DNA of 64,000 nt, from positions 1 to 64,000 of the forward strand of contig JAFSFD010000014.1 in NCBI GenBank assembly GCA_017435365.1, in the 5' to 3' direction. How positions within the stretch are numbered: the first letter of the stretch is position 1; the number at the start of each line of letters is the position of its first letter. Of the stretch, positions 1-64,000 are shown piece by piece. This DNA is from Akkermansia sp. GTDB taxonomy: Bacteria > Verrucomicrobiota > Verrucomicrobiia > Verrucomicrobiales > Akkermansiaceae. The position numbers and the translations under genes are program-made. A model generated the notes under the pieces. The model was not told the DNA's origin. It did not search any database and saw only the letters and a program-made list of their open reading frames with translations.

Positions 1-154
1 ACATTTCTGCATTATAACACGAAACGCATCTAAATGCAACGTGATAAGAAATTTGCGTTAACTTTATAAGCCTAAATTCACACCGTATGTTTGTGCCATA
101 AGGTCATGACACGAACTTTCTAATGCGTCTGCCCTGGGCAAGGGCATTCGCTTC

Positions 155-183
155 TTGCCTTGCTTTGTTTTTTTTGTTATACT
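155..183 (+). promoter_or_regulatory. psd promoter, near-leaderless
   Basis: TTGCCT at 155-160 and TATACT at 178-183 are separated by 17 bp. The -10 box ends 9 nt before the ATG at 193, so transcription should begin about 2-4 nt before the start codon. No Shine-Dalgarno sequence precedes the ATG. Bases 1-154 show nothing else that I recognise. Confidence 0.65.
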
Positions 184-192
184 GCGCCTCAC

Positions 193-1095
193 ATGGAAAC
201 ACAGGGTATCACATTCTACAATCGTTACACCGGGCAGATGGAGCAGGAAAAAGTGCTGGGCGAGGGCGCCCTGCGCTGGGTATACGGCACACCGCTGGGT
301 CGGCTGAGCCTGCACCTGCTCATCAAGCGTGCGTTTTTCTCCCGCCTCATGGGGTGGATGAAGGATACCCGCAGCAGCGGCAGCCCGGAGAAACTCCGCG
401 CCTTTGTGGAGGAATATGATATCAATATGGCCGATTTCGAGCGCCCGGTGGACCAGTACACAAGTTTCAATGATTTCTTCTACCGTAAATTAGCCCCCGG
501 CGTTCGTCCGCTCTGCGCGGAGGGGCAGGTGGCCCTCCCGGCGGATGGCCGCCACAGCGGCTGGCAGGATGCCTCGCAGATGACGAGCGCCTTTGTGAAG
601 AATCAGCGTTTTGACCTGCCCGCGCTGCTGGGTAGCGCCGGTCTGGCAGAGAAGTATGCCCGCGGCGCGGTGGTGCTCTCCCGCCTGTGCCCGGTGGATT
701 ACCACCGCTTCCATTTCCCGGCAGCCGGTGTGCCGGAGGCTCCGGTGCGTATACCCGGCCCGCTGGCCAGTGTGTCTCCCTATTGCCTGCGGCGCAATCT
801 GGCCTGGTTGTGGACGAATAAGCGCGAGCTGACCGTGCTGCATACCGAGGAGCTGGGGGATGTGCTCTGCCTGGCCGTGGGTGCCACGGGGGTGGGTGCC
901 ATCTACCAGACCTATGAGCCCGGCAAGGCTGTGGCCAAGGGGGATGAGCACGGCTACTTCGGCTTCGGCGGCTCCACGGTCATGACTTTCTTTGAACCTG
1001 GCCGCGTGAAGCTGGCGGATGATATCCTCGCCAACACGGCCAACTGCGTGGAGACCTTTGCCCGCATGGGTGATACCCTGGGCACCATCGTGTAA
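193..1095 (+). CDS. psd: phosphatidylserine decarboxylase
   Basis: The protein of 300 residues should convert phosphatidylserine to phosphatidylethanolamine at the inner membrane. It shows the family's FFYRKL-type motif near residue 90, PADGR, YHRFHFP, and a C-terminal FGGST site. The predicted self-cleavage is just before Ser261, which would become the pyruvoyl group and leave a small alpha chain of about 40 residues. The length fits the family. An earlier in-frame ATG at 160 lies upstream of the -10 box, so I chose 193. The gene stands alone and converges on the hydrolase gene downstream. Confidence 0.9.
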   Translation: METQGITFYNRYTGQMEQEKVLGEGALRWVYGTPLGRLSLHLLIKRAFFSRLMGWMKDTRSSGSPEKLRAFVEEYDINMADFERPVDQYTSFNDFFYRKLAPGVRPLCAEGQVALPADGRHSGWQDASQMTSAFVKNQRFDLPALLGSAGLAEKYARGAVVLSRLCPVDYHRFHFPAAGVPEAPVRIPGPLASVSPYCLRRNLAWLWTNKRELTVLHTEELGDVLCLAVGATGVGAIYQTYEPGKAVAKGDEHGYFGFGGSTVMTFFEPGRVKLADDILANTANCVETFARMGDTLGTIV

Positions 1096-1131
1096 AGCGC
1101 AAGGTGCAAAGCGCCCCGGCTGCCTGCAGGG

Positions 1132-2016
1132 CTAGACCATCAGCGCGTCGGTCTCCACTTCGGGTTCGGGCCAGATGGCTTCGCGCACCATGAAATCCTC
1201 CCACCCGAGCAGCAACTGCTCAAAGGTGGCCGGGCTCACATCGAACTGCGTGATGGTGTGGTCTGCCGTGGGGGAGAGAATGAGCTCCACCTTGTTGCCC
1301 AGGCGTTCCCATTCATCGCAGAACCACTGGCGCATCTCAAAATCCAGCAGGGGGTCCAGCATGCCGTGCGCGCAGAAGAGAGGGGGCAGCTTGCGGCGGA
1401 GCAGGGAGCAGGGGTTCACGCTGTCCGGGTCCGGCACCTCGGCCGGAATATTCAGCTGGCGGGCTTCCGGCGCATCGGTATCCACCACCCCGCGGAAGAT
1501 AGCCACGCAGGCCGGCTGCAGGGGCAGCACGTCCTCCTTGTTGAACTGCCACCACTTCTTCTCGTGCACCATGGGCTGCATGGCGCAGTTCAGGGCCATG
1601 AGACCGCCGGCATCCGCACCGGCCAGGGTGATGCGGGCCACGTCGATACCCAGCCCGGCGGCGTTGTGGTGCAGCCATTTCCAGGCGTCCAGCCCGTCGC
1701 CGATAATTTCGTCCGCCTTCACGCCGTAGCGGGCGCGGGTGCGGAACTCCGGCAGCAGGCACACAATGCCGCGGTGGGCCAGGTGCACCGCCCAGGAAAC
1801 GAACTCCATGTTGTATTCCAGAGCCCACATGCCGCCGAAAAAGAACATGACCGCCGGGGCAAAGGCCTCTGGTTTGTGTCCCTTGGGGGCAAACATGTGC
1901 ATGCGCAGCGACACGCCATCGGCAAAGCGCTTCCAGATGAAAGAGGGCGCCTGGTCCAGCATGCGGCGGTACCTGGCTTCCCCCTCGGTGCGGGTGCTGC
2001 GTGAAAAGGACGTCAT
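1132..2016 (-). CDS. alpha/beta-hydrolase-fold protein, nucleophile altered
   Basis: This 294-residue protein resembles the hormone-sensitive-lipase/esterase branch of alpha/beta hydrolases. A FFFGG segment at about residues 58-62 sits where the HGG oxyanion-hole motif belongs. The nucleophile elbow, normally GDSAGG, reads GADAGG at residues 133-138, so Asp135 occupies the serine position. The candidate acid (Asp221 in GMLDP) and base (His253 in TADHT) are present. No signal peptide is visible, so it is probably cytoplasmic. It may be a pseudoenzyme or may use an Asp nucleophile; substrate unknown. It is transcribed divergently from the secreted-protein gene at 2082. Confidence 0.75.
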   Translation of the reverse strand: MTSFSRSTRTEGEARYRRMLDQAPSFIWKRFADGVSLRMHMFAPKGHKPEAFAPAVMFFFGGMWALEYNMEFVSWAVHLAHRGIVCLLPEFRTRARYGVKADEIIGDGLDAWKWLHHNAAGLGIDVARITLAGADAGGLMALNCAMQPMVHEKKWWQFNKEDVLPLQPACVAIFRGVVDTDAPEARQLNIPAEVPDPDSVNPCSLLRRKLPPLFCAHGMLDPLLDFEMRQWFCDEWERLGNKVELILSPTADHTITQFDVSPATFEQLLLGWEDFMVREAIWPEPEVETDALMV

Positions 2017-2028
2017 AATGCGCCCCTC

Positions 2029-2057
2029 AGTATGCTATTTTCTTGCCAGAAAAGCAA
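2029..2057 (-). promoter_or_regulatory. hydrolase promoter, overlapping a divergent one
   Basis: On the minus strand TTGCTT (2057-2052) and CATACT (2034-2029) are spaced 17 bp. The -10 box ends 12 nt before the ATG at 2016. It overlaps the -35 region of the plus-strand promoter at 2043-2071, so only one polymerase could bind at a time. Confidence 0.55.
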
Positions 2058-2071
2058 GCCTGTTGTAGGTT
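2043..2071 (+). promoter_or_regulatory. promoter of the secreted-protein gene
   Basis: TTGCCA at 2043-2048 and TAGGTT at 2066-2071 have a 17-bp spacer. The ATG at 2082 follows the -10 box by 10 nt, with no Shine-Dalgarno sequence. Confidence 0.55.
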
Positions 2072-2081
2072 CTAAACAGTT

Positions 2082-3059
2082 ATGAGAGCGATTTTCCTGA
2101 TGTGTTTTCTCCTGTTGGCTGCATTGTCTCCTCTGACCGCGGCTCCGCAGGCCGGCTTCAGTATGCCCGACCAGAAAGTGGCGCGCGGTATCGTGGAGAG
2201 CGTGTACAGCACCTGGCGCATCGGCATGATGCGGGCGGATGAAACCGCATGGCGCGGCGCCACCTCCAAATCCCGCCAGATGAAGGTGCGCAACCTCATC
2301 GTTTCGCAGAAGGGCGAGTTCCCGCACGATTTCTTCCGCAACCAGCCGGAACCACCCAGCCTGGAAAAGTTTCAGTACATCGGCACCCTGGCCAGCGGCA
2401 ACAAGAAGAGCCTGGCCGCCACCTATGTGGGCAACGTGCAGCTGGGGGATTCCAAAGCCAGTGAGAATGCCTTTGTGCTTCTCTTTGTGCTGGAGGACGG
2501 CAAGTGGAAGTTTGACCAGAGCCGCCTGTTCAATCTCTCCCGCCTGCCCAAGGTGAAGGAGCGCCTGCACAGGGGCGACCTCAGCGTGCTGAAAGAGCAG
2601 GATGGCTTCCACCCCTATGCCGAGGCTCCGGCGGTGCCTGCCGCCTGCGGGCGCCCCCAGCTCATCGGTAAGGTATTTGTGGATGCCCCGGGCCGCAGCA
2701 TCGAGATGAAGATTAACGGCATTTCCGTGCACGAGTTTTCGGATGAGCGCCGGGCGGATGTCATCTCCGGTGGCCTCCGCCGTGGTAAGAACACCATCAG
2801 CTACACCATCACCACCCATGAGAAGCTGGCTCATCCGGCCATGGCCATCGGTCTCTTTGTGATGCCGGAAACCCCGGGCAACCACCCCGTCTGCGTGTTC
2901 GACCATATCCTGGATGCCAGCGATGCCGCCAGGGGCGGCGAGTTCACCTTTGAAATCACCAGAGAGAGCATCGCCTCCATGAGCCCCCGCTTCACCGGCA
3001 CCCCGCCCCAGCCCTTCCACGCCGTGCCGCTCAAGAAAAAGCCGGCCGGCGCTAAATAA
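2082..3059 (+). CDS. secreted protein of unknown function
   Basis: The 325-residue protein begins with a clear signal peptide (MRAIFLMCFLLLAALSPLTA) and should be periplasmic or secreted. The mature part is hydrophilic with several Lys- and Pro-rich stretches and ends in KKKPAGAK. I recognise no catalytic motif. Residues around 200-290 look like an all-beta domain. The start is fixed by the promoter ending 10 nt upstream. A strong terminator follows, so it is a single-gene unit. Confidence 0.75.
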   Translation: MRAIFLMCFLLLAALSPLTAAPQAGFSMPDQKVARGIVESVYSTWRIGMMRADETAWRGATSKSRQMKVRNLIVSQKGEFPHDFFRNQPEPPSLEKFQYIGTLASGNKKSLAATYVGNVQLGDSKASENAFVLLFVLEDGKWKFDQSRLFNLSRLPKVKERLHRGDLSVLKEQDGFHPYAEAPAVPAACGRPQLIGKVFVDAPGRSIEMKINGISVHEFSDERRADVISGGLRRGKNTISYTITTHEKLAHPAMAIGLFVMPETPGNHPVCVFDHILDASDAARGGEFTFEITRESIASMSPRFTGTPPQPFHAVPLKKKPAGAK

Positions 3060-3080
3060 CGGGCAAAGCTTGAACTTCCC

Positions 3081-3123
3081 GGCACGGAAGCTCTTTTGTA
3101 AGAGCGCTTCCGTGCCTTTTTTT
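3081..3123 (+). terminator. intrinsic terminator
   Basis: GGCACGGAAGC at 3081-3091 pairs with 3106-3116 and CTCTT pairs with AAGAG inside it. The hairpin is followed by seven T residues and ends the transcript of the 2082-3059 gene. Confidence 0.9.
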
Positions 3124-3130
3124 GTAAAAC

Positions 3131-3217
3131 TCCTTTGCAAAAATGCATGCGGAGGGATAAAAGTCCTTTGCAAAAATGCACGCGGAAGGGGAAAAGTCCT
3201 TTGTAAAAATGCATAAA
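3131..3217. repeat. 33-bp tandem repeat, about 2.6 copies
   Basis: Units begin at 3131, 3164 and 3197, each opening with TCCTTTG(C/T)AAAAATGCA. The period of exactly 33 bp keeps an open frame on the minus strand, which would encode an 11-residue repeat (MHFCKGLLSLR-like). No start signal or homology supports translation, so I treat it as a repeat. Confidence 0.8.
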
Positions 3218-3284
3218 TAAAAAAATAAAAGTCGAAAATAGAACATTTTATGTAAAAATAAGCTATTTTTCAAAAAAGAGGCTC

Positions 3285-3450
3285 ACTAATATAAAGACCG
3301 AGTCCAGTGTCCTTACACTCACTGCTCTACTGGATGGGCTGGGTGATGTCTCAGCTGGCGCTCACTTCTCCGCAGGGCGTGTAGGTGTAGGAGGTGCGGA
3401 TGGTGATGACGGCCTCATTCGTCTGGCCGGAGCAATCTGAAAACGTCAGA
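3285..3450 (-). pseudogene. RHS-repeat protein C-terminal remnant
   Basis: The minus strand translates in one frame as ...TSYTYTPCGEVSAS, stop, DITQPIQ, stop, SSECKDTGLGL. This matches the typical end of an RHS core (YTYTPYG..., DVTQPIQWSSE, D.ELGLVYYNYR) as known from Verrucomicrobiota RHS proteins, but in-frame TGA and TAG stops interrupt it. The Trp codon of PIQW has become TAG. Only this tail survives. The rest of the 3060-3522 gap holds the terminator and tandem repeat described separately. Confidence 0.6.
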
Positions 3451-3522
3451 ACAAGCCCCGATCCTCTTCAATTGTCAATCAATCCGGCAGGTGGAGGAAT
3501 CAGCTTATTTCACTATGTGCCG

Positions 3523-5964
3523 TTACTTCATATCGGTCACGCCGATGCGGTCGAGGAGGTTGAGCTGCTGCATGAGGGCATCGGGCTTGAGGCGGCCCTG
3601 GAGGAGGGAGCGGTAGCTTTCGATGAGCTCGGTGGCCTTTTCGGCGGATTCATCGAGCAGCTCGATGCGGAAGCGGTTCAGTCCGCAGCGGCGCATGCCG
3701 TCCACATAGCGGGCGGCGGATTGGGCCTGGCCGTTGAACATGGTGTTGCGGCATCCCTCGTCGCTGCGCAGGTAGTGCATGGCGTGGGTGCGGTCCATGA
3801 TGCGCACTTTGTGGTGGTCGCAGGGCTGGCCGCAGTCTTTGAAGCTGTGGCCCTGGCTCAGGAAGGTGCAGAACACGCAGTGCTCGGTGTGGAACATGGG
3901 GATGTGCTGGTGCAGGGTCAGCTCCAGCTCCGGGCCGCAGCCCCCGGCCAGCAGATCGGCCAGCTGCGCGGCGTTCAAATCATACGAGACCGTGAGCTGG
4001 CGCATGCCGAACTCTTTCCATACCCCCACGCTCTCCGGGTTGGCGGTGTTTAGTGAGAAATCGCCCACCATGGGGATGCCCTTGTTGCGGAACCAGAGGG
4101 CTGCACCCAGGTTGCGTACCAGCACGCCATCCGGCTGCGCGGCTGTAATGTATTTAAAGTAACCGGCTTCGTGCGGTTTCATGATGCGCATGGTCGCAAT
4201 CCAGACCTTGGTGTCCGGGTGCTGCTCGCGCAGTATTTTAGTCACCTCTTCATATTGCCGGATATTCTTGAAATCGAGGTATACGCGGCGAATGCCGGCG
4301 GCGGCCGCCGCAAAGGCCTGTTCGGGCTCGCGGCAGAGCACAAAAAGCTTGTATCCCCTGGCTGGTGCCAGGGCAGGGAAGGGATGGCTCCAGCCGGGCC
4401 ACTTTTCATCGGGTGTATGGGCTTCAGTGCTTTGCGAAAGTTTTTCGATGAGCTCGCGCCGCATCTTGTTGAGCAGCGAGATGGGGAGCATGAGCCCCTC
4501 CTCGAAGGTGTAAGTACATGTGCTCAGGGAGTACCCTGTGCCGCCTAAACGGGAGAATTGGGCCTCGATGGTTTCGCGGGTGAGGGGGCGTTTTTCGGCA
4601 GGCTCCAGGGGCTGGCCGCTGCCCACGGTGATACCGCGGCAGGTGGCGGTGAGCTGGCTGCCGAGCCTGCCTTCGAAATGGATGCTGAGTGCCTGGCCCG
4701 GGGTGGCGGTGGCGTGGCGCTCGAAGTTGCACCAGGTGCCGTGCAGGTATTTATCCAGGGCGGGGTCGGCGGTTTTCCAGAGGAGCTGGCCCGGGCGCAC
4801 GAATCGCCAGTCGATGCGGCTGCCTTTGCCGTGGAAGAAGAGGCGGGTGCCCTGCACGCGCCAGATGCGCCCCCCTTGTTCCTCGTTGCGATCCTGGCCG
4901 GCATCGATGACAAAGCCATCCCCCGGGGAGATGGGCATGGCGGGCAGGGCGTCGAGCTCGACCCAGCCTTCGCCGCAGCGGACGATGCGGCCGGCCAGGG
5001 CGCCGCGTTTCTTGCCGAAGCGGCCATGGGTGAGCAGGGGGTGGTCGGTGCCATCCAGCCAGCCGGTGGAGAAGCCGCGGGAAAAGGCCATCTGCATGGC
5101 GTAGAGGTCGCGGCTGCGTTTTTCTGCTTTGAGGGGCACGCCGGCCAGCGCGGCATCCACCGCGCGGCGGTAGGCGCGGGTGGTGGCCGCCACGTATTCC
5201 GGGCTCTTCAGCCGGCCCTCAATCTTGAAACTGTGAACCCCGGCGGCAATCATCTGCGGCACGCGGTCGAGCGCGCACAAATCCTGCGGGGAAAAGATGT
5301 AGCGGCGCTCGCCCAGGTCGCGCAGGCGGCCATCGACCTCCAGCTTGTAGGGCATGCGGCAGGCCTGGGCGCATTCGCCGCGGTTGGCGCTGCGCTGGCC
5401 CAGGGTCTCGCTGGTGAGGCACTGGCCGGAGTAGGCCACGCAGAGGGCGCCGTGGCAGAAAACCTCGATGGGCTTGGTGGTGGCTTTGGCGCAGGCTTCA
5501 ATCTCGCGGAGAGAAAGCTCGCGGGAGAGCACAATCTGCTGCGGGTCGAAGAGCTCATCCACCAGTCGCACGGCCTCCGGGCTGCTCACGGTCATCTGGG
5601 TGGAGATGTGGAGCTCAATCTTCCACTTGCCGGCCTTGCGCTGGCGGGAGATGAGGTCGGCCAGCCCCATGTCCTGCACGATGACGCCATCCACCCCGGC
5701 GGCATCCAGTGCACTCAGGTATTCGAAGGCCTGGGGGAATTCCGCCGGGAAAATCAGCACGTTCATGGTCACATAGCCACGCACGCCGTGCTTGTGCAGA
5801 AAGGGCATGAGGGCGCCCAGGTCCTCGCGGGTGAAATTATCCGCCCTCATGCGGGCGTTGAACTGGTCCAACCCGAAGTAGACGGCATCCGCGCCGTTGG
5901 CCACGGCTGCGCGCACGCAATCCCAATTACCCGCTGGGGCAAGAACTTCCGGCTTTCTGTTCAT
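3523..5964 (-). CDS. U32-family protein with two U32-like domains
   Basis: The 813-residue protein belongs to the U32 family, whose studied members (RlhA, TrhP) hydroxylate rRNA or tRNA with an iron-sulfur cluster rather than acting as simple proteases. Residues 1-210 carry the family core (LAPAG at 8-12, ADAVYFG near 26-31) and its cysteines at 170, 175, 182, 198 and 202. A DUF3656-like middle follows. From about residue 530 a second, more distant U32-like barrel appears with its own Cys/His cluster (HCVFC...CGQPC). The start at ATG 5964 (MNRKPE) avoids overlap with the upstream gene ending at 5987. It is the last gene of a three-gene operon. Substrate unknown. Confidence 0.8.
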   Translation of the reverse strand: MNRKPEVLAPAGNWDCVRAAVANGADAVYFGLDQFNARMRADNFTREDLGALMPFLHKHGVRGYVTMNVLIFPAEFPQAFEYLSALDAAGVDGVIVQDMGLADLISRQRKAGKWKIELHISTQMTVSSPEAVRLVDELFDPQQIVLSRELSLREIEACAKATTKPIEVFCHGALCVAYSGQCLTSETLGQRSANRGECAQACRMPYKLEVDGRLRDLGERRYIFSPQDLCALDRVPQMIAAGVHSFKIEGRLKSPEYVAATTRAYRRAVDAALAGVPLKAEKRSRDLYAMQMAFSRGFSTGWLDGTDHPLLTHGRFGKKRGALAGRIVRCGEGWVELDALPAMPISPGDGFVIDAGQDRNEEQGGRIWRVQGTRLFFHGKGSRIDWRFVRPGQLLWKTADPALDKYLHGTWCNFERHATATPGQALSIHFEGRLGSQLTATCRGITVGSGQPLEPAEKRPLTRETIEAQFSRLGGTGYSLSTCTYTFEEGLMLPISLLNKMRRELIEKLSQSTEAHTPDEKWPGWSHPFPALAPARGYKLFVLCREPEQAFAAAAAGIRRVYLDFKNIRQYEEVTKILREQHPDTKVWIATMRIMKPHEAGYFKYITAAQPDGVLVRNLGAALWFRNKGIPMVGDFSLNTANPESVGVWKEFGMRQLTVSYDLNAAQLADLLAGGCGPELELTLHQHIPMFHTEHCVFCTFLSQGHSFKDCGQPCDHHKVRIMDRTHAMHYLRSDEGCRNTMFNGQAQSAARYVDGMRRCGLNRFRIELLDESAEKATELIESYRSLLQGRLKPDALMQQLNLLDRIGVTDMK

Positions 5965-5986
5965 GCGGTGGAGAGGAACCGGGGAT

Positions 5987-6211
5987 TCAGGCCATGCTGC
6001 GGATGCGGGCTCGCTCAAAATCCGCCGGGCAGATGGTCACATTCACCATATCGCCGGGCTTGATGAGCTCGAGCAGGTGGGCCTCCTTGCGCTGCACAAA
6101 GGCAACGGTGGCTTTGCCATTGGGCAGGGTAGCGTGGAAGGCCGTGGGGGCGAAGCGCTCTTTGATGGTGCAGGTGCAGTCGATATACTGGGAGGGATAT
6201 TGCTGGCTCAT
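5987..6211 (-). CDS. IF-1-like S1/OB-fold protein
   Basis: A 74-residue protein with the size and layout of translation initiation factor IF-1: a beta-strand start, LPNGKATV corresponding to IF-1's LENG..V, a KPGDMV turn, and a C-terminal PADFERARI resembling IF-1's YDLSKGRI. It is divergent enough to be a paralog rather than the main infA product. The ATG at 6211 begins one base after the TGA of the preceding gene (TGATATG), which suggests coupled translation. It lies between a membrane protein and a possible RNA-modifying U32 protein, so an RNA-binding role is plausible. Confidence 0.6.
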   Translation of the reverse strand: MSQQYPSQYIDCTCTIKERFAPTAFHATLPNGKATVAFVQRKEAHLLELIKPGDMVNVTICPADFERARIRSMA

Positions 6212-6212
6212 A

Positions 6213-7799
6213 TCAGAAAAGGGAATTGAGGAGGGAACCGGCGGCGTTGGCGGCATCGTTGATGATGTTGCCGGATGGCTGTTCGGGGGCTTCGTCCCGG
6301 GGGGCCTCGGGCTGCCCGGCCGGTTTCTGCTGCAACAGGGTGTTGAGCAGGGTGGCGGCGGAGCCCTTCGGGATTTCTTTCAGGAACCTGGAGAGATTCT
6401 GCCCCGCCAGGGTGGCGATGCGGATGCTGAGGTCTTCCTGCGGTTTGTCCAGCGTGCCGCTCAGATTCATGTTCACCCAGAGATAGGCATCATCGTTTCC
6501 CTTGGCTGTAAATAACTTGCCGGTGAGTTCTTCCGGGGCGAGCGGGAGCGCCGCGGCCAGCCCTTTCGGCACGCCGATGGTGAGGGTGCCGCCCAGGCTG
6601 CGGTCGGAGCCGATGAGCACATGCCCGTATACAAGGAAGGATGCATCGCGGGAGCGGATGTTGATTTTATCGAACAGCCAGGCATCCTTGATTTTGTCGC
6701 CGTTGTAGGGGAAGAGAACCTGGCAGTCAGCTTTCTCGATATCGATGCTGCGGTAGGGGTAGGTATTGCCCACCGGTAACTGGGAGAGGAAGGGCAGCCC
6801 CTCCAGCACGCCGTTCTGCACAGAGAAAGAGCCGCTTCCCGTGGCCACGCCACCTTTCTCGCCGGTCAGCATCAGGCGGCCATACAGCTCACCGGTGATG
6901 CGCTTTTTCCAATCATCGTTCAGGATGCGGTGTAAATCGCCCTTGTTCACCTGCAAATCGGCGGACCAATTGCCGGGTTTCACGTCGTAGTAAGCCTTGA
7001 CCCGCATTTCACCCGGGGTGAGCATGATGCGGCATTCGGTCATGTCCACCTTGTTGTTGTGGTATACGGCAGTGGCCGATTTGACGCTGCTGTCGCGCAG
7101 GAAGGTAAAGGGCGTGTGAAGTCGGGCGTTTTCGGCAGTCATCTGCCAGGCATCGGCACCGATTCGCGGGGCCGGGGAAGCGGTGATATCGGCCCCGAGC
7201 AGCTGGTATGCCTGGCCGTTGTGCGTCAGGTGCAGGTCGGCATCGCGGCATTCCAGAAGCTCCAGTTCATACCCCCGGAGTTCAAAGGCTGAGCCTTCCT
7301 TTTTCGGGCTGCTTGCCACGGCTTTCTTCTTGGAGCGCTTGCGCGTTTTCTTTTTCGCGGGGGCTTCGTTTTTTACGGCAGCAGTGCCGGTATGGAGGGA
7401 GAGGACGGCTTCCTCCATCGTCAGTTTATGGATGCGCAGTTTGCGGCTGAGAAGAGCCATCCGGTCTATTTCCACGCTGATGCGGGAGGCCCGGGCCTCG
7501 CGTATGCCCTTCAGTCGGGACAGGCTGGCCCCCTCGGTGGAAATGCGGTTGCCATGGATGGTGAGATTGCTGGCGATATCCACCTTGGCGGCTCCGGTGG
7601 AGCCGCGCAACGTGTCGGCCATCTTCTGGCGGAAGTCGTTTCCCTGCAGGTAGGACATGAGCTGCGAATAGCCTGCCACCAGCAGAATGATAAGAGAGAC
7701 AAGCACAATGGCAGAAACGACAACGATGCGCCGCAGTCGCGCATTCATGGCGCCCCGGCTGTGCGATGAGAATAACCTTCCTTTGTTGTGTCTTGCCAT
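6213..7799 (-). CDS. AsmA-like membrane-anchored protein
   Basis: This 528-residue protein has one N-terminal membrane segment (about residues 25-45) and a long periplasmic part rich in alternating beta strands. Phrases such as LNGTLDKP-type 'LSGTLDKP' and 'TLTIGVP' resemble the AsmA/TamB/YhdP group, which helps move lipids across the envelope. A basic low-complexity KKKTRKRSKKKAV stretch lies near residues 155-165. The start at 7799 is supported by a promoter whose -10 box ends 12 nt upstream; a second ATG at 7748 would begin just before the membrane segment. First gene of an operon with the IF-1-like and U32 genes. Confidence 0.6.
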   Translation of the reverse strand: MARHNKGRLFSSHSRGAMNARLRRIVVVSAIVLVSLIILLVAGYSQLMSYLQGNDFRQKMADTLRGSTGAAKVDIASNLTIHGNRISTEGASLSRLKGIREARASRISVEIDRMALLSRKLRIHKLTMEEAVLSLHTGTAAVKNEAPAKKKTRKRSKKKAVASSPKKEGSAFELRGYELELLECRDADLHLTHNGQAYQLLGADITASPAPRIGADAWQMTAENARLHTPFTFLRDSSVKSATAVYHNNKVDMTECRIMLTPGEMRVKAYYDVKPGNWSADLQVNKGDLHRILNDDWKKRITGELYGRLMLTGEKGGVATGSGSFSVQNGVLEGLPFLSQLPVGNTYPYRSIDIEKADCQVLFPYNGDKIKDAWLFDKINIRSRDASFLVYGHVLIGSDRSLGGTLTIGVPKGLAAALPLAPEELTGKLFTAKGNDDAYLWVNMNLSGTLDKPQEDLSIRIATLAGQNLSRFLKEIPKGSAATLLNTLLQQKPAGQPEAPRDEAPEQPSGNIINDAANAAGSLLNSLF

Positions 7800-7811
7800 A
7801 CGACCGGCCTT

Positions 7812-7840
7812 TTTATAACAGGCTCCCCCCTATTTTTCAA
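7812..7840 (-). promoter_or_regulatory. promoter of the AsmA-like/U32 operon
   Basis: Minus strand TTGAAA (7840-7835), 17-bp spacer, TATAAA (7817-7812), then 12 nt to the ATG at 7799. Confidence 0.6.
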
Positions 7841-7901
7841 GCGTTTAATCATGAGCCTGCCCCGGATTGTGCTAAAAAGTCCTGTATTTGTGAAATTTTA
7901 G

Positions 7902-7930
7902 TTGACTATCTGCCGTGAATTTGATTGAAT
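7902..7930 (+). promoter_or_regulatory. promoter of the small lipoprotein gene
   Basis: TTGACT at 7902-7907 and TTGAAT at 7925-7930 with a 17-bp spacer. The -10 box is weak and a leader of about 27 nt would precede the ATG at 7964. Confidence 0.45.
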
Positions 7931-7963
7931 ACGCACTGGAATCATCTAACCATATCCTGTTTT

Positions 7964-8158
7964 ATGAAATTCACCACTCTCATCGTTTCCGTTGCCTGCG
8001 CTGTTGCTTTCAGCTCCTGCTGCTGCCAGACCCAGTCCGCCCCGAAGCTCCGCGCTATGCCCACGAACCTTGTGCCTGAGGAGCAGCCCGTACAGCCCGG
8101 CACCACCGCTGAGCAGCCCACGGCTCCCGTGAAGGTGCTTGACTCCAAGAGCAAGTAA
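7964..8158 (+). CDS. small lipoprotein
   Basis: A 64-residue protein starting MKFTTLIVSVACAVAFSSC, a lipoprotein signal with a plausible lipobox (FSSC) followed by two more cysteines. The mature part is short, Pro- and Gln-rich and disordered. No domain is recognisable. It probably sits in the outer or inner membrane facing the periplasm. An upstream in-frame ATG at 7925 lies within the -10 region and is unlikely. A terminator follows. Confidence 0.65.
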   Translation: MKFTTLIVSVACAVAFSSCCCQTQSAPKLRAMPTNLVPEEQPVQPGTTAEQPTAPVKVLDSKSK

Positions 8159-8186
8159 AGCAAGTACGATAACCATTTTCTCAGGA

Positions 8187-8218
8187 CCGCCGGAGGAGTA
8201 TTTCCCCGGCGGCCTTTT
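8187..8218 (+). terminator. intrinsic terminator
   Basis: CCGCCGG at 8187-8193 pairs with CCGGCGG at 8206-8212, followed by CCTTTTG. It separates the small lipoprotein gene from the phosphatase gene. Confidence 0.75.
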
Positions 8219-8224
8219 GTATGC

Positions 8225-8253
8225 TTGAATCTCCACGCGGGGTGTGGTATGCT
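8225..8253 (+). promoter_or_regulatory. alkaline phosphatase promoter, leaderless
   Basis: TTGAAT at 8225-8230 and TATGCT at 8248-8253 with a 17-bp spacer. Only 6 nt separate the -10 box from the ATG at 8260, which predicts a leaderless mRNA. Confidence 0.65.
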
Positions 8254-8259
8254 GCCCGC

Positions 8260-9318
8260 ATGAAACGATTACTGTTCCTTGCAGCGGTTCTGCTGCCATT
8301 CTGTACCACAAGCTGCACTCAGATATACGCACGCGAGCGCGCGCACGAGCCCGTGGAGCCCGTGCTGCAGCCGGCGACTACCGCGCGTGCCCGCAATGTG
8401 GTGCTCATGATTGGTGATGGTATGGGCTCGGAGCATGTGTGGGCAGCCTGGCTCACGAACAAGGGTGCCCTGAATATCACCAACCTGCCGGTGACCGGGT
8501 TCTCCATCACGACCTCGGCTTCTCATGCTATCACTGATTCCGCAGCCGGCGGCACCGCCATTGCCTGCGGGTGCAAGGCCATCAACAGGCAACTTGGCCT
8601 GGATGCTGAGGGAAATCCGCGCGATTCCCTGGCCGTGCAGATGCGCCGCGCCGGCAAGGCTACCGGTCTTGTGGTGACTAAAACAATAACAGATGCCACA
8701 CCCGCAGCGTTTTATGCGCATAATGAGAGCCGTTATAACACCGCGGCCATAGCGGAGGCGCTGGTGGGAGCCGGATTCGATGTTCTCATCGGCGGCGGGG
8801 CAGGGGATTTTACCGAAGAACAGAAAGAGAGCCTGAAGAAGAACACGCAGCTTTTCGAACTGGCGGCAGAGAAGCACTGCCCGCCAGCATCCGAGCGCGG
8901 GGACTGGCTGCCGGAGCGGGTGAAGATGGCCCTGCAGACGCTGGAAAAAGACGCGGACGGCTTTTTCCTGATGGTAGAGGGCTCCCGTATCGATACATCA
9001 GCCCATGCGAATGACCTGCCGGAGACCGTGCGCGAGACACTGGATTTTGATCGTGCGGTTGGTGTGGTGCTGGAGTGGATGAAGGCGCACCCAGATACTC
9101 TGCTGGTAGTGACAGCTGATCACCAGACCGGCGGGCTGGCCCTGCCGGGCGGCAATAAGGAAAAGGGAGAAGTGCAGGGCAGGTTTACCACTTTTAACCA
9201 CAGCGGAGTGGCTGTGCCGGTGTATGCGGCCGGGCCGGGCGCTGAGCGCTTCACCGGCGTGCAGGAAAATACTGCCCTCGCGCCGAAAATTCGCGCTGCG
9301 GCCGGAATGGAACCATGA
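8260..9318 (+). CDS. alkaline phosphatase family lipoprotein
   Basis: The 352-residue enzyme should hydrolyse phosphomonoesters outside the cytoplasm. It starts with a lipoprotein-type signal ending CTTSC (Cys19). The alkaline phosphatase core shows MIGDGMG (metal ligand Asp53), TDSAAGGTA with catalytic Ser94, TKTITDATPAAF, and TADHQTGG carrying the C-terminal metal-binding Asp and His. It is shorter than E. coli PhoA, like many phoA/phoB-type lipoproteins. The ATG at 8221 is upstream of the promoter and excluded. I see no Pho box. Confidence 0.85.
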   Translation: MKRLLFLAAVLLPFCTTSCTQIYARERAHEPVEPVLQPATTARARNVVLMIGDGMGSEHVWAAWLTNKGALNITNLPVTGFSITTSASHAITDSAAGGTAIACGCKAINRQLGLDAEGNPRDSLAVQMRRAGKATGLVVTKTITDATPAAFYAHNESRYNTAAIAEALVGAGFDVLIGGGAGDFTEEQKESLKKNTQLFELAAEKHCPPASERGDWLPERVKMALQTLEKDADGFFLMVEGSRIDTSAHANDLPETVRETLDFDRAVGVVLEWMKAHPDTLLVVTADHQTGGLALPGGNKEKGEVQGRFTTFNHSGVAVPVYAAGPGAERFTGVQENTALAPKIRAAAGMEP

Positions 9319-9377
9319 GCCCTACGTAAAAAAAATCTGTTTTTTGCAGGAAAAATTCGGGAATTTGCAATTCTTTC

Positions 9378-9406
9378 TTGCCAACTGGGGAGAATGTGCT
9401 TAAATA
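9378..9406 (+). promoter_or_regulatory. exbB operon promoter
   Basis: TTGCCA at 9378-9383, 17-bp spacer, TAAATA at 9401-9406. The leader before the ATG at 9435 would be about 22 nt and has no Shine-Dalgarno sequence. Confidence 0.5.
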
Positions 9407-9434
9407 GAGGGGTCAATTCTGCATTACCAAACTT

Positions 9435-10286
9435 ATGAAATCCATGATTACTCGTTTCAGTGTTCGTGCTCTGTCCCTGCTGACAGCTGCAATGATTACT
9501 CTCCCCGGTATGGTGTTCGCTCAGGAAGAAGCTGAGGCTGCTGCCAAGCAGACCAACATGCTTCAGAAGTGGGTGATTGACGGTGGTTGGACCATGATTC
9601 CGCTTGTGATTCTGTTCTTCATCACCATCATGCTTGTGGTGTATTGCGCTATGCAGCTGAACAAGAAGAACTTTGCCCCCGCCGCCCTTCGTGATGAGCT
9701 CGTTGCCCTCATGAGTGAGTGCCGCGTGCAGTCCGCCATCAAGCTGGCCACCGAGAGCCCGACCTACCTGGGCCGCCTGGTTGCCTATGCTCTGCCGAAT
9801 GTGGATGCCAACCGCCCCGAAGACCTGGGCAAGGATGCAGTGTCCGACGCTGTGGCAGACTTCACTGCTAACGAGCGTCCCGCGCTGATGCGCTTCGTGG
9901 ACCTGATTGCCCTTTCCGGTTCCACGGCTCCGACCATCGGTCTGTTCGGTACCATTCAGGGTATGGTGGAAGCCTTCGCCGTGCTGGCAGAAACCGGCCA
10001 GGCAGACCCGACCACGCTGGCAGGTTCTATCTCCGTGGCACTTCTTACCACCTTCTGGGGTCTGATTATCTCCCTTATCGCCCTTCCGGTGTTCTACTTC
10101 CAGAACAAGCTTGCCAAGGCTCGCGAGGCTGAGTGCATCAACGCCGTGGAAGACATGATGAATGCCGCCATCAATACTCTGAACGGTGAGGCCATGCTTG
10201 CCCGCATCCCCGAAGGTTTCGGTGGTGATGACGAGGAAGAGGCCGGCGAAGAGGAGTACGAGGAGGAAGAAGAGGAGGAAGCTTAA
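9435..10286 (+). CDS. ExbB/TolQ/MotA-family proton channel protein
   Basis: A 283-residue inner-membrane protein that should form the channel pentamer driving an ExbD partner with the proton gradient. It has a signal-like segment (1-29, ending MVFAQ), a first membrane helix at about 53-72, a cytoplasmic domain, and two further helices. The second contains the conserved GSTAPTIGLFGTIQGMVEAF signature and the third an SVALLTTFWGL stretch. The C-terminus is a tail of nearly pure Glu/Asp. It heads a set with two ExbD-type partners and periplasmic proteins, so it probably powers an envelope process rather than flagella. Confidence 0.85.
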   Translation: MKSMITRFSVRALSLLTAAMITLPGMVFAQEEAEAAAKQTNMLQKWVIDGGWTMIPLVILFFITIMLVVYCAMQLNKKNFAPAALRDELVALMSECRVQSAIKLATESPTYLGRLVAYALPNVDANRPEDLGKDAVSDAVADFTANERPALMRFVDLIALSGSTAPTIGLFGTIQGMVEAFAVLAETGQADPTTLAGSISVALLTTFWGLIISLIALPVFYFQNKLAKAREAECINAVEDMMNAAINTLNGEAMLARIPEGFGGDDEEEAGEEEYEEEEEEEA

Positions 10287-10304
10287 TCCTCCCGTAAGTT
10301 CGGG

Positions 10305-10339
10305 CCGGCCCTGATGCCCGCGAGTAAGCTCAGGGCCGG
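10305..10339 (+). other. exbB-exbD intergenic hairpin
   Basis: CCGGCCCTGA at 10305-10314 pairs with TCAGGGCCGG at 10330-10339. No T-run follows, so it is more likely an mRNA-stabilising or processing hairpin that lets exbB be expressed above exbD. Confidence 0.6.
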
Positions 10340-10366
10340 TGTAACTCATGAACCCCCTTTAGTGAT

Positions 10367-10885
10367 ATGGCAAAGAAAAAAGCACGCGCTGAAGACGAGA
10401 CGAAGGCAGAGCTTAACATGTCCTCCATGATGGATGCCTGCTTCCTGCTCATCATTTTCTTCGTGGTGAATGCCTCTCAGATTACGGTGGCCAAGGACCC
10501 CTGCGTCAAGATGCCCAACGCCGTGACCTGCTCTGAAATGAAGGAAGCAAAAGGCTGCGTGGTGGTCAACGTTTTCCCGGACGTGGAGAAGATGGATGAG
10601 CGCATCGCCAAGAAGTTTGGCGAGAGTTATGCACCCGGCATCGTGTGGAGCGTTTCTGACGGCGCCAAGACCATCGGCTACCAGGCTCAGCAGACCCAGG
10701 ACCTGACCGACTTCATCACCAAGCAGATTGAGATGTGGAAGGCCAAGAATCTGGATCCCGCCATGATTCGACTTTACATCCGCGGTGACCAGAATGCCCC
10801 GTGGGAGCGCTCTGCAACGGTGATTCGCTGCGCCGCCGCCGCCGGTCTGTCCAATGTAGTATTCGGCACATTGCCTGCCAAGTAA
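10367..10885 (+). CDS. ExbD/TolR-family protein (first copy)
   Basis: A 172-residue protein with a short cytoplasmic N-terminus, a single membrane helix and a periplasmic domain. The helix begins NMSSMMDACFLL, with Asp at the position of the essential proton-carrying aspartate in ExbD/TolR. The periplasmic domain has two cysteines soon after the helix (DPCVKMPNAVTC), absent from the second copy. It should work with the ExbB homologue encoded 80 bp upstream. Confidence 0.85.
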   Translation: MAKKKARAEDETKAELNMSSMMDACFLLIIFFVVNASQITVAKDPCVKMPNAVTCSEMKEAKGCVVVNVFPDVEKMDERIAKKFGESYAPGIVWSVSDGAKTIGYQAQQTQDLTDFITKQIEMWKAKNLDPAMIRLYIRGDQNAPWERSATVIRCAAAAGLSNVVFGTLPAK

Positions 10886-10911
10886 TATAAGCAATAGAAA
10901 GATTATCTGAT

Positions 10912-11403
10912 ATGGCAAGACGTAAACAACGCGAGGCCGAGCCGGAAGAAGAGCCGCAGATGAACATGTCCTCCATGATGGACGCCTGCTTCCTGCTTCT
11001 GATTTACTTCATTGTGGCAACCTCCCTGGTGAGTGAGAAGCGCCTGAGTGTTTCTCTTCCCGGGGCGCCCAGCAGTGGCGGACCTCCTCCTCCCCTGGAG
11101 CCCGGTCGCGTCAAGGTGGAAGCCTCCGGTGCCATTTACTGGAATGGCGATATGCCCATGGGCGGCGCCATGAATCCCGGGCTTGATCCGCGTTCTGCGG
11201 AATACCGCCAGGAGCGCGAGCTCAATGAACTGGTGGAAGCTCTTAAGAACCTGGCAGAAGCAGCCAAGGCTGCAGATACCAATCCCATCGTGATGGTGGA
11301 AGGTGCTCCGGCCACGCCGCATCAGCGCATCGTGGACGTGATGGCCGCCCTTTCCGAGGCCGGTATCTCCACCGTGGGCCTGAACACCTCTGCCTCGGAG
11401 TAA
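10912..11403 (+). CDS. ExbD/TolR-family protein (second copy)
   Basis: A 163-residue ExbD/TolR-type protein, 26 bp after the first copy. It shares the same NMSSMMDACFLL helix start with the key Asp, but its periplasmic half differs, with a Gly/Pro-rich linker followed by a TolR-like domain (HQRIVDVMAALSEAG near residues 137-151). Two different ExbD partners for one ExbB suggest a heteromeric rotor. It ends before a terminator-like hairpin. Confidence 0.85.
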   Translation: MARRKQREAEPEEEPQMNMSSMMDACFLLLIYFIVATSLVSEKRLSVSLPGAPSSGGPPPPLEPGRVKVEASGAIYWNGDMPMGGAMNPGLDPRSAEYRQERELNELVEALKNLAEAAKAADTNPIVMVEGAPATPHQRIVDVMAALSEAGISTVGLNTSASE

Positions 11404-11420
11404 TCCCGTAACCCGGGCTC

Positions 11421-11466
11421 AGAAGGGGAGCGTGTCGGAAACAGAATCCGCGTGCTCCCCTTCTTT
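11421..11466 (+). terminator. terminator or attenuator before the TPR gene
   Basis: AGAAGGGGAGC at 11421-11431 pairs with GCTCCCCTTCT at 11454-11464, followed by TTG. The T-run is short, so partial read-through into the TPR gene is likely. A weak promoter (TTGTCC 11465-11470, 17 bp, TTAACT 11488-11493) lies just behind it. Confidence 0.6.
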
Positions 11467-11507
11467 GTCCCCGACCCCCGACAATTTTTAACTCATACGA
11501 AACATTT

Positions 11508-14500
11508 ATGAATAGTTACACAACAGCAGTATCCGTGATGGCAGCACTGGCATTCTCCATGCCGATGGTCTGCCAGGCCCAGGACCCGCTGTCTTCGCTC
11601 ACCAAGGTGAAGGCCATGGTGAAGCAGAAGAAGATTGATGACGCCGTGAAGCTCTGCGACGCGGTTATCAAGCGATTCAGCGGCAAGGGAGCCACCGCCA
11701 GACAGTTCGGCTATGTGCTTCCCTTCTATGCCTGGGAGAAAGCCGTGGCCTACTACCAGGGTGGCCGCTATGATGAAGCCTACGATGCCTTCAAGGCATT
11801 CATGGAAGATGAGCGCTGGAAGGAACCGGCAAGACTGGCCAAGGCCAAGGAGATGGTGCCCGGGCAGCCGGAGGCCTACGAGCCGTACTTCACCTATGCC
11901 CTGTTCCAGATGGGCAACTGCCGCTACAAGCAGGGTGTGGGCGAGCAGGGTAAGGACAATGGCGACAAGAGCAAGTTTGAGGATGCCATTACCTGCTTTG
12001 AGAAGTACCTCGGCCTGGTGCAGAGCGGCAAGGTGAGCAACATGGAGAAGAAGCTGAAGATTGATGGTCAGATCTGCTTCATCCTGGTGCAGGCCTACAT
12101 CCTGAAAGAGAAGCCGGACTTCAAGAAGGCTGCCGAGTATCTCGAAATGAGCCGCAAGGTGAAGGGCCGCGTGCCGGATGAAATGGCCATGGAAGGCCTG
12201 AACACCATCGTGAATGTGGCTATCTCCAACCCCGAGAACGTGGGCTGGGTATACAAGCTCATCGAATCCAGCCCCGCCAGCTATAATCTGGATCCCGCCC
12301 GCGCTGCCCGCAACTCCAATAAGTTCTACAACCTGGGTCAGCGTGCCTATAAGGTGATGGAAGCCGGCCTGGTTGAGGGCAACGATGAGCAGGCGGCCGA
12401 GGCTGCCCGCACGGCTAACACGCTGTTTGGTCTGGTGACGGATATGCCCTCCGCCCGTGCAGCTCTGGCTGCCCAGGTGAAGGCCTACGGAGCATACAAG
12501 AGGCCCCTGGTGGACCGCGGCACCGGCGCCCGCCTGAACGGCGCCAGCAGCAAGAAGCTTCTGGACAGCTACAAGGCCCTGGGTGATAAGGGTATGGAAT
12601 TCGATGGCTTCTCCATTCTTTCCACTGCCACCATTGCCAAGGATATGGGCTCCAACCGCCTGGCCAAGGGTGGTTTCCAGGTGATTTATGACCGCTATGC
12701 CAAGCTGGCTCTGCCCGGCAAGGGCACGGAAGGTGCCGCCGCTGAGCCGCGCCCGCTGCGCAACACGGTCATCATGCAGCTGGGTGCCCTCTGCCGCCTT
12801 ACGGGTGATGACGAATCCGGCCTGAAGTACGAGAAGATGCTGGAAGGCGCCGACATGGGCGACCAGACCAAGATTCTCGTGTTCCAGAAGATGACCCGCG
12901 CCGTGGACGACAAGGACTGGCAGAACGTGATTCCTGCCGCTGAAGAGGTGATGGAGCACTTCAAGGACGATAAGACCAACAAGCTCTACCTGACGGCCCG
13001 CTACATGCTGGTGGCCTCCCACTACCAGCTGGGTGCCTATGAGGAAGTGCTGAAGACCGGTCGCGAACTTATCGCCAGCGGCGAAATGGTGGCTGCTGAG
13101 GGCAAGGATACCCTGAAGCCCGCCGAAGCTGCCAACTACGACAACTTCGTGTACTTCTTCATGGTGGATTCCTGCGCCCGCATGGCCGCTCAGGATCCCA
13201 CCAAGCGCGACGAAGCTATCAAGATTTTCGAGGAGTATGCAGCCAAGTATACCACGACGGATCTGAAGATGGCGCCGCTTGCTGACAAGATGTACTACGC
13301 CGCTGTGGATCAGCACATGAAGCGCGCTAACACCGCAGCTGATGACAAGAGCGCCGAGGAGGATAAGAAGATGGTTGTGAAGTACTGCGACCACATCTGC
13401 AACTCCTGGCCGGAGAGCGACCTGTACCCCACGGCTGAGCTGCTTGCTGCCGGTACGCTGCTGAACCACACGGATGACGCCGTGAAGGCTACCTCCATTC
13501 CCCGCCTGCAGCGCGCAGCGGATGCCGGCGTGAAGCTGGGTACCAAGAGCGGTCGCTCCACGGCAGCCAATGCCCTGTTCTGGCTGGCCTCCTATGCCGG
13601 CGAATACCCGGCAGAAGGCGTGAGCGAGGAAGCCGCCAAGGCCCAGTGCCGCGAGTATGCCGAGCGCTTCTGGAAGGAAGGCGACGCCGAGGGTGATCCC
13701 TTCTCCCTGCCCATGGTTTCCCTTTACCTGACCATGGTGAACAGCAAGGAGGACTTTGAAAAGGCTGTGCAGCTTGCCCAGACCATCATCGCCCGCGAGG
13801 CCAACTACATGTTCAAGAACGAGAAGGCCGACCCCGAGCTGGAGAAGACCATCAACTCCTACGTGGATGCCTACATCAAGGGCATGAAGGCCTACAATGG
13901 CAAGGATCTGACGCTGGAGGAGAAGACTGCGCACTTCACCAGCTTCCCCGGCATCGACCCGAACGACAAATATACCAATGCTATCTTCCGCATGGCCCAG
14001 ATCAACTCCATGAACCAGGAGCTGGCTGCGCTGAAGGAGGACAAGGCTGCCAAGGAGAAGATGGAAGAGCAGATTCAGGAGGTGTTCCGCAATATGACCA
14101 ATACCTTCAAACCTGCTGACCTGACCAACTACATCTGCGTGCAGGTGGGTGACTACCTCGTGAAGTATGTGGGCAAGTTCCCGGATCCCTCCTCCCGCAC
14201 CGAAGAGCTCGGCCAGGCTGAGGCCTACTACGGCGCCGTCATCGAGCGCCAGAAGGACCTGGTGGCAGATGCTGAGCTGGGTATGGCCAATACCCTGGCA
14301 TACTCGAAGGATGCAGCCAAGCAGAAGAAGGCCGCTGAGCTTTACACCAAGGTTGCCGGCAACCCGGATCCGACAGTGGGTGGCCCGGCTCTGGTGGGCC
14401 TGACCAAGCTGCACCTGCGCACGGGTAACTCCTCCGCCGCCATTGAGACCACGACCAAGTACATGCGCAATCGTCAGAACCAGCGCGACCGCCTGGAGAT

Positions 14501-14906
14501 GATGCTCATGCAGGGCGAGGCCTACACGCTGGCCAACGACCCGAAGAACGCACTGCTTGCCTACATGAACCTGTTCAACCAGTACAAGGGCAAGGTGCAG
14601 TACTCTGCCAAGGCCTGTCTGGCTATCATGGACATCTTCTGGAAGCGCAACAACCCGCCCCAGGGTGACCGCCTGCAGAAGGGCTTCCAGAACTCCGACC
14701 GCTGGACCGCCTGGAATACTGGTCAGCTCTATGTGAACCTTATCCGCCGCAGCGGTGTGGAGCAGAAGCTCACCCCCGAGGAACGCGACGAGTTCAACAA
14801 GGTGGTATCCGCTGTGCACAACTATGGCACGGACCCCGCCGTGATGAAGGAAGATAAGGCCAACAAGGAGTTCCAGCGTAATCTCCAGAGCAGTAAGAAG
14901 AAGTAA
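11508..14906 (+). CDS. giant periplasmic TPR-repeat protein
   Basis: The 1132-residue protein starts with a signal peptide (about 1-25, ending VCQAQ) and is otherwise almost all helical, with many degenerate tetratricopeptide-type units containing A..Y...G.Y..A patterns (AYYQGGRYDEAYDAF near residues 85-100). Such proteins act as scaffolds for other proteins. Its place directly behind ExbB-ExbD-ExbD suggests it is the periplasmic or outer-membrane partner moved or organised by that motor. It is Lys/Glu-rich, with no catalytic motif seen. The long open frame on the opposite strand is an artefact of codon use. Confidence 0.75.
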   Translation: MNSYTTAVSVMAALAFSMPMVCQAQDPLSSLTKVKAMVKQKKIDDAVKLCDAVIKRFSGKGATARQFGYVLPFYAWEKAVAYYQGGRYDEAYDAFKAFMEDERWKEPARLAKAKEMVPGQPEAYEPYFTYALFQMGNCRYKQGVGEQGKDNGDKSKFEDAITCFEKYLGLVQSGKVSNMEKKLKIDGQICFILVQAYILKEKPDFKKAAEYLEMSRKVKGRVPDEMAMEGLNTIVNVAISNPENVGWVYKLIESSPASYNLDPARAARNSNKFYNLGQRAYKVMEAGLVEGNDEQAAEAARTANTLFGLVTDMPSARAALAAQVKAYGAYKRPLVDRGTGARLNGASSKKLLDSYKALGDKGMEFDGFSILSTATIAKDMGSNRLAKGGFQVIYDRYAKLALPGKGTEGAAAEPRPLRNTVIMQLGALCRLTGDDESGLKYEKMLEGADMGDQTKILVFQKMTRAVDDKDWQNVIPAAEEVMEHFKDDKTNKLYLTARYMLVASHYQLGAYEEVLKTGRELIASGEMVAAEGKDTLKPAEAANYDNFVYFFMVDSCARMAAQDPTKRDEAIKIFEEYAAKYTTTDLKMAPLADKMYYAAVDQHMKRANTAADDKSAEEDKKMVVKYCDHICNSWPESDLYPTAELLAAGTLLNHTDDAVKATSIPRLQRAADAGVKLGTKSGRSTAANALFWLASYAGEYPAEGVSEEAAKAQCREYAERFWKEGDAEGDPFSLPMVSLYLTMVNSKEDFEKAVQLAQTIIAREANYMFKNEKADPELEKTINSYVDAYIKGMKAYNGKDLTLEEKTAHFTSFPGIDPNDKYTNAIFRMAQINSMNQELAALKEDKAAKEKMEEQIQEVFRNMTNTFKPADLTNYICVQVGDYLVKYVGKFPDPSSRTEELGQAEAYYGAVIERQKDLVADAELGMANTLAYSKDAAKQKKAAELYTKVAGNPDPTVGGPALVGLTKLHLRTGNSSAAIETTTKYMRNRQNQRDRLEMMLMQGEAYTLANDPKNALLAYMNLFNQYKGKVQYSAKACLAIMDIFWKRNNPPQGDRLQKGFQNSDRWTAWNTGQLYVNLIRRSGVEQKLTPEERDEFNKVVSAVHNYGTDPAVMKEDKANKEFQRNLQSSKKK

Positions 14907-14929
14907 CCAAAACCCCTTAGTTCAGAAAA

Positions 14930-15940
14930 ATGAAATCGTTTAACTATATTGGATTTGCCCTTGCTGCGCTTTCCGGTATGCAGCTTGCAACGGCCCAGGA
15001 GGCTGCCAAGCTGACCGCTTATGCGGCGCTGCCCGGAGCCGGAGCAACCCAGCTGGTGCTGGAGCGAGGCGATGGTAATGGCTCCTTCTTCTACCTGCAG
15101 AAGGGTACGGACCAGCTGATGCAGGCCAAGGCCTCCACGCTGAAGATGTTCTACATCCAGACCCCGGCAGATATGGCCAATGCCCTGCGCGACTACTACG
15201 GCGGCGAGTATGCTGATGCCCGCAAGGATTTCGCCAAGATCAAGAAGAAGTATGCCGCCTTTGCCGGTCTGCCCGGCTCTCCCGGCACGCTTGCCGGCCT
15301 GTACGAGACCATCTGCGCCGTGCGCATGTGCGATGTGGCCGCAGTCAAGGCCCTGGCCGATTCTGTGCAAGGCACCTCAGCCCTGACCGCTGCGGATGAA
15401 GCCAAGCTGGCTGCTGCCAAGGTGGTGGGCATGATTAATGACAAGCCTGATTCGTTTGCGCCCATCAAGGAGGCCGTGGAGGCTGCCATGAAGGAGCACG
15501 GTCGCAACCTGGACAGCGAGGCCAACGGCTGGCTGCGCTATGCCCTGGCCCGCGCTGCTGCCGCCCAGGTGCCTGCTGACCAGCTTCAGGGAACCATCGC
15601 TGAGGATAAGGTGAAGGCTGCCAGCGTGGCGGTGGATTTCTACTGCCAGGCGGTGATGAGCATGCACGGCTCCCAGAAGGTGCTGCCGGCGGATGCGCTG
15701 AACCGCGCCATGACCCTCCTGTGGGCCATGCCCGGCGTGAAGGAATATGCTGCCAAGTCTCCCAAGCCCATGGAAAAGACCGTCTGGAATGCGGCCCCGG
15801 CTGATTTCCGCGATGCTGTGGCCATGGCCCGCTACATGAAGACTATGTATCCCGCCCCGGCTGATGCGCCGAACGCACTGGCTGACCAGCTGGATGCCTA
15901 CTACTTCAATGCCAAGAAGGGCACGAAGAAAGGTAATTAA
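14930..15940 (+). CDS. secreted helical protein of unknown function
   Basis: A 336-residue protein, 23 bp after the TPR gene and probably co-transcribed. It has a signal peptide (1-23, cleaved near ATAQE) and a helical, Ala-rich mature part whose repeating pattern (DYYGGEYADARKDFAKIKKKY near residues 85-105) resembles the TPR units of its neighbour. No enzyme motif is visible. It is likely a second periplasmic part of the ExbB/D-linked machine. A strong terminator ends the operon. Confidence 0.7.
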   Translation: MKSFNYIGFALAALSGMQLATAQEAAKLTAYAALPGAGATQLVLERGDGNGSFFYLQKGTDQLMQAKASTLKMFYIQTPADMANALRDYYGGEYADARKDFAKIKKKYAAFAGLPGSPGTLAGLYETICAVRMCDVAAVKALADSVQGTSALTAADEAKLAAAKVVGMINDKPDSFAPIKEAVEAAMKEHGRNLDSEANGWLRYALARAAAAQVPADQLQGTIAEDKVKAASVAVDFYCQAVMSMHGSQKVLPADALNRAMTLLWAMPGVKEYAAKSPKPMEKTVWNAAPADFRDAVAMARYMKTMYPAPADAPNALADQLDAYYFNAKKGTKKGN

Positions 15941-15956
15941 TTCCGAAATGTGAGCG

Positions 15957-15992
15957 AACTCCGCAGGTGCAGCACCTGCGGAGTTCTTTTTT
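15957..15992 (+). terminator. intrinsic terminator of the exbB-TPR operon
   Basis: A perfect 14-bp inverted repeat (15957-15970 with 15972-15985) is followed by a T-rich tract. Confidence 0.92.
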
Positions 15993-16019
15993 TACAAACG
16001 TTCGTAATATTGAGCTGAT

Positions 16020-16514
16020 ATGGTAGATATGCTGGTTCGTCTGTATGACCTGCCGCAGGGTGGGCCGCTGCGCAGCAGCCTGGCAGAGCAGGGGATTGCC
16101 GTGCGCCTGTGCCGCCCCTTTGAGATGCATGCTGCGGAGGAATGGATTGCCCGCACATTCAGCACGCGCTGGGTGAGCGAATTTCAGGTGGCCATGGCAC
16201 ACCAGCCCTGCGGCTGCGTGATTGCCACGAAGGAGCGCAATGTGGTTGGTTTTGCCTGCTACGATGCCACCGCCCGCGGTTTTATCGGCCCCATGGGGGT
16301 GGACCCGGAACTGCGCCAGGGCGGAGTGGGCAAGGCTCTGCTCGTCACTGCGCTGGAGCAGATGCGAGCCCTGGGGTATGCCTACGCCGTCATCGGTGGT
16401 ACCGGCCCGCAGGAATTCTATGCCCGCACGGTAGGCGCCACTGTCATCGAAGGCTCCGACCCCGGCTTTTACGCGGATATCCTCCCGGAACCCGGCCGGC
16501 AGACGGGACGATAA
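16020..16514 (+). CDS. GNAT-family N-acetyltransferase
   Basis: A 164-residue cytoplasmic enzyme that should move an acetyl group from acetyl-CoA to an unknown amine. The acetyl-CoA loop is visible as VDPELRQGGVGKALL near residues 95-109 (the R/Q-x-x-G-x-G/A signature), preceded by the GFACYDATARGFIGPMGV strand pair. The end carries the EFYARTVGA segment typical of GNAT motif B. A TAATAT at 16005-16010 lies 9 nt before the ATG, but no good -35 box is visible; ATG 16029 is an alternative start. Confidence 0.8.
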   Translation: MVDMLVRLYDLPQGGPLRSSLAEQGIAVRLCRPFEMHAAEEWIARTFSTRWVSEFQVAMAHQPCGCVIATKERNVVGFACYDATARGFIGPMGVDPELRQGGVGKALLVTALEQMRALGYAYAVIGGTGPQEFYARTVGATVIEGSDPGFYADILPEPGRQTGR

Positions 16515-16599
16515 ATGAGGTTTTAATTGTTCCGATGCGGCATTCTATCATTAAAAATGTAAAAATCGGGTATTTTTTGCTGAATCATCATTCTTTACC

Positions 16600-16628
16600 T
16601 TGACACGAGACGGAAATCCTGCTAATTT
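16600..16628 (+). promoter_or_regulatory. promoter of the acidic lipoprotein gene
   Basis: A consensus TTGACA at 16600-16605, 17-bp spacer and TAATTT at 16623-16628. A leader of about 22 nt follows, with a C-rich, non-Shine-Dalgarno sequence before the ATG. Confidence 0.65.
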
Positions 16629-16656
16629 CTGGAACGTAGATTATCTTATTCCCTCC

Positions 16657-17568
16657 ATGAAACGTTTTCTCCTCATCCCCTCCTGCGCCCTGCTGGCTTT
16701 CGGCATGCTCACTTCCTGCCAGAAAGAAGAAAAGACTGCCCAGCAGCTGGCTGAAGAACTGACTGCCGAGCTGCAGAAAGTGACCGATTACAAGACGGCG
16801 GAAGCCGTGGCTCCCCGCGTGGAGGCTCTCAACAAGCGCTTCCAGAACGCCAGTGTACGCGTGTTCAGCGCAGATGCCAACGCCCTGGCCGCCAGTGAGG
16901 CCAATGCCTACTCTGATGCCGTGTGCCGCCTGTTGCGCGAGATGGGCCGAGTGCAGGCCGGCAAGCCTGTGACCGAGTCCGATGGTGAGGTGGATGATGC
17001 ATCCCTGGTGCGTGCCGTGGGTGTGGGCGCCGGTGCTCCTGTTGATGCTCCGGGCAAGGACCAGTTCACCAAGGGTCAGCTCTATACCTACAACGCTGAC
17101 TCCGAAAGCAACAACAACCCGCCCGCCCTGCCTGAGTACTACGGTTCGGACAAGCTGGCCTCCGCTCTCTCCTATGTGGCCGCTACTGCCGACAACGGTG
17201 CTTTCAAGTTTGCCTCTGAGGAAGATGTGCCTGCTATTCCCGCTGCCGCCGAGGTGGAGCGCGATGAAATGGCCGTTGACAGCGTGATGCCCGCTGCTGA
17301 AGAGCCGGCAGCTGAGACCCCCGCCGCAGAGGACGAGCCCGCCGCTGACGAGGCCGCTTCGGAAGAAGAGCCCGCCGCCGATGAGGAGGCCACCGAGGAA
17401 GAGCCTGCTGCTGACGAGGAGACAACTGAGGAGCCCGCCGCAGAGGAAGAGCCTGCTGCCGATGAGGAAGCTACCGATGACGCCGCCGGCGAAGAGGATG
17501 TAACGGATGATGCCGGCCTTGAGGACGACCTGGGCGGCGATGACGTTGAGCTTGACATTGAGCTCTGA
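16657..17568 (+). CDS. lipoprotein with acidic low-complexity C-terminus
   Basis: A 303-residue protein with a lipoprotein signal ending LTSC. The first half is helical. The second half (from about residue 215) is a run of Glu/Asp/Ala/Pro repeats such as EEPAADEEA, very acidic and probably disordered. No function can be assigned. It may bind cations or act as a spacer in the envelope. The promoter lies upstream of the ATG at 16657, which excludes a longer form from 16600. A terminator follows. Confidence 0.7.
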   Translation: MKRFLLIPSCALLAFGMLTSCQKEEKTAQQLAEELTAELQKVTDYKTAEAVAPRVEALNKRFQNASVRVFSADANALAASEANAYSDAVCRLLREMGRVQAGKPVTESDGEVDDASLVRAVGVGAGAPVDAPGKDQFTKGQLYTYNADSESNNNPPALPEYYGSDKLASALSYVAATADNGAFKFASEEDVPAIPAAAEVERDEMAVDSVMPAAEEPAAETPAAEDEPAADEAASEEEPAADEEATEEEPAADEETTEEPAAEEEPAADEEATDDAAGEEDVTDDAGLEDDLGGDDVELDIEL

Positions 17569-17609
17569 TAAGACATTTTCACCTTGATTATCACGTTTTG
17601 ATGATGCCC

Positions 17610-17644
17610 GCCGCAGTTCTCTGAAAAAGAGAGCTGCGGCGTTT
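17610..17644 (+). terminator. intrinsic terminator
   Basis: GCCGCAG-TTCTCT (17610-17622) pairs with AGAGAG-CTGCGGC (17628-17640) around an A-rich loop, followed by GTTT. The tail overlaps the start region of truA. Confidence 0.7.
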
Positions 17645-17656
17645 GACTTGCCGGTT

Positions 17657-18418
17657 ATGTCTCGTTTGCTCTTCACCTGCGCCTATGATGGCGCCCCCTA
17701 CTGCGGCTGGCAGAGCCAGCGGGAGGGGGAGTCAATTCAGGATACAATTGAGGCTGCCATGGCGCGCATTCTGAAAGCCCCGCTGCGCATCGCCGCCAGC
17801 GGGCGCACAGATGCCGGGGTGCATGCGCATGCTCAGTGTTTCCATGCGGACGTACCGGCAGAGTGCCGCATGAGCCCGCAGAACTGGCTGGCGGCACTGA
17901 ATGCGCACCTGCCGGCGAGCATCCGGATTACAGGCGTGCGGGCCGTGGCGGATGATTTTCATGCGCGCTTTGATGCGGTGGGGAAGGAGTATGAGTACCT
18001 CATCTGCCGCGGGGCGGTGCTTTCTCCCTTCCTGCATGGCCGGGCCTGGCACGTGCCGCATGAGTTTGATGCGGCCGCGTTGTCCGCAGCCATGAAAGTG
18101 TATGAGGGTACCCACGATTTCCGGCATTTTGCTGCGAACAGAGGGAACGAGCCCCCATGCCCGCCGGAAGATTTCTACCTGCGCACCATCTACAGCGCCA
18201 CGCTGAGTGAGGAAGGGGAGATGCTGCGAATCCGCGTGCATGGCAATGGCTTCATGTACCGCATGGTGCGCCTGCTGGTGGGCACGGCGCACCAGGTGGC
18301 CCGCGGCCGCATGAGCTGCGGGGCGCTGGCTGATATGCTGGTGAATCCCCTGGGGCAGAAAACCCGCTACTGCGCCCCGGCGGATGGCCTGTACCTCCGC
18401 CGGGTGTTTTACCCGTAA
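17657..18418 (+). CDS. truA: tRNA pseudouridine(38-40) synthase TruA
   Basis: A 253-residue enzyme that isomerises uridines 38-40 in the tRNA anticodon stem. The catalytic loop GRTDAGVHAHAQ is intact with Asp52. The fold's other markers are also present: YDGAPYCGWQ at the N-terminus, HDFRHFAANRG near the middle, and a C-terminal NGFMYRMVRLLVG strand. Length is normal. The ATG at 17657 is preferred to a TTG at 17648. Confidence 0.95.
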   Translation: MSRLLFTCAYDGAPYCGWQSQREGESIQDTIEAAMARILKAPLRIAASGRTDAGVHAHAQCFHADVPAECRMSPQNWLAALNAHLPASIRITGVRAVADDFHARFDAVGKEYEYLICRGAVLSPFLHGRAWHVPHEFDAAALSAAMKVYEGTHDFRHFAANRGNEPPCPPEDFYLRTIYSATLSEEGEMLRIRVHGNGFMYRMVRLLVGTAHQVARGRMSCGALADMLVNPLGQKTRYCAPADGLYLRRVFYP

Positions 18419-18428
18419 GCCGGCACGC

Positions 18429-18461
18429 AAAAAAACTGTCCCCGCCGGTGGGCGGGGACAG
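18429..18461 (-). terminator. intrinsic terminator (minus strand)
   Basis: CTGTCCCCGCC at 18436-18446 pairs with 18451-18461. On the minus strand the hairpin is followed by seven T residues, so it ends the Sel1-like gene. It may also slow polymerase leaving truA. Confidence 0.85.
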
Positions 18462-18487
18462 GGCAGGGTAGTTGGAGCAGGGTTGCT

Positions 18488-19054
18488 TCAGTTTCCGGCG
18501 GGCTGCTCAGGAGCCGGAGCGGGGGCGGATTCGGGAGCGCAGCAGGCTTTATCGCCGCCTTTGCACTTTTCTTTCCATTCCTTCCACTTCTTTTCGCAGA
18601 GCTCTTTGTACATCTTCATGTACTTTTCGGCCATTTCGGGGTTCTTTTCCACGCCTTTACCCTCTGCGTACATGTGCGCGAGCGCGCGGCAGGCGGTCGG
18701 GTGGCCTTCTGCTGCGGCTTTTTCCAGGCCGGGCAGGGCTTTTGCATACCATTCATTGGCTTTTTCGGTATCCGGGGCGGCATTGTCATCACCGGTTTCG
18801 GTGAGATAAGCCACGGTATACTGAGCGATGGGGTCGCCATTGGCGGCTTCCAGGGTTACTGTCTCGATGTCCAGCCAGGCCTGCTCACCGCAGGTGATTC
18901 CCTTGTCTGTCTTGCAGCAGGGAGTCTTACCGCAGCATTTGTCTTTGCTGCAGCAGGTGGTGGCAGGTTTGGTGGCGGGGGCGGTGTCGTCTGCCTGAGC
19001 CAGATTGACCAGACCAAGCAGCATTGCGGCGGTTGTGAGTGCAATTTTCTTCAT
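18488..19054 (-). CDS. Cys-rich secreted Sel1-like protein
   Basis: A 188-residue protein with a signal peptide (1-21, ending AQA). The first mature segment is packed with cysteines (TTCCSKDKCCGKTPCC, near residues 32-48) and another CC pair lies near the C-terminus (DKACCAPE). The middle has two Sel1-like helical repeats (ANGDPIAQYTVAYLTE and AEGHPTACRALAHMYAEG). It could bind metal or form disulfides in the periplasm. The ATG follows a -10 box by 8 nt. Single gene, converging on truA. Confidence 0.7.
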   Translation of the reverse strand: MKKIALTTAAMLLGLVNLAQADDTAPATKPATTCCSKDKCCGKTPCCKTDKGITCGEQAWLDIETVTLEAANGDPIAQYTVAYLTETGDDNAAPDTEKANEWYAKALPGLEKAAAEGHPTACRALAHMYAEGKGVEKNPEMAEKYMKMYKELCEKKWKEWKEKCKGGDKACCAPESAPAPAPEQPAGN

Positions 19055-19062
19055 AGGCCCTC

Positions 19063-19091
19063 ATTCTGCACCCAACTTTCCCCCCTTTCAA
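19063..19091 (-). promoter_or_regulatory. promoter of the Sel1-like gene
   Basis: Minus strand TTGAAA (19091-19086), 17-bp spacer, CAGAAT (19068-19063), then 8 nt to the ATG at 19054. Confidence 0.5.
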
Positions 19092-19175
19092 TCCAACTTT
19101 CTACCTATTTGAAGGCGAATTCGGGGGGATTTTTGTGAGAAATTCGATTTTTTTGAAAAAAATTAGAAATAATCA

Positions 19176-19204
19176 TTGACTTGGCGGTCGAGTGCGTGTA
19201 TACT
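19176..19204 (+). promoter_or_regulatory. tRNA-Thr-tuf promoter
   Basis: TTGACT at 19176-19181 and TATACT at 19199-19204 with a 17-bp spacer, the best promoter of the window. An A/T-rich stretch of about 45 bp upstream could act as an UP element. Confidence 0.85.
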
Positions 19205-19251
19205 CGCCCCGCTTTCACGTCTCACACGAGTGGGACGCCCGGAGTCAAGTC

Positions 19252-19323
<72 letters not shown>

Positions 19324-19368
19324 TTTTGATTTCTTGCAAGAATAGCAGCTCTAACTTAAATTACTATT

Positions 19369-20550
<1,182 letters not shown>

Positions 20551-20574
20551 GTTGCCTTTCCGAAAACTTAGAAA

Positions 20575-20640
20575 TGGGTGACCACCCCGCAAGTGGGTGG
20601 CACCTCGGCCAGGGGAGATGGCCGCAAGGCCATCTCCCCT
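20575..20640 (+). other. two hairpins between tuf and tRNA-Trp
   Basis: CCACCC pairs with GGGTGG at about 20582-20600. A perfect 13-bp stem (20611-20623 with 20628-20640) is then closed by a GCAA loop of the stable GNRA class. No T-run follows, so these look like processing or stability elements in the tuf-tRNA transcript rather than a terminator. Confidence 0.65.
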
Positions 20641-20671
20641 GATAAGCCGGAACACGACAGAGCAAGGTTAT

Positions 20672-20747
20672 AGGGTAATAGCTCAATTGGTAGAGCAGCG
20701 GTCTCCAAAACCGCGTGTTGGGAGTTCGAGTCTCTCTTACCCTGCCA
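20672..20747 (+). tRNA. tRNA-Trp (CCA anticodon)
   Basis: Acceptor AGGGTAA/TTACCCT, D-arm GCTCAATTGGTAGAGC, anticodon arm with CTCCAAA giving anticodon CCA, T-arm GGGAG-TTCGAGT-CTCTC, and an encoded GCCA 3' end. Its place between tuf and secE is the common bacterial arrangement. Confidence 0.97.
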
Positions 20748-20798
20748 GCCTTCCTCTTTTTTTTTCTCAAAAAATATCCGCACCATCTCACGCTTACA

Positions 20799-21026
20799 AT
20801 GTTCCGCAAGATTTCCCAATATATTTCTGCTGTAAAGGGCGAGTTGAAGAAGTGCTCCTGGCCCTGGGAGAGCGACCCGAAGATTACCGGGTTCAAGAAG
20901 TTCCGTGAGCTGTCCGGTTCGACAGTTGTAGTGCTCATCGCCATGGTGCTGCTGGGCGCTTATGTCGCATTCTTTGACTACGTGCTCTCGGCGGTGGTGA
21001 CCCGCGCGATTGAGCTGCTTTCCTGA
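20799..21026 (+). CDS. secE: preprotein translocase subunit SecE
   Basis: A 75-residue protein with the amphipathic N-terminal helix and conserved W-P segment (KKCSWPWES) of SecE, then one membrane helix (about residues 44-66). It clamps SecY in the translocon. It sits directly before nusG as usual. No Shine-Dalgarno sequence precedes the ATG. Confidence 0.92.
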   Translation: MFRKISQYISAVKGELKKCSWPWESDPKITGFKKFRELSGSTVVVLIAMVLLGAYVAFFDYVLSAVVTRAIELLS

Positions 21027-21057
21027 TTTTCATTTTTCCATATTTTATCACCATTAT

Positions 21058-21696
21058 ATGTCCCGCCCCTACGATCGTAAGTCCGGCACGGTGCGCGTGA
21101 CCCCTGAGCCGAAGGATCAGTGGTACGTGCTGCATGTGCTTTCCAACAAGGAAGACCGCGCGGTGGAAAACCTCAACCGCCTGTTTAAGGAGGATGAGGA
21201 GATGAATGCCCTGCTGCAGAGCACGCCGCTGGTTCCCAAGGAAAAGGTGGAGGACGTGCGCAACGGCAAAAAGTACATCGTGAACCGCAAGCTCTACCCG
21301 GGCTATGTGTATCTGAACTTTGCGCTGCGCCGCCCGGATGGTTCCCTGAACAATGAGGCCTGGTATAAGATTCAGGCTGTTGATGGCGTCATCAGTTTTG
21401 CCTGCGGTCGCAACAAGGAGCCGCTTCCTATGTCCAAGAAGGACGTGCAGGAGCTCATGGCTGAAATTGAGCGCCGCAGTGGTTCTGCCCGCCCGAAGGT
21501 TTCCTTCAACGTGGGTGAGGAAGTGGTGGTGCTGGATGGCGCCTTCCAGGGCGAGCACGGCATCGTGGAGATGGTGGACACCGAGCGCGGCCGTCTGCGC
21601 GTGGGTGTGACCATGTTCGGCCGCTCCAATCCGCTTGATTTGTCCTATGCCCAGGTGCAGCTGGTGCCTGATGACGAGAAGGGCAAGAACCTGTAA
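21058..21696 (+). CDS. nusG: transcription termination/antitermination protein NusG
   Basis: A 212-residue NusG that binds RNA polymerase and links it to Rho or the ribosome. The NGN domain starts at QWYVLHVLSNKE and includes LYPGYVYLNF. An insertion of about 25 residues (EDEEMNALLQSTPLVPKEKV) separates its first helix from the next strand. The KOW domain is at the C-terminus (NVGEEVVVLDGAFQGEHG). ATG 21058 (MSRPYDRK) was chosen because the earlier frame runs into secE. Confidence 0.95.
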   Translation: MSRPYDRKSGTVRVTPEPKDQWYVLHVLSNKEDRAVENLNRLFKEDEEMNALLQSTPLVPKEKVEDVRNGKKYIVNRKLYPGYVYLNFALRRPDGSLNNEAWYKIQAVDGVISFACGRNKEPLPMSKKDVQELMAEIERRSGSARPKVSFNVGEEVVVLDGAFQGEHGIVEMVDTERGRLRVGVTMFGRSNPLDLSYAQVQLVPDDEKGKNL

Positions 21697-21767
21697 GGAG
21701 AAGATTTCCCCCGCCGCCGGGGGCCGGCACCTGCCGGTGAGTGCGGCAAACCCAAACTAACACAACC

Positions 21768-22196
21768 ATGGCAAAAGAAGTAGTTAAAATCATTAAGCTG
21801 CAGATTCCTGCCGGCGCTGCGAATCCCTCGCCGCCCGTGGGTCCTGCTCTTGGTCAGGCCGGTGTTAACATCATGGGCTTCTGCAAAGAGTTCAACGCTA
21901 AGACTCAGAAGCAGGCCGGTGACGTTCTCCCCGTCGTGATCACCGTGTACAAGGACAAGTCCTTCGACTTCATCACCAAGCAGCCGCCGGCAGCCCTTCT
22001 TCTGAAGAAGGCCGCAGGTATCAAGTCCGGCTCTGGCGAGCCGAACAAGACCAAGGTGGCTAAGATCTCCAAGGAGAAGCTGATGGAAATTGTCAACACC
22101 AAGATGCCCGACTTTAACACCACGAACCCGGAAGCCGCTGCCCGCATCATTGCCGGTCAGGCCCGTCAGATGGGTATCGAGGTTGAAGGCATGTAA
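21768..22196 (+). CDS. rplK: 50S ribosomal protein L11
   Basis: A 142-residue L11 ([24 protein letters not shown] at the N-terminus) which binds the GTPase-associated region of 23S rRNA. The proline-rich N-domain and the C-terminal RNA-binding domain are both intact. The start is the ATG after ACACAACC, without a Shine-Dalgarno sequence. First of the four ribosomal genes in the rplKAJL cluster. Confidence 0.97.
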
Positions 22197-22252
22197 CCCC
22201 TTCGCAGGAGGGAATAAACTAATATAAACCCCGAACGTACTGCTAAATTAAT

Positions 22253-22954
22253 ATGTCTACAAAACGCTCCAAGCGCTACAACGAGGCAGCCAAGCTTGTT
22301 GATGCCAGCAAGAACTACGCTGTCGAGGAGGCTGTGGAACTGATGAAGAGCTTCCCGGCTCCGAAGTTCGACCCCACGGTCACCGTTTCCTTCCACCTGA
22401 CGGTGGATCCCCGCAAAGCCGACCAGATGGTGCGTGGCTCCGTGGCCCTGCCCAATGGTACTGGTAAGAATGTTCGCGTCATCGTGTTTGCCCAGGGTGA
22501 GGCCGCTCAGGCTGCTCTGGAGGCCGGTGCCGAGAAGGTTGGTCTGGAAGACCTGATTAAGGAAATCCAGGGCGGTTACCTTGATTTCGACAGCGCAATC
22601 GCCACCCCGGACGCCATGGCCCAGGTGCGTAAGATTGCCCGTGTGCTCGGCCCGCGCGGCCTGATGCCCAACCCGAAGACCGGCACTGTGACGGATGACA
22701 CCGCCAAGGCCGTGCGCGAGGTGAAGGCTGGTCGCGTTGACTTCAAGGTTGACAAGAACGCCAACATTTCTGCCGCTGTGGGCAAGCTTTCCTTCGAAAG
22801 CGACAAGCTCGTTGAGAACGCTCGTGCATTCATCTCCGCCGTTGTGAAGGCCCGCCCCTCCGGCGCCAAGGGCGCTTACATCGCCGGTGTGACTATGTCC
22901 AGCTCCATGAACCCCGGCCTGTCCATCAGCCCGGTGGAGTACTCCAAGAACTAA
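22253..22954 (+). CDS. rplA: 50S ribosomal protein L1
   Basis: A 233-residue L1 of the ribosomal L1 stalk. Visible landmarks are [20 protein letters not shown], the [15 protein letters not shown] signature and a C-terminal [12 protein letters not shown]1 often represses its own operon by binding mRNA; the 56-bp spacer from rplK is short and I cannot point to a convincing L1 site. Confidence 0.97.
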
Positions 22955-22974
22955 CCTGAACCACAAGAACTAGT

Positions 22975-23505
22975 ATGAGCAACGAAAAGAAACTCAATCC
23001 TCACAAGGGCGTTATCATCGATAGCCTCGTGGCCAAGGTTAACGCTTCTCCCTTCGTGCTGGTGTTCGATTACACCGGCGTGACGGTGCCCGAGTTCACC
23101 GCTCTGCGCGCTGCGCTGGCTGAAGCCGGTGCCAAGTGCGAGGTGGCCAAGAACACCTTCATGGCCAAGGCTATTGCCTCTGCCGGGCTGCCGGATATCT
23201 CCGCTTCCCTGAAGGGCCAGACCGCCTACATCATGGGCAACAGCGATGTGTGCGCCGCCGCCAAGGCTGTGAACAACTTCGCCAAGAAGTCCAAGAAGGC
23301 TGCCTGGAAGGCCGGTATCCTTGATGGTGCCGAACTGAGCCCCGAGAAGATCAAGGCCCTGGGCGACCTGCCCAGCCGCGAAGTACTGCTGGCCACCCTG
23401 CTTGGTACCATCAATGGTGCCGGTGCTGCTCTGGCCCGCGTCATCCAGGCCTACGTCGACAAGGAAAATGGTGGTGCAACGGAAGAAACTTCCGCTGCTG
23501 AGTAA
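22975..23505 (+). CDS. rplJ: 50S ribosomal protein L10
   Basis: A 176-residue L10 that anchors L7/L12 dimers to the ribosome. The N-terminal RNA-binding domain has the typical VLVFDYTGVTVPEFTALRAAL and CEVAKNTFMAKA pieces, and a helical tail binds L7/L12. It follows rplA by 20 bp, so the usual long rplJ leader is missing here; the structured leader lies in front of rplL instead. Confidence 0.96.
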   Translation: MSNEKKLNPHKGVIIDSLVAKVNASPFVLVFDYTGVTVPEFTALRAALAEAGAKCEVAKNTFMAKAIASAGLPDISASLKGQTAYIMGNSDVCAAAKAVNNFAKKSKKAAWKAGILDGAELSPEKIKALGDLPSREVLLATLLGTINGAGAALARVIQAYVDKENGGATEETSAAE

Positions 23506-23658
23506 AAAAAGACTTGAACAGATGGCGGCGGTGTGGTATCAACTGCCCGCCGCCTGAAAAAAATTAGGTTCTCTGTCGGCTCTCCGGCCGGTGAGAACTG
23601 AAATGGATGGGGAGCCCCCATCCGCGACAAGAACCAATTAACTAGAAAAAATACTACA
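23506..23658 (+). promoter_or_regulatory. structured rplJ-rplL spacer with possible internal promoter
   Basis: The 153-nt gap holds three hairpins: GGCGGCGG/CCGCCGCC (23524-23554), GTTCTC/GAGAAC with an inner CGGC/GCCG (23568-23598), and GGATGGGG/CCCCATCC (23605-23623). TTGAAC (23514-23519), 17 bp, TATCAA (23537-23542) could be an internal promoter giving extra L7/L12, which ribosomes need in several copies. Function inferred. Confidence 0.6.
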
Positions 23659-24033
23659 ATGGCTGATATCAATACTATCGCTGAGGAACTTGGCAAGCTT
23701 ACCATCCTGGAGGCTGCTGAGCTTGTGAAGATGCTGGAAGAGAAGTGGGGCGTTTCCGCCGCTGCTCCGGTTGCTGCCGCCGCTCCCGGCGCTGCTCCCG
23801 CTGAGGCTGCTGAGGAGAAGACCGACTTCGACGTTGAGCTGACCGACGCCGGTGCCAGCAAGATCAACGTCATTAAGGCTGTGCGCACCGTCAAGACCGG
23901 TCTGGGTCTGGCTGATGCCAAGAAGCTCGTTGAGAGCGCTCCCGCCGTCATCCTTGAGGGCGTTTCCAAGGAGGAAGCCGAGAAGGCCAAGGCCGAGCTC
24001 GAGAAGGCTGGCGCCAAGGTCACCATCAAGTAA
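23659..24033 (+). CDS. rplL: 50S ribosomal protein L7/L12
   Basis: A 124-residue L7/L12 of the ribosomal stalk, with an N-terminal dimerisation helix pair, an Ala/Pro-rich hinge near residues 37-55 and the conserved C-terminal domain ([22 protein letters not shown]-type region). The ATG follows ACTAGAAAAAATACTACA, with no Shine-Dalgarno sequence. Confidence 0.97.
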
Positions 24034-24044
24034 CCTTTCGTTTT

Positions 24045-24087
24045 ACGCGAAGCAGGAGGGGATTTCTGTCCTCTCCTGCCTTCGCGT
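24045..24087 (+). other. rplL-rpoB attenuator-like hairpin
   Basis: ACGCGAAG (24045-24052) pairs with CTTCGCGT (24080-24087) and CAGGAG with CTCCTG inside, making a long stem with a one-base bulge. No T-run follows. Position and form resemble the attenuator/RNase III site between rplL and rpoB in E. coli. Confidence 0.7.
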
Positions 24088-24158
24088 CCCTCCGTTTCTG
24101 GCTACATTCGGAGTGTTTTCTAAGCCGTTAAGTGTCATAATTTTATAGAAATCTTCAT

Positions 24159-24261
24159 GTGCGCGTGCGCACGTAGACCCGACCCGGGGCTGAGGATGAA
24201 ATGTGTCATCAGGCTCCCGGTCGGTTTTACGAAGGAACCGACCCCGCACCTGGCCAGGTGC
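24159..24261 (+). promoter_or_regulatory. rpoB leader palindromes
   Basis: The leader holds GTGCGC-GT-GCGCAC (24159-24172), GGTCGGTT/AACCGACC (24219-24243) and the 16-bp palindrome GCACCTGG-CCAGGTGC (24246-24261), all before the rpoB ATG at 24285. They suggest post-transcriptional or protein-mediated control of rpoBC; no known element is recognised. Confidence 0.5.
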
Positions 24262-24284
24262 ACAACCACATCTCCGACAACTCC

Positions 24285-28352
<4,068 letters not shown>

Positions 28353-28422
28353 ACCTGTAACCGCTGCCCGGTGCGGTTCCCGAGCCGGGCAGCATTCCTG
28401 AACCTCTTAATTCTACACAAAT

Positions 28423-32697
<4,275 letters not shown>

Positions 32698-32723
32698 AGC
32701 GCCCGCTGAGTAGCAAAACTTCA

Positions 32724-32758
32724 CGCCCGGCACTGCTGCATGCAGTGCCGGGCGTTTT
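32724..32758 (+). terminator. intrinsic terminator of rpoBC
   Basis: A perfect 13-bp stem (32724-32736 with 32742-32754) is followed by TTTT. Confidence 0.92.
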
Positions 32759-32784
32759 CCATGGATGATTGGGGAAAGGTGGCG

Positions 32785-33888
32785 TCAGCTGAGCCATTCG
32801 GCCAGCTGGCTCACCCGGAAGCAGGGGTTCCAGGCGGCGGCGATATCTGCGGCGCTGCGTTCACCCTTCTGCCATTTTTCTAGTTCCTCCAGCAGGGCAG
32901 AGCAGAGCTCCTCCGGGGTGTCCTCACGGGAAACGGTGCCGGAGTTTTTCTCGGTGTACCAGCGCACCACGCTGAGCAGCGGGCGCGGCGGGCAGACCAC
33001 GCTGCAGCCGCAGCACAGCGCTTCGGCCGAGGCTCCGTGCGAGCCCTCGCTTTCCGATGTGCACAGGGAGACGCTGGCGCGGTTGTAAAGCTTGCTGAGC
33101 TGCTCATGATTGCAGAAACCACGCAGCTGCACTCTGTTTTTTGCGCTTTCCTGCAGGTTTGTCCACCAGTCTTGCAGGGCAGGGGTGGCCGGCCCGCAAA
33201 TATCCACCAGCGCGCTGCTGTGGCGCTGCAGCAGCGCGTCTATGGTGCGCATCAGCATGCCTGCCCGCTTTACTGTTGTGTGCCAGTTACCTACGCAGAT
33301 GATGCGTGGCTGCTTCTCCCCCCCGTAGTATTGGAAGCAGCTGCTCACCGGTGCAGGAAAACCCTTGCACCTGGCTGCCAGTTCTGCACCATACGATGAA
33401 TCTTTGCTCAGGGCTTCGATACATGGCCCTGAGGTTGTGATGAAATGGGCGTATCCGAGGTGTTTGCTCCGCAGCAGGTTTATCAGGATGTCTTTTGCCT
33501 TGTTGATTAATTTGCTGCCGGGGCGGCTCAGGTGCTCGTGCAGTTCGCCGCTGGAATCAAAGTGAATGATGAGTTTCAGCCCGGCTTTGCGGATGGCCCG
33601 GGCTACGGACAGGTAGCGCGGATCCCCCCAGGAATACAGAACCACTCCATCTACACCCAGCCCTCGCCACCAGCCCGGACTTGATAATGTTTTTTGTGGT
33701 ACCCTCAGCAGACTCTCTGTGGCCAGGTCATCTGCGTGTGCCGGTAGCGGCATGATGACTCTGCATTGATGCCCCAGTTTCTGCAGTTCTTTGCATATCA
33801 GCCCCGTATCGCGCGTGAAAAAATAGTCATTCGCATGAAACGCAACGGGAGTGCAGGTTGCAAAGCGTCTGGGAAAACTGCTCATCAT
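32785..33888 (-). CDS. glycosyltransferase, GT4-like
   Basis: A 367-residue enzyme with the GT-B two-domain look: an N-terminal part with GLICKELQKLGHQCRVIMPLP, and a C-terminal part with a CVGNWHTTVKRAGML strand-loop, VDICGP, and an SESEGSHGASAEALCCG segment that resembles the nucleotide-sugar-binding E-x7-E region of GT4. It probably adds sugars to a surface glycan; donor and acceptor unknown. Two adjacent ATGs (33888, 33885) follow a -10 box by 8 nt. Single gene. Confidence 0.75.
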   Translation of the reverse strand: MMSSFPRRFATCTPVAFHANDYFFTRDTGLICKELQKLGHQCRVIMPLPAHADDLATESLLRVPQKTLSSPGWWRGLGVDGVVLYSWGDPRYLSVARAIRKAGLKLIIHFDSSGELHEHLSRPGSKLINKAKDILINLLRSKHLGYAHFITTSGPCIEALSKDSSYGAELAARCKGFPAPVSSCFQYYGGEKQPRIICVGNWHTTVKRAGMLMRTIDALLQRHSSALVDICGPATPALQDWWTNLQESAKNRVQLRGFCNHEQLSKLYNRASVSLCTSESEGSHGASAEALCCGCSVVCPPRPLLSVVRWYTEKNSGTVSREDTPEELCSALLEELEKWQKGERSAADIAAAWNPCFRVSQLAEWLS

Positions 33889-33896
33889 TGCCGGAA

Positions 33897-33925
33897 AGCA
33901 TACCCAGACCTATGCCGGAAGTCAA
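33897..33925 (-). promoter_or_regulatory. promoter of the GT4-like gene
   Basis: Minus strand TTGACT (33925-33920), 17-bp spacer, TATGCT (33902-33897), 8 nt before the ATG at 33888. Confidence 0.7.
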
Positions 33926-33947
33926 GTTCTTATCATGAAATGCAAAT

Positions 33948-33975
33948 CGCGCCGGATAGCGGACTATCCGGCGCG
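33948..33975 (-). terminator. hairpin terminator after the arm-like ORF
   Basis: A perfect 12-bp stem (33948-33959 with 33964-33975) closed by CGGA. On the minus strand it is followed by ATTTGCATTT, a weak U-tract. Confidence 0.6.
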
Positions 33976-34002
33976 GTAGTAAAGATGTTCGCCTCCTTCA
34001 GC

Positions 34003-34230
34003 TCAGGCGGCAATGCCGAAATGGCGTTGAATGTCCTCGAAGATGCGGTCGCGTAGACGACGAGCTCTCTCAATATTGCGGGTCTTGAGGGAGAAACGGA
34101 GACGCTCAGCCGTTGCATCCGGCTTGTGCACCGTCACGTGGCACCACCACACGCCGCGGTTGTTCCACAGGTGGTGGTTAAGGTTGTCATCGTTGATACG
34201 AAGCGCGATCTTGGTCTGTTGCGGGGTCAT
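34003..34230 (-). CDS. orphan integrase-arm-like DNA-binding protein
   Basis: A 75-residue ORF (from MTPQQTK) with the sequence pattern of the N-terminal arm-binding domain of tyrosine recombinases: RGVWWCHVTVH, then LRFSLKTRNIERARRLRDRIFEDI, like the 'SLkTrd..eA..rrd' strand-helix of integrases. It ends there, with no catalytic domain downstream. It follows rpmB on the same strand, and a longer version could start at 34344. It may be an integrase remnant or a recruited DNA- or RNA-binding protein. Confidence 0.55.
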   Translation of the reverse strand: MTPQQTKIALRINDDNLNHHLWNNRGVWWCHVTVHKPDATAERLRFSLKTRNIERARRLRDRIFEDIQRHFGIAA

Positions 34231-34359
34231 TTCTGTAGAATTATCTGAAAGGTAATAGGTGTCCGCGTTCGTTTCTGAACCGCTGTGCGGCACCTCCGGG
34301 TCAGGCTTTGGATTGTAGACGCAGGAGGTAGCCGCTCCGTTCAAAAAAAGCAGGGGGAT

Positions 34360-34638
34360 TTAGTAAAGAATCCCGGCTTTCTTGAGCGTGTTGTATGCAC
34401 CATTCTTGGAGATAGTGCGCAGAGCCTTGCAGGAAAGCTTCATGCGGAGGTAGCCACCCTTGCCACCGTTGAGCTCGGGCACCCAGATGCGCTTCTCCTG
34501 GAGGTTGGGATAAACAGTGCGGTTCACCACCTTGGTGACGTGACGACCGATACCGCCCTTCTTCTTGGCAAGACCGGAACGATGAATGCGGCGGCCCTTG
34601 TGCGGCATGGCAAATGTGATATTGCAGATACGGGACAT
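34360..34638 (-). CDS. rpmB: 50S ribosomal protein L28
   Basis: A 92-residue L28 beginning MSRICNITF, with the conserved HRSGLAKKKGGIG and an RRTWYPNLQ-like segment here NRTVYPNLQEKRIWVPE. The family's C-terminal LSCKALRTISK is present. It lacks the N-terminal CxxC pair of zinc-type L28. It has its own promoter and a leader of about 35 nt. Confidence 0.9.
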   Translation of the reverse strand: MSRICNITFAMPHKGRRIHRSGLAKKKGGIGRHVTKVVNRTVYPNLQEKRIWVPELNGGKGGYLRMKLSCKALRTISKNGAYNTLKKAGILY

Positions 34639-34678
34639 AAGATGTTCTAGGTGACGTTAAAAAATAAAGCGGTGCGCT

Positions 34679-34706
34679 ATTTTACACAATTTGGGCGCGG
34701 CGTCAA
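34679..34706 (-). promoter_or_regulatory. rpmB promoter
   Basis: Minus strand TTGACG (34706-34701), 16-bp spacer, TAAAAT (34684-34679). It faces away from the glycosyltransferase promoter at 34760. Confidence 0.7.
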
Positions 34707-34759
34707 GCAAAACTACAACGAATCGGGGAAAAAGTTCATGTGATTGGCACAGAGAGAGC

Positions 34760-34788
34760 TTTACAGCAGGAAAAAGCTGGTATAGAAT
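34760..34788 (+). promoter_or_regulatory. promoter of the GT14-like gene
   Basis: TTTACA at 34760-34765, 17-bp spacer, TAGAAT at 34783-34788. The ATG at 34797 is 8 nt further, consistent with leaderless starts elsewhere in the window. Confidence 0.6.
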
Positions 34789-34796
34789 GCATGATT

Positions 34797-35678
34797 ATGC
34801 GGGATGCGTACATTATTTTGTGTCACCGGTCGCCCTGGCAGGTGAATGAATTGGCTGCTTATCTGGAGGAAGGGGGGGATGATGTGTATATACATGTGGA
34901 TGGTGGCAGTGATATTAAAGCACAGATTCGCACGAGTGAGCATATTCAGGTGTTGGAGAAATCTGTGCAGGTGACATGGGCCGATTGGTCTATTGTTGAA
35001 GCTACATTATTGCTCATCAATGCTTTGAAGGGGTGTGGCAGGGGGTATCGCTATGTGCATCTGCTCAGTGGCCAGTGCCTGCCGGCCAAGCCGAGGAAAA
35101 TCATGGAACAGGAACTGGAAGAGGCTTATACCCGTGGTCGGCAATTCATGGAGTGCAAGTTATTGCCACGTTCCGATGAATGGGGGCGGGATGGGGGGAT
35201 TCACCGGGTCGGGACATGGTTCCCGCGTTGGATGGTGAGCAAGTACAGCCCCTGGCATCGCTGGTTCTGGCCATATACCAATAAGTGGATTCGTTTGCGA
35301 CTCCGGCGCCCCTTGTACTTCGTATACCGGCCGTTTTACGGCGGTGCACAGTGGTGGTCGCTGACCGGTGACTGTGTGGCCGATATAGCGGATTATGCGG
35401 CAAAGCATCCTCTGTTCCGCTATTTTTTTCACCACACGTTCTGCAGCGATGAGTTGTTTTTCCAGACCTGCATAGCCCGAACTTCCCATCATTCCGGGGT
35501 AACGGATGATAATCGGCGTTTCTTGAAATGGCCGGTGGATAATTCGCAGTCACCCATGGATTTGCAGGAGGATTCATGGCCGGAACTGTGGGCTTCCGGT
35601 GCTTTGTTTGCCAGGAAGTTTTCCATGTCCCCCGGTGAAACGACAAGGTATTTGCAGAAATTGGAAGAAAGTTTGTGA
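34797..35678 (+). CDS. GT14-like beta-1,6-N-acetylglucosaminyltransferase
   Basis: A 293-residue enzyme of the Core-2/I-branching (GT14) family. It starts RDAYIILCHRSP, matching the family's 'AYLILAHkdP' opening, and has DDVYIHVDGGSD, YRYVHLLSGQCLP, GAQWWSLTG, and a C-terminal FCSDELFFQT with the catalytic-type SDE. It likely branches a surface or capsule glycan. ATGs at 34740 and 34791 lie upstream of or almost touching the -10 box, so I chose 34797. Confidence 0.8.
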   Translation: MRDAYIILCHRSPWQVNELAAYLEEGGDDVYIHVDGGSDIKAQIRTSEHIQVLEKSVQVTWADWSIVEATLLLINALKGCGRGYRYVHLLSGQCLPAKPRKIMEQELEEAYTRGRQFMECKLLPRSDEWGRDGGIHRVGTWFPRWMVSKYSPWHRWFWPYTNKWIRLRLRRPLYFVYRPFYGGAQWWSLTGDCVADIADYAAKHPLFRYFFHHTFCSDELFFQTCIARTSHHSGVTDDNRRFLKWPVDNSQSPMDLQEDSWPELWASGALFARKFSMSPGETTRYLQKLEESL

Positions 35679-35688
35679 CTTTCAAATA

Positions 35689-35714
35689 AAGGCGCGGTTC
35701 ATCCGCGCCTTACT
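35689..35714 (+). terminator. weak intrinsic terminator
   Basis: GGCGCGG (35691-35697) pairs with CCGCGCC (35703-35709), followed by TTACT. Confidence 0.5.
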
Positions 35715-35737
35715 GATGAAGCCCCCCAAGTGTCACC

Positions 35738-36466
35738 ATGAAAACGAAACTGAAATACATAGGCATGATAGCGGTATCTGCCTTGTTGCTGAACTCCTGT
35801 GCGGTTTATGATTACCCCATGTACACCAGTGCATCTGTGGGGGTGGGTGGCCACGGTTGGAATACTTCTGTATCATGGACTAACGCCAGCTACGATGTGA
35901 ACGGTTTCCCCATATACGGCTACTCATACGGGCGGCCTGTGTATGGCTATACGCCTGCGGGCGTGGCGATTTTCTCGATAGCGGCCATCACGGCGGCCTG
36001 CCTGGTGCCGGACTGGGGCCCTGCGCCCTGGTATCATGGGCACTGGCATTATCCGGCTCATGTGCACCGCGTGTGTGCGCCGCCCCGGTACCCGGCCGGG
36101 CACCATCCCGGGGTGCGCCCCTCGCATCATGGCAGTGGGCATCATGCCGCTGCACGCCCGCATGGCCACTCAACTTCCCGCCCGGCTATCAGTCATGCGC
36201 CCTCGCATCACAGCCGCCCGGGTGTGCACCAGAGCCGGCCTCAGGTGGCTACCCGGCCGAATGCCCGGCCCACCCGCCCGCAGGTGAACCACCGCCCGCA
36301 GGTGGGTAATCGCCCGCAGATGCACGCGAGCCGCCCGCAATTCAGCAGCCGGCCTCAGTTCCGACCCTCCCGTCCGCAGGTGTCAAGCCGCCCGCAGGTG
36401 TCGGGGCGTTCACATGGCCGTGGCGGTCATGGCGGACACGGTGGCCGCGGCGGCCACCGCCGCTGA
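35738..36466 (+). CDS. His/Arg/Pro-rich repeat lipoprotein
   Basis: A 242-residue protein with a lipoprotein signal ending LLNSC, then a Tyr/Gly-rich part and one hydrophobic stretch (about residues 73-90, GVAIFSIAAITAACLV). From about residue 110 it becomes a His-, Pro- and Arg-rich chain with repeated S/N-RPQV/F units (at least eight) and a Gly/His end. It could bind metal or nucleic acid at the cell surface; no enzyme motif. The very basic composition contrasts with the acidic lipoprotein at 16657. Confidence 0.7.
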   Translation: MKTKLKYIGMIAVSALLLNSCAVYDYPMYTSASVGVGGHGWNTSVSWTNASYDVNGFPIYGYSYGRPVYGYTPAGVAIFSIAAITAACLVPDWGPAPWYHGHWHYPAHVHRVCAPPRYPAGHHPGVRPSHHGSGHHAAARPHGHSTSRPAISHAPSHHSRPGVHQSRPQVATRPNARPTRPQVNHRPQVGNRPQMHASRPQFSSRPQFRPSRPQVSSRPQVSGRSHGRGGHGGHGGRGGHRR

Positions 36467-36500
36467 GTTCCCTTTTGCGTCAGTAATGCAGTAACAACCA

Positions 36501-36538
36501 GAATCCCCCGGTTCCAAGCGTGAGGAGCCGGGGGATTC
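36501..36538. terminator. bidirectional terminator-like hairpin
   Basis: A 15-bp stem (36501-36515 with 36524-36538, one G-T pair) lies between the lipoprotein gene and the convergent phage-like operon. No strong T-run is present on either side. Confidence 0.5.
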
Positions 36539-36563
36539 GCCCATTCAGGGGGGGGCTGGTCAT

Positions 36564-37388
36564 TCAGAGTCTGCGGCCGAAAGCCAGGCGGTCGTATTGC
36601 TCGTTGGCGTAGCGGTGCTGCGGGTGGCTGGTGCGCATGTAGGCCTCGTGCAGCGGGTGCGTGGGGTCGTGGGCGATGCGGTGGGCCTCCTTTTTGCCAT
36701 CCGGCTGGGAGCCGGTGTGCAGCGGTGCTTCATCCATGAGCCCGGCGGCTTCCAGCAGCAGCTTGGCGAAGTCCGGATTGGCGCGCAGGGCCGGATTCTC
36801 CACGAGGGATTGCACATCCACCCCGGCGCGTTCGCCCATGGTGTGCAGGAAGGATTCAATCGTCCTCAGGTTATCCTCATAGGCGCTGCCCCAGTCCTGC
36901 TGCAGGGCGGCATCTGCCTGCTGGATGGCCTGGGCATTTTCCTGCCGGCAGCGTTCCATGAAGCGGCGGCCTTCGGCGGTGTAGCGCTCGGCCAGTGCTG
37001 CCAGTGCCCTGGGCGGCACGCCGTATTCATAGGCCACGCTGCTCAGCTGGCTCACCAGCTCCTCGTTCCAGAGTTCATCCGGGGTATCCTGCGGGCGCTC
37101 CAGGGTGAACTCTTCCGCCGTGGCAGGCAGGCCGACCGCAGCGCGGAAGGCGGCCATGCGGGCGGCATCTGCCGTGTCCGGGTAGCCGCGCAGTTTTTCC
37201 AGGTTGGCGTAGCTCTTGGCCAGGGCCTCGGGGCGGTGGAATTTGGAGAGCGTGGCGGCATAGGGCCTGAGCTCCTCAAAGCGGGTGAACCAGCCCGGGG
37301 AGAAAGCGCCGTCCTCGCGCATGAGCGGTGCGGGCAATTCCTCTGCGGGCAGGGGGGTGGGTACTGTTTCTTCTTCGGTATTATCCAT
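36564..37388 (-). CDS. podovirus-type scaffolding protein
   Basis: A 274-residue acidic, helix-rich protein whose look and place match the capsid-assembly scaffold of T7-like and BPP-1-like podoviruses (after the portal gene, before the capsid gene). Features are an acidic disordered N-terminus, GYPDTADAARMAAFRAAVGLP, then QDTPDELWNE and long helices. A VGLP..AEEF...P segment is common in phage scaffolds of this group. Its ATG overlaps the end of the Bbp19-like gene by 8 bp. No capsid gene follows: the operon stops here. Confidence 0.65.
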   Translation of the reverse strand: MDNTEEETVPTPLPAEELPAPLMREDGAFSPGWFTRFEELRPYAATLSKFHRPEALAKSYANLEKLRGYPDTADAARMAAFRAAVGLPATAEEFTLERPQDTPDELWNEELVSQLSSVAYEYGVPPRALAALAERYTAEGRRFMERCRQENAQAIQQADAALQQDWGSAYEDNLRTIESFLHTMGERAGVDVQSLVENPALRANPDFAKLLLEAAGLMDEAPLHTGSQPDGKKEAHRIAHDPTHPLHEAYMRTSHPQHRYANEQYDRLAFGRRL

Positions 37389-37656
37389 CTTGTTCTTGTT
37401 GTGTTTGTGTTGCTTCCTGCCGGGCCAGCTCCAGCTGGTGGCGGATTACCAGGAAGATTTCGCGGTGCGCATCGCGACGCATGGCATCCAGCGGGTCGTA
37501 GCTCCCGGCCTTGCCCTGGAACACGGGCAGCTGGGTCTCGAAGCGGTGCTCCAGGTCGCGCAGCACCTGCTCCCCCACCGGGGTGGAGAAGAGGGCAAGC
37601 AAGCGCCGGCGTTCCTCGCGGGCCTGTTCCAGTTGCGGGTTGCGGCGGTATATCAT
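37381..37656 (-). CDS. Bbp19-like small phage protein
   Basis: A 91-residue protein similar in pattern to the Bbp19 domain of podoviruses: FSTPVGEQVLRDLEHRF near residues 23-39, a D-rich middle, then RRDAHREIFLVIRHQLELA. Its role is not established; it is usually encoded between portal and scaffold, as here. It overlaps the portal stop by 4 bp (ATGA), indicating coupled translation. Confidence 0.6.
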   Translation of the reverse strand: MIYRRNPQLEQAREERRRLLALFSTPVGEQVLRDLEHRFETQLPVFQGKAGSYDPLDAMRRDAHREIFLVIRHQLELARQEATQTQQEQDG

Positions 37657-39239
37657 GGCAGCGCGGGGGCGGGGACTTCTTGTTGTTGCTGTTGCAGCTG
37701 CTGGGCGGCGGCCTCGCGCTTGCGGCGCAGGCGCTTCACGGCCACTTCCGGGCGCAGGATGCCCTCCGGCACGCCGTCCATGCGGGCAGCGGTGCGGAAG
37801 GTGCGGTCCAGGTCCACATGGTCCAGCAGCGCGTTATCCAGCCCGGCCATGGCCTGCAGCCGCTGAAGGGTGCGGGCTATGCCCTCCGACTGCAGGCGGC
37901 GCATGACCATGGCGATGCGGCCCTGGTACACAACCTGCGGCAGCTCGATTTCCGGCTCGCCGTCCCGGTCTGCCTGCAGCACGGATGTGGGCGGCTGCGG
38001 GAAACGCCCCAGCCGGAAGAGCAGGGCAAACACGCGCTCCATGAGCGGGCGGAAATCGCTGGCAAAGAGCGTGAACGATGGCGAGAAGAGCATGACGCGC
38101 TCATTCTCGCGGGCGTAGACCTCGCTGGCGGTCATCTGCTGCTTGTGCTCGCTCCAGAGCTCCAGCATGGGCACGAAGAAAGCGCGGCGTATCGCTTCCT
38201 GCTTCTGCCGCAGGCGGTCCATGCCCACATCGTACCGCCCCTGGGTGGCCCATTCGCGCGGGAACCCCAGGCTGGCGCTCTCCGGGTTGATGAGGGTGCG
38301 CCCGCCGGCGCGTAAATCCACCTCACCGGATTGATTGGCCAGCTCCAGAATGCGGGGGAAGGCGGCTACTTCCCCCAGAAGATCCAGGATGCGGTTGAGG
38401 AATTGGGCCTGCCGGATATCCGGGTAGACGAGGCGGGCAGGGGAAAGCCCGTACACCCCCTCGCCCCAGCGCAGGAAACGCGTCACCATGTAGGGCATTT
38501 CGCGGTAGCCGCTTTCCTGCACGGTGCACTGGTCATCCAGGCAGTAGTAAATGCTCTCGAAGGGCATGTTGCGGGCGTTGTCGCGCTGGCGGTTGCGCCG
38601 GGCGCGTGGGCGCACCACATGCAGGAAGCGCAGCTCCCCCTCGTGCGGGTTGCGCGTGTTTTCCAGCATGGCGCGGCCGCGTGGGCCCAGGGCCTTGGCG
38701 CCGAACTTGGCCGCCGCCTGGTGCGGGGTGAAGGTGAACTCTCGCATGTAGGTATCAATCGCGCCTTCATCATTCTCCGCGCACACGAAATCCCCGCAGG
38801 GAATGTGGCGGAAAAGCAAGCCGCCGCTGCGCGTGCTGCCGCAGTACAGACTGCCGGTGCCCAGCCCCACGCGGTCCAGAAAGCACTCGTGCAGCTCGGT
38901 GTAGAAATTGCTCTGAGCCAGCTCGCGGTTGGCGATTTCGGAGCAGCGGTTGTACCAGGATTCTGCCTCATCCCCGGCATCCGGCAGCGGGCAGCTCCAT
39001 TTGAACCACAGCTCGTTGCTGGGAGTCAGGTAACTCATGTGGGCACTGGCCAGTTTCTGGCAGGCTTCCACTGCCGTGGTGTCGCTCAGCTGGTGGGCGG
39101 CTGGTGGTTCGGCGGAGTCGTAGCCGCTCTGGGTGTGCTGGCGGTCTGGCAGCACATAGTGCCGCAGGGTTTCCCACCAGCTCTCCCAGGGGGCTCGGGC
39201 GGCTTTCAGACTCTGGTAGTTGTGGAGTATCGTCTGCAT
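37653..39239 (-). CDS. podovirus head-tail connector (portal) protein
   Basis: A 528-residue portal of the T7 gp8/podovirus connector family, which forms the dodecameric ring through which DNA enters the head. Recognisable are the N-terminal WESWWETLRHYVLPDR, the long region with SHMSYLTP-like ASAHMSYLTPSNELWF, VYGLSPARLVYPDIRQAQFLN and QMTASEVYARENER (family 'TA.Ev..r..E'). It ends in a Gln-rich tail. The frame is fully open, with no decay. No large terminase gene is adjacent. The start overlaps the TGA of the preceding small gene (TGATG). Confidence 0.85.
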   Translation of the reverse strand: MQTILHNYQSLKAARAPWESWWETLRHYVLPDRQHTQSGYDSAEPPAAHQLSDTTAVEACQKLASAHMSYLTPSNELWFKWSCPLPDAGDEAESWYNRCSEIANRELAQSNFYTELHECFLDRVGLGTGSLYCGSTRSGGLLFRHIPCGDFVCAENDEGAIDTYMREFTFTPHQAAAKFGAKALGPRGRAMLENTRNPHEGELRFLHVVRPRARRNRQRDNARNMPFESIYYCLDDQCTVQESGYREMPYMVTRFLRWGEGVYGLSPARLVYPDIRQAQFLNRILDLLGEVAAFPRILELANQSGEVDLRAGGRTLINPESASLGFPREWATQGRYDVGMDRLRQKQEAIRRAFFVPMLELWSEHKQQMTASEVYARENERVMLFSPSFTLFASDFRPLMERVFALLFRLGRFPQPPTSVLQADRDGEPEIELPQVVYQGRIAMVMRRLQSEGIARTLQRLQAMAGLDNALLDHVDLDRTFRTAARMDGVPEGILRPEVAVKRLRRKREAAAQQLQQQQQEVPAPALP

Positions 39240-39439
39240 CAGCCCAGGGTGGAGTTGGCGGAATCTGCCGTGGCGGTGGTTTCCTTGCGGCGGTGAGCGC
39301 GCAGGATGGTGGAGAGAAGCCCTTTTTTCTGGGCGTTGGCCTGGTCAGTGGCCTGCTGTGATTCCCCGGCGGTGGTCTGCGTCACCACAGGAATCGTGTT
39401 GGTGGCGGCGTGGTAGTTGGTGGAGCTGCTGAATCCCAT
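39239..39439 (-). CDS. small phage-module protein, unknown
   Basis: A 66-residue Thr/Ala/Gln-rich protein (MGFSSSTNYH start, KKGLLSTILRAHRRKE near the end). No homology recognised. Its stop shares bases with the portal start, so it belongs to the same transcript. Small proteins at this place in podoviruses are often tail-assembly or internal head factors, but I cannot assign one. Confidence 0.5.
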   Translation of the reverse strand: MGFSSSTNYHAATNTIPVVTQTTAGESQQATDQANAQKKGLLSTILRAHRRKETTATADSANSTLG

Positions 39440-39461
39440 AATCGTCTGTTTGTTGAGTGTG

Positions 39462-39812
39462 TTAATGCAGAAGGAACGCCTGCCAGGGGTGGCGGTGCGG
39501 AGCCGGGGCGCGCAGCCCGCGCTGGAAACAGAGCCAGCGCAGCGGGGGCAGGGTGGCAGCCATGCGGCGGGCCAGCCGCAAATCCCCCACCAGCAGGTGG
39601 ATGTACCAGGCATCCGCCGCAGGCGAAATGAGGGCAAGCTCCGTCCACTGCTCCGGTGCGTTGCTGCATACCGGTTTCATGAGCACCACCAGCCGGGGCA
39701 TGAGCAGCACAATCCCCTGCGGGTGTGCGGCCAGGGCTGCAAGGTCGGTTTCCATATCCCGCCCGGCGGCCCGGTAATATTCCCATGCCCGGTCTCTGGC
39801 ATCTGCGTTCAT
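39462..39812 (-). CDS. phage-module protein of unknown function
   Basis: A 116-residue protein, first gene of the minus-strand phage-like operon. It contains VLLMPRLVVLMKPV, a W-rich AWYIHLLVGDLRLARRMAATLPPLRWLCF segment in two parts and an Arg/His-rich end. The general pattern (a few short strands, then a basic W-F-rich end) recalls small acetyltransferase-like podovirus proteins, but I cannot confirm it. It is divergent from the adaptor gene at 39963 across a 150-bp gap. Confidence 0.5.
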   Translation of the reverse strand: MNADARDRAWEYYRAAGRDMETDLAALAAHPQGIVLLMPRLVVLMKPVCSNAPEQWTELALISPAADAWYIHLLVGDLRLARRMAATLPPLRWLCFQRGLRAPAPHRHPWQAFLLH

Positions 39813-39962
39813 GCGGCAGACTCTACCCCACTGCCCCCTGCCGGTGCCAGTTTATTCGGAAAGGGGCGACTGCGTTCCGCGCGAAACGGTGTGTCCCGTC
39901 TCCGAATCATGTTGATGCATGCGCCACCTTGTGGCACCCTGTGGGGCGCACACTGAACCGAT

Positions 39963-40565
39963 ATGTCAACTACTACACCCCCGAATACCGCGCCTACCCC
40001 GCTGGATATCTGCAACCTGGCCCTCAGCCGGCTGGGTGAATCGCCCATCCCCGCTCTGGATTCAAACGGCAGCCTGCCCTCCCGCATGTGCTACATGCAC
40101 TACCACCCCGTGCGCCGCGAGGTGCTCTGCGCGAACCGCTGGAGCTTTGCCACCGTTACCACCACCCTGCAGAGCGCCGAGGAAAGCACCGGCGACGATG
40201 CCCACCAGCTGCGCCACAGCCTGCCTGCCGATTGCCTGCGCGTGCTCGGGGTGAACAGCCGCAGCTGGACCCTCCGAGGCCGCGCGGTCTACTGCCCGGC
40301 CCGCACCATCCGCCTGCTGTACATTGCGGATGTGGAGGATACCGCCCTCTTTGAGCCGCTTTTTGTGGAGGCACTGGTGCTGCGCCTGGCCTGGAAACTC
40401 TGCATCCCCCTCATCAACAGCACCACCGCCCGCCAGGCGCTGGGCGAGGAATACCAGCGCATCGCGCTTCCCCAGGCGGCTCATTTCAACGCCGTGCAGC
40501 ACATGTCGAATGACTCCCACCCCCTCTACCGCCTGTGGCGCCGGAGCATGAGCAGCCAGGATTAA
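39963..40565 (+). CDS. tail tubular protein A / head-tail adaptor-like
   Basis: A 200-residue protein matching the T7 gp11-type adaptor that joins portal and tail in podoviruses. The N-terminal LDICNLALSRLGESPI and the YHPVRREVLCANRWSFA helix are the family's landmarks, and the C-terminal part has FVEALVLRLAWKLCIPL. It is on the opposite strand from the portal operon, whereas phages keep these genes in one direction, so the module has been rearranged or re-regulated. Frame intact. Confidence 0.7.
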   Translation: MSTTTPPNTAPTPLDICNLALSRLGESPIPALDSNGSLPSRMCYMHYHPVRREVLCANRWSFATVTTTLQSAEESTGDDAHQLRHSLPADCLRVLGVNSRSWTLRGRAVYCPARTIRLLYIADVEDTALFEPLFVEALVLRLAWKLCIPLINSTTARQALGEEYQRIALPQAAHFNAVQHMSNDSHPLYRLWRRSMSSQD

Positions 40566-40580
40566 GCTCTTGACCATCTT

Positions 40581-40874
40581 ATGAAAGCAATTGATTTCAC
40601 GTGTCGTTTCCTCAGCCGCGTGCAGCGGGATGAGCTCTCGCCTGCCGCGCGCCTGGTGCTCGTGGCCGTAGCCGCCGGGCTGGAGGATAAGAATGATATC
40701 GCTCACGAAACCGGGCTTTCCCACAGCGTGTGCACCACCCAGCTGCGCCACCTGGAGAAACTGGGCGAAATCCGCTGCGTAAGCCTCCTGGCAGAGCGCT
40801 ATGTGCCGGCCCCTGCCGGCAAGGAACGCCTGCGCCGCTGGTTCAATTTCCACACCCCCGCTGCCCATGGCTAA
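40581..40874 (+). CDS. winged-helix DNA-binding protein
   Basis: A 97-residue protein with a MarR/ArsR-like winged helix: helices around LSPAARLVLVAVAAGL, a helix-turn-helix KNDIAHETGLSHSVCTTQLRHLEKLGEI (recognition helix near residues 45-60) and a wing before the C-terminus. It may regulate the phage-like module or replace a small-terminase DNA-binding domain. It begins 15 bp after the adaptor gene and overlaps the next gene by 8 bp. Confidence 0.6.
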   Translation: MKAIDFTCRFLSRVQRDELSPAARLVLVAVAAGLEDKNDIAHETGLSHSVCTTQLRHLEKLGEIRCVSLLAERYVPAPAGKERLRRWFNFHTPAAHG

Positions 40875-41091
40875 GAAGAAGTTCCTGAGCATTGAGGAAA
40901 AGCGCACCTGGCTGGCCGGCATCTTCCGGGATACCAGTGGTGAGTTCAGCCAGGCAGATAAGTTCAAGGCCATGATTGAGGACACCCGCCTGGCCATGCT
41001 CGAAGCCGAGGCTGCCAAACCTGCCGAACCCGCCCTCCCCGGCATCCCAGCCGCCCTCCTCGCGCACCTCCCACCGCCGCTGCATTCTTAA
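40867..41091 (+). CDS. short terminase-small-subunit-like protein
   Basis: A 74-residue ORF (MAKKKFLSIEEKRTWLAGIF start) whose pattern 'S..EKR.WLA.I.R...GE... K..A....L.....A' resembles the C-terminal half of small terminases from podovirus-like phages. It starts inside the end of the winged-helix gene, so the two together could make a split TerS (DNA-binding part plus oligomerisation part). The Pro-rich tail is probably disordered. No large terminase follows. Confidence 0.45.
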   Translation: MAKKKFLSIEEKRTWLAGIFRDTSGEFSQADKFKAMIEDTRLAMLEAEAAKPAEPALPGIPAALLAHLPPPLHS

Positions 41092-41120
41092 TCTCGCGGC
41101 AGAACGAGTTCCAGACCCGA

Positions 41121-41145
41121 ATCGGAGCACGGGACTCCAGCCCCG
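41121..41145. repeat. REP-like palindrome, copy A
   Basis: ATCGGAGCACGGGACTCCAG followed by CCCCG. It contains the imperfect hairpin CGGGACT-CCAG-CCCCG and matches copies at 43853 and 47667. It sits between the phage-like module and yraN. Confidence 0.7.
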
Positions 41146-41625
41146 TTATAGCTCAGCACTGCGGAATGGGGGTTCCCGTCTCTGTTTCTTCAGCGCAAAC
41201 GCTCCGGCAATGTGGTTCACCTCCGGTTTTCTGCCTGGTGGGAGCAGCACCTCGATGATATCCATGCGGCTGGGCACATCCTTCCCCAGGCGCCGCAGCC
41301 AGAGCCCGGCGGCGCGGCGCAGCAGCTCGCGCTTGTGTTCATTCACGCGGCGGGCGGGGCGTCCCGCGCCGGTGTGCAGCGCGCTTTTCACTTCCACAAA
41401 CACCAGCAGCTCCCCCTTGCGGCAGATGATATCCACCTCTCCGCTGGCGCCCATGCGGAAACGGCGGCGCAGCACCTTGTAGCCCTGCGCCCGCAGCCAG
41501 GATGCGGCCACCAGTTCACCGTATTCCCCGATATAGCTCCCCTTGGGGTGCGCCCCTTCAGCCCAGGGGCAGTTCCAGTTGTGTAACAGGTGCAAACGTG
41601 CGGCGATGGTGTATCGTAGCTCCAT
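41146..41625 (-). CDS. yraN: YraN/UPF0102 family endonuclease-like protein
   Basis: A 159-residue protein of the UPF0102 family. The core [26 protein letters not shown] corresponds to the family's 'G..GE..A..yL...G..il..n.R', and [19 protein letters not shown] is the nuclease-type E-x-D...E-x-K motif of the restriction-endonuclease-like fold. The first 27 residues overlap the end of rnhB by 68 bp, more than usual, so the real start may be further in. yraN next to rnhB is a common pairing. Confidence 0.8.
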
Positions 41626-42202
41626 GTTCTCGAATGGCTTGCATGTGGGCCTTGGTGCCGTAGCCGGCGTGGCGGTCGAAGCCGTACGCCGGGAACTGGC
41701 GGTGCAGCTCCTGCATGTAGTGGTCGCGCCACACCTTGGCCAGAATGCTGGCGGCGGCGATGCTCAGGCAGCGCGCATCTCCCTTCACGATGCTGCGGCT
41801 CGGCAGCGGGAAGCCCGGCACCGGCAGCCCGTCTATCAGGCAGAAATCCACCCCGCCGGGCAGCCCCTCTGCCGCGCGGCGCATGGCCAGGTGCGTGGCC
41901 CGCAGGATGTTCAGCTCGTCAATTTCCTCCACCGTGGCCTGGGCAATGCTTTTCTGCACGGCGTCATCCGCCATCAGCGCTTCGTATAGTGCCTCGCGCT
42001 TCTTCGCCGTGAGCTTCTTGGAATCATTCAGCCCCGGCAGCTCGTAGCCCGCCGGCAGAATCACCGCCGCAGCCACCACCGGCCCGGCCAGCGGGCCGCG
42101 CCCGGCCTCATCGATGCCGCACACGCGGGCGAAGCCTTCGGCGTGTGCTTCCTGCTCAGCCGCCATATCCGGCGGGGTGGTGGGTGTGGGGGTGCGGCTC
42201 AT
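41558..42202 (-). CDS. rnhB: ribonuclease HII
   Basis: A 214-residue RNase HII, which removes ribonucleotides and RNA from DNA-RNA hybrids. The [13 protein letters not shown] motif (Asp31, Glu32) and NDSKKL are intact, and [21 protein letters not shown] carries the third acidic residue. The start overlaps the previous gene's stop by 4 bp (ATGA). The Thr/Pro-rich N-terminus of about 22 residues is an extension. Confidence 0.94.
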
Positions 42203-43752
42203 TTCTTCTTTTTAGCGTTGCGGTTCTGGCGGGCAGCCTTGCGGAGCGAATCGGGCAGGGGGGCGCCCTCCTTCTGGCCGTACAGGGCCTCGATGTCGTC
42301 CAGATAGCGGCTCATGGCTGTATCCGGGCCCGGGTGCTCGCGGCGCAGCAGCTGCATCGTCTCCAGATACGAATCGAAACTGCGCCCGCGTTCCTGCCCG
42401 GTGAAGGTGATTTCGAACCAGTCCAGGTAATCGCGCCCGCGGATGGCGGCAGAGTAATACGCGCGGCGCAGTTCCTGCAGCGGCCCCAGGCTGCTCTGCA
42501 CCTCGTCCGGGTGGGCGCCGTCTGCCAGCTGGCCGATGACCCGGCAATACTCCGTCACGATGGAGCGGTAACCCGGGAAGCAGGTGTGGCTCAGCGAGAC
42601 AAGCCGCGCGATGGCCGGCTGAATCAGCCGCCGCCAGTTCGGCAGCTCCACCAGCGCGTAGGCATCATCGAGCGAGACAGGGCGCGGCACCTCCGTCTCC
42701 GGGTCGAAATACATGATGGTGAGGGCCTCCTGCAGCATCTTCTCCGTTTCCAGCGGGGCCATGGCCTCTGCCGCGCGGGGCAGGGCCAGGTGAGCCAGCT
42801 CGATGGCCCACCATTTGTTCAGCAGCGAACTATCCACCCCCAGCTCGTGGAAATGCTCCGTAATCGTCTCCACCGGGGTGCCATCCGCCGTGGCGGCGTT
42901 TTCCAGCAGGTTCTTCAGCTGGTCGATTCCGCCCTCGCGGTCAATCAGGCTCATGAGCAGCACGCCGCACGAAACTTCATACACCTGGCGGCTGGCGGCA
43001 TCCAGCTTCTCCGGCTCCGCCACGGAAATCATCTCTTCCGGCGAGAGCATCTCGGCCCGCTGGAACAGCTGCTGGTACACCCGGCGCTCCGCGCGGCCAT
43101 TCTTCCACAGCACCGCCTGCTGCAAGCCCGCCACCAGCCAGCCCGGCAGCCCGATGTCATCCGGGTACGCGCCCGGATCCAGATCCCGCAGCACGTATTC
43201 GTACAGAATCATCGTGATGATGGCCTTGTCCATGCGGTCCAAGTCGATACCGCCGCCCGGGTAAATGCGCACCTGGAAGTTCGGCTGCCCATCGATGATG
43301 TTGATACGCGTGCGGATGGGATTCAGCGAGGGACGGTCCGTGCTCTTGCCCAGCAGGCGTATGGAAATGAGGTGCTTGTGCTTCTTTTCCAGCTGCAGCA
43401 GCTTGCAGACCTGGGCGTACAGGTCATCCGCCCGCGAGGCGATGGCGCCCATGCGCAGCGAATCGCCGCCGCTCACGGAGAAAAGCTTGCTGTGCGAAAT
43501 CACGTGTTCATCCACATCCGGCAGGTAGCCGTTGTGCTGCGCATTCGCCATGGCCACTGCCGCCGCCTTGCGGTCCGGGGTGATGCCGCGCGCAGCCGCC
43601 TCCCGCAGCACGGCATCCTCCTCTGCCTTCCAGTCGATTTCCTCGGCAGCAGCCGGCGCCTCCGGCGCAGGCTCCGCCCCCGGCTGCGGCTCCTGCGCCA
43701 CAGCCAGCAGGGAAAGCGGCATAAGCACCGCCACTGCCTTGCGGTAAGTCAT
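42199..43752 (-). CDS. secreted peptidase-MA-like pseudoenzyme
   Basis: A 517-residue protein with a signal peptide ([20 protein letters not shown]) and an Ala/Pro/Glu linker. The layout recalls the peptidase MA gluzincin fold: [15 protein letters not shown] where HExxH should be, followed by LPGWLVAGL where these enzymes have LPxWLxEG. Both metal-binding His residues and the Glu of WLxEG are replaced, so catalysis is unlikely. The ATG at 43752 follows a -10 box by 10 nt. First gene of the rnhB-yraN operon. Confidence 0.6.
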
Positions 43753-43762
43753 CTTATCCCCC

Positions 43763-43791
43763 ATGCTAACAAATCCCCTTCCGCTCCGCAA
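43763..43791 (-). promoter_or_regulatory. promoter of the rnhB-yraN operon
   Basis: Minus strand TTGCGG (43791-43786), 17-bp spacer, TAGCAT (43768-43763), 10 nt before the ATG at 43752. The intervening GGGGGA is one of the few Shine-Dalgarno-like purine runs in the window. Confidence 0.5.
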
Positions 43792-43852
43792 GTGCGGAGA
43801 TGGACATACGCCCCTGAAGAGCGGAATTCTTTCGAGTTAAAACCGATTCGCC

Positions 43853-43878
43853 ATCAGAGCACGGGCCTCCAGTCCCGT
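43853..43878. repeat. REP-like palindrome, copy B
   Basis: ATCAGAGCACGGGCCTCCAG followed by TCCCGT, the same element as at 41121 and 47667. It sits between the pseudoenzyme promoter and the end of the integrase gene. Confidence 0.65.
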
Positions 43879-43911
43879 AAACTTCGATTCATCGGCTTTT
43901 GTCCGGAAAAG

Positions 43912-44922
43912 TCACGCCGCCTGTGTCCAGAACCTTTTGGCATTCACCACGCCGCGTTGATCCACGTAGCGAGTGCGGAGTAGTGTCGAATCCCGGTGCC
44001 CGATTTCACATTGCAGCTCGGAGAAAGAGCGAAAGTGGCTCAGGTGATAGCTCGCGAAGGTGTGGCGCAGCGCATCCGGGCTCCATCGGTGGGCTCCTTC
44101 CCACCCCGCCTTCTGTCGCAGAAGTCGCCAGTGTTTCAACCAATTGGTTGGGCAGATGAAGGAATTGGCGGCGCCTTGTCTTGCCCTGAGTATGTGCAGC
44201 AGAGGCGCGTGTATGCTTACTCGGCGAGCCCCACCGGTCTTGCTGTGCCGGGGCTGGATGTATATGGCACAGTTGCTCAGATCAACCTGGTCCCATGTGA
44301 GTCGGGCCACTTCGTGCGGCCGGATGCCGGCATAGAGCATCATGCCGACAGCGGCCAGGCAATTCCCACCTTCGTGTTTTCGGGCTGTGTTCATGATGTT
44401 TGTGATTTCTTCAGGTGTCAGAATAGGAAGTCTGCCTTCCTGAACTCTCGGTGCCTCTACTGACGAAACGGGATTTGCATCGCACCATCCCTTCCGTATG
44501 GCTGTGGAAAAGACCCCGCTGAGAATAGCGCGTGCTTTTCTCCGCTGGTGCAGGGAGTCAAAGGCCTTTTCCAACCATGCTGCACATTCTGCACTGCGAA
44601 TGCTGCGCACCCGTCGCTTCGCCAGTTCCGGATTCTGGCGTATCAACCGCTTGCAGAAATAACGGAAGTCCACCAGCGTGCGAACCCTGCGCCCTTTTCT
44701 TGCCTCCAGTGCCGCTTCAACAGCTTTGGTGAAACTCACCGTCTTCTCTTGCCTCCTTAGTTCCTGTTCCCCCGCATTCAGACATTTACGAGTCCTGAGT
44801 ATCTGCCCCCTGCCTTTTTCCAGTGCGTCCTTTGCTACCAGCGCCGCTTCGATGATATTTACTCCCGTGTTCTTCAAAATAATGACCGCTGCATATTCTT
44901 CTTCGGTTACTTCGTGATTCAT
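43912..44922 (-). CDS. tyrosine recombinase / integrase
   Basis: A 336-residue integrase. Catalytic residues are Arg201 (AGIRPHEVARL), Lys228 (HSKTGGA), Arg286 (DALRHTFASYH), His309 (EIGHRD) and Tyr319. The usual first His of H-x-x-R is Asp283, which I believe also occurs in some Verrucomicrobiota integrases. The N-terminal half holds the core DNA-binding domain (about 65-165). ATG 44922 (MNHEVTEEE) is preferred to 44967. It could have moved the acyltransferase next to it; attachment sites were not found. Confidence 0.85.
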   Translation of the reverse strand: MNHEVTEEEYAAVIILKNTGVNIIEAALVAKDALEKGRGQILRTRKCLNAGEQELRRQEKTVSFTKAVEAALEARKGRRVRTLVDFRYFCKRLIRQNPELAKRRVRSIRSAECAAWLEKAFDSLHQRRKARAILSGVFSTAIRKGWCDANPVSSVEAPRVQEGRLPILTPEEITNIMNTARKHEGGNCLAAVGMMLYAGIRPHEVARLTWDQVDLSNCAIYIQPRHSKTGGARRVSIHAPLLHILRARQGAANSFICPTNWLKHWRLLRQKAGWEGAHRWSPDALRHTFASYHLSHFRSFSELQCEIGHRDSTLLRTRYVDQRGVVNAKRFWTQAA

Positions 44923-45022
44923 GGATTGAATTGTAGTTGAGGTTTCTAAATGGGTATTCAAGCACAAAAATGCCTTTTACGTAATTAAAAAGTGAGAGGG
45001 GGTACAGAGTTCCATAAAATGG

Positions 45023-46159
45023 ATGAATTACCGTTTTGTAATCTATTTATTATGTTTATGTAGCATCTATATACTTGCCCATTTAGAATGGGTAATATAT
45101 GGGGCTATGAGTAAACAAATGTCTGTGACTCCACGCAAGGAACAGGGAAAAAGTTATTCTATCATCTTTGATTATCTTCGGGCATTTGCCATGTTGGGTG
45201 TTCTGGCTGTGCATTTGTCCCAGCAGTTCCCTATGCCTCGGCTGATGAAAGAAGTTGCAGGTATGGGAGCTTTTTGTGTCCAGATTTTTTTCGTTATCAG
45301 TGCTTATCTGGGCTGTTCTTATTTTTTCAGGCCGGGTGCGACAATTGGTCAATACTACAGGAAACGGGCTCTTCGTATATTACCCACCTACTACGCAGCA
45401 ATAGTGGCTGCCATGGTGTACATCGAGTTCTTTACGAAAGGGTATAACGCCGATGTATTCCACCTGGGGTGGTTGCGTTATTTCCTTGGACTCAACACAA
45501 TTTTGCCGTCCGTTGACTTCTGGCAGTGGAATAATGCGTTTGGCTTCTGGACAATGACCAATTTCATTGTCTTCTATGCAATCATTCCGATGGTTATCAA
45601 GTTTGTTGACACTTGGAGAAAAAGTGTGGCCCTTTTCCTCCTCTGTTATATTGCTGCAGTAATTGTACGTCTGCTTATAAAGTTCTATATTTCCGAGGCT
45701 CCTTTTCATCAACTTGATTCTATGTTGATGTGGAGTCCTCTGGTGCAGATGCAGCACTTTGCTCTGGGTATGATGACTTATTTCGCGGTGCGAGACAGTA
45801 AGACAAGCCTTGCGGCTATTATGCTTATCTGCATGGCAATGCTACCCTGCGGATTTTGCCCGCCCCCGATGCTTTTTGCAATTCTGACGTGTCTTTTCAT
45901 TCTTTCAGTTAAAGAGAGAGATGTGAATATAATGGGCGCTCCCAGAAAATGCTTGCAATTTGTTGCAAAATACAGCTTTCACGTTTATTTGACTCACCTT
46001 TTAGCATTAGCGATAGGTCAGCAGATAGCAGTTGCACTCTGCGCACCTTCGACTGTCTGCTTTTATATGGTCAAACTTTTCGTGTTTATCGTGGCCACGT
46101 TATTGTTCTGTTGTTTCTTGGAGCTTGCGCAGAGAACTGCCAATAAACTATTTTCATAA
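45023..46159 (+). CDS. acyltransferase-3 family membrane protein
   Basis: A 378-residue OafA/NolL-type membrane acyltransferase, expected to acetylate a surface polysaccharide. The family opening IFDYLRAFAMLGVLAVHLSQ (near residues 48-67, with the key Arg and His) and FFVISAYLGCSYFFRP are present, followed by about eight to ten hydrophobic helices. It is more AT-rich than its neighbours, suggesting transfer. The start is uncertain: the ATG at 45107 (MSKQMSV) would remove an N-terminal hydrophobic segment and follows a TAATAT box by 8 nt. Confidence 0.8.
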   Translation: MNYRFVIYLLCLCSIYILAHLEWVIYGAMSKQMSVTPRKEQGKSYSIIFDYLRAFAMLGVLAVHLSQQFPMPRLMKEVAGMGAFCVQIFFVISAYLGCSYFFRPGATIGQYYRKRALRILPTYYAAIVAAMVYIEFFTKGYNADVFHLGWLRYFLGLNTILPSVDFWQWNNAFGFWTMTNFIVFYAIIPMVIKFVDTWRKSVALFLLCYIAAVIVRLLIKFYISEAPFHQLDSMLMWSPLVQMQHFALGMMTYFAVRDSKTSLAAIMLICMAMLPCGFCPPPMLFAILTCLFILSVKERDVNIMGAPRKCLQFVAKYSFHVYLTHLLALAIGQQIAVALCAPSTVCFYMVKLFVFIVATLLFCCFLELAQRTANKLFS

Positions 46160-46177
46160 CCGGCAAATGCTGTCGGC

Positions 46178-46206
46178 TTGACTATCTTGTCACCAAGGCG
46201 TAAACT
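46178..46206 (+). promoter_or_regulatory. nnrD/E promoter, leaderless
   Basis: TTGACT at 46178-46183, 17-bp spacer, TAAACT at 46201-46206, 6 nt before the ATG at 46213. Confidence 0.75.
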
Positions 46207-46212
46207 GGCAGC

Positions 46213-47643
46213 ATGAAGATTTGCACCAGCCGGAGCGTGCGTGACGCCGAACAAGCTCTCTTTGCCAGCGGGGAAGTGACCTCCCTGGCGCTCATGAACA
46301 CCGTCATCGACCGCCTGTGGCACGCGTGCTGCACCGAGCCGCTGCTGCGCGGGTTCTCGCCCACCCGCGTGGTGGTCTATGCGGGCAGCGGCAACAACGC
46401 CGGCGATGCCATCGGCCTGGCGGCTCGCTTTGCCTGCCCCATCACCCTGCGCTGCGCCGGCACCCTGGCGCCCGATGCCGCTGCCCAGCTCAGCGGCCGC
46501 GAGGAGGAAGCGGCCACCGCCCCTGCGCCGCAGGAAGGGCTGCTCATCATCGATGGTCTGCTGGGCAGCGGTGCCGTGGGCGAGCTGCGCCCGGCCTATG
46601 CCGCCCTGGTGCGCGAGCTGAATGAGCTCCGCGCCGCCAGCCCCCGCAGCCTTACCCTGGCCATCGACATCCCCACCGGGCTGGATTCCGATACCGGTGC
46701 CCACGGGGCCGATGTGGTGCTGGCGGATGCCACCGCCACCATCGGCGGCGTGAAACCCGGGCTCCTGGCCGATGGCGCAGAGGACGCCGTGGGTCGCCTC
46801 ATCTGCATCCCCCTGCCGGAGGTCGGTGAGCTGCCTGCGGCGGATCCCGCCCGTGTGGCCGATGCTGCGGAACTCACCCCGCTGCTGCCGCGCCGCGCCT
46901 ACTCCTGCTTCAAGAACCGCGCCGGGCGCGTGGCCATTGTGGCCGGCAGCGTGGGCATGGCCGGTGCCGCGCAGATGTGTGCGGAAGCCGCCCTGGCTGC
47001 CGGGGCAGGGCTGGTGGTGCTCTACTGTCTGCCGCCGGTGTACCCCATACTCGCCGCGCGCGTGGCCCCGGAAATCATGGTGCGCCCCGTCGGCTCCTAT
47101 GCCGATATCCACGAACCCGATGCCCGCGCCCTCGTCATCGGCCCCGGCCTGGGCGAGGTGCAGCCCGTGGCTGCGGAATCCCTGCGCCGCCTGGCCAGCG
47201 AATTCGCCGGCACCGTCGTGCTCGATGCCGATGGCCTGAACACCGCCGCCGCCTGTGGCTGGCAGCCGCAGCCCCACTGGGTGCTCACACCGCACCCCGG
47301 CGAAATGCGGCGGCTCGACCCGCGCCCCGCCACCACCCGCCGCGAAACCGTGGCCCGCTACCTGGCGGAGCACCCCTGCATCCTCCTGCTCAAAGGCGCC
47401 CGCACCATCATTTCCGATGGTGAGCATACCCTCTACAACACCACCGGTGGCCCCTACATGGCCAACGGCGGGCAGGGCGATGTGCTCGCCGGCACCATCG
47501 GCGCCCTGGCCGCCCAGGGCCTGCCTCCCTTCCGCGCCGCTGCTGCCGGTGCCTGGGCCTGCGGCCTTGCCGCCGAACGCGCCTGGGCCGCCGCCGGCTA
47601 TCCCATAGCCATACCCGCCAGCCGTGTTATTCAGTTTTTGTGA
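46213..47643 (+). CDS. nnr: bifunctional NAD(P)HX epimerase/dehydratase
   Basis: A 476-residue repair enzyme that rescues hydrated NADH and NADPH. Residues 1-220 form the YjeF-N epimerase domain (VVVYAGSGNNAGDAIGLA, IDIPTGLDSDTG). The rest is the ribokinase-like ADP-dependent dehydratase (RAGRVAIVAGSVGMAGAA, VIGPGLG, VLDADGLN, LTPHPGEM, KGARTIISDG, NGGQGDVLAGTIGA). Both domains look complete. It is GC-rich, unlike the acyltransferase just upstream. Confidence 0.95.
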   Translation: MKICTSRSVRDAEQALFASGEVTSLALMNTVIDRLWHACCTEPLLRGFSPTRVVVYAGSGNNAGDAIGLAARFACPITLRCAGTLAPDAAAQLSGREEEAATAPAPQEGLLIIDGLLGSGAVGELRPAYAALVRELNELRAASPRSLTLAIDIPTGLDSDTGAHGADVVLADATATIGGVKPGLLADGAEDAVGRLICIPLPEVGELPAADPARVADAAELTPLLPRRAYSCFKNRAGRVAIVAGSVGMAGAAQMCAEAALAAGAGLVVLYCLPPVYPILAARVAPEIMVRPVGSYADIHEPDARALVIGPGLGEVQPVAAESLRRLASEFAGTVVLDADGLNTAAACGWQPQPHWVLTPHPGEMRRLDPRPATTRRETVARYLAEHPCILLLKGARTIISDGEHTLYNTTGGPYMANGGQGDVLAGTIGALAAQGLPPFRAAAAGAWACGLAAERAWAAAGYPIAIPASRVIQFL

Positions 47644-47666
47644 ACGGAACCCAGGCGGTGAATTCC

Positions 47667-47734
47667 ATCGGAGCACGGGACTTCAGTCCCGAAATCACGG
47701 TGCACATAATCGGACTGAAGTCCCGTGCCCCGAT
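47667..47734. repeat. REP-like inverted pair, copies C1 and C2
   Basis: ATCGGAGCACGGGACTTCAG plus TCCCG (47667-47691) is followed by its inverted copy (47711-47734) after 19 bp, a BIME-like arrangement that can fold as one large hairpin or two small ones. It lies just downstream of nnr and may act as a terminator. Confidence 0.75.
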
Positions 47735-47754
47735 AGAGTTTCCCCATAAAAGCA

Positions 47755-47780
47755 GAACGGGCACCTTCCGGTGTCCGTTC
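47755..47780 (+). other. hairpin
   Basis: GAACGGGCACC (47755-47765) pairs with GGTGTCCGTTC (47770-47780). A further stem AAGCCCC/GGGGCTT lies at 47827-47855 with CTTAT after it. Either could end the nnr transcript. Confidence 0.55.
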
Positions 47781-48037
47781 GCTCTCTCTAATCAACTCTG
47801 AAACTACATGAAAAAGACTTTTAAGTAAGCCCCATATAATCGCGCGCCGGGGCTTCTTATGCAGGTATAGATGCACCCCGGTGGAAAAACGTTCAAACAA
47901 ATAGCAAAAAAATTAAATTTTGTTACCCCGTTCCCCGAATTTCCCGAAATAACGCCCTATTCTGTCCATCTTTCCACATAAAAATTCCCCAAAGAAAATC
48001 ACCCACACGCCGGCTTGCCAGCGGGAACTCATTACTT

Positions 48038-48072
48038 CGTAACTCGTAACTCGTAACTCGTAATTCGTACTT
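48038..48072. repeat. 7-bp tandem repeat, five units
   Basis: Five head-to-tail units CGTAACT, CGTAACT, CGTAACT, CGTAATT, CGTACTT end two bases before the rnz stop codon. With the REP pair and hairpins, this is all I see in the 430-bp gap at 47644-48073. Confidence 0.85.
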
Positions 48073-48073
48073 C

Positions 48074-48994
48074 TCATTCGCTTTCAGCGAATTGAAGCGT
48101 CTTCACCCAGCCATCCCGCGGCACCTGCGTGTTCGGGAAGATGGCGCGGGCCACATCGCGATACGCCTTCGGATTCGGCAAGCTGGGGCTGAAATGCGTG
48201 AGCCACAGCTCCTTCACCCCGCCGGCCTCTGCCGCCAGACGCGCCGCCTCGCTGAACAGCATGTGACGATTCTCGCGCGCCTTCGGCAGCATCTCATCCT
48301 CGCCATACATCCCCTCGCAGATAAACAAATCCGAATCCGCCGCCGCCGCCGCAATCGCCGGCACCGGGCGCGTATCCGTGCAATAGGTCAGCTTCAGCCC
48401 CTTGCGCGGCGGCCCCAGCACCATATCCGGCGTAAAGATGCGCCCCTCGTGCTCAATCGTCTCGCCCTTCTTCTGCAGGCGGCCCCAGAACTCCATCGGA
48501 ATCCCCTGTTCGCGGGCGCGCTGTGCATCGAACTTGCCCGCGCGCGGCAGCGTGAAACTGTAGCCATAGCACGGCACCCCGTGCTGCACCTGGAACGCGT
48601 GAATATCGCAATCCCGGAAAAACATCGTCTCCTCCGGCGTCTCCAGCTCGCTCACCCGGATATCGAACGGCAGGTTCGGCGCAATCGTCCGCAGCGCATG
48701 CACCACACGCTCCGTCCCCACCGGCCCGATGATGGAAAGCTCCTCCTCGCGGCCCATGTTGCCCATCGTCAGCAGCAGCCCCGGCAGCCCCGAAACGTGG
48801 TCTGCGTGCAGATGCGTCAGCAGAATCTTATCCACCGGCTTCAGACTCATCCCCACGCGCTGCGCCGCAATCTGAGTCCCCTCGCCGCAATCAATCAGCA
48901 CGCCATGCCCCTGGTAGCGCACCATCAGCGAGGTGAGCCATCGATTCACCAGCGGCAGCGTCCCGCCGGTTCCCAGAAGACAAATATCCAGCAC
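48074..48994 (-). CDS. rnz: ribonuclease Z (tRNA 3' processing)
   Basis: A 306-residue metallo-beta-lactamase-fold RNase Z that trims tRNA 3' trailers. THLHADHVSGLPGLL gives the zinc ligands (His61, His63, Asp65, His66). Other ligands are in the ICEGMYG and LWLTHFSP segments. The start codon is GTG at 48994 (LDICLLGTGG follows), as no ATG is available in frame. At least tRNA-Thr in this window lacks an encoded CCA, which fits a need for 3' maturation. Confidence 0.9.
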   Translation of the reverse strand: MLDICLLGTGGTLPLVNRWLTSLMVRYQGHGVLIDCGEGTQIAAQRVGMSLKPVDKILLTHLHADHVSGLPGLLLTMGNMGREEELSIIGPVGTERVVHALRTIAPNLPFDIRVSELETPEETMFFRDCDIHAFQVQHGVPCYGYSFTLPRAGKFDAQRAREQGIPMEFWGRLQKKGETIEHEGRIFTPDMVLGPPRKGLKLTYCTDTRPVPAIAAAAADSDLFICEGMYGEDEMLPKARENRHMLFSEAARLAAEAGGVKELWLTHFSPSLPNPKAYRDVARAIFPNTQVPRDGWVKTLQFAESE

Positions 48995-49074
48995 ACACGC
49001 AGTTTCTCATATCCCCCGCCCCATTGTCAAGAATGATGCGCGACACACCAGAATGAGGCTGTTACTTTTCCTGT

Positions 49075-49169
49075 CCGTGAGCCGAAGGCTCACGGATATC
49101 GTCCTGCCGCAGGCAGGATATCGTCCACGCGCAGCGTGGATATCGTCTTGCCGCAGGCAAGATATCGTT
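49075..49169. repeat. array of four hairpins with GATATCG linkers
   Basis: Four small perfect hairpins lie about 22 bp apart: CCGTGAGCC-gaa-GGCTCACGG, CCTGCC-gca-GGCAGG, CCACGC-gca-GCGTGG and CTTGCC-gca-GGCAAG. Each is followed by GATATCGT. Arm sequences vary but remain self-complementary, while the linker and trinucleotide loop are kept. A sister array in reverse orientation is at 63780. Confidence 0.85.
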
Positions 49170-49245
49170 CTTTCCGCTCCACATTTTTTCCTGCAATCAA
49201 CCACCCGTTGGGAAAAATCTCTCCCACCCTGAAATAATCAGCGCT

Positions 49246-49363
49246 CTTATTTTAATCAGCGGTCCGAAATTAAAATAACGCAGCCCCTTATTTTAACTTC
49301 CCCGCCACAAATCGGGAGTAAATCGACCTCAATTCCCGAAATTCGGGAATCCTATACTCCCGA
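49246..49363. repeat. nested inverted repeats
   Basis: TTATTTTAAT/ATTAAAATAA (49246-49255 with 49268-49277); an outer pair TCGGGAGTA (49312-49320) with TACTCCCGA (49355-49363), enclosing an inner ATTCCCGAA-A-TTCGGGAAT (49332-49350). Confidence 0.8.
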
Positions 49364-49685
49364 ATTTTGGAGTTTATTTATCGCATTGTAATAATTGAAC
49401 GAAAAATCATGGGCAAAAAGAGGGGATGCGAATTTGTTAGATGGGCAAGAAGAGAGGGAGGCAGTTTGTGGGGTAGGCGGGGCGGTAGGTCGGGAGCGGC
49501 GAAGTGAAGCGCCGGGCGGGGATACCCCCCCGGAGCGGGGACGGCGGCGGGTCGCAAAGCTCGCCGCAGGGGGGAGCCGTTGATGAGCCCTGGGTGGGCG
49601 TAGATTCATCGAAGCCCCCTCGGCTCTTTGCCACGGTCGCGGCTGCCCGGCGGGCTTGCCACGCCGGAGCGGCTAAACGCCGCGG

Positions 49686-49770
49686 TGGCGGGAGCTTCAC
49701 ACATCCCCGAAGGCCTCGGCGAAGGCTTGCCGAAGACGGGAAAATCCCACTTTCAACATTCAACATCATC
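49686..49770 (+). repeat. 85-bp direct repeat, copy 1
   Basis: Shares ACACATCCCCGAAGGCCTCG, the following GCGAAGGCTTGCCGAAGACG and a CAACAT-rich end with copy 2 at 51471. The two copies are in the same orientation and bracket the two-gene cassette 49936-51255. Confidence 0.8.
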
Positions 49771-49935
49771 CACCCCCTTCGTGGCGGAACGGTTTGCGGG
49801 GGGCCTGCGGGCCTGGGGGCTGTTAGTCGAATGACGGCCAATATAACTCGCTTACTGGTGACTTTTATGTGAGAATACACTCCGAAGGCAGATTTTATCG
49901 TTTGCTTAAATTATCAACAACTAACCCACAAAGAA

Positions 49936-50427
49936 ATGAATTATCAGATCCCCTCAGGCTGTTGTTCTCTTGTCGATTTTCTCCGTTCTCATAAGAAATA
50001 TAAAGGCATTATGGATTTGAATCAGATGCCATCTATAGCTAAAATGTTAGAAAGCAAAGAGGAAGAGAAAAGAAAACGAATAGCTGCTGCGCTCGACCGA
50101 CTTGCGATGTGGAGTGTAGGATTGACCATGGTTCCGATTCTGCCAGTGATGCGAGAATCGTTAGAGGGCATGCTGGGCGTGCTCATGGTTGAAATTCGCG
50201 CAGGCTCCAGCAAGCAGTATATAAAGTCTACGATCGCAGCAACAAAATTAGCATTGCACGAGAAGAAAATGGAGACAGACTGGCTGACCGATGAACAGAA
50301 GGAGTTCCTCGGGAAGGAAATCGATTTGGTGACTGACGCAATAGAGCTGAGTTTAGATAATTCCCTGTTTATAGACTGGAGCAATCTTCTGGAAAATAGA
50401 CGCCAAACACTGAGCATGCAGGTGTGA
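49936..50427 (+). CDS. hypothetical protein in cassette
   Basis: A 163-residue, AT-rich gene not recognised. The protein is mostly helical with a charged SKEEEKRKRIAAALDRLAMW helix (about residues 40-59), a mildly hydrophobic stretch after it and an acidic C-terminal half. It contains two adjacent Cys near residue 9. It is tail-to-tail with the HEPN-like gene (stops abut at 50427/50428). Confidence 0.55.
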   Translation: MNYQIPSGCCSLVDFLRSHKKYKGIMDLNQMPSIAKMLESKEEEKRKRIAAALDRLAMWSVGLTMVPILPVMRESLEGMLGVLMVEIRAGSSKQYIKSTIAATKLALHEKKMETDWLTDEQKEFLGKEIDLVTDAIELSLDNSLFIDWSNLLENRRQTLSMQV

Positions 50428-51255
50428 CTACTCGTCATATGTTTTATTTAAATCCAGTATGGAGTGTTGCTTTAGATAGATAGCGGCTTCTGGATTGTAT
50501 GGTTCAATAATCGTGTGCAAAATATCTTGAAATTGCATATCGGGCCACTTTTCGGAACCTGGCGGAGGTGTCATGTCGCAGTCTAAATAATCAGTATAGT
50601 CATCGGCCAACATGTAAACTTCATGAAGAATAAAAGTTAGACATATGTGATGGACGAATAGTTCTTTCAAATCAACGAAGAATCTATTTAACCATTTCCC
50701 TTCACCGTTGAAAGAAAGTTCAGGATCGTTTCTAAGTAGGTTGTAGAAATAGTTGATGTGAGCATTGTTGTTGCTGCGGTCTCTTATTCCATCATGTATT
50801 TTTTGATCGTATGTTAATTGATATATGCCGCTTGTTCTTTGATTGTCTGCTATTTTTTTTATGTACTTCGTATAGCAAAAACGCTTCCCTTTGCTGTTTT
50901 TCAGGAACCAATTCTGAGTACTGGTAGGTTCCTCGAAGAAGTTGAATTTGCTTTCTTCTAATTCTAAATCGTATACAATATTGGTGATAATTATGTCGTG
51001 ATATTTCCGCAAAAGGGTCCATGCATCGTTTGCCCGACCTTGGCTTAATGCGTATTTAATGGTGTCAAGCATGTTTGCAATGCTGGAGTAGAAATATTTA
51101 TCAACATTGATGATGGGGACTATATTAGGCGATAGAAAATCTGAGGAGCGCCATTCTAACCGTTTGTAATATGAAATGTACTGTTCAATTTCCTTAAATC
51201 CTGGATTTGAATCAAAAGAGGTCTTTTTGTTAGTGCCTGTATGGAATGAGGTCAT
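50428..51255 (-). CDS. HEPN-like hypothetical protein
   Basis: A 275-residue, AT-rich, helical protein. RDRSNNNAH near residues 158-166 fits the R-x(4-6)-H signature of HEPN ribonucleases (Arg160, His166), and a long helix pair (SSIANMLDTIKYAL, ANDAWTLLRKYHDIII) precedes it as in HEPN folds. HEPN proteins are common in phage defence and toxin systems. The promoter is 24 nt upstream. Whether the overlapping-end partner gene belongs with it is unknown. Confidence 0.5.
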   Translation of the reverse strand: MTSFHTGTNKKTSFDSNPGFKEIEQYISYYKRLEWRSSDFLSPNIVPIINVDKYFYSSIANMLDTIKYALSQGRANDAWTLLRKYHDIIITNIVYDLELEESKFNFFEEPTSTQNWFLKNSKGKRFCYTKYIKKIADNQRTSGIYQLTYDQKIHDGIRDRSNNNAHINYFYNLLRNDPELSFNGEGKWLNRFFVDLKELFVHHICLTFILHEVYMLADDYTDYLDCDMTPPPGSEKWPDMQFQDILHTIIEPYNPEAAIYLKQHSILDLNKTYDE

Positions 51256-51276
51256 ATGAATAACACGGTTTCTTCC

Positions 51277-51304
51277 ATTCTACACTCAGATAGATGGTTG
51301 ACAA
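51277..51304 (-). promoter_or_regulatory. promoter of the HEPN-like gene
   Basis: Minus strand TTGTCA (51304-51299), 16-bp spacer, TAGAAT (51282-51277). Confidence 0.55.
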
Positions 51305-51470
51305 GCAAAAATTAAGCGGGAGGAACTGCGTTCGATTGGGGACAGCGTAGATTGATGCTGCGCGTGCGGCTGGAAGGTCATGGGCTCTCTTCCTCAGCCG
51401 CCATGCGGGGGGCTGATTAGGGTGGTTCTTCGTTTGTGGGCGAGACTGACTTTCTGCTTCGCCGCTCAGG

Positions 51471-51552
51471 CGGCGGGAATTTTACACATCCCCGAAGGCC
51501 TCGGCGAAGGCTTGCCGAAGACGGGAAAATTCAACTTCCAACATCCAAAATC
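51471..51552 (+). repeat. 85-bp direct repeat, copy 2
   Basis: Second copy of the element at 49686, ending on the stop codon of the next gene at 51551. The copies differ at scattered positions, so the duplication is not very recent. Confidence 0.8.
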
Positions 51553-52357
51553 ACCTCAGCCGGAGGCTGAGGGTGTGGCCTGCTGGTTCGTGGTGTGGGG
51601 TGGCCGTGGCGGGGGAGAGGCCGGTGGCGGCGAGGATGCGTCGGAGGTTGGCGGCGGGGTCGCGGTGGAGGAAGGTGGCGTAGGGCTCTTCGGCCAGGAG
51701 TTCGAGCTCGGCGGCGCGGGCCCAGTCATCTGTGTTGGAGCTTCTGCCGTCTTCATCGGCGGCGGTGAAGAGGGTGCTGCGGTAGACAACGGCGTTTGCC
51801 GGGGTGTGGCGGGTTATCTTTGCCAGCTTCGTGAGGAGCTTGTCGAGTTCTTCGGTATGCGCGGGCGTGCAGGTGTCGGAAAGTTCTGTTTGCGGTTGGA
51901 GCAGGTGATCAATGAGGGCGTTTTTCGCGGCGAGGAGGATGTGTTCCCAGTACCCTTGCGGGAGCTTTTCGTAGAAGTTCGGCAGGGGGAGTTTGGCTTG
52001 TCCGTTGTAGCTATCCTTCACGCTGAGCTGCCAAGCAAGCCCGCGCTCCACCCCTTTGCTCACCAAGTCGTCCGTTGTGACCGACATGTCATTGAAATAC
52101 GGCGATTCGATGCCTAAGGTGCACAGGAATGAAAATCCCTCCCGCACCTCGGTGCAGAAGGCACACCCCGCTGTATCGATTCGGAAGTACAGCCCCACCT
52201 CCACCGAGCTGGTGAACGGTGCCTGCTTCGCCTGTTCAAACAAGGCATCGCTCACCGTCCGATTGAAAACCTGTTCCAAATCGTACTCAAACCGGATGAT
52301 TCCGAACGGATCATCAAACCAAATGTTGTCCTGAAAAGAAAGGGTATGTTGGGGCAT
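51551..52357 (-). CDS. hypothetical protein
   Basis: A 268-residue protein not recognised. It has a CAFC pair (Cys65, Cys68), a largely beta N-terminal half (LYFRIDTAGCAFCTEV) and a helical C-terminal half. GC content is near that of the host, unlike the flanking AT-rich genes. The ATG follows a -10 box by 6 nt. Divergent from the KAP NTPase gene. Confidence 0.6.
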   Translation of the reverse strand: MPQHTLSFQDNIWFDDPFGIIRFEYDLEQVFNRTVSDALFEQAKQAPFTSSVEVGLYFRIDTAGCAFCTEVREGFSFLCTLGIESPYFNDMSVTTDDLVSKGVERGLAWQLSVKDSYNGQAKLPLPNFYEKLPQGYWEHILLAAKNALIDHLLQPQTELSDTCTPAHTEELDKLLTKLAKITRHTPANAVVYRSTLFTAADEDGRSSNTDDWARAAELELLAEEPYATFLHRDPAANLRRILAATGLSPATATPHHEPAGHTLSLRLR

Positions 52358-52363
52358 GCCGCT

Positions 52364-52392
52364 AGTCTATCCTGGTGTGCTTAATGATGCAA
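52364..52392 (-). promoter_or_regulatory. promoter of the 52357 gene, leaderless
   Basis: Minus strand TTGCAT (52392-52387), 17-bp spacer, TAGACT (52369-52364), 6 nt before the ATG. Confidence 0.65.
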
Positions 52393-52423
52393 GGATAAAT
52401 TAAAGTTGTGTCGGAATGCTGCG

Positions 52424-52452
52424 TTGACAACATGGGAGAGGAAGTATATAAG
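52424..52452 (+). promoter_or_regulatory. KAP NTPase promoter
   Basis: TTGACA at 52424-52429, 17-bp spacer, TATAAG at 52447-52452; a leader of about 16 nt to the ATG at 52475. Confidence 0.75.
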
Positions 52453-52474
52453 TCGTGCAACAGATTAGACGAAT

Positions 52475-53821
52475 ATGGTAGAAGAAATAGATGTAAATGA
52501 GCCTGAAGTGAAGATGCCCGATTATTTTAATCGTGAGCCGATCGCACACAAAATGTGCGAGTTGATTGCAAACGCGGCAGCAAAAGATATTTCGCCAGTT
52601 GTGTTGGACGGACCATGGGGAAGTGGCAAGACGGTACATGCAAAACGAATGGCGGAAATTCTTAATTCCGACAAGTACAAGGACGATGTAAAGTGCGTAT
52701 ACTGGAATGCGGCAAGCTCTGATTTTGCGCAGAATCCATTGCCCATGTTTATGTCTGCTCTTTATCAGAATACCGACCAAGATAATAGGAGCCTTTTCAG
52801 TCAGCAAGGCTTTGTTATGTGTAAAGGTGCATTTGTGGGGGCTGTTATGAATCTTGCGAATCAATTATGTAAGGGGTATTTGAAAGTAGATGTGGAAGGT
52901 GTGAAACAAGCTGCAGATGTAGGTGCGAAACAGTCAGATTTGGATAGCGACGAGGAGAAACAATTCGAGGAGTTCCTTAAGGAGGCTGGAGATGAAACAC
53001 AACGCATCCAAGCAGCTGTTAAGTTGTTAAACTTGGTTCGTGGAGAGAAACAGCTGATTGTCATTATCGATGAACTTGACCGTTGTCGTCCGGATTTCGC
53101 TCTCAAAATGTTGGAATGTATCAAGCATTTGTTTACTGCTCCAACTTGTAAGTTCATTTTAGTGATGAATAAAAACTCAATGGCTAGTTCAGTTCAGCAT
53201 TTGTATGGTTTAGACAAGCTGTCATCGAAATTGTATTTAAACAAGTATATTAAGTGGGAGTTTCAGTTGCCGCATACTACTATTGCCGGGTTTAATAAGG
53301 CCAATTGTGCGTATCAATATTTCTACAATATGATGAACAAAGCAGGCTTTTTGGAAACAGCTAATAATAAATTGGTCCAAGTGTTTATGGCTCGAGTCGT
53401 TGAGGTGAAAGAATTCTCGTTGAGAGAAGTCGAGAAGTTAGTAGGAACTTTCAACTTTATAGAAATAAGCAGAGAAAAGGATTCAGCTAGAAGGGATGGA
53501 GTTTCTGAATTGCTGAAGGTTTTTGTGGCATGTCTGAAGACCATCGATAGCAATATGGTTATGACTTTGAGTATGAAGCAAGCTTCTGTTGACATGGTTC
53601 TTCAATGTGTCGGGCTTGGAATGCCGACAGAGAGACATTTCGATAAACAAGAGATTCACATAAGACGGTTGATTTCAGCAGCTCTGGAAGTGTATTTGGC
53701 AAAAGAGGGGGATTTGGAAGATATTTATGATAAATATATAAGCGAATATTCATATTCTTTTGTGCATCACGATGTAAATCAATTTCGTTCATGTTTATCT
53801 TACTGTTCTTTTATGAAATGA
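52475..53821 (+). CDS. KAP-family P-loop NTPase
   Basis: A 448-residue AT-rich gene. Walker A is LDGPWGSGKT (Gly46-Thr53) and Walker B is LIVIIDELDRCRPDF (near 190-205), followed by the family's helix ALKMLECIKHLF and a FILVMNKN sensor strand. KAP NTPases occur in phage-defence systems (for example QatA) and can be membrane-linked; here the insert between the Walker motifs has only one mildly hydrophobic stretch. No Qat partners are adjacent, so its role is open. Confidence 0.8.
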   Translation: MVEEIDVNEPEVKMPDYFNREPIAHKMCELIANAAAKDISPVVLDGPWGSGKTVHAKRMAEILNSDKYKDDVKCVYWNAASSDFAQNPLPMFMSALYQNTDQDNRSLFSQQGFVMCKGAFVGAVMNLANQLCKGYLKVDVEGVKQAADVGAKQSDLDSDEEKQFEEFLKEAGDETQRIQAAVKLLNLVRGEKQLIVIIDELDRCRPDFALKMLECIKHLFTAPTCKFILVMNKNSMASSVQHLYGLDKLSSKLYLNKYIKWEFQLPHTTIAGFNKANCAYQYFYNMMNKAGFLETANNKLVQVFMARVVEVKEFSLREVEKLVGTFNFIEISREKDSARRDGVSELLKVFVACLKTIDSNMVMTLSMKQASVDMVLQCVGLGMPTERHFDKQEIHIRRLISAALEVYLAKEGDLEDIYDKYISEYSYSFVHHDVNQFRSCLSYCSFMK

Positions 53822-53860
53822 ACGTTGTAGGAGCAACCATAAAATCCCACCATTGGAAAC

Positions 53861-53889
53861 TTGACTCCTGACGCCTTGCGTGTTAGTCT
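53861..53889 (+). promoter_or_regulatory. HNH gene promoter
   Basis: TTGACT at 53861-53866, 17-bp spacer, TAGTCT at 53884-53889; about 17 nt of leader to the ATG at 53913. Confidence 0.6.
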
Positions 53890-53912
53890 GAGCCTTAGTC
53901 AGACAGAACCTT

Positions 53913-54725
53913 ATGAACTTACAGATTGCAGACGATTTTCTCCGCTTTTCCACCGGAATCCACGCGGTCGGGAGCAAGGCTCCCGCGTCCTACGTGGTCG
54001 CCATCGAGAAAACCCAAGCGGCCTTGGAGCGGCATCATGTCTTTCTCGCGCCTGGCGAGAGCATTTGGGGTATTCGGGACACGGCGCGCCTGCAATCGCT
54101 CTACGCCCTTGTGAAGCAGGAACAAGCCAAGGGAGAGCAGGGGATATTCCGTGAGGAAGAATCTACCAGCTATTGGAAGAAAAGCTTCTGCTCAGCCGCC
54201 ATCAATGAATTCATCCGCTTTGTCGGCGTTGCCCGGCAGTTCGAGACGGCCAGTATCCAAGCGCAATCCCCCAAGGACTTCACCGCCGAATTGGAGAAAA
54301 TCGAAAAGAGCATCTGCGGCAAGGGCAAGGAAACACTGAAACAAACGAAAGTGCGCGTGAACCAGTATCTCTTCCGCAAAATGGTGCTGGAGAATTACCG
54401 CCACCGCTGCTGCATCACCGGCCTGAGCATCCCCGAAGTCCTGCGTGCCAGCCACATTACCCCTTGGGCAGAGGATGAAGTGAGCCGCCTCGATCCGCAG
54501 AACGGTCTTTGCCTATCCGCTACTTTCGATGCCGCGTTCGACCGCCATCTCATCTCGCTCGATGAAGACCTGCGTCTCATCTTTGCCTCCTCCCTGCGCG
54601 AATATTACACCCGCGATTCCTTCAACCAGATATTCCGCCCCTACGAAGGCAAACGCATCGAGAGCCCCGTCAAATACCACCCCTCACCCAAGTTCCTGCA
54701 GCAACACCGCGCCAAACTGGCGTGA
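53913..54725 (+). CDS. HNH endonuclease
   Basis: A 270-residue protein. The C-terminal HNH domain (about 155-215) shows YRHRCCITGLSIPEVLRASHI, then PQNGLCLSATFDAAFDRHL, which carry the H-N-H metal and catalytic residues. The N-terminal half may recognise DNA. Such proteins often serve as restriction nucleases, sometimes against modified DNA. It ends 17 bp from the convergent helicase gene. Confidence 0.82.
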   Translation: MNLQIADDFLRFSTGIHAVGSKAPASYVVAIEKTQAALERHHVFLAPGESIWGIRDTARLQSLYALVKQEQAKGEQGIFREEESTSYWKKSFCSAAINEFIRFVGVARQFETASIQAQSPKDFTAELEKIEKSICGKGKETLKQTKVRVNQYLFRKMVLENYRHRCCITGLSIPEVLRASHITPWAEDEVSRLDPQNGLCLSATFDAAFDRHLISLDEDLRLIFASSLREYYTRDSFNQIFRPYEGKRIESPVKYHPSPKFLQQHRAKLA

Positions 54726-54742
54726 TGGATAAGCGCGGAGCC

Positions 54743-57700
54743 TTAATCCTGCTGATTGGCCCACGCCATAATGTGGGCGGGAAGGGGATGTTCAAGACGC
54801 CAGCGGATGCTCATTGGTTTGCTGTCCGTGTGCCGAACGTAGCGAACTGGTCCCAAGAATACGTAAGGCGCTGAAACTCCTTCGCGCGTTTTCTTACGTT
54901 CGCGAATGAAGAGCATGACGGTATACCCCAATTCTTCTTGTTTAATATAGGTCTGGCCTATGCTGCCGTGAGGGGTTGTGCCTGATTGGCTTTGCCAGTG
55001 GAACAAGTTGGGGGATATGGCGTAATCTTCGTACATGGTCGACGGCGAGAAATCATCCTCGCTCTTGTTGATGTCGGCAAAGAATACGTGTAGTTTCCTG
55101 TCTTTGATGTGCAGGACGCCCTCACGCGATGGATATGGGTTCTCAAAGTTCCCCAGTCCCAGAGCAAGCAAGATTTGGTCGCGGGTATAACTGGCATGAA
55201 GTTTCAATGACCCAGTAGCCTTGAATGTGGAGCCACTATAGATGCAACGGTGTATTTTTAACCAGTCAATCAGTTCTTGTAAATCCAAGACGAGCCCCGG
55301 ATTGTTCAGCGTGAAATAGTGCAACTGTTTGAGCTCGTTTTCAGGCTTTTTCTGACCCCAGAGCACTTTATACACGCTACTTAGTGCTTCCGTATCGAAA
55401 TCGGCAGGGGACTGGAGGCTCTTCGCGAAACGGTCGAGCAGTTCGCCATCTGTTTGCAACAGCAGCTTGCGCATGCCGTCGCGCAAATTGCTTTCGTACA
55501 GGCTCAGCCCTATATTGCTCGTTTCGTATTGCTGAATGGCAGACGGAAGTAATTTGCTATAAATGGTGTCTGGGTTGTCCAGCCCGAAGAAATCTAAAAG
55601 TTCGGGGAGCGTTAAACGCTGCCCCTCTTTCAGGAAGAGTTTTAATTCAGACTCCATGCGTTTGCGGTTGATGGAGCTGATGAGGTCTCGGATGTTCTTT
55701 AAAATGTGCTTTTGAGATTGCTCTTCCAAGTTGATAGAACAACCTACAGGAAGCAGAGAAAATCCGCTTTGTACTTGCCTTTCAATATTTTTGAGGCTCG
55801 TTTGTGTGCAAAGCGCTCTGTATCGTTGAGCGTAGTTGAATTTCTTGTTTTGAGGCGCAATGAAATCGAACACTACCAGGCACTCCTTATCGGGGCTCCT
55901 GCGTAAGCCTCGACCAAGCTGCTGGAGGAACACGGTTAAGCTTTCCGTGGGGCGCAGGAAGAGTACGGTGTCAATGTCGGGAATGTCCACGCCTTCGTTG
56001 TACAAATCCACTGTGAAGATGATAGAAATCTCACCTTGTTGCAATTTAGCTTGTGCGGAATTGCGCATGTCTTGCCCACTGCTCGACGTGAGAGCCACCG
56101 CTTTCACCCCATGCCGATTGCAAAAATCTGCCATGAACTCTGCATGGTTGATGTTGATGCAGAATCCCAAGCATTTGCAACGGTGAATGTTGTCTACGCG
56201 TTTGTTGATTTGTTCGAGCACCCATGCGGCGCGAGTTTCATTGTGCTCCAGCAGTGTTGCCAGTTCTTTGCTGTCGTATTTGCCTGCTTCCCACTTGATG
56301 TGCGTGTAGTCGATGGAGGTGTGGTCGGCAATGCCGTAGTAGACAAATGGGCTTAACAATGTCCTGTCAATGGCATCACCAAGCCGCAATTCATGCGTGT
56401 AGCAGCCGCCGAATAGCGGACGGATGTCTTGTCCGTCCATGCGTTCGGGGGTGGCCGTAAGCCCCAGCAAGCTTTCTGGATTGAGGCCTTTGAGTGCGTC
56501 AACGTAACTGGCGGCGGAACCGTGGTGAGCTTCGTCCACTACGATGTATTGGAAGTGGTCGGCTTCAAACTGCTGCTTCTTATTTTGCCATGATTGGACT
56601 GTGCAGAACCAATGCGTGTGGTTGGTCGGCTGATTGGAGCCGTCCACGATGCAGCCGAGACTGCCGTTTTTGTTGACTTGTCGGAACGCCGCTTGTGCTT
56701 GCTCCAAGATTTCTTTGCGGTGGGCGAGGAAGAGCAGCGTCGCGTTCGGATGTTTCTTGCAAAAACGTTGATAATCGAAGGCTGCAATCATCGTTTTGCC
56801 CGTGCCGGTGGCTGCAATGATGAGATGCTTGTTCTTGCCAGCTTGCCGCTCGCGTTCGATATCTTCCAATGCTTCTTCTTGGTATCGGAAGGGTCGGATA
56901 TCAAAAAAGGTAAGGTTTGCGTTGGCTGGCGTTTCCTTGCGCTCGAATGCGAGTGCCTGACTCAGCCTTTCCAAATCCTTTTTGAGCAGGCAGGGTTCAA
57001 ACGTTCTGGAGTCTTCCCAGTGTGATTCAAATGCAGCGATGGTGGCATCCCACAAATGCGCTAGTTCTCGCTGGCTGATTTTCACATTCCACTCCAAGCC
57101 ATTATCCATGGCCACTTTGGAGATATTGGAAGAGCCTACGTAGGCTGAGCCGAATCCTGTGTCGCGGTGGAAGATGTATGTTTTGGCGTGCAGTCGCGTG
57201 TTTTTGGTGTCGTAGGAAACACGAACCTCGGTATTGGGGAGACTCTGGAGCCATTCAATTGCCTTTGCCTCGGTCACGCCCATGTAGGTAGTGGTCGCAA
57301 TACGCAGGCAGGGGGTGGAATCGTTGCGGTGTTTGTTGGTGAACTCTTCCAGTGCGGGCATGAGGGGAACTAGCCCCGTCATTCGGATGAACGATACCAT
57401 CCATTCCGCACGGTCGCAAGTAGCCAACTCTTTCTTGATTTGTTCGCCTAATTTGGGGGTGCGTGCTGCGCCTGTCAGCAGAGACGAAATGGCAAGAGGT
57501 GTGTCGGGTAGGAATACGTGATTCCCCTGCATGAATGGCGGAAGAATCCCCCGAAGTTTTCGTCCTGAGGTGGGAATAATGCTCTGTTTTAAGTGCTCTG
57601 CAAAACTGGGTGATGAAAGTAGGTCGCGGAGCGTTTCGTATAAGTTTTTGGATTTCAGTCTTTCATCGTGCTGTTTCAGGTATTCCAAAACCTCTGCGGC

Positions 57701-57832
57701 AACATGGGTAGGGAACTCATGCCAAAACTCCTCTTTGCTCAACGGCTCTTCCGAAATATGGAGCCCCTCAACCCCTACACATTTACGTTCGAGTTCCTGA
57801 GTAAGAAGAAGATCGTAAAATCCACGCTGCAT
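54743..57832 (-). CDS. PLD-DEAH helicase with DUF3427-like C-terminus
   Basis: A 1029-residue SF2 protein. Residues about 130-275 form a phospholipase-D-like nuclease domain with a single HKD-type site (RLHAKTYIF, His215, Lys217, GSSNISK). The helicase core follows: Walker A ATGTGKT (341-347), DEAH (433-436), LTATPER, and the C-terminal QLGRGLRR motif VI. The last 300 residues resemble DUF3427. This architecture is seen in restriction-like defence helicases. It is leaderless (-10 box 6 nt upstream) and tail-to-tail with the HNH gene. Confidence 0.85.
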   Translation of the reverse strand: MQRGFYDLLLTQELERKCVGVEGLHISEEPLSKEEFWHEFPTHVAAEVLEYLKQHDERLKSKNLYETLRDLLSSPSFAEHLKQSIIPTSGRKLRGILPPFMQGNHVFLPDTPLAISSLLTGAARTPKLGEQIKKELATCDRAEWMVSFIRMTGLVPLMPALEEFTNKHRNDSTPCLRIATTTYMGVTEAKAIEWLQSLPNTEVRVSYDTKNTRLHAKTYIFHRDTGFGSAYVGSSNISKVAMDNGLEWNVKISQRELAHLWDATIAAFESHWEDSRTFEPCLLKKDLERLSQALAFERKETPANANLTFFDIRPFRYQEEALEDIERERQAGKNKHLIIAATGTGKTMIAAFDYQRFCKKHPNATLLFLAHRKEILEQAQAAFRQVNKNGSLGCIVDGSNQPTNHTHWFCTVQSWQNKKQQFEADHFQYIVVDEAHHGSAASYVDALKGLNPESLLGLTATPERMDGQDIRPLFGGCYTHELRLGDAIDRTLLSPFVYYGIADHTSIDYTHIKWEAGKYDSKELATLLEHNETRAAWVLEQINKRVDNIHRCKCLGFCININHAEFMADFCNRHGVKAVALTSSSGQDMRNSAQAKLQQGEISIIFTVDLYNEGVDIPDIDTVLFLRPTESLTVFLQQLGRGLRRSPDKECLVVFDFIAPQNKKFNYAQRYRALCTQTSLKNIERQVQSGFSLLPVGCSINLEEQSQKHILKNIRDLISSINRKRMESELKLFLKEGQRLTLPELLDFFGLDNPDTIYSKLLPSAIQQYETSNIGLSLYESNLRDGMRKLLLQTDGELLDRFAKSLQSPADFDTEALSSVYKVLWGQKKPENELKQLHYFTLNNPGLVLDLQELIDWLKIHRCIYSGSTFKATGSLKLHASYTRDQILLALGLGNFENPYPSREGVLHIKDRKLHVFFADINKSEDDFSPSTMYEDYAISPNLFHWQSQSGTTPHGSIGQTYIKQEELGYTVMLFIRERKKTREGVSAPYVFLGPVRYVRHTDSKPMSIRWRLEHPLPAHIMAWANQQD

Positions 57833-57838
57833 ACGAAC

Positions 57839-57867
57839 CTTATAGCATATTGTGTGCCTAAGATCAA
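57839..57867 (-). promoter_or_regulatory. helicase promoter, leaderless
   Basis: Minus strand TTGATC (57867-57862), 17-bp spacer, TATAAG (57844-57839), 6 nt before the ATG at 57832. Confidence 0.7.
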
Positions 57868-58003
57868 ATGGAAACTACGTGTGGAGTGTGATACATTTTG
57901 AAATCGGAGTGAAAGCTGTACTTGATTGTGGGAGCTCGTGAGAGAAAAGGGGCATCGTTGAAAACGTCTTTCATAAACTGACACTTGCCGGAGGAAAAGC
58001 GCC

Positions 58004-58031
58004 TTGACAGAGAGAGAGTATGGTATAGAAT
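58004..58031 (+). promoter_or_regulatory. ParB-like/methyltransferase operon promoter
   Basis: TTGACA at 58004-58009, 16-bp spacer, TAGAAT at 58026-58031; about 30 nt of leader to the ATG at 58069. Confidence 0.65.
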
Positions 58032-58068
58032 GTTCTTGGGATGAAATTCTGATTACCCAATTTCTTCT

Positions 58069-59328
58069 ATGAGTCAAGAAATAAAGATGATACCTGTTAA
58101 AGAGCTCGTTTTGTGGAGCGAGAATCCCCGTGACCCGATGTCTGGTCAAGCTTGTAATCAAGATATCGTGAATGCTGCATTGAAAGACAATCGGCAAAAG
58201 TGGATGTTGTCTAAATTGGCTGCGTCCATGGGGGATGTGTATGATATGAGCGAGCTGCCAACTGTAGTTTATAAGTCGGGCAAACCTGTGGTATACGATG
58301 GAAATAGGCGTATTATATTGGCAATGATTCATTTGGGGGTGGTTGATTGCGGGGGCGCAAATGTTCAGGCTCCATCTGTGCCGGAGCAAATGCCTTGCAA
58401 TGTGTGTGACGAAGAAACCGCACTAAATAATGTGTACAGAAAACATTCTTCATCAGGTTCATGGGATATGTTGGAACGCGATATTTTTGTGCACTATAAT
58501 ATGAAACGCCCCAAGAGCGTATTCTTAGCAATAGAAGAGACTCTAGGAGGTTTTATTTCATCTAACCCGGAATTAAATCAAAGGTTCGTAAAAGAAGAGG
58601 TTTTAGATGAAAGAACGTTGGCTGAGTTGGGTGTAAGGGTGGAAAATGGAGTGCTTCAAACCCAGCATACAGCAGAAGAGTTGCAAGCAATTCTGACGGA
58701 TATTTTGTCTTGTGTAAAGCAGAAACAAATATCTACGCGTAAAAACCGTGGAAGGTTGAAAGAAGTAGTATCTAGTGATACTCAAAATACGGTAGAGAAA
58801 AATAAGGGGAATCCCTATCGCCCGGCGACTGTGAGAAAGGTCCCTGTTGTTTCTTCTGAACCAAAGCCGAAAGAAACGAATCGCTCTAGACGTGTAAAAA
58901 GCCCAAACATGGAGTATTTTGGCGGTAAGCTCATTTTAAGAACTGGCGATGTGAACAATTTATATCGCGATGTTGAGAGTTTAGCGAATTTTTACAGACT
59001 GAATAAGTCCGTTTTGTCTGATGGTTTTCCTTCACTGTTACGTATGGCTTTTCGCCTTGTGTGTGAATCTGCGTCGCTGGATTTGGGGTATCAAAAGGAT
59101 CCTATAGGTCAATATGTGGACAAGTTTTTTGATGGAGCTAAGAAGTTGTTGAGCGCAGATGAGAAAACTTTTTTATCCAATCAAAATGTTAAAAAGGAAT
59201 CAATAAAACAATTGCTTCATACTGGAGCTCATAATTATACCTCTACAAAAGTGCCGGAGCAGGGCGTTGCTGTATCCATTATCGTAGGGAAAATGCTTCT
59301 ACTTTCACATGGGAAATCAACAAAATAG
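58069..59328 (+). CDS. ParB/Srx-like domain protein
   Basis: A 419-residue AT-rich gene. Residues 1-90 match the ParB/sulfiredoxin-like N-terminal domain (LVLWSENPRDP at 13-23, then VVYDGNRRI at 75-82), which in ParB is a CTPase and in relatives a nuclease. A charged middle (about 225-290) joins it to a helical C-terminal domain with QLLHTGAHNYTST, a His-rich pattern reminiscent of HEPN-type helices. Its last 20 bp overlap the methyltransferase start, so the two act together. Confidence 0.72.
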   Translation: MSQEIKMIPVKELVLWSENPRDPMSGQACNQDIVNAALKDNRQKWMLSKLAASMGDVYDMSELPTVVYKSGKPVVYDGNRRIILAMIHLGVVDCGGANVQAPSVPEQMPCNVCDEETALNNVYRKHSSSGSWDMLERDIFVHYNMKRPKSVFLAIEETLGGFISSNPELNQRFVKEEVLDERTLAELGVRVENGVLQTQHTAEELQAILTDILSCVKQKQISTRKNRGRLKEVVSSDTQNTVEKNKGNPYRPATVRKVPVVSSEPKPKETNRSRRVKSPNMEYFGGKLILRTGDVNNLYRDVESLANFYRLNKSVLSDGFPSLLRMAFRLVCESASLDLGYQKDPIGQYVDKFFDGAKKLLSADEKTFLSNQNVKKESIKQLLHTGAHNYTSTKVPEQGVAVSIIVGKMLLLSHGKSTK

Positions 59329-60184
59329 AATTTATTCGCCTTTGCGTTATCCTGGTGGGAAGGCGTGCATATATCCTTTTATGTCAAATTATTTTTATGA
59401 AAATAATTTGATCGGGGTAGATTATGCAGAGCCGTTTGCGGGGGGATGCGGATTAGCGTTGAGATTATTACTAGAGGAATATGTCGGTAAAATACATATA
59501 AACGATCTCGATTATTCAATATATTCGTTTTGGAGGGCTGTTTTACAAAAACCTGATGAGTTATGCTCGTGGATTTCCGATGTGAAAGTTTCAGTTGAAA
59601 ATTGGAAATATTATCGCCAAATCCAGTCTCATCTTTTCGATGTCGAGTATTTGGATGTTGCTAAATCAACATTTTTCCTTAACCGTACAAATGTTTCGGG
59701 AATCGTTAAAGGCGGGGTTATTGGAGGTATGGCGCAGCAGGGAAAATACAAAATAGATGTGCGTTTTAATAAACGTGATTTGATATCCAGAATAGAAAGG
59801 ATTGCTGGTTTCTCTTCCAGAATTAATTTGACCTGTTTAAACGGCGAAGAGTTTATAACGAAAATAGATAAGAAAAAAGGTAGGATTTTTATATATTTAG
59901 ATCCTCCATACTATCAAAAAGGGGCTAATTTGTATATGAATTTTTTTAAATATGCTGATCATATATCCTTGGCAAAAAAGATTCTTAGATTAAAAAGTCC
60001 TTGGCTTGTGTCTTATGACAACGAGGATTATGTGAAATCATTATATCCGGGGGCACCCAAAGTTGTATATCATCTCTCACAATGCGCTTCCAATCGAGTA
60101 GGAAAAGAAGTCTTGATTTTTGATGATAGACTATGCTACGAATCGTCAGTTAACTATTTAAATAATCCTGAATTGGAGTATTAA
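59309..60184 (+). CDS. D12-class adenine-N6 DNA methyltransferase
   Basis: A 291-residue Dam-like enzyme. It shows the class-alpha motifs PLRYPGGKA (11-19, motif X), AEPFAGGCGLAL (motif I, 40-51) and DPPYYQKGANLYM (catalytic DPPY, 198-201). The target site is not predictable. No restriction enzyme gene follows; the overlapping ParB-like gene is the only partner. Very AT-rich compared with the core genes, consistent with transfer. Confidence 0.88.
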   Translation: MGNQQNRIYSPLRYPGGKACIYPFMSNYFYENNLIGVDYAEPFAGGCGLALRLLLEEYVGKIHINDLDYSIYSFWRAVLQKPDELCSWISDVKVSVENWKYYRQIQSHLFDVEYLDVAKSTFFLNRTNVSGIVKGGVIGGMAQQGKYKIDVRFNKRDLISRIERIAGFSSRINLTCLNGEEFITKIDKKKGRIFIYLDPPYYQKGANLYMNFFKYADHISLAKKILRLKSPWLVSYDNEDYVKSLYPGAPKVVYHLSQCASNRVGKEVLIFDDRLCYESSVNYLNNPELEY

Positions 60185-60720
60185 AATCGCAGGAAGAGTT
60201 AGATGCTTTGTACAACTATATTCTAAGAAAATCGTTGTTAAATGGTGAAGTCGGTTGCCTAATTGCATAACGACTAAAGCGGGTTAATGGATTATTGCAA
60301 TTTTGTGCATTCGCCAAGTGTTTTTTATTTATGCGAAGATGAGCCAGGTCGAATGCAGAGGAAGGGCCTGTTTCAAATCTGCTGGTAAAAATAGGTAAAA
60401 TAGAGCATTCTTGAGGGTATAGAGTTAGGATGTCTAAGAAGTAGATATTTTCAGTGACCCACAGAGAACAAATACTTGACCAATTGCTTACATCTGTTAC
60501 AGAAATGACCTACTGAGCGCTATTTTAGAGCGCTTATAAAGTTACAAAAATGCATTTTTATGACACTAGGTATTCCTAGCCTGACATTCAATGACTTAAC
60601 TTCATTGAATCGAGCCAAATCGGAAATAAACACCAGCAAATCTGAAACAGACCCCAGAGGAATGCATATTTTTATTCATGGCTTGAAGTTGAATGCGCTC
60701 TGTGTTAGACTCGCGCTGCG
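60185..60720. other. 536-bp AT-rich spacer with palindromes
   Basis: No gene seen. It contains GAGCGCTATTTTAGAGCGCT (60515-60534), CTAGG-TATT-CCTAG (60566-60579) and ATTCAATGA/TCATTGAAT (60586-60594 with 60602-60610), then the dgt promoter. The last inverted repeat could be an operator. Confidence 0.6.
60683..60711 (+). promoter_or_regulatory. dgt promoter, near-leaderless
   Basis: TTGAAG at 60683-60688, 17-bp spacer, TAGACT at 60706-60711, 9 nt before the ATG at 60721. Confidence 0.65.
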
Positions 60721-61989
60721 ATGGAATGGAACAAACTACTGTCTGCTGAGCGACTGGGGGTGGGGAGTGCGGCTTCGGCGCATCGTTCTGTGTTTAATCA
60801 GGACTATGGGCGTGTGCTGTATTCGAGTGCGTTTCGACGATTGCAGGATAAGACGCAGGTGTTCCCCCTTGGCCGCAATGATTATGTGCGGACGCGCCTG
60901 ACGCATAGTCTGGAGGTCTCCAATGTGGGGCGTGGATTGGCCATCGAGTTGCAGGATATCGTAGAAAGAAAGGAGGGGGCGGGGATTCCTCTCTTGTCAG
61001 GAATGGGGGACATCGTATCGACCGCGTGTCTGGCGCATGATATCGGTAATCCGCCCTTTGGCCATTCCGGTGAGACGGCTATTGAATCGGCTGTCCGCGA
61101 ATTGACGGGGCAGACGGGATGCACTTTCGAGGGCAATGCGCAGGGATTCCGCCTGCTGACCCGCATTTGCGACCCGATCAAGGATAGCGGGCTGAATCTG
61201 ACCTGTGCCACATTGGGGGCGTTTACCAAGTATCCCTGTACGCTGTCCACGGTGGATAATGCTATTTACAAGAAGTTCGGCATCAATGCCTCGGAGCTGG
61301 ACGCGTTTGAGGTGGTCGCGGACAAGTGCGGGCTGCCCCTGCTGAAGCCGGGCGTGTGGGCGCGTCATCCCCTGGCGTATCTGATGGAAGCGGCGGATGA
61401 TATCAGCTACCTGATAGCGGATCTGGAAGATGCATTCCTCTCTAAAATCATCACATTCGAGGAGGCGGTGGAGCAGTTGTTCAAGCTGGCCCATTTCTCC
61501 GCCGATGCGCAGAACAAGGTGATGGAGGAGAAGAAGCGGATGGGGGCGGAGGCCGCCGTGCGCTATGCCCGCGCCATGGCTGTGGGGAGCTGTATCAGAG
61601 CCGTGGCCGGAACGCTGGAGGAGCACTACGATGATATCATGGCCGGCAGCTTCCGCAAGAGCCTGATGAAGCATTCCCCCTACGCGGAGGAATACGAGGA
61701 AGTGAGCGAGTTTTCCGTCCAGCAGATTTACAGCCACGAAAGCGTCATCAGGGTAGAGGTAACCGGCTTCAACGTCATCAAGAAGCTGATGGAGCTCTAC
61801 CTGCAATGGGTAGACAATCCCGCGAGCCCGCTTTCAAAGAAAATCGCCTGCATCCTCCATGCGGATAAGGCCAGGCTCGATGACCCCGGCTATCGCTTTG
61901 CCCACGTCATCGACTACGTGTCCGGCATGACCGACTCCTACGCCCTCAAAACCTACACCGACCTCTTCGGCCACGCCCCGGGGGTGTGA
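60721..61989 (+). CDS. dgt: dGTP triphosphohydrolase (dGTPase)
   Basis: A 422-residue HD-domain enzyme that splits dNTPs into nucleoside and triphosphate. FRRLQDKTQVFPL and RTRLTHSLEV (His62), LAHDIGNPPFGHSGE (His106, Asp107) and FEGNAQGFR are intact, and the length fits the Dgt family. Besides housekeeping, dGTPases can starve infecting phages of dNTPs, which fits the island context. GC-rich like the core genome. Confidence 0.93.
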   Translation: MEWNKLLSAERLGVGSAASAHRSVFNQDYGRVLYSSAFRRLQDKTQVFPLGRNDYVRTRLTHSLEVSNVGRGLAIELQDIVERKEGAGIPLLSGMGDIVSTACLAHDIGNPPFGHSGETAIESAVRELTGQTGCTFEGNAQGFRLLTRICDPIKDSGLNLTCATLGAFTKYPCTLSTVDNAIYKKFGINASELDAFEVVADKCGLPLLKPGVWARHPLAYLMEAADDISYLIADLEDAFLSKIITFEEAVEQLFKLAHFSADAQNKVMEEKKRMGAEAAVRYARAMAVGSCIRAVAGTLEEHYDDIMAGSFRKSLMKHSPYAEEYEEVSEFSVQQIYSHESVIRVEVTGFNVIKKLMELYLQWVDNPASPLSKKIACILHADKARLDDPGYRFAHVIDYVSGMTDSYALKTYTDLFGHAPGV

Positions 61990-62006
61990 TATTGGTTGAT
62001 GTGTCG

Positions 62007-62063
62007 TAACACGATTGGAAATCGTGTGTACGTCAACCGTCCGTGGGTGCGAATCCCACTCTG
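62007..62063 (+). pseudogene. 3' fragment of tRNA-Ser (GGA)
   Basis: The stretch carries an anticodon arm CACGA-TTGGAAA-TCGTG (anticodon GGA), a long variable arm around TGTACGTCAACCGT, and a T-arm GTGGG-TGCGAAT-CCCAC. It has no 5' acceptor or D-arm, the T-loop TTC has become TGC, and the 3' acceptor is degraded. Such half-tRNAs usually mark a past integration site. The intact partner end was not found in the window. Confidence 0.65.
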
Positions 62064-62094
62064 TTTGGGATTCTATCTGACCTTCTAAATTTTC

Positions 62095-62123
62095 TTGTAA
62101 GGGTAGGGGGATGGGGATATAAT
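62095..62123 (+). promoter_or_regulatory. alcohol dehydrogenase promoter
   Basis: TTGTAA at 62095-62100, 17-bp spacer, consensus TATAAT at 62118-62123, 10 nt before the ATG at 62134. Confidence 0.8.
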
Positions 62124-62133
62124 CAGCAGCATC

Positions 62134-63303
62134 ATGAAAGGCACATTTACATATTCGAATCCGACGCGGTTGCATTTTGGTGAGGAGGCTTTGGGAAAGC
62201 TGGCCGGGGAGCTGGCGGGCTTCGGGCCGGTGGTGATGCTTTCGTATGGCAAGGCGTCTATCAAGAAGAGCGGGCTGTACGATAAGGTGATGGAGATTCT
62301 GCGGGCGGCGGGTAAGACGGTGGTGGAGGACCCGGGGGTGATGCCGAACCCGACAGTGGAGAAGCTCCGCGAGGGCGCCCGGCTGGCGCGCGAGAATAAG
62401 GTGGACCTCATCCTGGCGGTGGGCGGCGGCTCGGTGTGCGATTATGCCAAGGGTGTTTCGGTGGCGGCGTATTGCGATGCGGACCCGTGGGAGAAATACT
62501 ATGTGCGCATGGAGCCGGTGGATAATGCCATCATTCCGGTGGGTTGTGTGCTGACGATGGCGGGTACGGGCAGCGAGATGAACGGCGGCTCGGTCATCAC
62601 GAATCACGCGGTGAAGCGCAAGATTGGCCGCGTGTTCGGGGATGCGGTGTTCCCGCGTTTCTCGATTCTGGATCCGGTGCTCACGCTCACGCTGCCGCGC
62701 TATCAGATGGTGGCGGGTTGCTTCGATGTGATGTCGCATATTCTGGAGCAGTACCTTTCCGGCACGGATGATAACACGAGCGATTACATTGCAGAGGGGC
62801 TCATGCGCTCGCTGGTGCACAGCAGCCGAATTGCCGCCGCGAATCCGCAGGATTACGAGGCGCGCAGCAATATCATGTGGACGGCGACCTGGGCGCTGAA
62901 CACCCTCATTGCGAAGGGCAAGACGACCGACTGGATGGTGCACATGATGGGGCAGTCGGTGGGCGCGTTCACGGATGCGACGCATGGCATGACCCTGGCG
63001 GCGGTCACGCTGCCGTATTTCCGCCACATCCTGCCCTATGGCCTGCCTAAGTTTGTGCGCTATGCCCGCGTGGTGTGGGGTATCGACCCCGCCGGCAAGT
63101 CGGATGAGGAGTTGGCCCTGGCCGGTCTGGAGGCCATGAAGGCCTGGATGCAGGAAATCGGCCTGGTGCTCTCGCTCCGCGAGCTGGGCGCCACCCCCGA
63201 TATGCTCGACGGCATTGCCGAAGGCACCTTCCTCCTCCGCGGCGGCTACAAACCCGACCTGACAACTGCCGAAATCCGCCAGATTTTAGAAGCCTGCTTT
63301 TAA
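62134..63303 (+). CDS. iron-containing alcohol dehydrogenase (butanol-dehydrogenase type)
   Basis: A 389-residue NAD(P)H-dependent group III alcohol dehydrogenase, close to YqhD/BdhA. The cofactor segment is GGGSVCDYAKGVS with TMAGTGSEMN following. The iron-binding residues are Asp and His in GCFDVMSHILEQY and the later His residues in HMMGQSVGAFTDATHGMTLA. It should reduce aldehydes to alcohols in fermentation or detoxification. The promoter is strong, and a terminator follows. Confidence 0.93.
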   Translation: MKGTFTYSNPTRLHFGEEALGKLAGELAGFGPVVMLSYGKASIKKSGLYDKVMEILRAAGKTVVEDPGVMPNPTVEKLREGARLARENKVDLILAVGGGSVCDYAKGVSVAAYCDADPWEKYYVRMEPVDNAIIPVGCVLTMAGTGSEMNGGSVITNHAVKRKIGRVFGDAVFPRFSILDPVLTLTLPRYQMVAGCFDVMSHILEQYLSGTDDNTSDYIAEGLMRSLVHSSRIAAANPQDYEARSNIMWTATWALNTLIAKGKTTDWMVHMMGQSVGAFTDATHGMTLAAVTLPYFRHILPYGLPKFVRYARVVWGIDPAGKSDEELALAGLEAMKAWMQEIGLVLSLRELGATPDMLDGIAEGTFLLRGGYKPDLTTAEIRQILEACF

Positions 63304-63341
63304 GCAATGATTATTGATTAGTGATTAATTGGTAAAATTCC

Positions 63342-63372
63342 CGCGCGGCCTACTGGCCGCGCGCTGGTTTTA
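63342..63372 (+). terminator. intrinsic terminator
   Basis: CGCGCGGCC (63342-63350) pairs with GGCCGCGCG (63355-63363) around TACT, followed by CTGGTTTTA. Confidence 0.75.
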
Positions 63373-63657
63373 CGGATGCAACGAGGTGTCCTGCCACTGC
63401 TTCCGCTTACGCGCCACCGCACCGCAACCGCCCTAACACACGCGCTACCCCAACACGCACTGTTCCGACATTCACGCCGCCCCAACGCTCCCCGCAGCGA
63501 AGCTCCGCCCATTCACCCCCGCCACGATACACATACCGCTTTCCCCCACACTCGCCTTCCATTCCTATCTGTTGCCCATTAGAACGATTCCAAGGAATGA
63601 CCTTTGGCCTGATTTTTGCAAAATTCCGCCCATCCACCGAATCTGCCGCTGGTGCCT

Positions 63658-63688
63658 CATGTAAAGAAAACGGGAAATTCTTTACATG
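63658..63688. repeat. 10-bp perfect inverted repeat
   Basis: CATGTAAAGA (63658-63667) and TCTTTACATG (63679-63688) flank an 11-bp centre. It has the form of an operator or a small RNA hairpin. Confidence 0.75.
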
Positions 63689-63779
63689 ATAAGGCGAGGG
63701 AAGGGGGGGGATGGAACGAAATCACCCGCCGGGGGCGCCGGGTGACCCGTATTCGCCCGTTAGGCTTTGCCGGGCTGGC

Positions 63780-63850
63780 GATATCCGGTTCTGCGAACCG
63801 GACGATATTTTGCCTGTCGGCAGGACGATATCCGCGCGCTGGGCACGCGG
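63780..63850. repeat. second GATATC-linked hairpin array (inverted)
   Basis: GATATC, then CCGGTTC-tgc-GAACCGG, ACGATATT, an imperfect TTGCC/GGCAG hairpin, ACGATATC, and an imperfect CCGCG/CGCGG hairpin. Linkers and TGC-type loops are the reverse complement of those at 49075, so it is the same family in the other orientation, partly decayed. Confidence 0.75.
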
Positions 63851-63953
63851 ACGGGGCGAGACAGGGTGAGAACACTCCTGCGGAATGGTTCCGCCGGCGC
63901 TCTGTGAGCTATGGCGTGACGAGGCGGAAAACGGGGGATGCCCCCTGAATGAA

Positions 63954-63982
63954 AACGCCCGCCGGGGACCGGCGGGCGTTCA
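63954..63982 (-). terminator. terminator of a gene beyond the window
   Basis: AACGCCCGCCGG (63954-63965) pairs with CCGGCGGGCGTT (63969-63980). On the minus strand it is followed by TTTTC, so it likely ends a minus-strand gene entering from beyond 64000. Confidence 0.75.
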
Positions 63983-64000
63983 TCCTGCGCTTCCTGCGAA

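Follow-up and report, generated by a model that had tools for sequence, protein, structure and literature searches.

The window, a 64,000-nt stretch of an Akkermansia sp. contig, contains at positions 36564–41091 the genes for a podovirus portal and scaffold and their partners, with housekeeping genes on either side. No gene for a capsid, a large terminase (TerL) or a gp12 tail tube is seen in the window. What role, if any, is served by a portal and a scaffold with no capsid gene beside them?

The connector module in the window

The module comprises portal, scaffold, Bbp19-like, gp11-like, winged-helix (wHTH) and TerS-like genes arranged as two divergent operons. Open frames and family matches confirm the description given in an earlier note on this DNA, that of an intact connector module between housekeeping genes. 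Other genomes of the genus have the divergent unit as well, so the arrangement is not due to chance.

The leftward operon (minus strand) begins with p116 (39462–39812), a conserved 116-aa protein that was aligned in 13 genomes, with dN/dS of 0.16–0.35 and no family match in PHROG and Pfam profile searches. It is followed by a small protein ending in STIL...TLG. The frame here is 132 aa long, but the gene is more likely the 66-aa one at 39239–39439, because the starts of the orthologues (66–67 aa, with an identical Met start) fall there; we take it to bear a family resemblance to the small proteins upstream of podovirus portals. Next come the portal, or head-tail connector (37653–39239; 528 aa; PF12236 1.1e-125, phrog_332 5e-92), a Bbp19-like protein (37381–37656; 91 aa; PF25181 5.1e-5, just under the cut-off), and the scaffold, which occupies the position of T7 gp9 and is protease-like (36564–37388; 274 aa; phrog_3742 2.4e-27, phrog_458 protease 9e-5).

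The rightward operon (plus strand) begins with a gp11-like head-tail adaptor (39963–40565; 200 aa; phrog_394 tail protein 1.2e-38). A 92-aa frame at 39809–40087 on the minus strand is antisense to gp11. The wHTH protein (40581–40874; 97 aa) has weak HTH matches only (HTH_24 0.0026) and evolves fast, with 32–93% identity between orthologues. A wHTH gene also immediately precedes TerS in two prophages of the genus, and the module wHTH is a candidate regulator.

The last gene of the module (40867–41091, plus strand; more likely extent 74 aa) encodes a short protein, 73–91 aa long in 19 genomes, that lacks an N-terminal HTH. It has no significant family match in PHROG or Pfam, and its members have no PHROG terminase match. 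In hhalign, it aligns to residues 73–94 of a 165-aa prophage TerS, past the HTH part, although the match is weak (E 0.006). From its position and this match, we tentatively assign it as TerS.

Portal, scaffold, Bbp19-like and TerS-like genes were each recovered in 19 of the 19 genomes examined, as was the gp11-like gene, which has a premature stop in one copy (G071). The genes for p116, the 66-aa protein and wHTH were detected by tblastn in only part of the 19. A tyrosine recombinase is encoded near the module (43912–44967, minus strand); none was found at the module loci of other genomes.

Capsid, packaging motor and tail at other loci

The earlier note had described the module as lacking a capsid and a packaging motor, and had proposed a search for both elsewhere in the genome. 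That description holds for the window only, because the same genome encodes TerL (phrog_2 3e-25), the major capsid protein MCP (PF19821 1.1e-76) and gp12 (phrog_376 6e-117), as well as a gp14-like internal virion protein (phrog_418 7e-10) and an endolysin relative, none of them on the window contig. A Pfam Terminase_6N search of this genome was blank, a false negative, and TerL was recovered by profile search. Its ATPase and nuclease motifs are the same as in prophage TerLs. The TerL operon also encodes two large conserved proteins. B422 and B1711 have no recognised relative in PDB or PHROG, and gene order and size allow only a guess at a gp15/gp16-like role. MCP, gp12, the gp14-like gene and the endolysin gene are at other loci than the TerL operon, and the MCP gene stands alone. 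Apart possibly from RHS proteins, no gene for a fibre or for receptor binding was recognised.

In the complete genome G119, the six markers are located at 463015 (TerL), 1787047 (MCP), 1892953 (gp14), 2207863 (gp12), 2424211 (endolysin) and 2504214 (portal). The loci are thus spread over ~2 Mb, more than any known headful, and with this layout a particle would probably be unable to package the whole set. In this and other genomes, the markers occupy separate sites with housekeeping flanks. Because the loci are scattered in the same way in finished genomes that consist of one contig, the dispersal is not a complete prophage split by assembly error, which the earlier note had named as one way in which its reading could fail.

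Between the divergent operons of the module there is an operator-like element, GGAACGCAGTCGCCCC (39863–39878, minus strand), which faces the leftward operon and has an imperfect mirror half, GAAACGGTGTGTCCC (39883–39897, plus strand). The pattern GGAAMGCAGWSNCCMC has four exact matches in this 2.5-Mb genome, upstream of the module, the TerL operon, MCP and gp12, the same four then-known loci from which the pattern was derived; the window contains one match, even when two mismatches are allowed. In genome G210, an exact 15-mer element occurs seven times (control, 0). Specifically, it lies upstream of MCP, the module, the TerL operon, gp14 and RHS/YD-repeat genes, and a one-mismatch copy is present at gp12. 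The gp14-like gene and a holin-like/endolysin pair came to light by tracing the element, and both were later seen to co-occur with the other loci genus-wide. Unlinked loci share such an element in several genomes, and its sequence varies between genomes. In 6 of 16 genomes, the similarity stands out for some locus pairs only, and for the A. muciniphila group, G165, G220 and G071 simple alignment detected no element common to the upstream regions. DNA folding of the operator region revealed no unusual structure (z 0.58).

Distribution, inheritance and selection

Among 76 genomes of the genus, all six markers are present in 48, four or five in 12 and none in 16; no genome has one to three. Pairwise co-occurrence is strong (Fisher p 6e-11 to 8e-14, uncorrected for relatedness). 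Carrier and prophage copies were told apart by bit score plus our own judgement. A portal of the module type is present as a single copy in 58 of the 60 carriers and in none of the 16 others. Nine of the 16 non-carriers form one clade of the rpoC tree, nested inside the carriers, and one non-carrier, G227, encodes an endolysin whose identity is as high as that of carriers.

Gene trees give the same main groups as rpoC, and the distances of the dispersed genes follow those of rpoC (Mantel r 0.78–0.96). Neither the trees nor the distance comparison shows a sign of horizontal movement of the module. The phage collections searched contain no near relative (best identity 28%).

The genes of the set are under purifying selection. 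dN/dS is 0.01–0.19 for portal, MCP, TerL, scaffold, gp11 and gp12 (0.07–0.19 for scaffold), and TerL is among the most constrained genes of the set. For TerL and gp12, dN/dS exceeds 1 in pairs with G220 or G199 only if false N-terminal extensions across a stop are included. Frames are full-length in 18–19 genomes, and the gp11 stop in G071 is the only premature one among the orthologues examined. The suggestion in the earlier note that open frames hint at selection is therefore borne out by dN/dS of about 0.03–0.2 for portal, scaffold, MCP, TerL and gp11.

A probable dispersed gene transfer agent and its alternatives

By the definition in PMC9662315, gene transfer agents (GTAs) are particles of caudoviricete-derived proteins that package mostly random host DNA and deliver it to other cells; they are fully endogenized, often in several loci, cannot fully package their own genome and are mostly inherited vertically. 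Judged by sequence, portal, MCP, TerL, gp12, gp11, the gp14-like protein and endolysin are homologous to caudoviricete proteins. The separate marker sites with housekeeping flanks correspond to full endogenization in several loci, and the agreement with rpoC corresponds to vertical inheritance and host co-diversification. On the packaging of random host DNA, the intact TerL motifs and the short TerS-like protein without an HTH bear only indirectly. We conclude that most Akkermansia probably carry a podovirus-derived GTA split over at least six loci. The sequences establish that its parts exist and are intact, that they are under purifying selection, co-occur and diverge together with rpoC, and that the loci share an element in several genomes. 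That the loci have a regulator and give rise to particles, which package DNA at random and transfer it, is what we infer. Of the three readings offered in the earlier note, a gene-transfer-like particle is the one that the evidence supports.

The closest known systems are the GTA of Faecalibacterium (FpGTA), likened here by description only, and RcGTA. As in the Akkermansia set, FpGTA has a gut commensal host, short-tailed-phage-like proteins, structural genes in more than one locus, a TerS without an obvious DNA-binding domain (tentatively assigned in Akkermansia), a holin and an endolysin, and genus-wide conservation (PMC12946183, 2026). However, FpGTA belongs to a different phylum and has two operons, ~125 kb apart in one strain, with capsid, portal and TerL together (PMC12946183), whereas in Akkermansia the capsid gene has a locus to itself and the set is spread over ~2 Mb in at least six loci. 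FpGTA particles and their packaged DNA have been demonstrated (PMC12946183), whereas the Akkermansia set is known from genes alone. RcGTA and its relatives in Alphaproteobacteria resemble the set in vertical inheritance, host co-divergence and several loci, five of them in R. capsulatus (PMC9662315, PMC6854486). TerS of the GTA type lacks an N-terminal DNA-binding domain (PMC6854486); the short Akkermansia protein has no HTH either, if its tentative assignment as TerS is right. RcGTA differs in being long-tailed and in having its head and tail genes mainly in one cluster, whereas the Akkermansia set is of podovirus type and its core cluster is itself broken up.

The T7-like/Bbp-like podovirus prophages of Akkermansia (L054–L057, L060+L065, L068–L074) carry homologous portal, scaffold, MCP, TerL and gp12 genes and, in part, gp11 and TerS, at identities to the dispersed set of 28–40% for portal, 33–49% for TerL and 21–63% for MCP. 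Unlike the dispersed set, they hold these genes in one stretch, often adjoining an integrase. The contiguous genome with integrase and replication genes that defines a functional podovirus prophage is not present in the dispersed set.

The GTA would have arisen by capture of a T7-like podovirus by an Akkermansia ancestor; chromosome rearrangement would then have broken it into at least six loci, and as a whole it would be lost only by concerted loss. The window module would be its connector and packaging-entry part. On induction, the loci would be switched on by a regulator, possibly the module wHTH, through the operator that they share within a lineage. Heads would be built from capsid protein and scaffold on the portal, and a headful of host DNA would be packaged into them by TerL together with a short TerS without a sequence-reading domain. 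The short tail and the ejection machinery would be completed by gp11, gp12 and the gp14-like protein, perhaps along with the two large proteins encoded in the TerL operon. Cell lysis would be the task of the holin-like protein and the endolysin; RcGTA has dedicated lysis genes. We regard as possible, though doubtful, a more specific version, in which the GTA is atomised into at least six loci that have no other link than a trans-acting regulator and an operator diverging in step across loci in each lineage, with a regulon that includes RHS proteins as possible receptor-binding or antagonistic parts of the particle.

The element upstream of RHS/YD-repeat genes in G210 is also what would be expected of a domesticated phage particle with another job, killing or delivery (PBSX-like or RHS-carrying), for which DNA packaging is incidental or absent. 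We consider this unlikely: the RHS link is seen in one genome only, and a pure killing particle needs no packaging motor, yet portal and scaffold are kept and TerL retains all its ATPase and nuclease motifs under strong constraint. PBSX of Bacillus subtilis, likened from the literature only, is a domesticated defective phage that packages chromosomal fragments, according to the part of PMC12946183 in which it is cited, and it is a single prophage-like region rather than a dispersed set.

The two other readings of the earlier note, a satellite that borrows a helper phage capsid through its own portal and scaffold, and an interference device whose portal and scaffold proteins poison incoming podoviruses, are unsupported because the genome encodes a diverged capsid and TerL of its own, whose occurrence across the genus goes with that of the module. 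A satellite would suit the window alone, where capsid and TerL are absent exactly where expected, and complete related prophages in several genomes are potential helpers. It is nevertheless strongly disfavoured and very improbable, since gp12 and gp14 are also encoded in the same genomes, the module is accompanied by neither an integrase nor a replication gene, a related prophage portal is absent from many carriers, and divergence follows the host. Neither the dependence on a helper capsid or TerL nor the mobile unit that defines a satellite is seen for the module. L051 and L052, which combine integrase, scaffold and portal, were considered as capsid-less satellites; the idea was dropped because TerL, gp12 and MCP lie 30–40 kb along the same prophages. 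An interference device, for which related podovirus prophages of the genus could be the targets, is just as improbable, as it leaves unexplained why genes for TerL, the capsid, the tail tube, an internal virion protein and lysis are inherited along with the module. Least probable of all are functionless, decaying prophage fragments: the genes are scattered, no replication, integration or immunity genes are left beside them and gp11 of G071 has its stop, but simple decay, with frameshifts or deletions throughout the module, is refuted by the full-length frames and dN/dS far below 1, and genus-wide retention, joint loss and the preservation of one element in front of unlinked loci also argue against decay.

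In the library searched, we found no paper describing a GTA in Akkermansia or Verrucomicrobiota. If the GTA reading is true, a system dedicated to DNA export is present in a much-studied gut symbiont and in most of its genus, gene flow in Akkermansia would have to be read differently, and this would be the second podovirus-type GTA after FpGTA, most likely by independent capture. It makes testable how a multi-locus GTA is coordinated after its cluster has broken up and why whole sets vanish jointly. The set also carries a warning for annotation: such genes are easily taken for isolated remnants of prophages when a genome is not searched in full with profiles, and the Pfam terminase search missed the Akkermansia TerL.

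Layout of the module and its dispersed partners

Open-frame listing and family searches bear out the intact podovirus connector module that the earlier note described at 36564-41091. The module consists of two divergent operons, with p116, a 66-aa protein, portal, Bbp19-like and scaffold-like genes leftward (-), and gp11-like, wHTH and short TerS-like genes rightward (+); the starts of the 66-aa and TerS-like genes were reset by orthologue comparison. Housekeeping genes flank it: rpoC plus glycosyltransferase-like and lipoprotein-like genes at one end, yraN and rnhB at the other. Its place next to rpoC is kept in G199 and G211, the closest relatives, and the divergent unit is found again in other species with other chromosomal flanks. 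Portal searches in the family gave window-type copies genus-wide (61-78% identity), every one open, and distinct prophage copies (26-42%). Near relatives were not found in phage collections (best matches 28% and 27%). A chromosomal portal relative, 25% identical, occurs in the Rickettsia endosymbiont of Culicoides impunctatus (L139). In G119, a gene a few kilobases from the module encodes a rubrerythrin-like protein whose EncFtn-like match is weak (L033:5654-5995, -).

The reported absence of capsid and large terminase holds for the window but not for its own genome (G000), where both occur at other loci. Specifically, profiles made from Akkermansia prophages located a diverged major capsid protein (MCP; G000:C59:27229-28134; PF19821 and phrog_3437), TerL (G000:C59:18948-20468; phrog_2) and the gp12 tail tube (G000:C60:10060-12033; phrog_376), each present as one dispersed-type copy in nearly every carrier of the set. 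TerL shares an operon with two large proteins (about 406-422 aa and 1711 aa), while the MCP and gp12 genes are each solitary. In the complete genome G119, hundreds of kilobases separate the loci from one another. Elsewhere, 7 kb separates MCP from TerL (G000), gp12 adjoins TerL (G215), 13 kb separates portal from MCP (G210), and 1.5 kb separates TerL from a gp14-like gene (G147). Because these linkages are species-specific, we infer that the loci are remains of a single ancestral cluster, fragmented along different routes.

Inheritance and selection

With dispersed and prophage copies told apart by score and many of the 76 genomes fragmented, all six markers (portal, MCP, TerL, gp12, gp14-like protein and endolysin) were found in 48 genomes, four or five in 12, none in 16, and only one to three in no genome. 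The rpoC tree groups nine non-carriers in a single supported clade nested among the carriers and places non-carriers G132 and G195 outside that clade; three changes are enough to explain the pattern. Gene trees and distances of the dispersed set agree with rpoC. G132 lacks the other markers and retains a C-terminal TerL piece (G132:C33:36848-37351; 167 aa, E = 1.6e-69), which may be a relic of a lost set or of a prophage.

Consistent with the selection that open frames had hinted at, NG86 dN/dS is low: portal 0.03-0.12, MCP 0.01-0.10, TerL 0.04-0.10, scaffold 0.07-0.19, gp12 0.05-0.19 and the two large TerL-operon proteins 0.10-0.37, compared with 0.01-0.04 for rpoC, with dS approaching saturation in some pairs. 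The only broken copy among the orthologues compared is gp11 of G071 (L039), with a single in-frame premature stop at about codon 108 in an otherwise intact gene.

An upstream element shared by several loci

Upstream regions of the unlinked loci are more alike within a genome than across distant genomes (module versus TerL operon, p 1e-7). This likeness clearly exceeds that of same-genome control upstream regions in G185, G210 and G199, and partially in G193, G169 and G000; the A. muciniphila group shows no such excess. G210 contains seven exact copies of a 15-mer, whereas the reversed control sequence has zero hits there. In G000, a pattern from four loci gives exact hits at those four only, a specificity check rather than independent evidence, as the pattern was made from them. 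The independent evidence is the new genes reached by following the element.

One such gene encodes a 174-aa protein that matches internal virion protein family phrog_418 (gp14-like), found in 58 of the 60 carriers and in non-carriers only as prophage copies. In G210, the element leads to an endolysin (phrog_17001, 2e-48) whose gene overlaps that of a 72-aa protein with one helix; the endolysin is found in 59/60 carriers and, among non-carriers, in G227 and G195. G000 has two endolysin copies, G000:C19:33899-34477 and G000:C54:13129-13707, the latter 68% identical to that of G210. Also in G210, the element stands immediately before one complete RHS/YD-repeat gene (L241:10032-15830, +) and two further loci with a similar start that reach contig ends (L242, right; L240, left). 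Within the presumed regulon, these proteins may serve in receptor binding or as toxins. One of the RHS/YD-repeat loci sits behind a near-perfect dyad.

Probable packaging and likeness to gene transfer agents

TerL retains the KxRQxGxST, VSE, ESTHEGG, WDLGxSD, PHD and HxxDAxR motifs, whose roles we take to be those generally accepted; since they are retained, DNA packaging by TerL is likely. The short protein lacks an HTH and is a weak candidate for TerS. The small terminases of RcGTA and FpGTA (of R. capsulatus and Faecalibacterium) also lack an HTH (PMC6854486, PMC12946183), and random packaging is proposed to arise when a small terminase no longer reads sequence. In Akkermansia, heads would likewise be filled by random packaging and the DNA transferred, under a presumed control system of trigger and regulator.

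Among the criteria for gene transfer agents (GTAs; PMC9662315), the analysis observed vertical inheritance and endogenization at several loci, and derivation from tailed-phage proteins is seen at the sequence level. The scattered layout would also keep the system from packaging its own genome in full, a further criterion, while random packaging and delivery of DNA, the remaining two, are predicted. Judged by its genes, the dispersed system probably works like a GTA, and we assign it to that class provisionally. A search of an open-access literature collection found no GTA report for Akkermansia. FpGTA is closest in kind to the putative Akkermansia system.

The genus also holds diverse podovirus prophages with integrases and DNA methylases (L051+L063, L052+L062, L054-L057, L060+L065, L068-L074), whose portals are about 30-40% from one another; inside a single prophage, the scaffold gene is at times widely separated from the capsid gene. 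Near the module, a pair of 11-bp inverted repeats with 123 nt between them (44944-45088) precedes a tyrosine recombinase (43912-44967, -) and extends toward an acyltransferase at 45023; this segment looks like an invertible promoter. At two recombinase paralogues in G000 (L244, L249), the inverted repeats measure 14-18 bp and the spacing is exactly 124 nt. Each inverted-repeat segment contains a sequence like the shared upstream element, the putative GTA operator, for example at 44998-45013 (-) in the window.

What the first reader, a model, noticed from the sequence alone, without database searches (positions are those of the whole stretch)
49075..49169. Array of compensating hairpins joined by GATATCG
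Arms differ from unit to unit but each remains self-complementary, while the linker GATATCGTC and the trinucleotide loop stay constant, so the structure seems to be kept rather than the sequence. A sister array lies at 63780 in reverse. It resembles neither CRISPR nor REP elements that I know. It could be a protein-binding array, a recombination hot spot or an RNA with serial hairpins.
Basis: seen in the sequence. Interest (0 to 1): 0.65.

Follow-up and report, generated by a model that had tools for sequence, protein, structure and literature searches.

The report
Hairpin-array ends of S23 gene elements
The row of hairpins is one end of a family of small, probably mobile DNA elements in gut Akkermansia bacteria, which sit right behind the stop codons of ordinary genes and in their complete form carry a gene (S23) until now known mainly from inserts in ribosomal RNA, so an old puzzle about those inserts becomes testable.

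Summary
Window 49075-49168 has four hairpins joined by ATATCGT; a partly decayed sister lies at 63770-63851 on the other strand. The window comes from an Akkermansia genome with 74 such linker pairs against 0 for the reversed pattern. Across relatives, 168 of 171 distinct linker-to-linker stretches fold end to end (96.5% Watson-Crick pairs; 62.6% if arms are reshuffled), and mismatches favour G.T over A.C on the array strand.

The arrays are ends of a dispersed element: two inverted four-hairpin arrays around a short centre (~250 bp) or, in six fully mapped long copies, around an intact S23 (PF05635) gene. Half of 105 arrays start within 12 nt of a same-strand stop codon (random intergenic: 4.7%). 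Ordinary terminator hairpins here start 26-33 nt downstream.

Flanking inverted arrays of a short motif are general for S23 genes (Akkermansia 56/74, control genes 4/150), as hairpin arrays or plain heptamers. Motif and S23 tree agree, and two genomes changed the linker at unlinked sites.

My reading: a mobile element related to, but not a member of, 23S rRNA intervening sequences, whose linker S23 or a partner recognises. Association and structure are shown; mobility is inferred; recognition and mechanism are untested. Both window copies are solo and not at a stop codon.

The parts
49073..49095 (+). GT plus hairpin 1 (CCGTGAGCC-gaa-GGCTCACGG)
   Evidence: orthologue in G043 has the same stem with loop TCC
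49096..49102 (+). linker ATATCGT
49103..49117 (+). hairpin 2 (CCTGCC-gca-GGCAGG), replaced by CGCGGC-ata-GCCGCG in the G043 orthologue
49118..49124 (+). linker ATATCGT
49125..49139 (+). hairpin 3 (CCACGC-gca-GCGTGG)
49140..49146 (+). linker ATATCGT
49147..49161 (+). hairpin 4 (CTTGCC-gca-GGCAAG)
49162..49168 (+). last linker ATATCGT
49169..49217 (+). probable remnant of the element's inner part (fifth stem, ending GTTGGGAAAAA; compare TTTCCTATG...CATYGGGAAA in complete copies)
   Evidence: inferred by comparison
63770..63851 (-). sister array, partly decayed: hp1 about 63832-63850, hp2 about 63809-63824 (two outer pairs lost), hp3 63785-63801, then remnants

Best explanation
The array is one end of a family of small, probably mobile elements of Akkermansia. 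A complete element has two inverted ends. Each end is a row of four short GC-rich hairpins separated by single-stranded copies of the linker ATATCGT, followed by an AT-richer fifth stem. Long copies (about 650-750 bp) enclose one gene, S23 (PF05635/TIGR02436, the four-helix-bundle protein of 23S rRNA intervening sequences); short copies (about 250 bp) and solo arrays are derivatives without it. The elements sit directly behind stop codons on the sense strand, so they should be transcribed as the 3' end of the host gene's mRNA. Proposed working: the repeated linker is the recognition site, the hairpins only hold the linkers single-stranded and evenly spaced, so arms may change freely while pairing and linker may not; an S23 multimer (relatives form rings of five) or a partner binds the linkers at both ends and helps copy or insert the element at RNA 3' ends. 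Shown: structure, inverted ends, S23 linkage, place at stop codons, a sign that the sense strand is the folding one, co-inheritance of linker and S23, genome-wide concerted linker change. Inferred: mobility. Untested: that S23 binds the linker, and the insertion mechanism.
For: Dispersed multi-copy arrays, 74 linker pairs against 0 for the reversed pattern, patchy in the genus. Inverted pairs with a shared centre. Six mapped long copies in five genomes with an intact S23 ORF between near-identical inverted arrays (PF05635 E = 9.8e-20). Arrays start within 12 nt of a same-strand stop in 54 of 105 cases, 35 at exactly +2 or +3; random intergenic positions 4.7%. Terminator hairpins of 476 genes without arrays peak at 26-33 nt instead. 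Pairing 96.5% against 62.6% +/- 1.4% for reshuffled arms; single mismatches G.T/T.G 11, A.C 1, tandem G.A 6. Short motif at least twice upstream and at least twice inverted downstream: S23 genes 56/74, control genes 4/150; at least three times 32/74 against 0/150. S23 tree against motif: 18 changes, shuffled mean 39.8, 0 of 200 as low; the ATWTCGT group is one clade. In G035 and G042 the linker is ATTTCGT (pair counts 35 and 30) instead of ATATCGT (2 and 1), also at sites orthologous to ATATCGT arrays elsewhere. The S23 model matches 2RLD, 2GSC and, more weakly, Avd 4DWL of the DGR ribonucleoprotein.
Against: No insertion event was caught: no target duplication, and no empty site that aligns through both flanks. 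The G019/G036 version of the DJ-1 site (20-bp hairpin between the two stops) may be the target or a deletion scar. Both arrays in the window are solo, not next to S23 and not at a stop codon. The 11:1 mismatch count is small, its sequences are related, and cytosine deamination during transcription could bias it. Co-inheritance of S23 and motif follows from linkage alone. Array counts contain orthologues and tandem copies. S23 has no known catalytic activity.
Confidence: 0.7

Rival explanations
1. Host-owned 3' UTR element: serial hairpins act as transcription terminator or as a block against 3' exonucleases, copied between genes by recombination; S23 is a passenger.
For: Arrays lie on the sense strand at gene ends, often between convergent genes, and structure seems kept on that strand.
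Against: Ordinary hairpins in these genomes start 26-33 nt after the stop; arrays start at +2/+3, where a terminating ribosome would open the first hairpin. No clear U-tract. Only a minority of Akkermansia genomes have arrays while the same genes elsewhere do without. Does not explain the S23 linkage or the concerted linker change.
Confidence: 0.15
2. REP/BIME-like elements moved by a RAYT or IS200-type Y1 transposase.
For: Dispersed, palindromic, at gene ends; a Y1 gene lies near one array group on contig C77.
Against: Y1_Tnp occurs in 50 of 76 genomes and does not follow the arrays: many genomes with it have none, while G031, rich in arrays, has one weak hit. REP stems are conserved in sequence and carry GTAG/GGAG (established knowledge); here arms are free and no such foot exists.
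Confidence: 0.06
3. Arms match because template switching in replication repairs inverted repeats into perfect ones, without selection for structure.
For: Whole hairpins are exchanged, and short perfect palindromes are typical products of such events.
Against: G.T far outnumber A.C mismatches and tandem G.A mismatches persist on one strand; loops are strongly biased to GNA; linkers stay fixed while arms change.
Confidence: 0.07

Closest known systems
23S rRNA intervening sequences (IVS) with S23p, e.g. Coxiella burnetii (PMC4990558)
   Same: Small selfish element, S23 gene inside, complementary ends that can form a long stem (whole copy L282 folds with z = -14), patchy distribution, repeats near the S23 start; a role of the ORF in mobility was proposed there
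   Different: None of 16 S23 loci lies in rRNA; these sit behind stop codons of protein genes, ends are arrays of hairpins with a fixed linker, many copies lack the gene
REP/BIME/REPIN elements
   Same: Dispersed palindromes at gene ends, inverted pairs
   Different: Arms not conserved, no GTAG/GGAG foot, no link to a Y1 transposase, S23 gene in long copies
Intergenic heptamer repeats: GGGAATC/GGGGAYT in Xanthomonas and Nostoc (PMC4692102), TAACTGA in Beggiatoaceae, cyanobacteria and Bacteroidetes (PMC4679880)
   Same: Near or over stop codons; in the Xanthomonas/Nostoc case a preference for four units and some inverted pairs; S23 genes on Nostoc and Anabaena plasmids are flanked by inverted heptamer arrays
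   Different: No hairpins between units; the words S23, four helix and 23S rRNA do not occur in either paper
Avd of diversity-generating retroelements
   Same: Same four-helix fold as S23 (TM about 0.8 to 4DWL and 8UB7); homology noted in PMC10053308
   Different: No reverse transcriptase or template/variable repeats were seen in the mapped elements
Double-hairpin elements of fungal mitochondria (from memory, a lead only)
   Same: Mobile hairpins whose arms vary while pairing is kept
   Different: Mitochondrial, no S23, no fixed linker array

Membership tests
23S rRNA intervening sequence (IVS) | inserted in a 23S or 16S rRNA gene | tested here: not met
   no rRNA match in 16 S23 loci including L202; neighbours are protein genes
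23S rRNA intervening sequence (IVS) | S23 ORF inside (some members) | tested here: met
   PF05635 E = 9.8e-20, TIGR02436, six long copies
23S rRNA intervening sequence (IVS) | complementary ends, cut out by RNase III | tested here: inconclusive
   complementary ends predicted; RNase III cleavage not testable here
REP/BIME | conserved stem with GTAG/GGAG foot | tested here: not met
   arms vary freely, linker ATATCGT instead
REP/BIME | dependence on a RAYT (Y1) transposase | tested here: not met
   presence of PF01797 does not follow the arrays; by presence only, no experiment
CRISPR array | identical direct repeats with unique spacers | tested here: not met
   the variable parts are self-complementary hairpins, not spacers
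Rfam structured RNA | match to a curated family | tested here: not met
   only two tRNAs in the window
Classical TIR transposon or MITE | inverted ends | tested here: met
Classical TIR transposon or MITE | transposase and target duplication | tested here: inconclusive
   only S23 encoded in the long copies; no duplication could be delimited
Prophage or virus | occurrence in viral contigs | tested here: not met
   none of 53 IMG/VR hits holds a hairpin array

The most novel reading that the evidence does not exclude
S23 genes outside rRNA belong to a widespread class of mobile elements, bounded by inverted arrays of a short motif (plain heptamers in most lineages, motif plus hairpin in one Akkermansia branch), that insert at the ends of messenger RNAs in an RNA-guided or translation-linked way. 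Solo arrays of this class would explain the puzzling intergenic heptamer repeats of Xanthomonas, Nostoc and Beggiatoaceae, and rRNA IVSs would be its members in ribosomal RNA.
Probability: 0.4. Interest if true: 0.92.

Novelty: new variant of a known kind. Interest (0 to 1): 0.8.

Why it matters
IVS elements and the S23 protein have been known for decades without a function or a way of moving. Here S23 is tied to defined, repeated, structured ends present in dozens of copies per genome, with natural linker variants (ATATCGT, ATTTCGT, AATATCGTT) that make recognition directly testable. It also offers one explanation for intergenic heptamer repeats described separately in other phyla, and shows a case where evolution keeps a fold and a linker but not the arms.

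Tried and rejected
CRISPR, REP/RAYT, phage origin and Rfam families. Integron attC cassettes were considered and dropped: no integrase was looked for, but the four-hairpin layout and fixed linker do not fit attC boxes as I know them. Ordinary terminators: wrong distance from the stop codon. Hits of the linker pattern in other phyla: chance, except a different hairpin-free 22-bp repeat in one Bacteroidaceae genome. A clean empty site was sought at QueC and DJ-1: at QueC alignable sequence ends where the array begins; at DJ-1 the short form is ambiguous. A script for S23 flanks failed once on ORF choice and was redone with an HMM. In the literature library, searches for S23 or four-helix-bundle proteins as mobile elements or with tandem repeats found nothing beyond the IVS and DGR papers; subscription journals and preprints are mostly not held.

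Full report
Observation. The array is as described. Window 49075-49168 holds four hairpins, each followed by ATATCGT, and folds far better than shuffled sequence as RNA or DNA (z about -6). The sister at 63770-63851 on the minus strand is real but partly decayed: in one hairpin two outer pairs are lost and one linker reads AATATCG. Rfam knows neither.

How widespread. The window is contig C11 of an Akkermansia-like genome (G000, 2.5 Mb). The linker pair GATATCGTC-N5-24-GATATCGT occurs 37+37 times there and never as the reversed control; seven of 76 genomes of the genus, G000 included, have many copies, most have none, and two more have many with linker ATTTCGT. Named carriers among public genomes are Akkermansia assemblies, several of them from ruminant gut; hits elsewhere are chance, apart from a hairpin-free 22-bp repeat in one Bacteroidaceae genome. 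No viral contig holds an array.

Structure against sequence. Taking every stretch between two linkers without asking for a hairpin, 168 of 171 distinct stretches fold end to end; 96.5% of pairs are Watson-Crick, against 62.6 +/- 1.4% (maximum 67.6% of 200 trials) when arms of equal length are re-dealt. Single mismatches on the array strand are G.T/T.G 11 times and A.C once, and tandem G.A mismatches recur; on the other strand these would be A.C and T.C. This points to the array strand as the one that folds, though numbers are small and a transcription-linked mutation bias could contribute. GNA triloops dominate (75 of 127). The window array has an orthologue in G043, beside an RNase Z gene 99% identical in protein: flanks align, hp3, hp4 and the linkers are identical, but hp2 is a different, fully paired hairpin and the hp1 loop differs. 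Across orthologous arrays of ten genomes, changes are mostly whole-hairpin exchange or length change. So pairing is kept by exchange of modules more than by paired point mutations.

Anatomy of the element. Arrays come in convergent pairs. Two ~250-bp copies on contig C7 share the same centre and sit beside different genes. Long copies have near-identical arrays at both ends, a fifth stem TTTCCTATG...CATYGGGAAA and an intact 111-113 aa ORF in between; six were mapped in five genomes. The ORF is S23, PF05635 (E = 9.8e-20) and TIGR02436. Its predicted fold (pLDDT 96) matches S23 proteins 2RLD and 2GSC and, more weakly, Avd of diversity-generating retroelements. At the DJ-1 locus seven genomes share the S23 element, with the gene in either orientation; two others have only a 20-bp hairpin between the two stop codons, either target or scar.

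Place. Of 105 arrays with at least three hairpins, 54 start within 12 nt of a same-strand stop codon, 35 of them at exactly +2 or +3; random intergenic positions give 4.7%. At QueC the array supplies the stop codon itself, and the same gene in most of 30 genomes compared has no array. In 476 genes without arrays, hairpins instead peak 26-33 nt after the stop. The set contains orthologues and tandem copies, so the count is not of independent events. The window's own two arrays are exceptions: one lies 80 bp in front of RNase Z in antisense, the other has no gene close by.

S23 in general. S23 genes occur in 55 of 76 Akkermansia genomes and 182 of 241 sampled genomes of the phylum. A 7-mer present at least twice upstream and at least twice inverted downstream is found at 56 of 74 Akkermansia S23 loci, 9 of 28 in the phylum set, and 4 of 150 control genes; at least three times, 32 of 74 against 0 of 150. 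A separate test by exact inverted matches of 12 or more gives 16 of 29 against 1 of 117. The motif differs between lineages: ATATCGT, ATTTCGT, AATATCGTT, TTTTCAY, TTCTTCAY, CTTTCACG with hairpins between; ATGTTGA, AGTGGAG, GTTAATAG and others as plain repeats. Motif groups, which I assigned by eye from the top motifs, follow the S23 tree (18 changes, shuffled mean 39.8, none of 200 as low), and the hairpin-bearing families lie together on one branch. Linkage alone would give this. More telling, G035 and G042 use ATTTCGT almost throughout, also at sites where other genomes have ATATCGT behind the same gene: unlinked copies changed together, as expected if a shared factor reads the linker or if the sites are rewritten from a resident source. 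Two S23 genes on Nostoc and Anabaena plasmids also have inverted heptamer arrays.

Comparison. The nearest known thing is the rRNA IVS with S23p (PMC4990558), but the defining rRNA location is not met, so I do not file it there. REP/RAYT fails on the stem and on the transposase. Heptamer repeats with similar placement were described without an S23 link in Xanthomonas and Nostoc (PMC4692102) and Beggiatoaceae (PMC4679880). I found no description of this layout in the library searched, which lacks most subscription journals.

What is shown and what is not. Shown: structure, inverted ends, S23 linkage, place, co-inheritance, concerted linker change. Inferred: mobility, from copy number, patchiness and shared centres. 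Untested: binding of the linker by S23 and any insertion mechanism.

Noticed in passing
L031, L050, L056 (Bacteroidaceae RGIG4776): Direct repeats of period 22 with core GAGGATATCGTC and no hairpins, on many contigs of one genome; same linker word, different kind of array.
   Followed up: partly
window 49230-49400: Behind the array lie AT-rich repeats (TTATTTTAA...) and palindromes (CCCGAAATTCGGG), also conserved in the G043 orthologue.
   Followed up: no
window 49490-49880 and 51380-51500: A dispersed repeat whose translation contains HIPEGLGEGLPKTGK occurs twice in the window.
   Followed up: no
L062 6866-8000: Tandem 283-bp repeats of a complete inverted array pair, at least four copies in a row.
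   Followed up: no
hp1 of many arrays, e.g. L202 9356-9449: The first hairpin often carries a tandem G.A/A.G mismatch (CCGAGC-gca-GCGAGG) that persists although other hairpins are perfect.
   Followed up: partly
L211 17666-17718 and L212 11740-11792: Another dispersed two-hairpin element (CCCTCATGC.. / ACATGCC..) outside the usual four-hairpin layout.
   Followed up: no
L447 (Anabaena sp. 90 plasmid pANA02): An S23 gene with heptamer arrays sits between cas6 and cas4 of a type I-D CRISPR operon.
   Followed up: partly
L215 12307-13167: A 286-aa Y1 transposase (RAYT-like) lies 0.3 kb from an array with a different first hairpin.
   Followed up: partly
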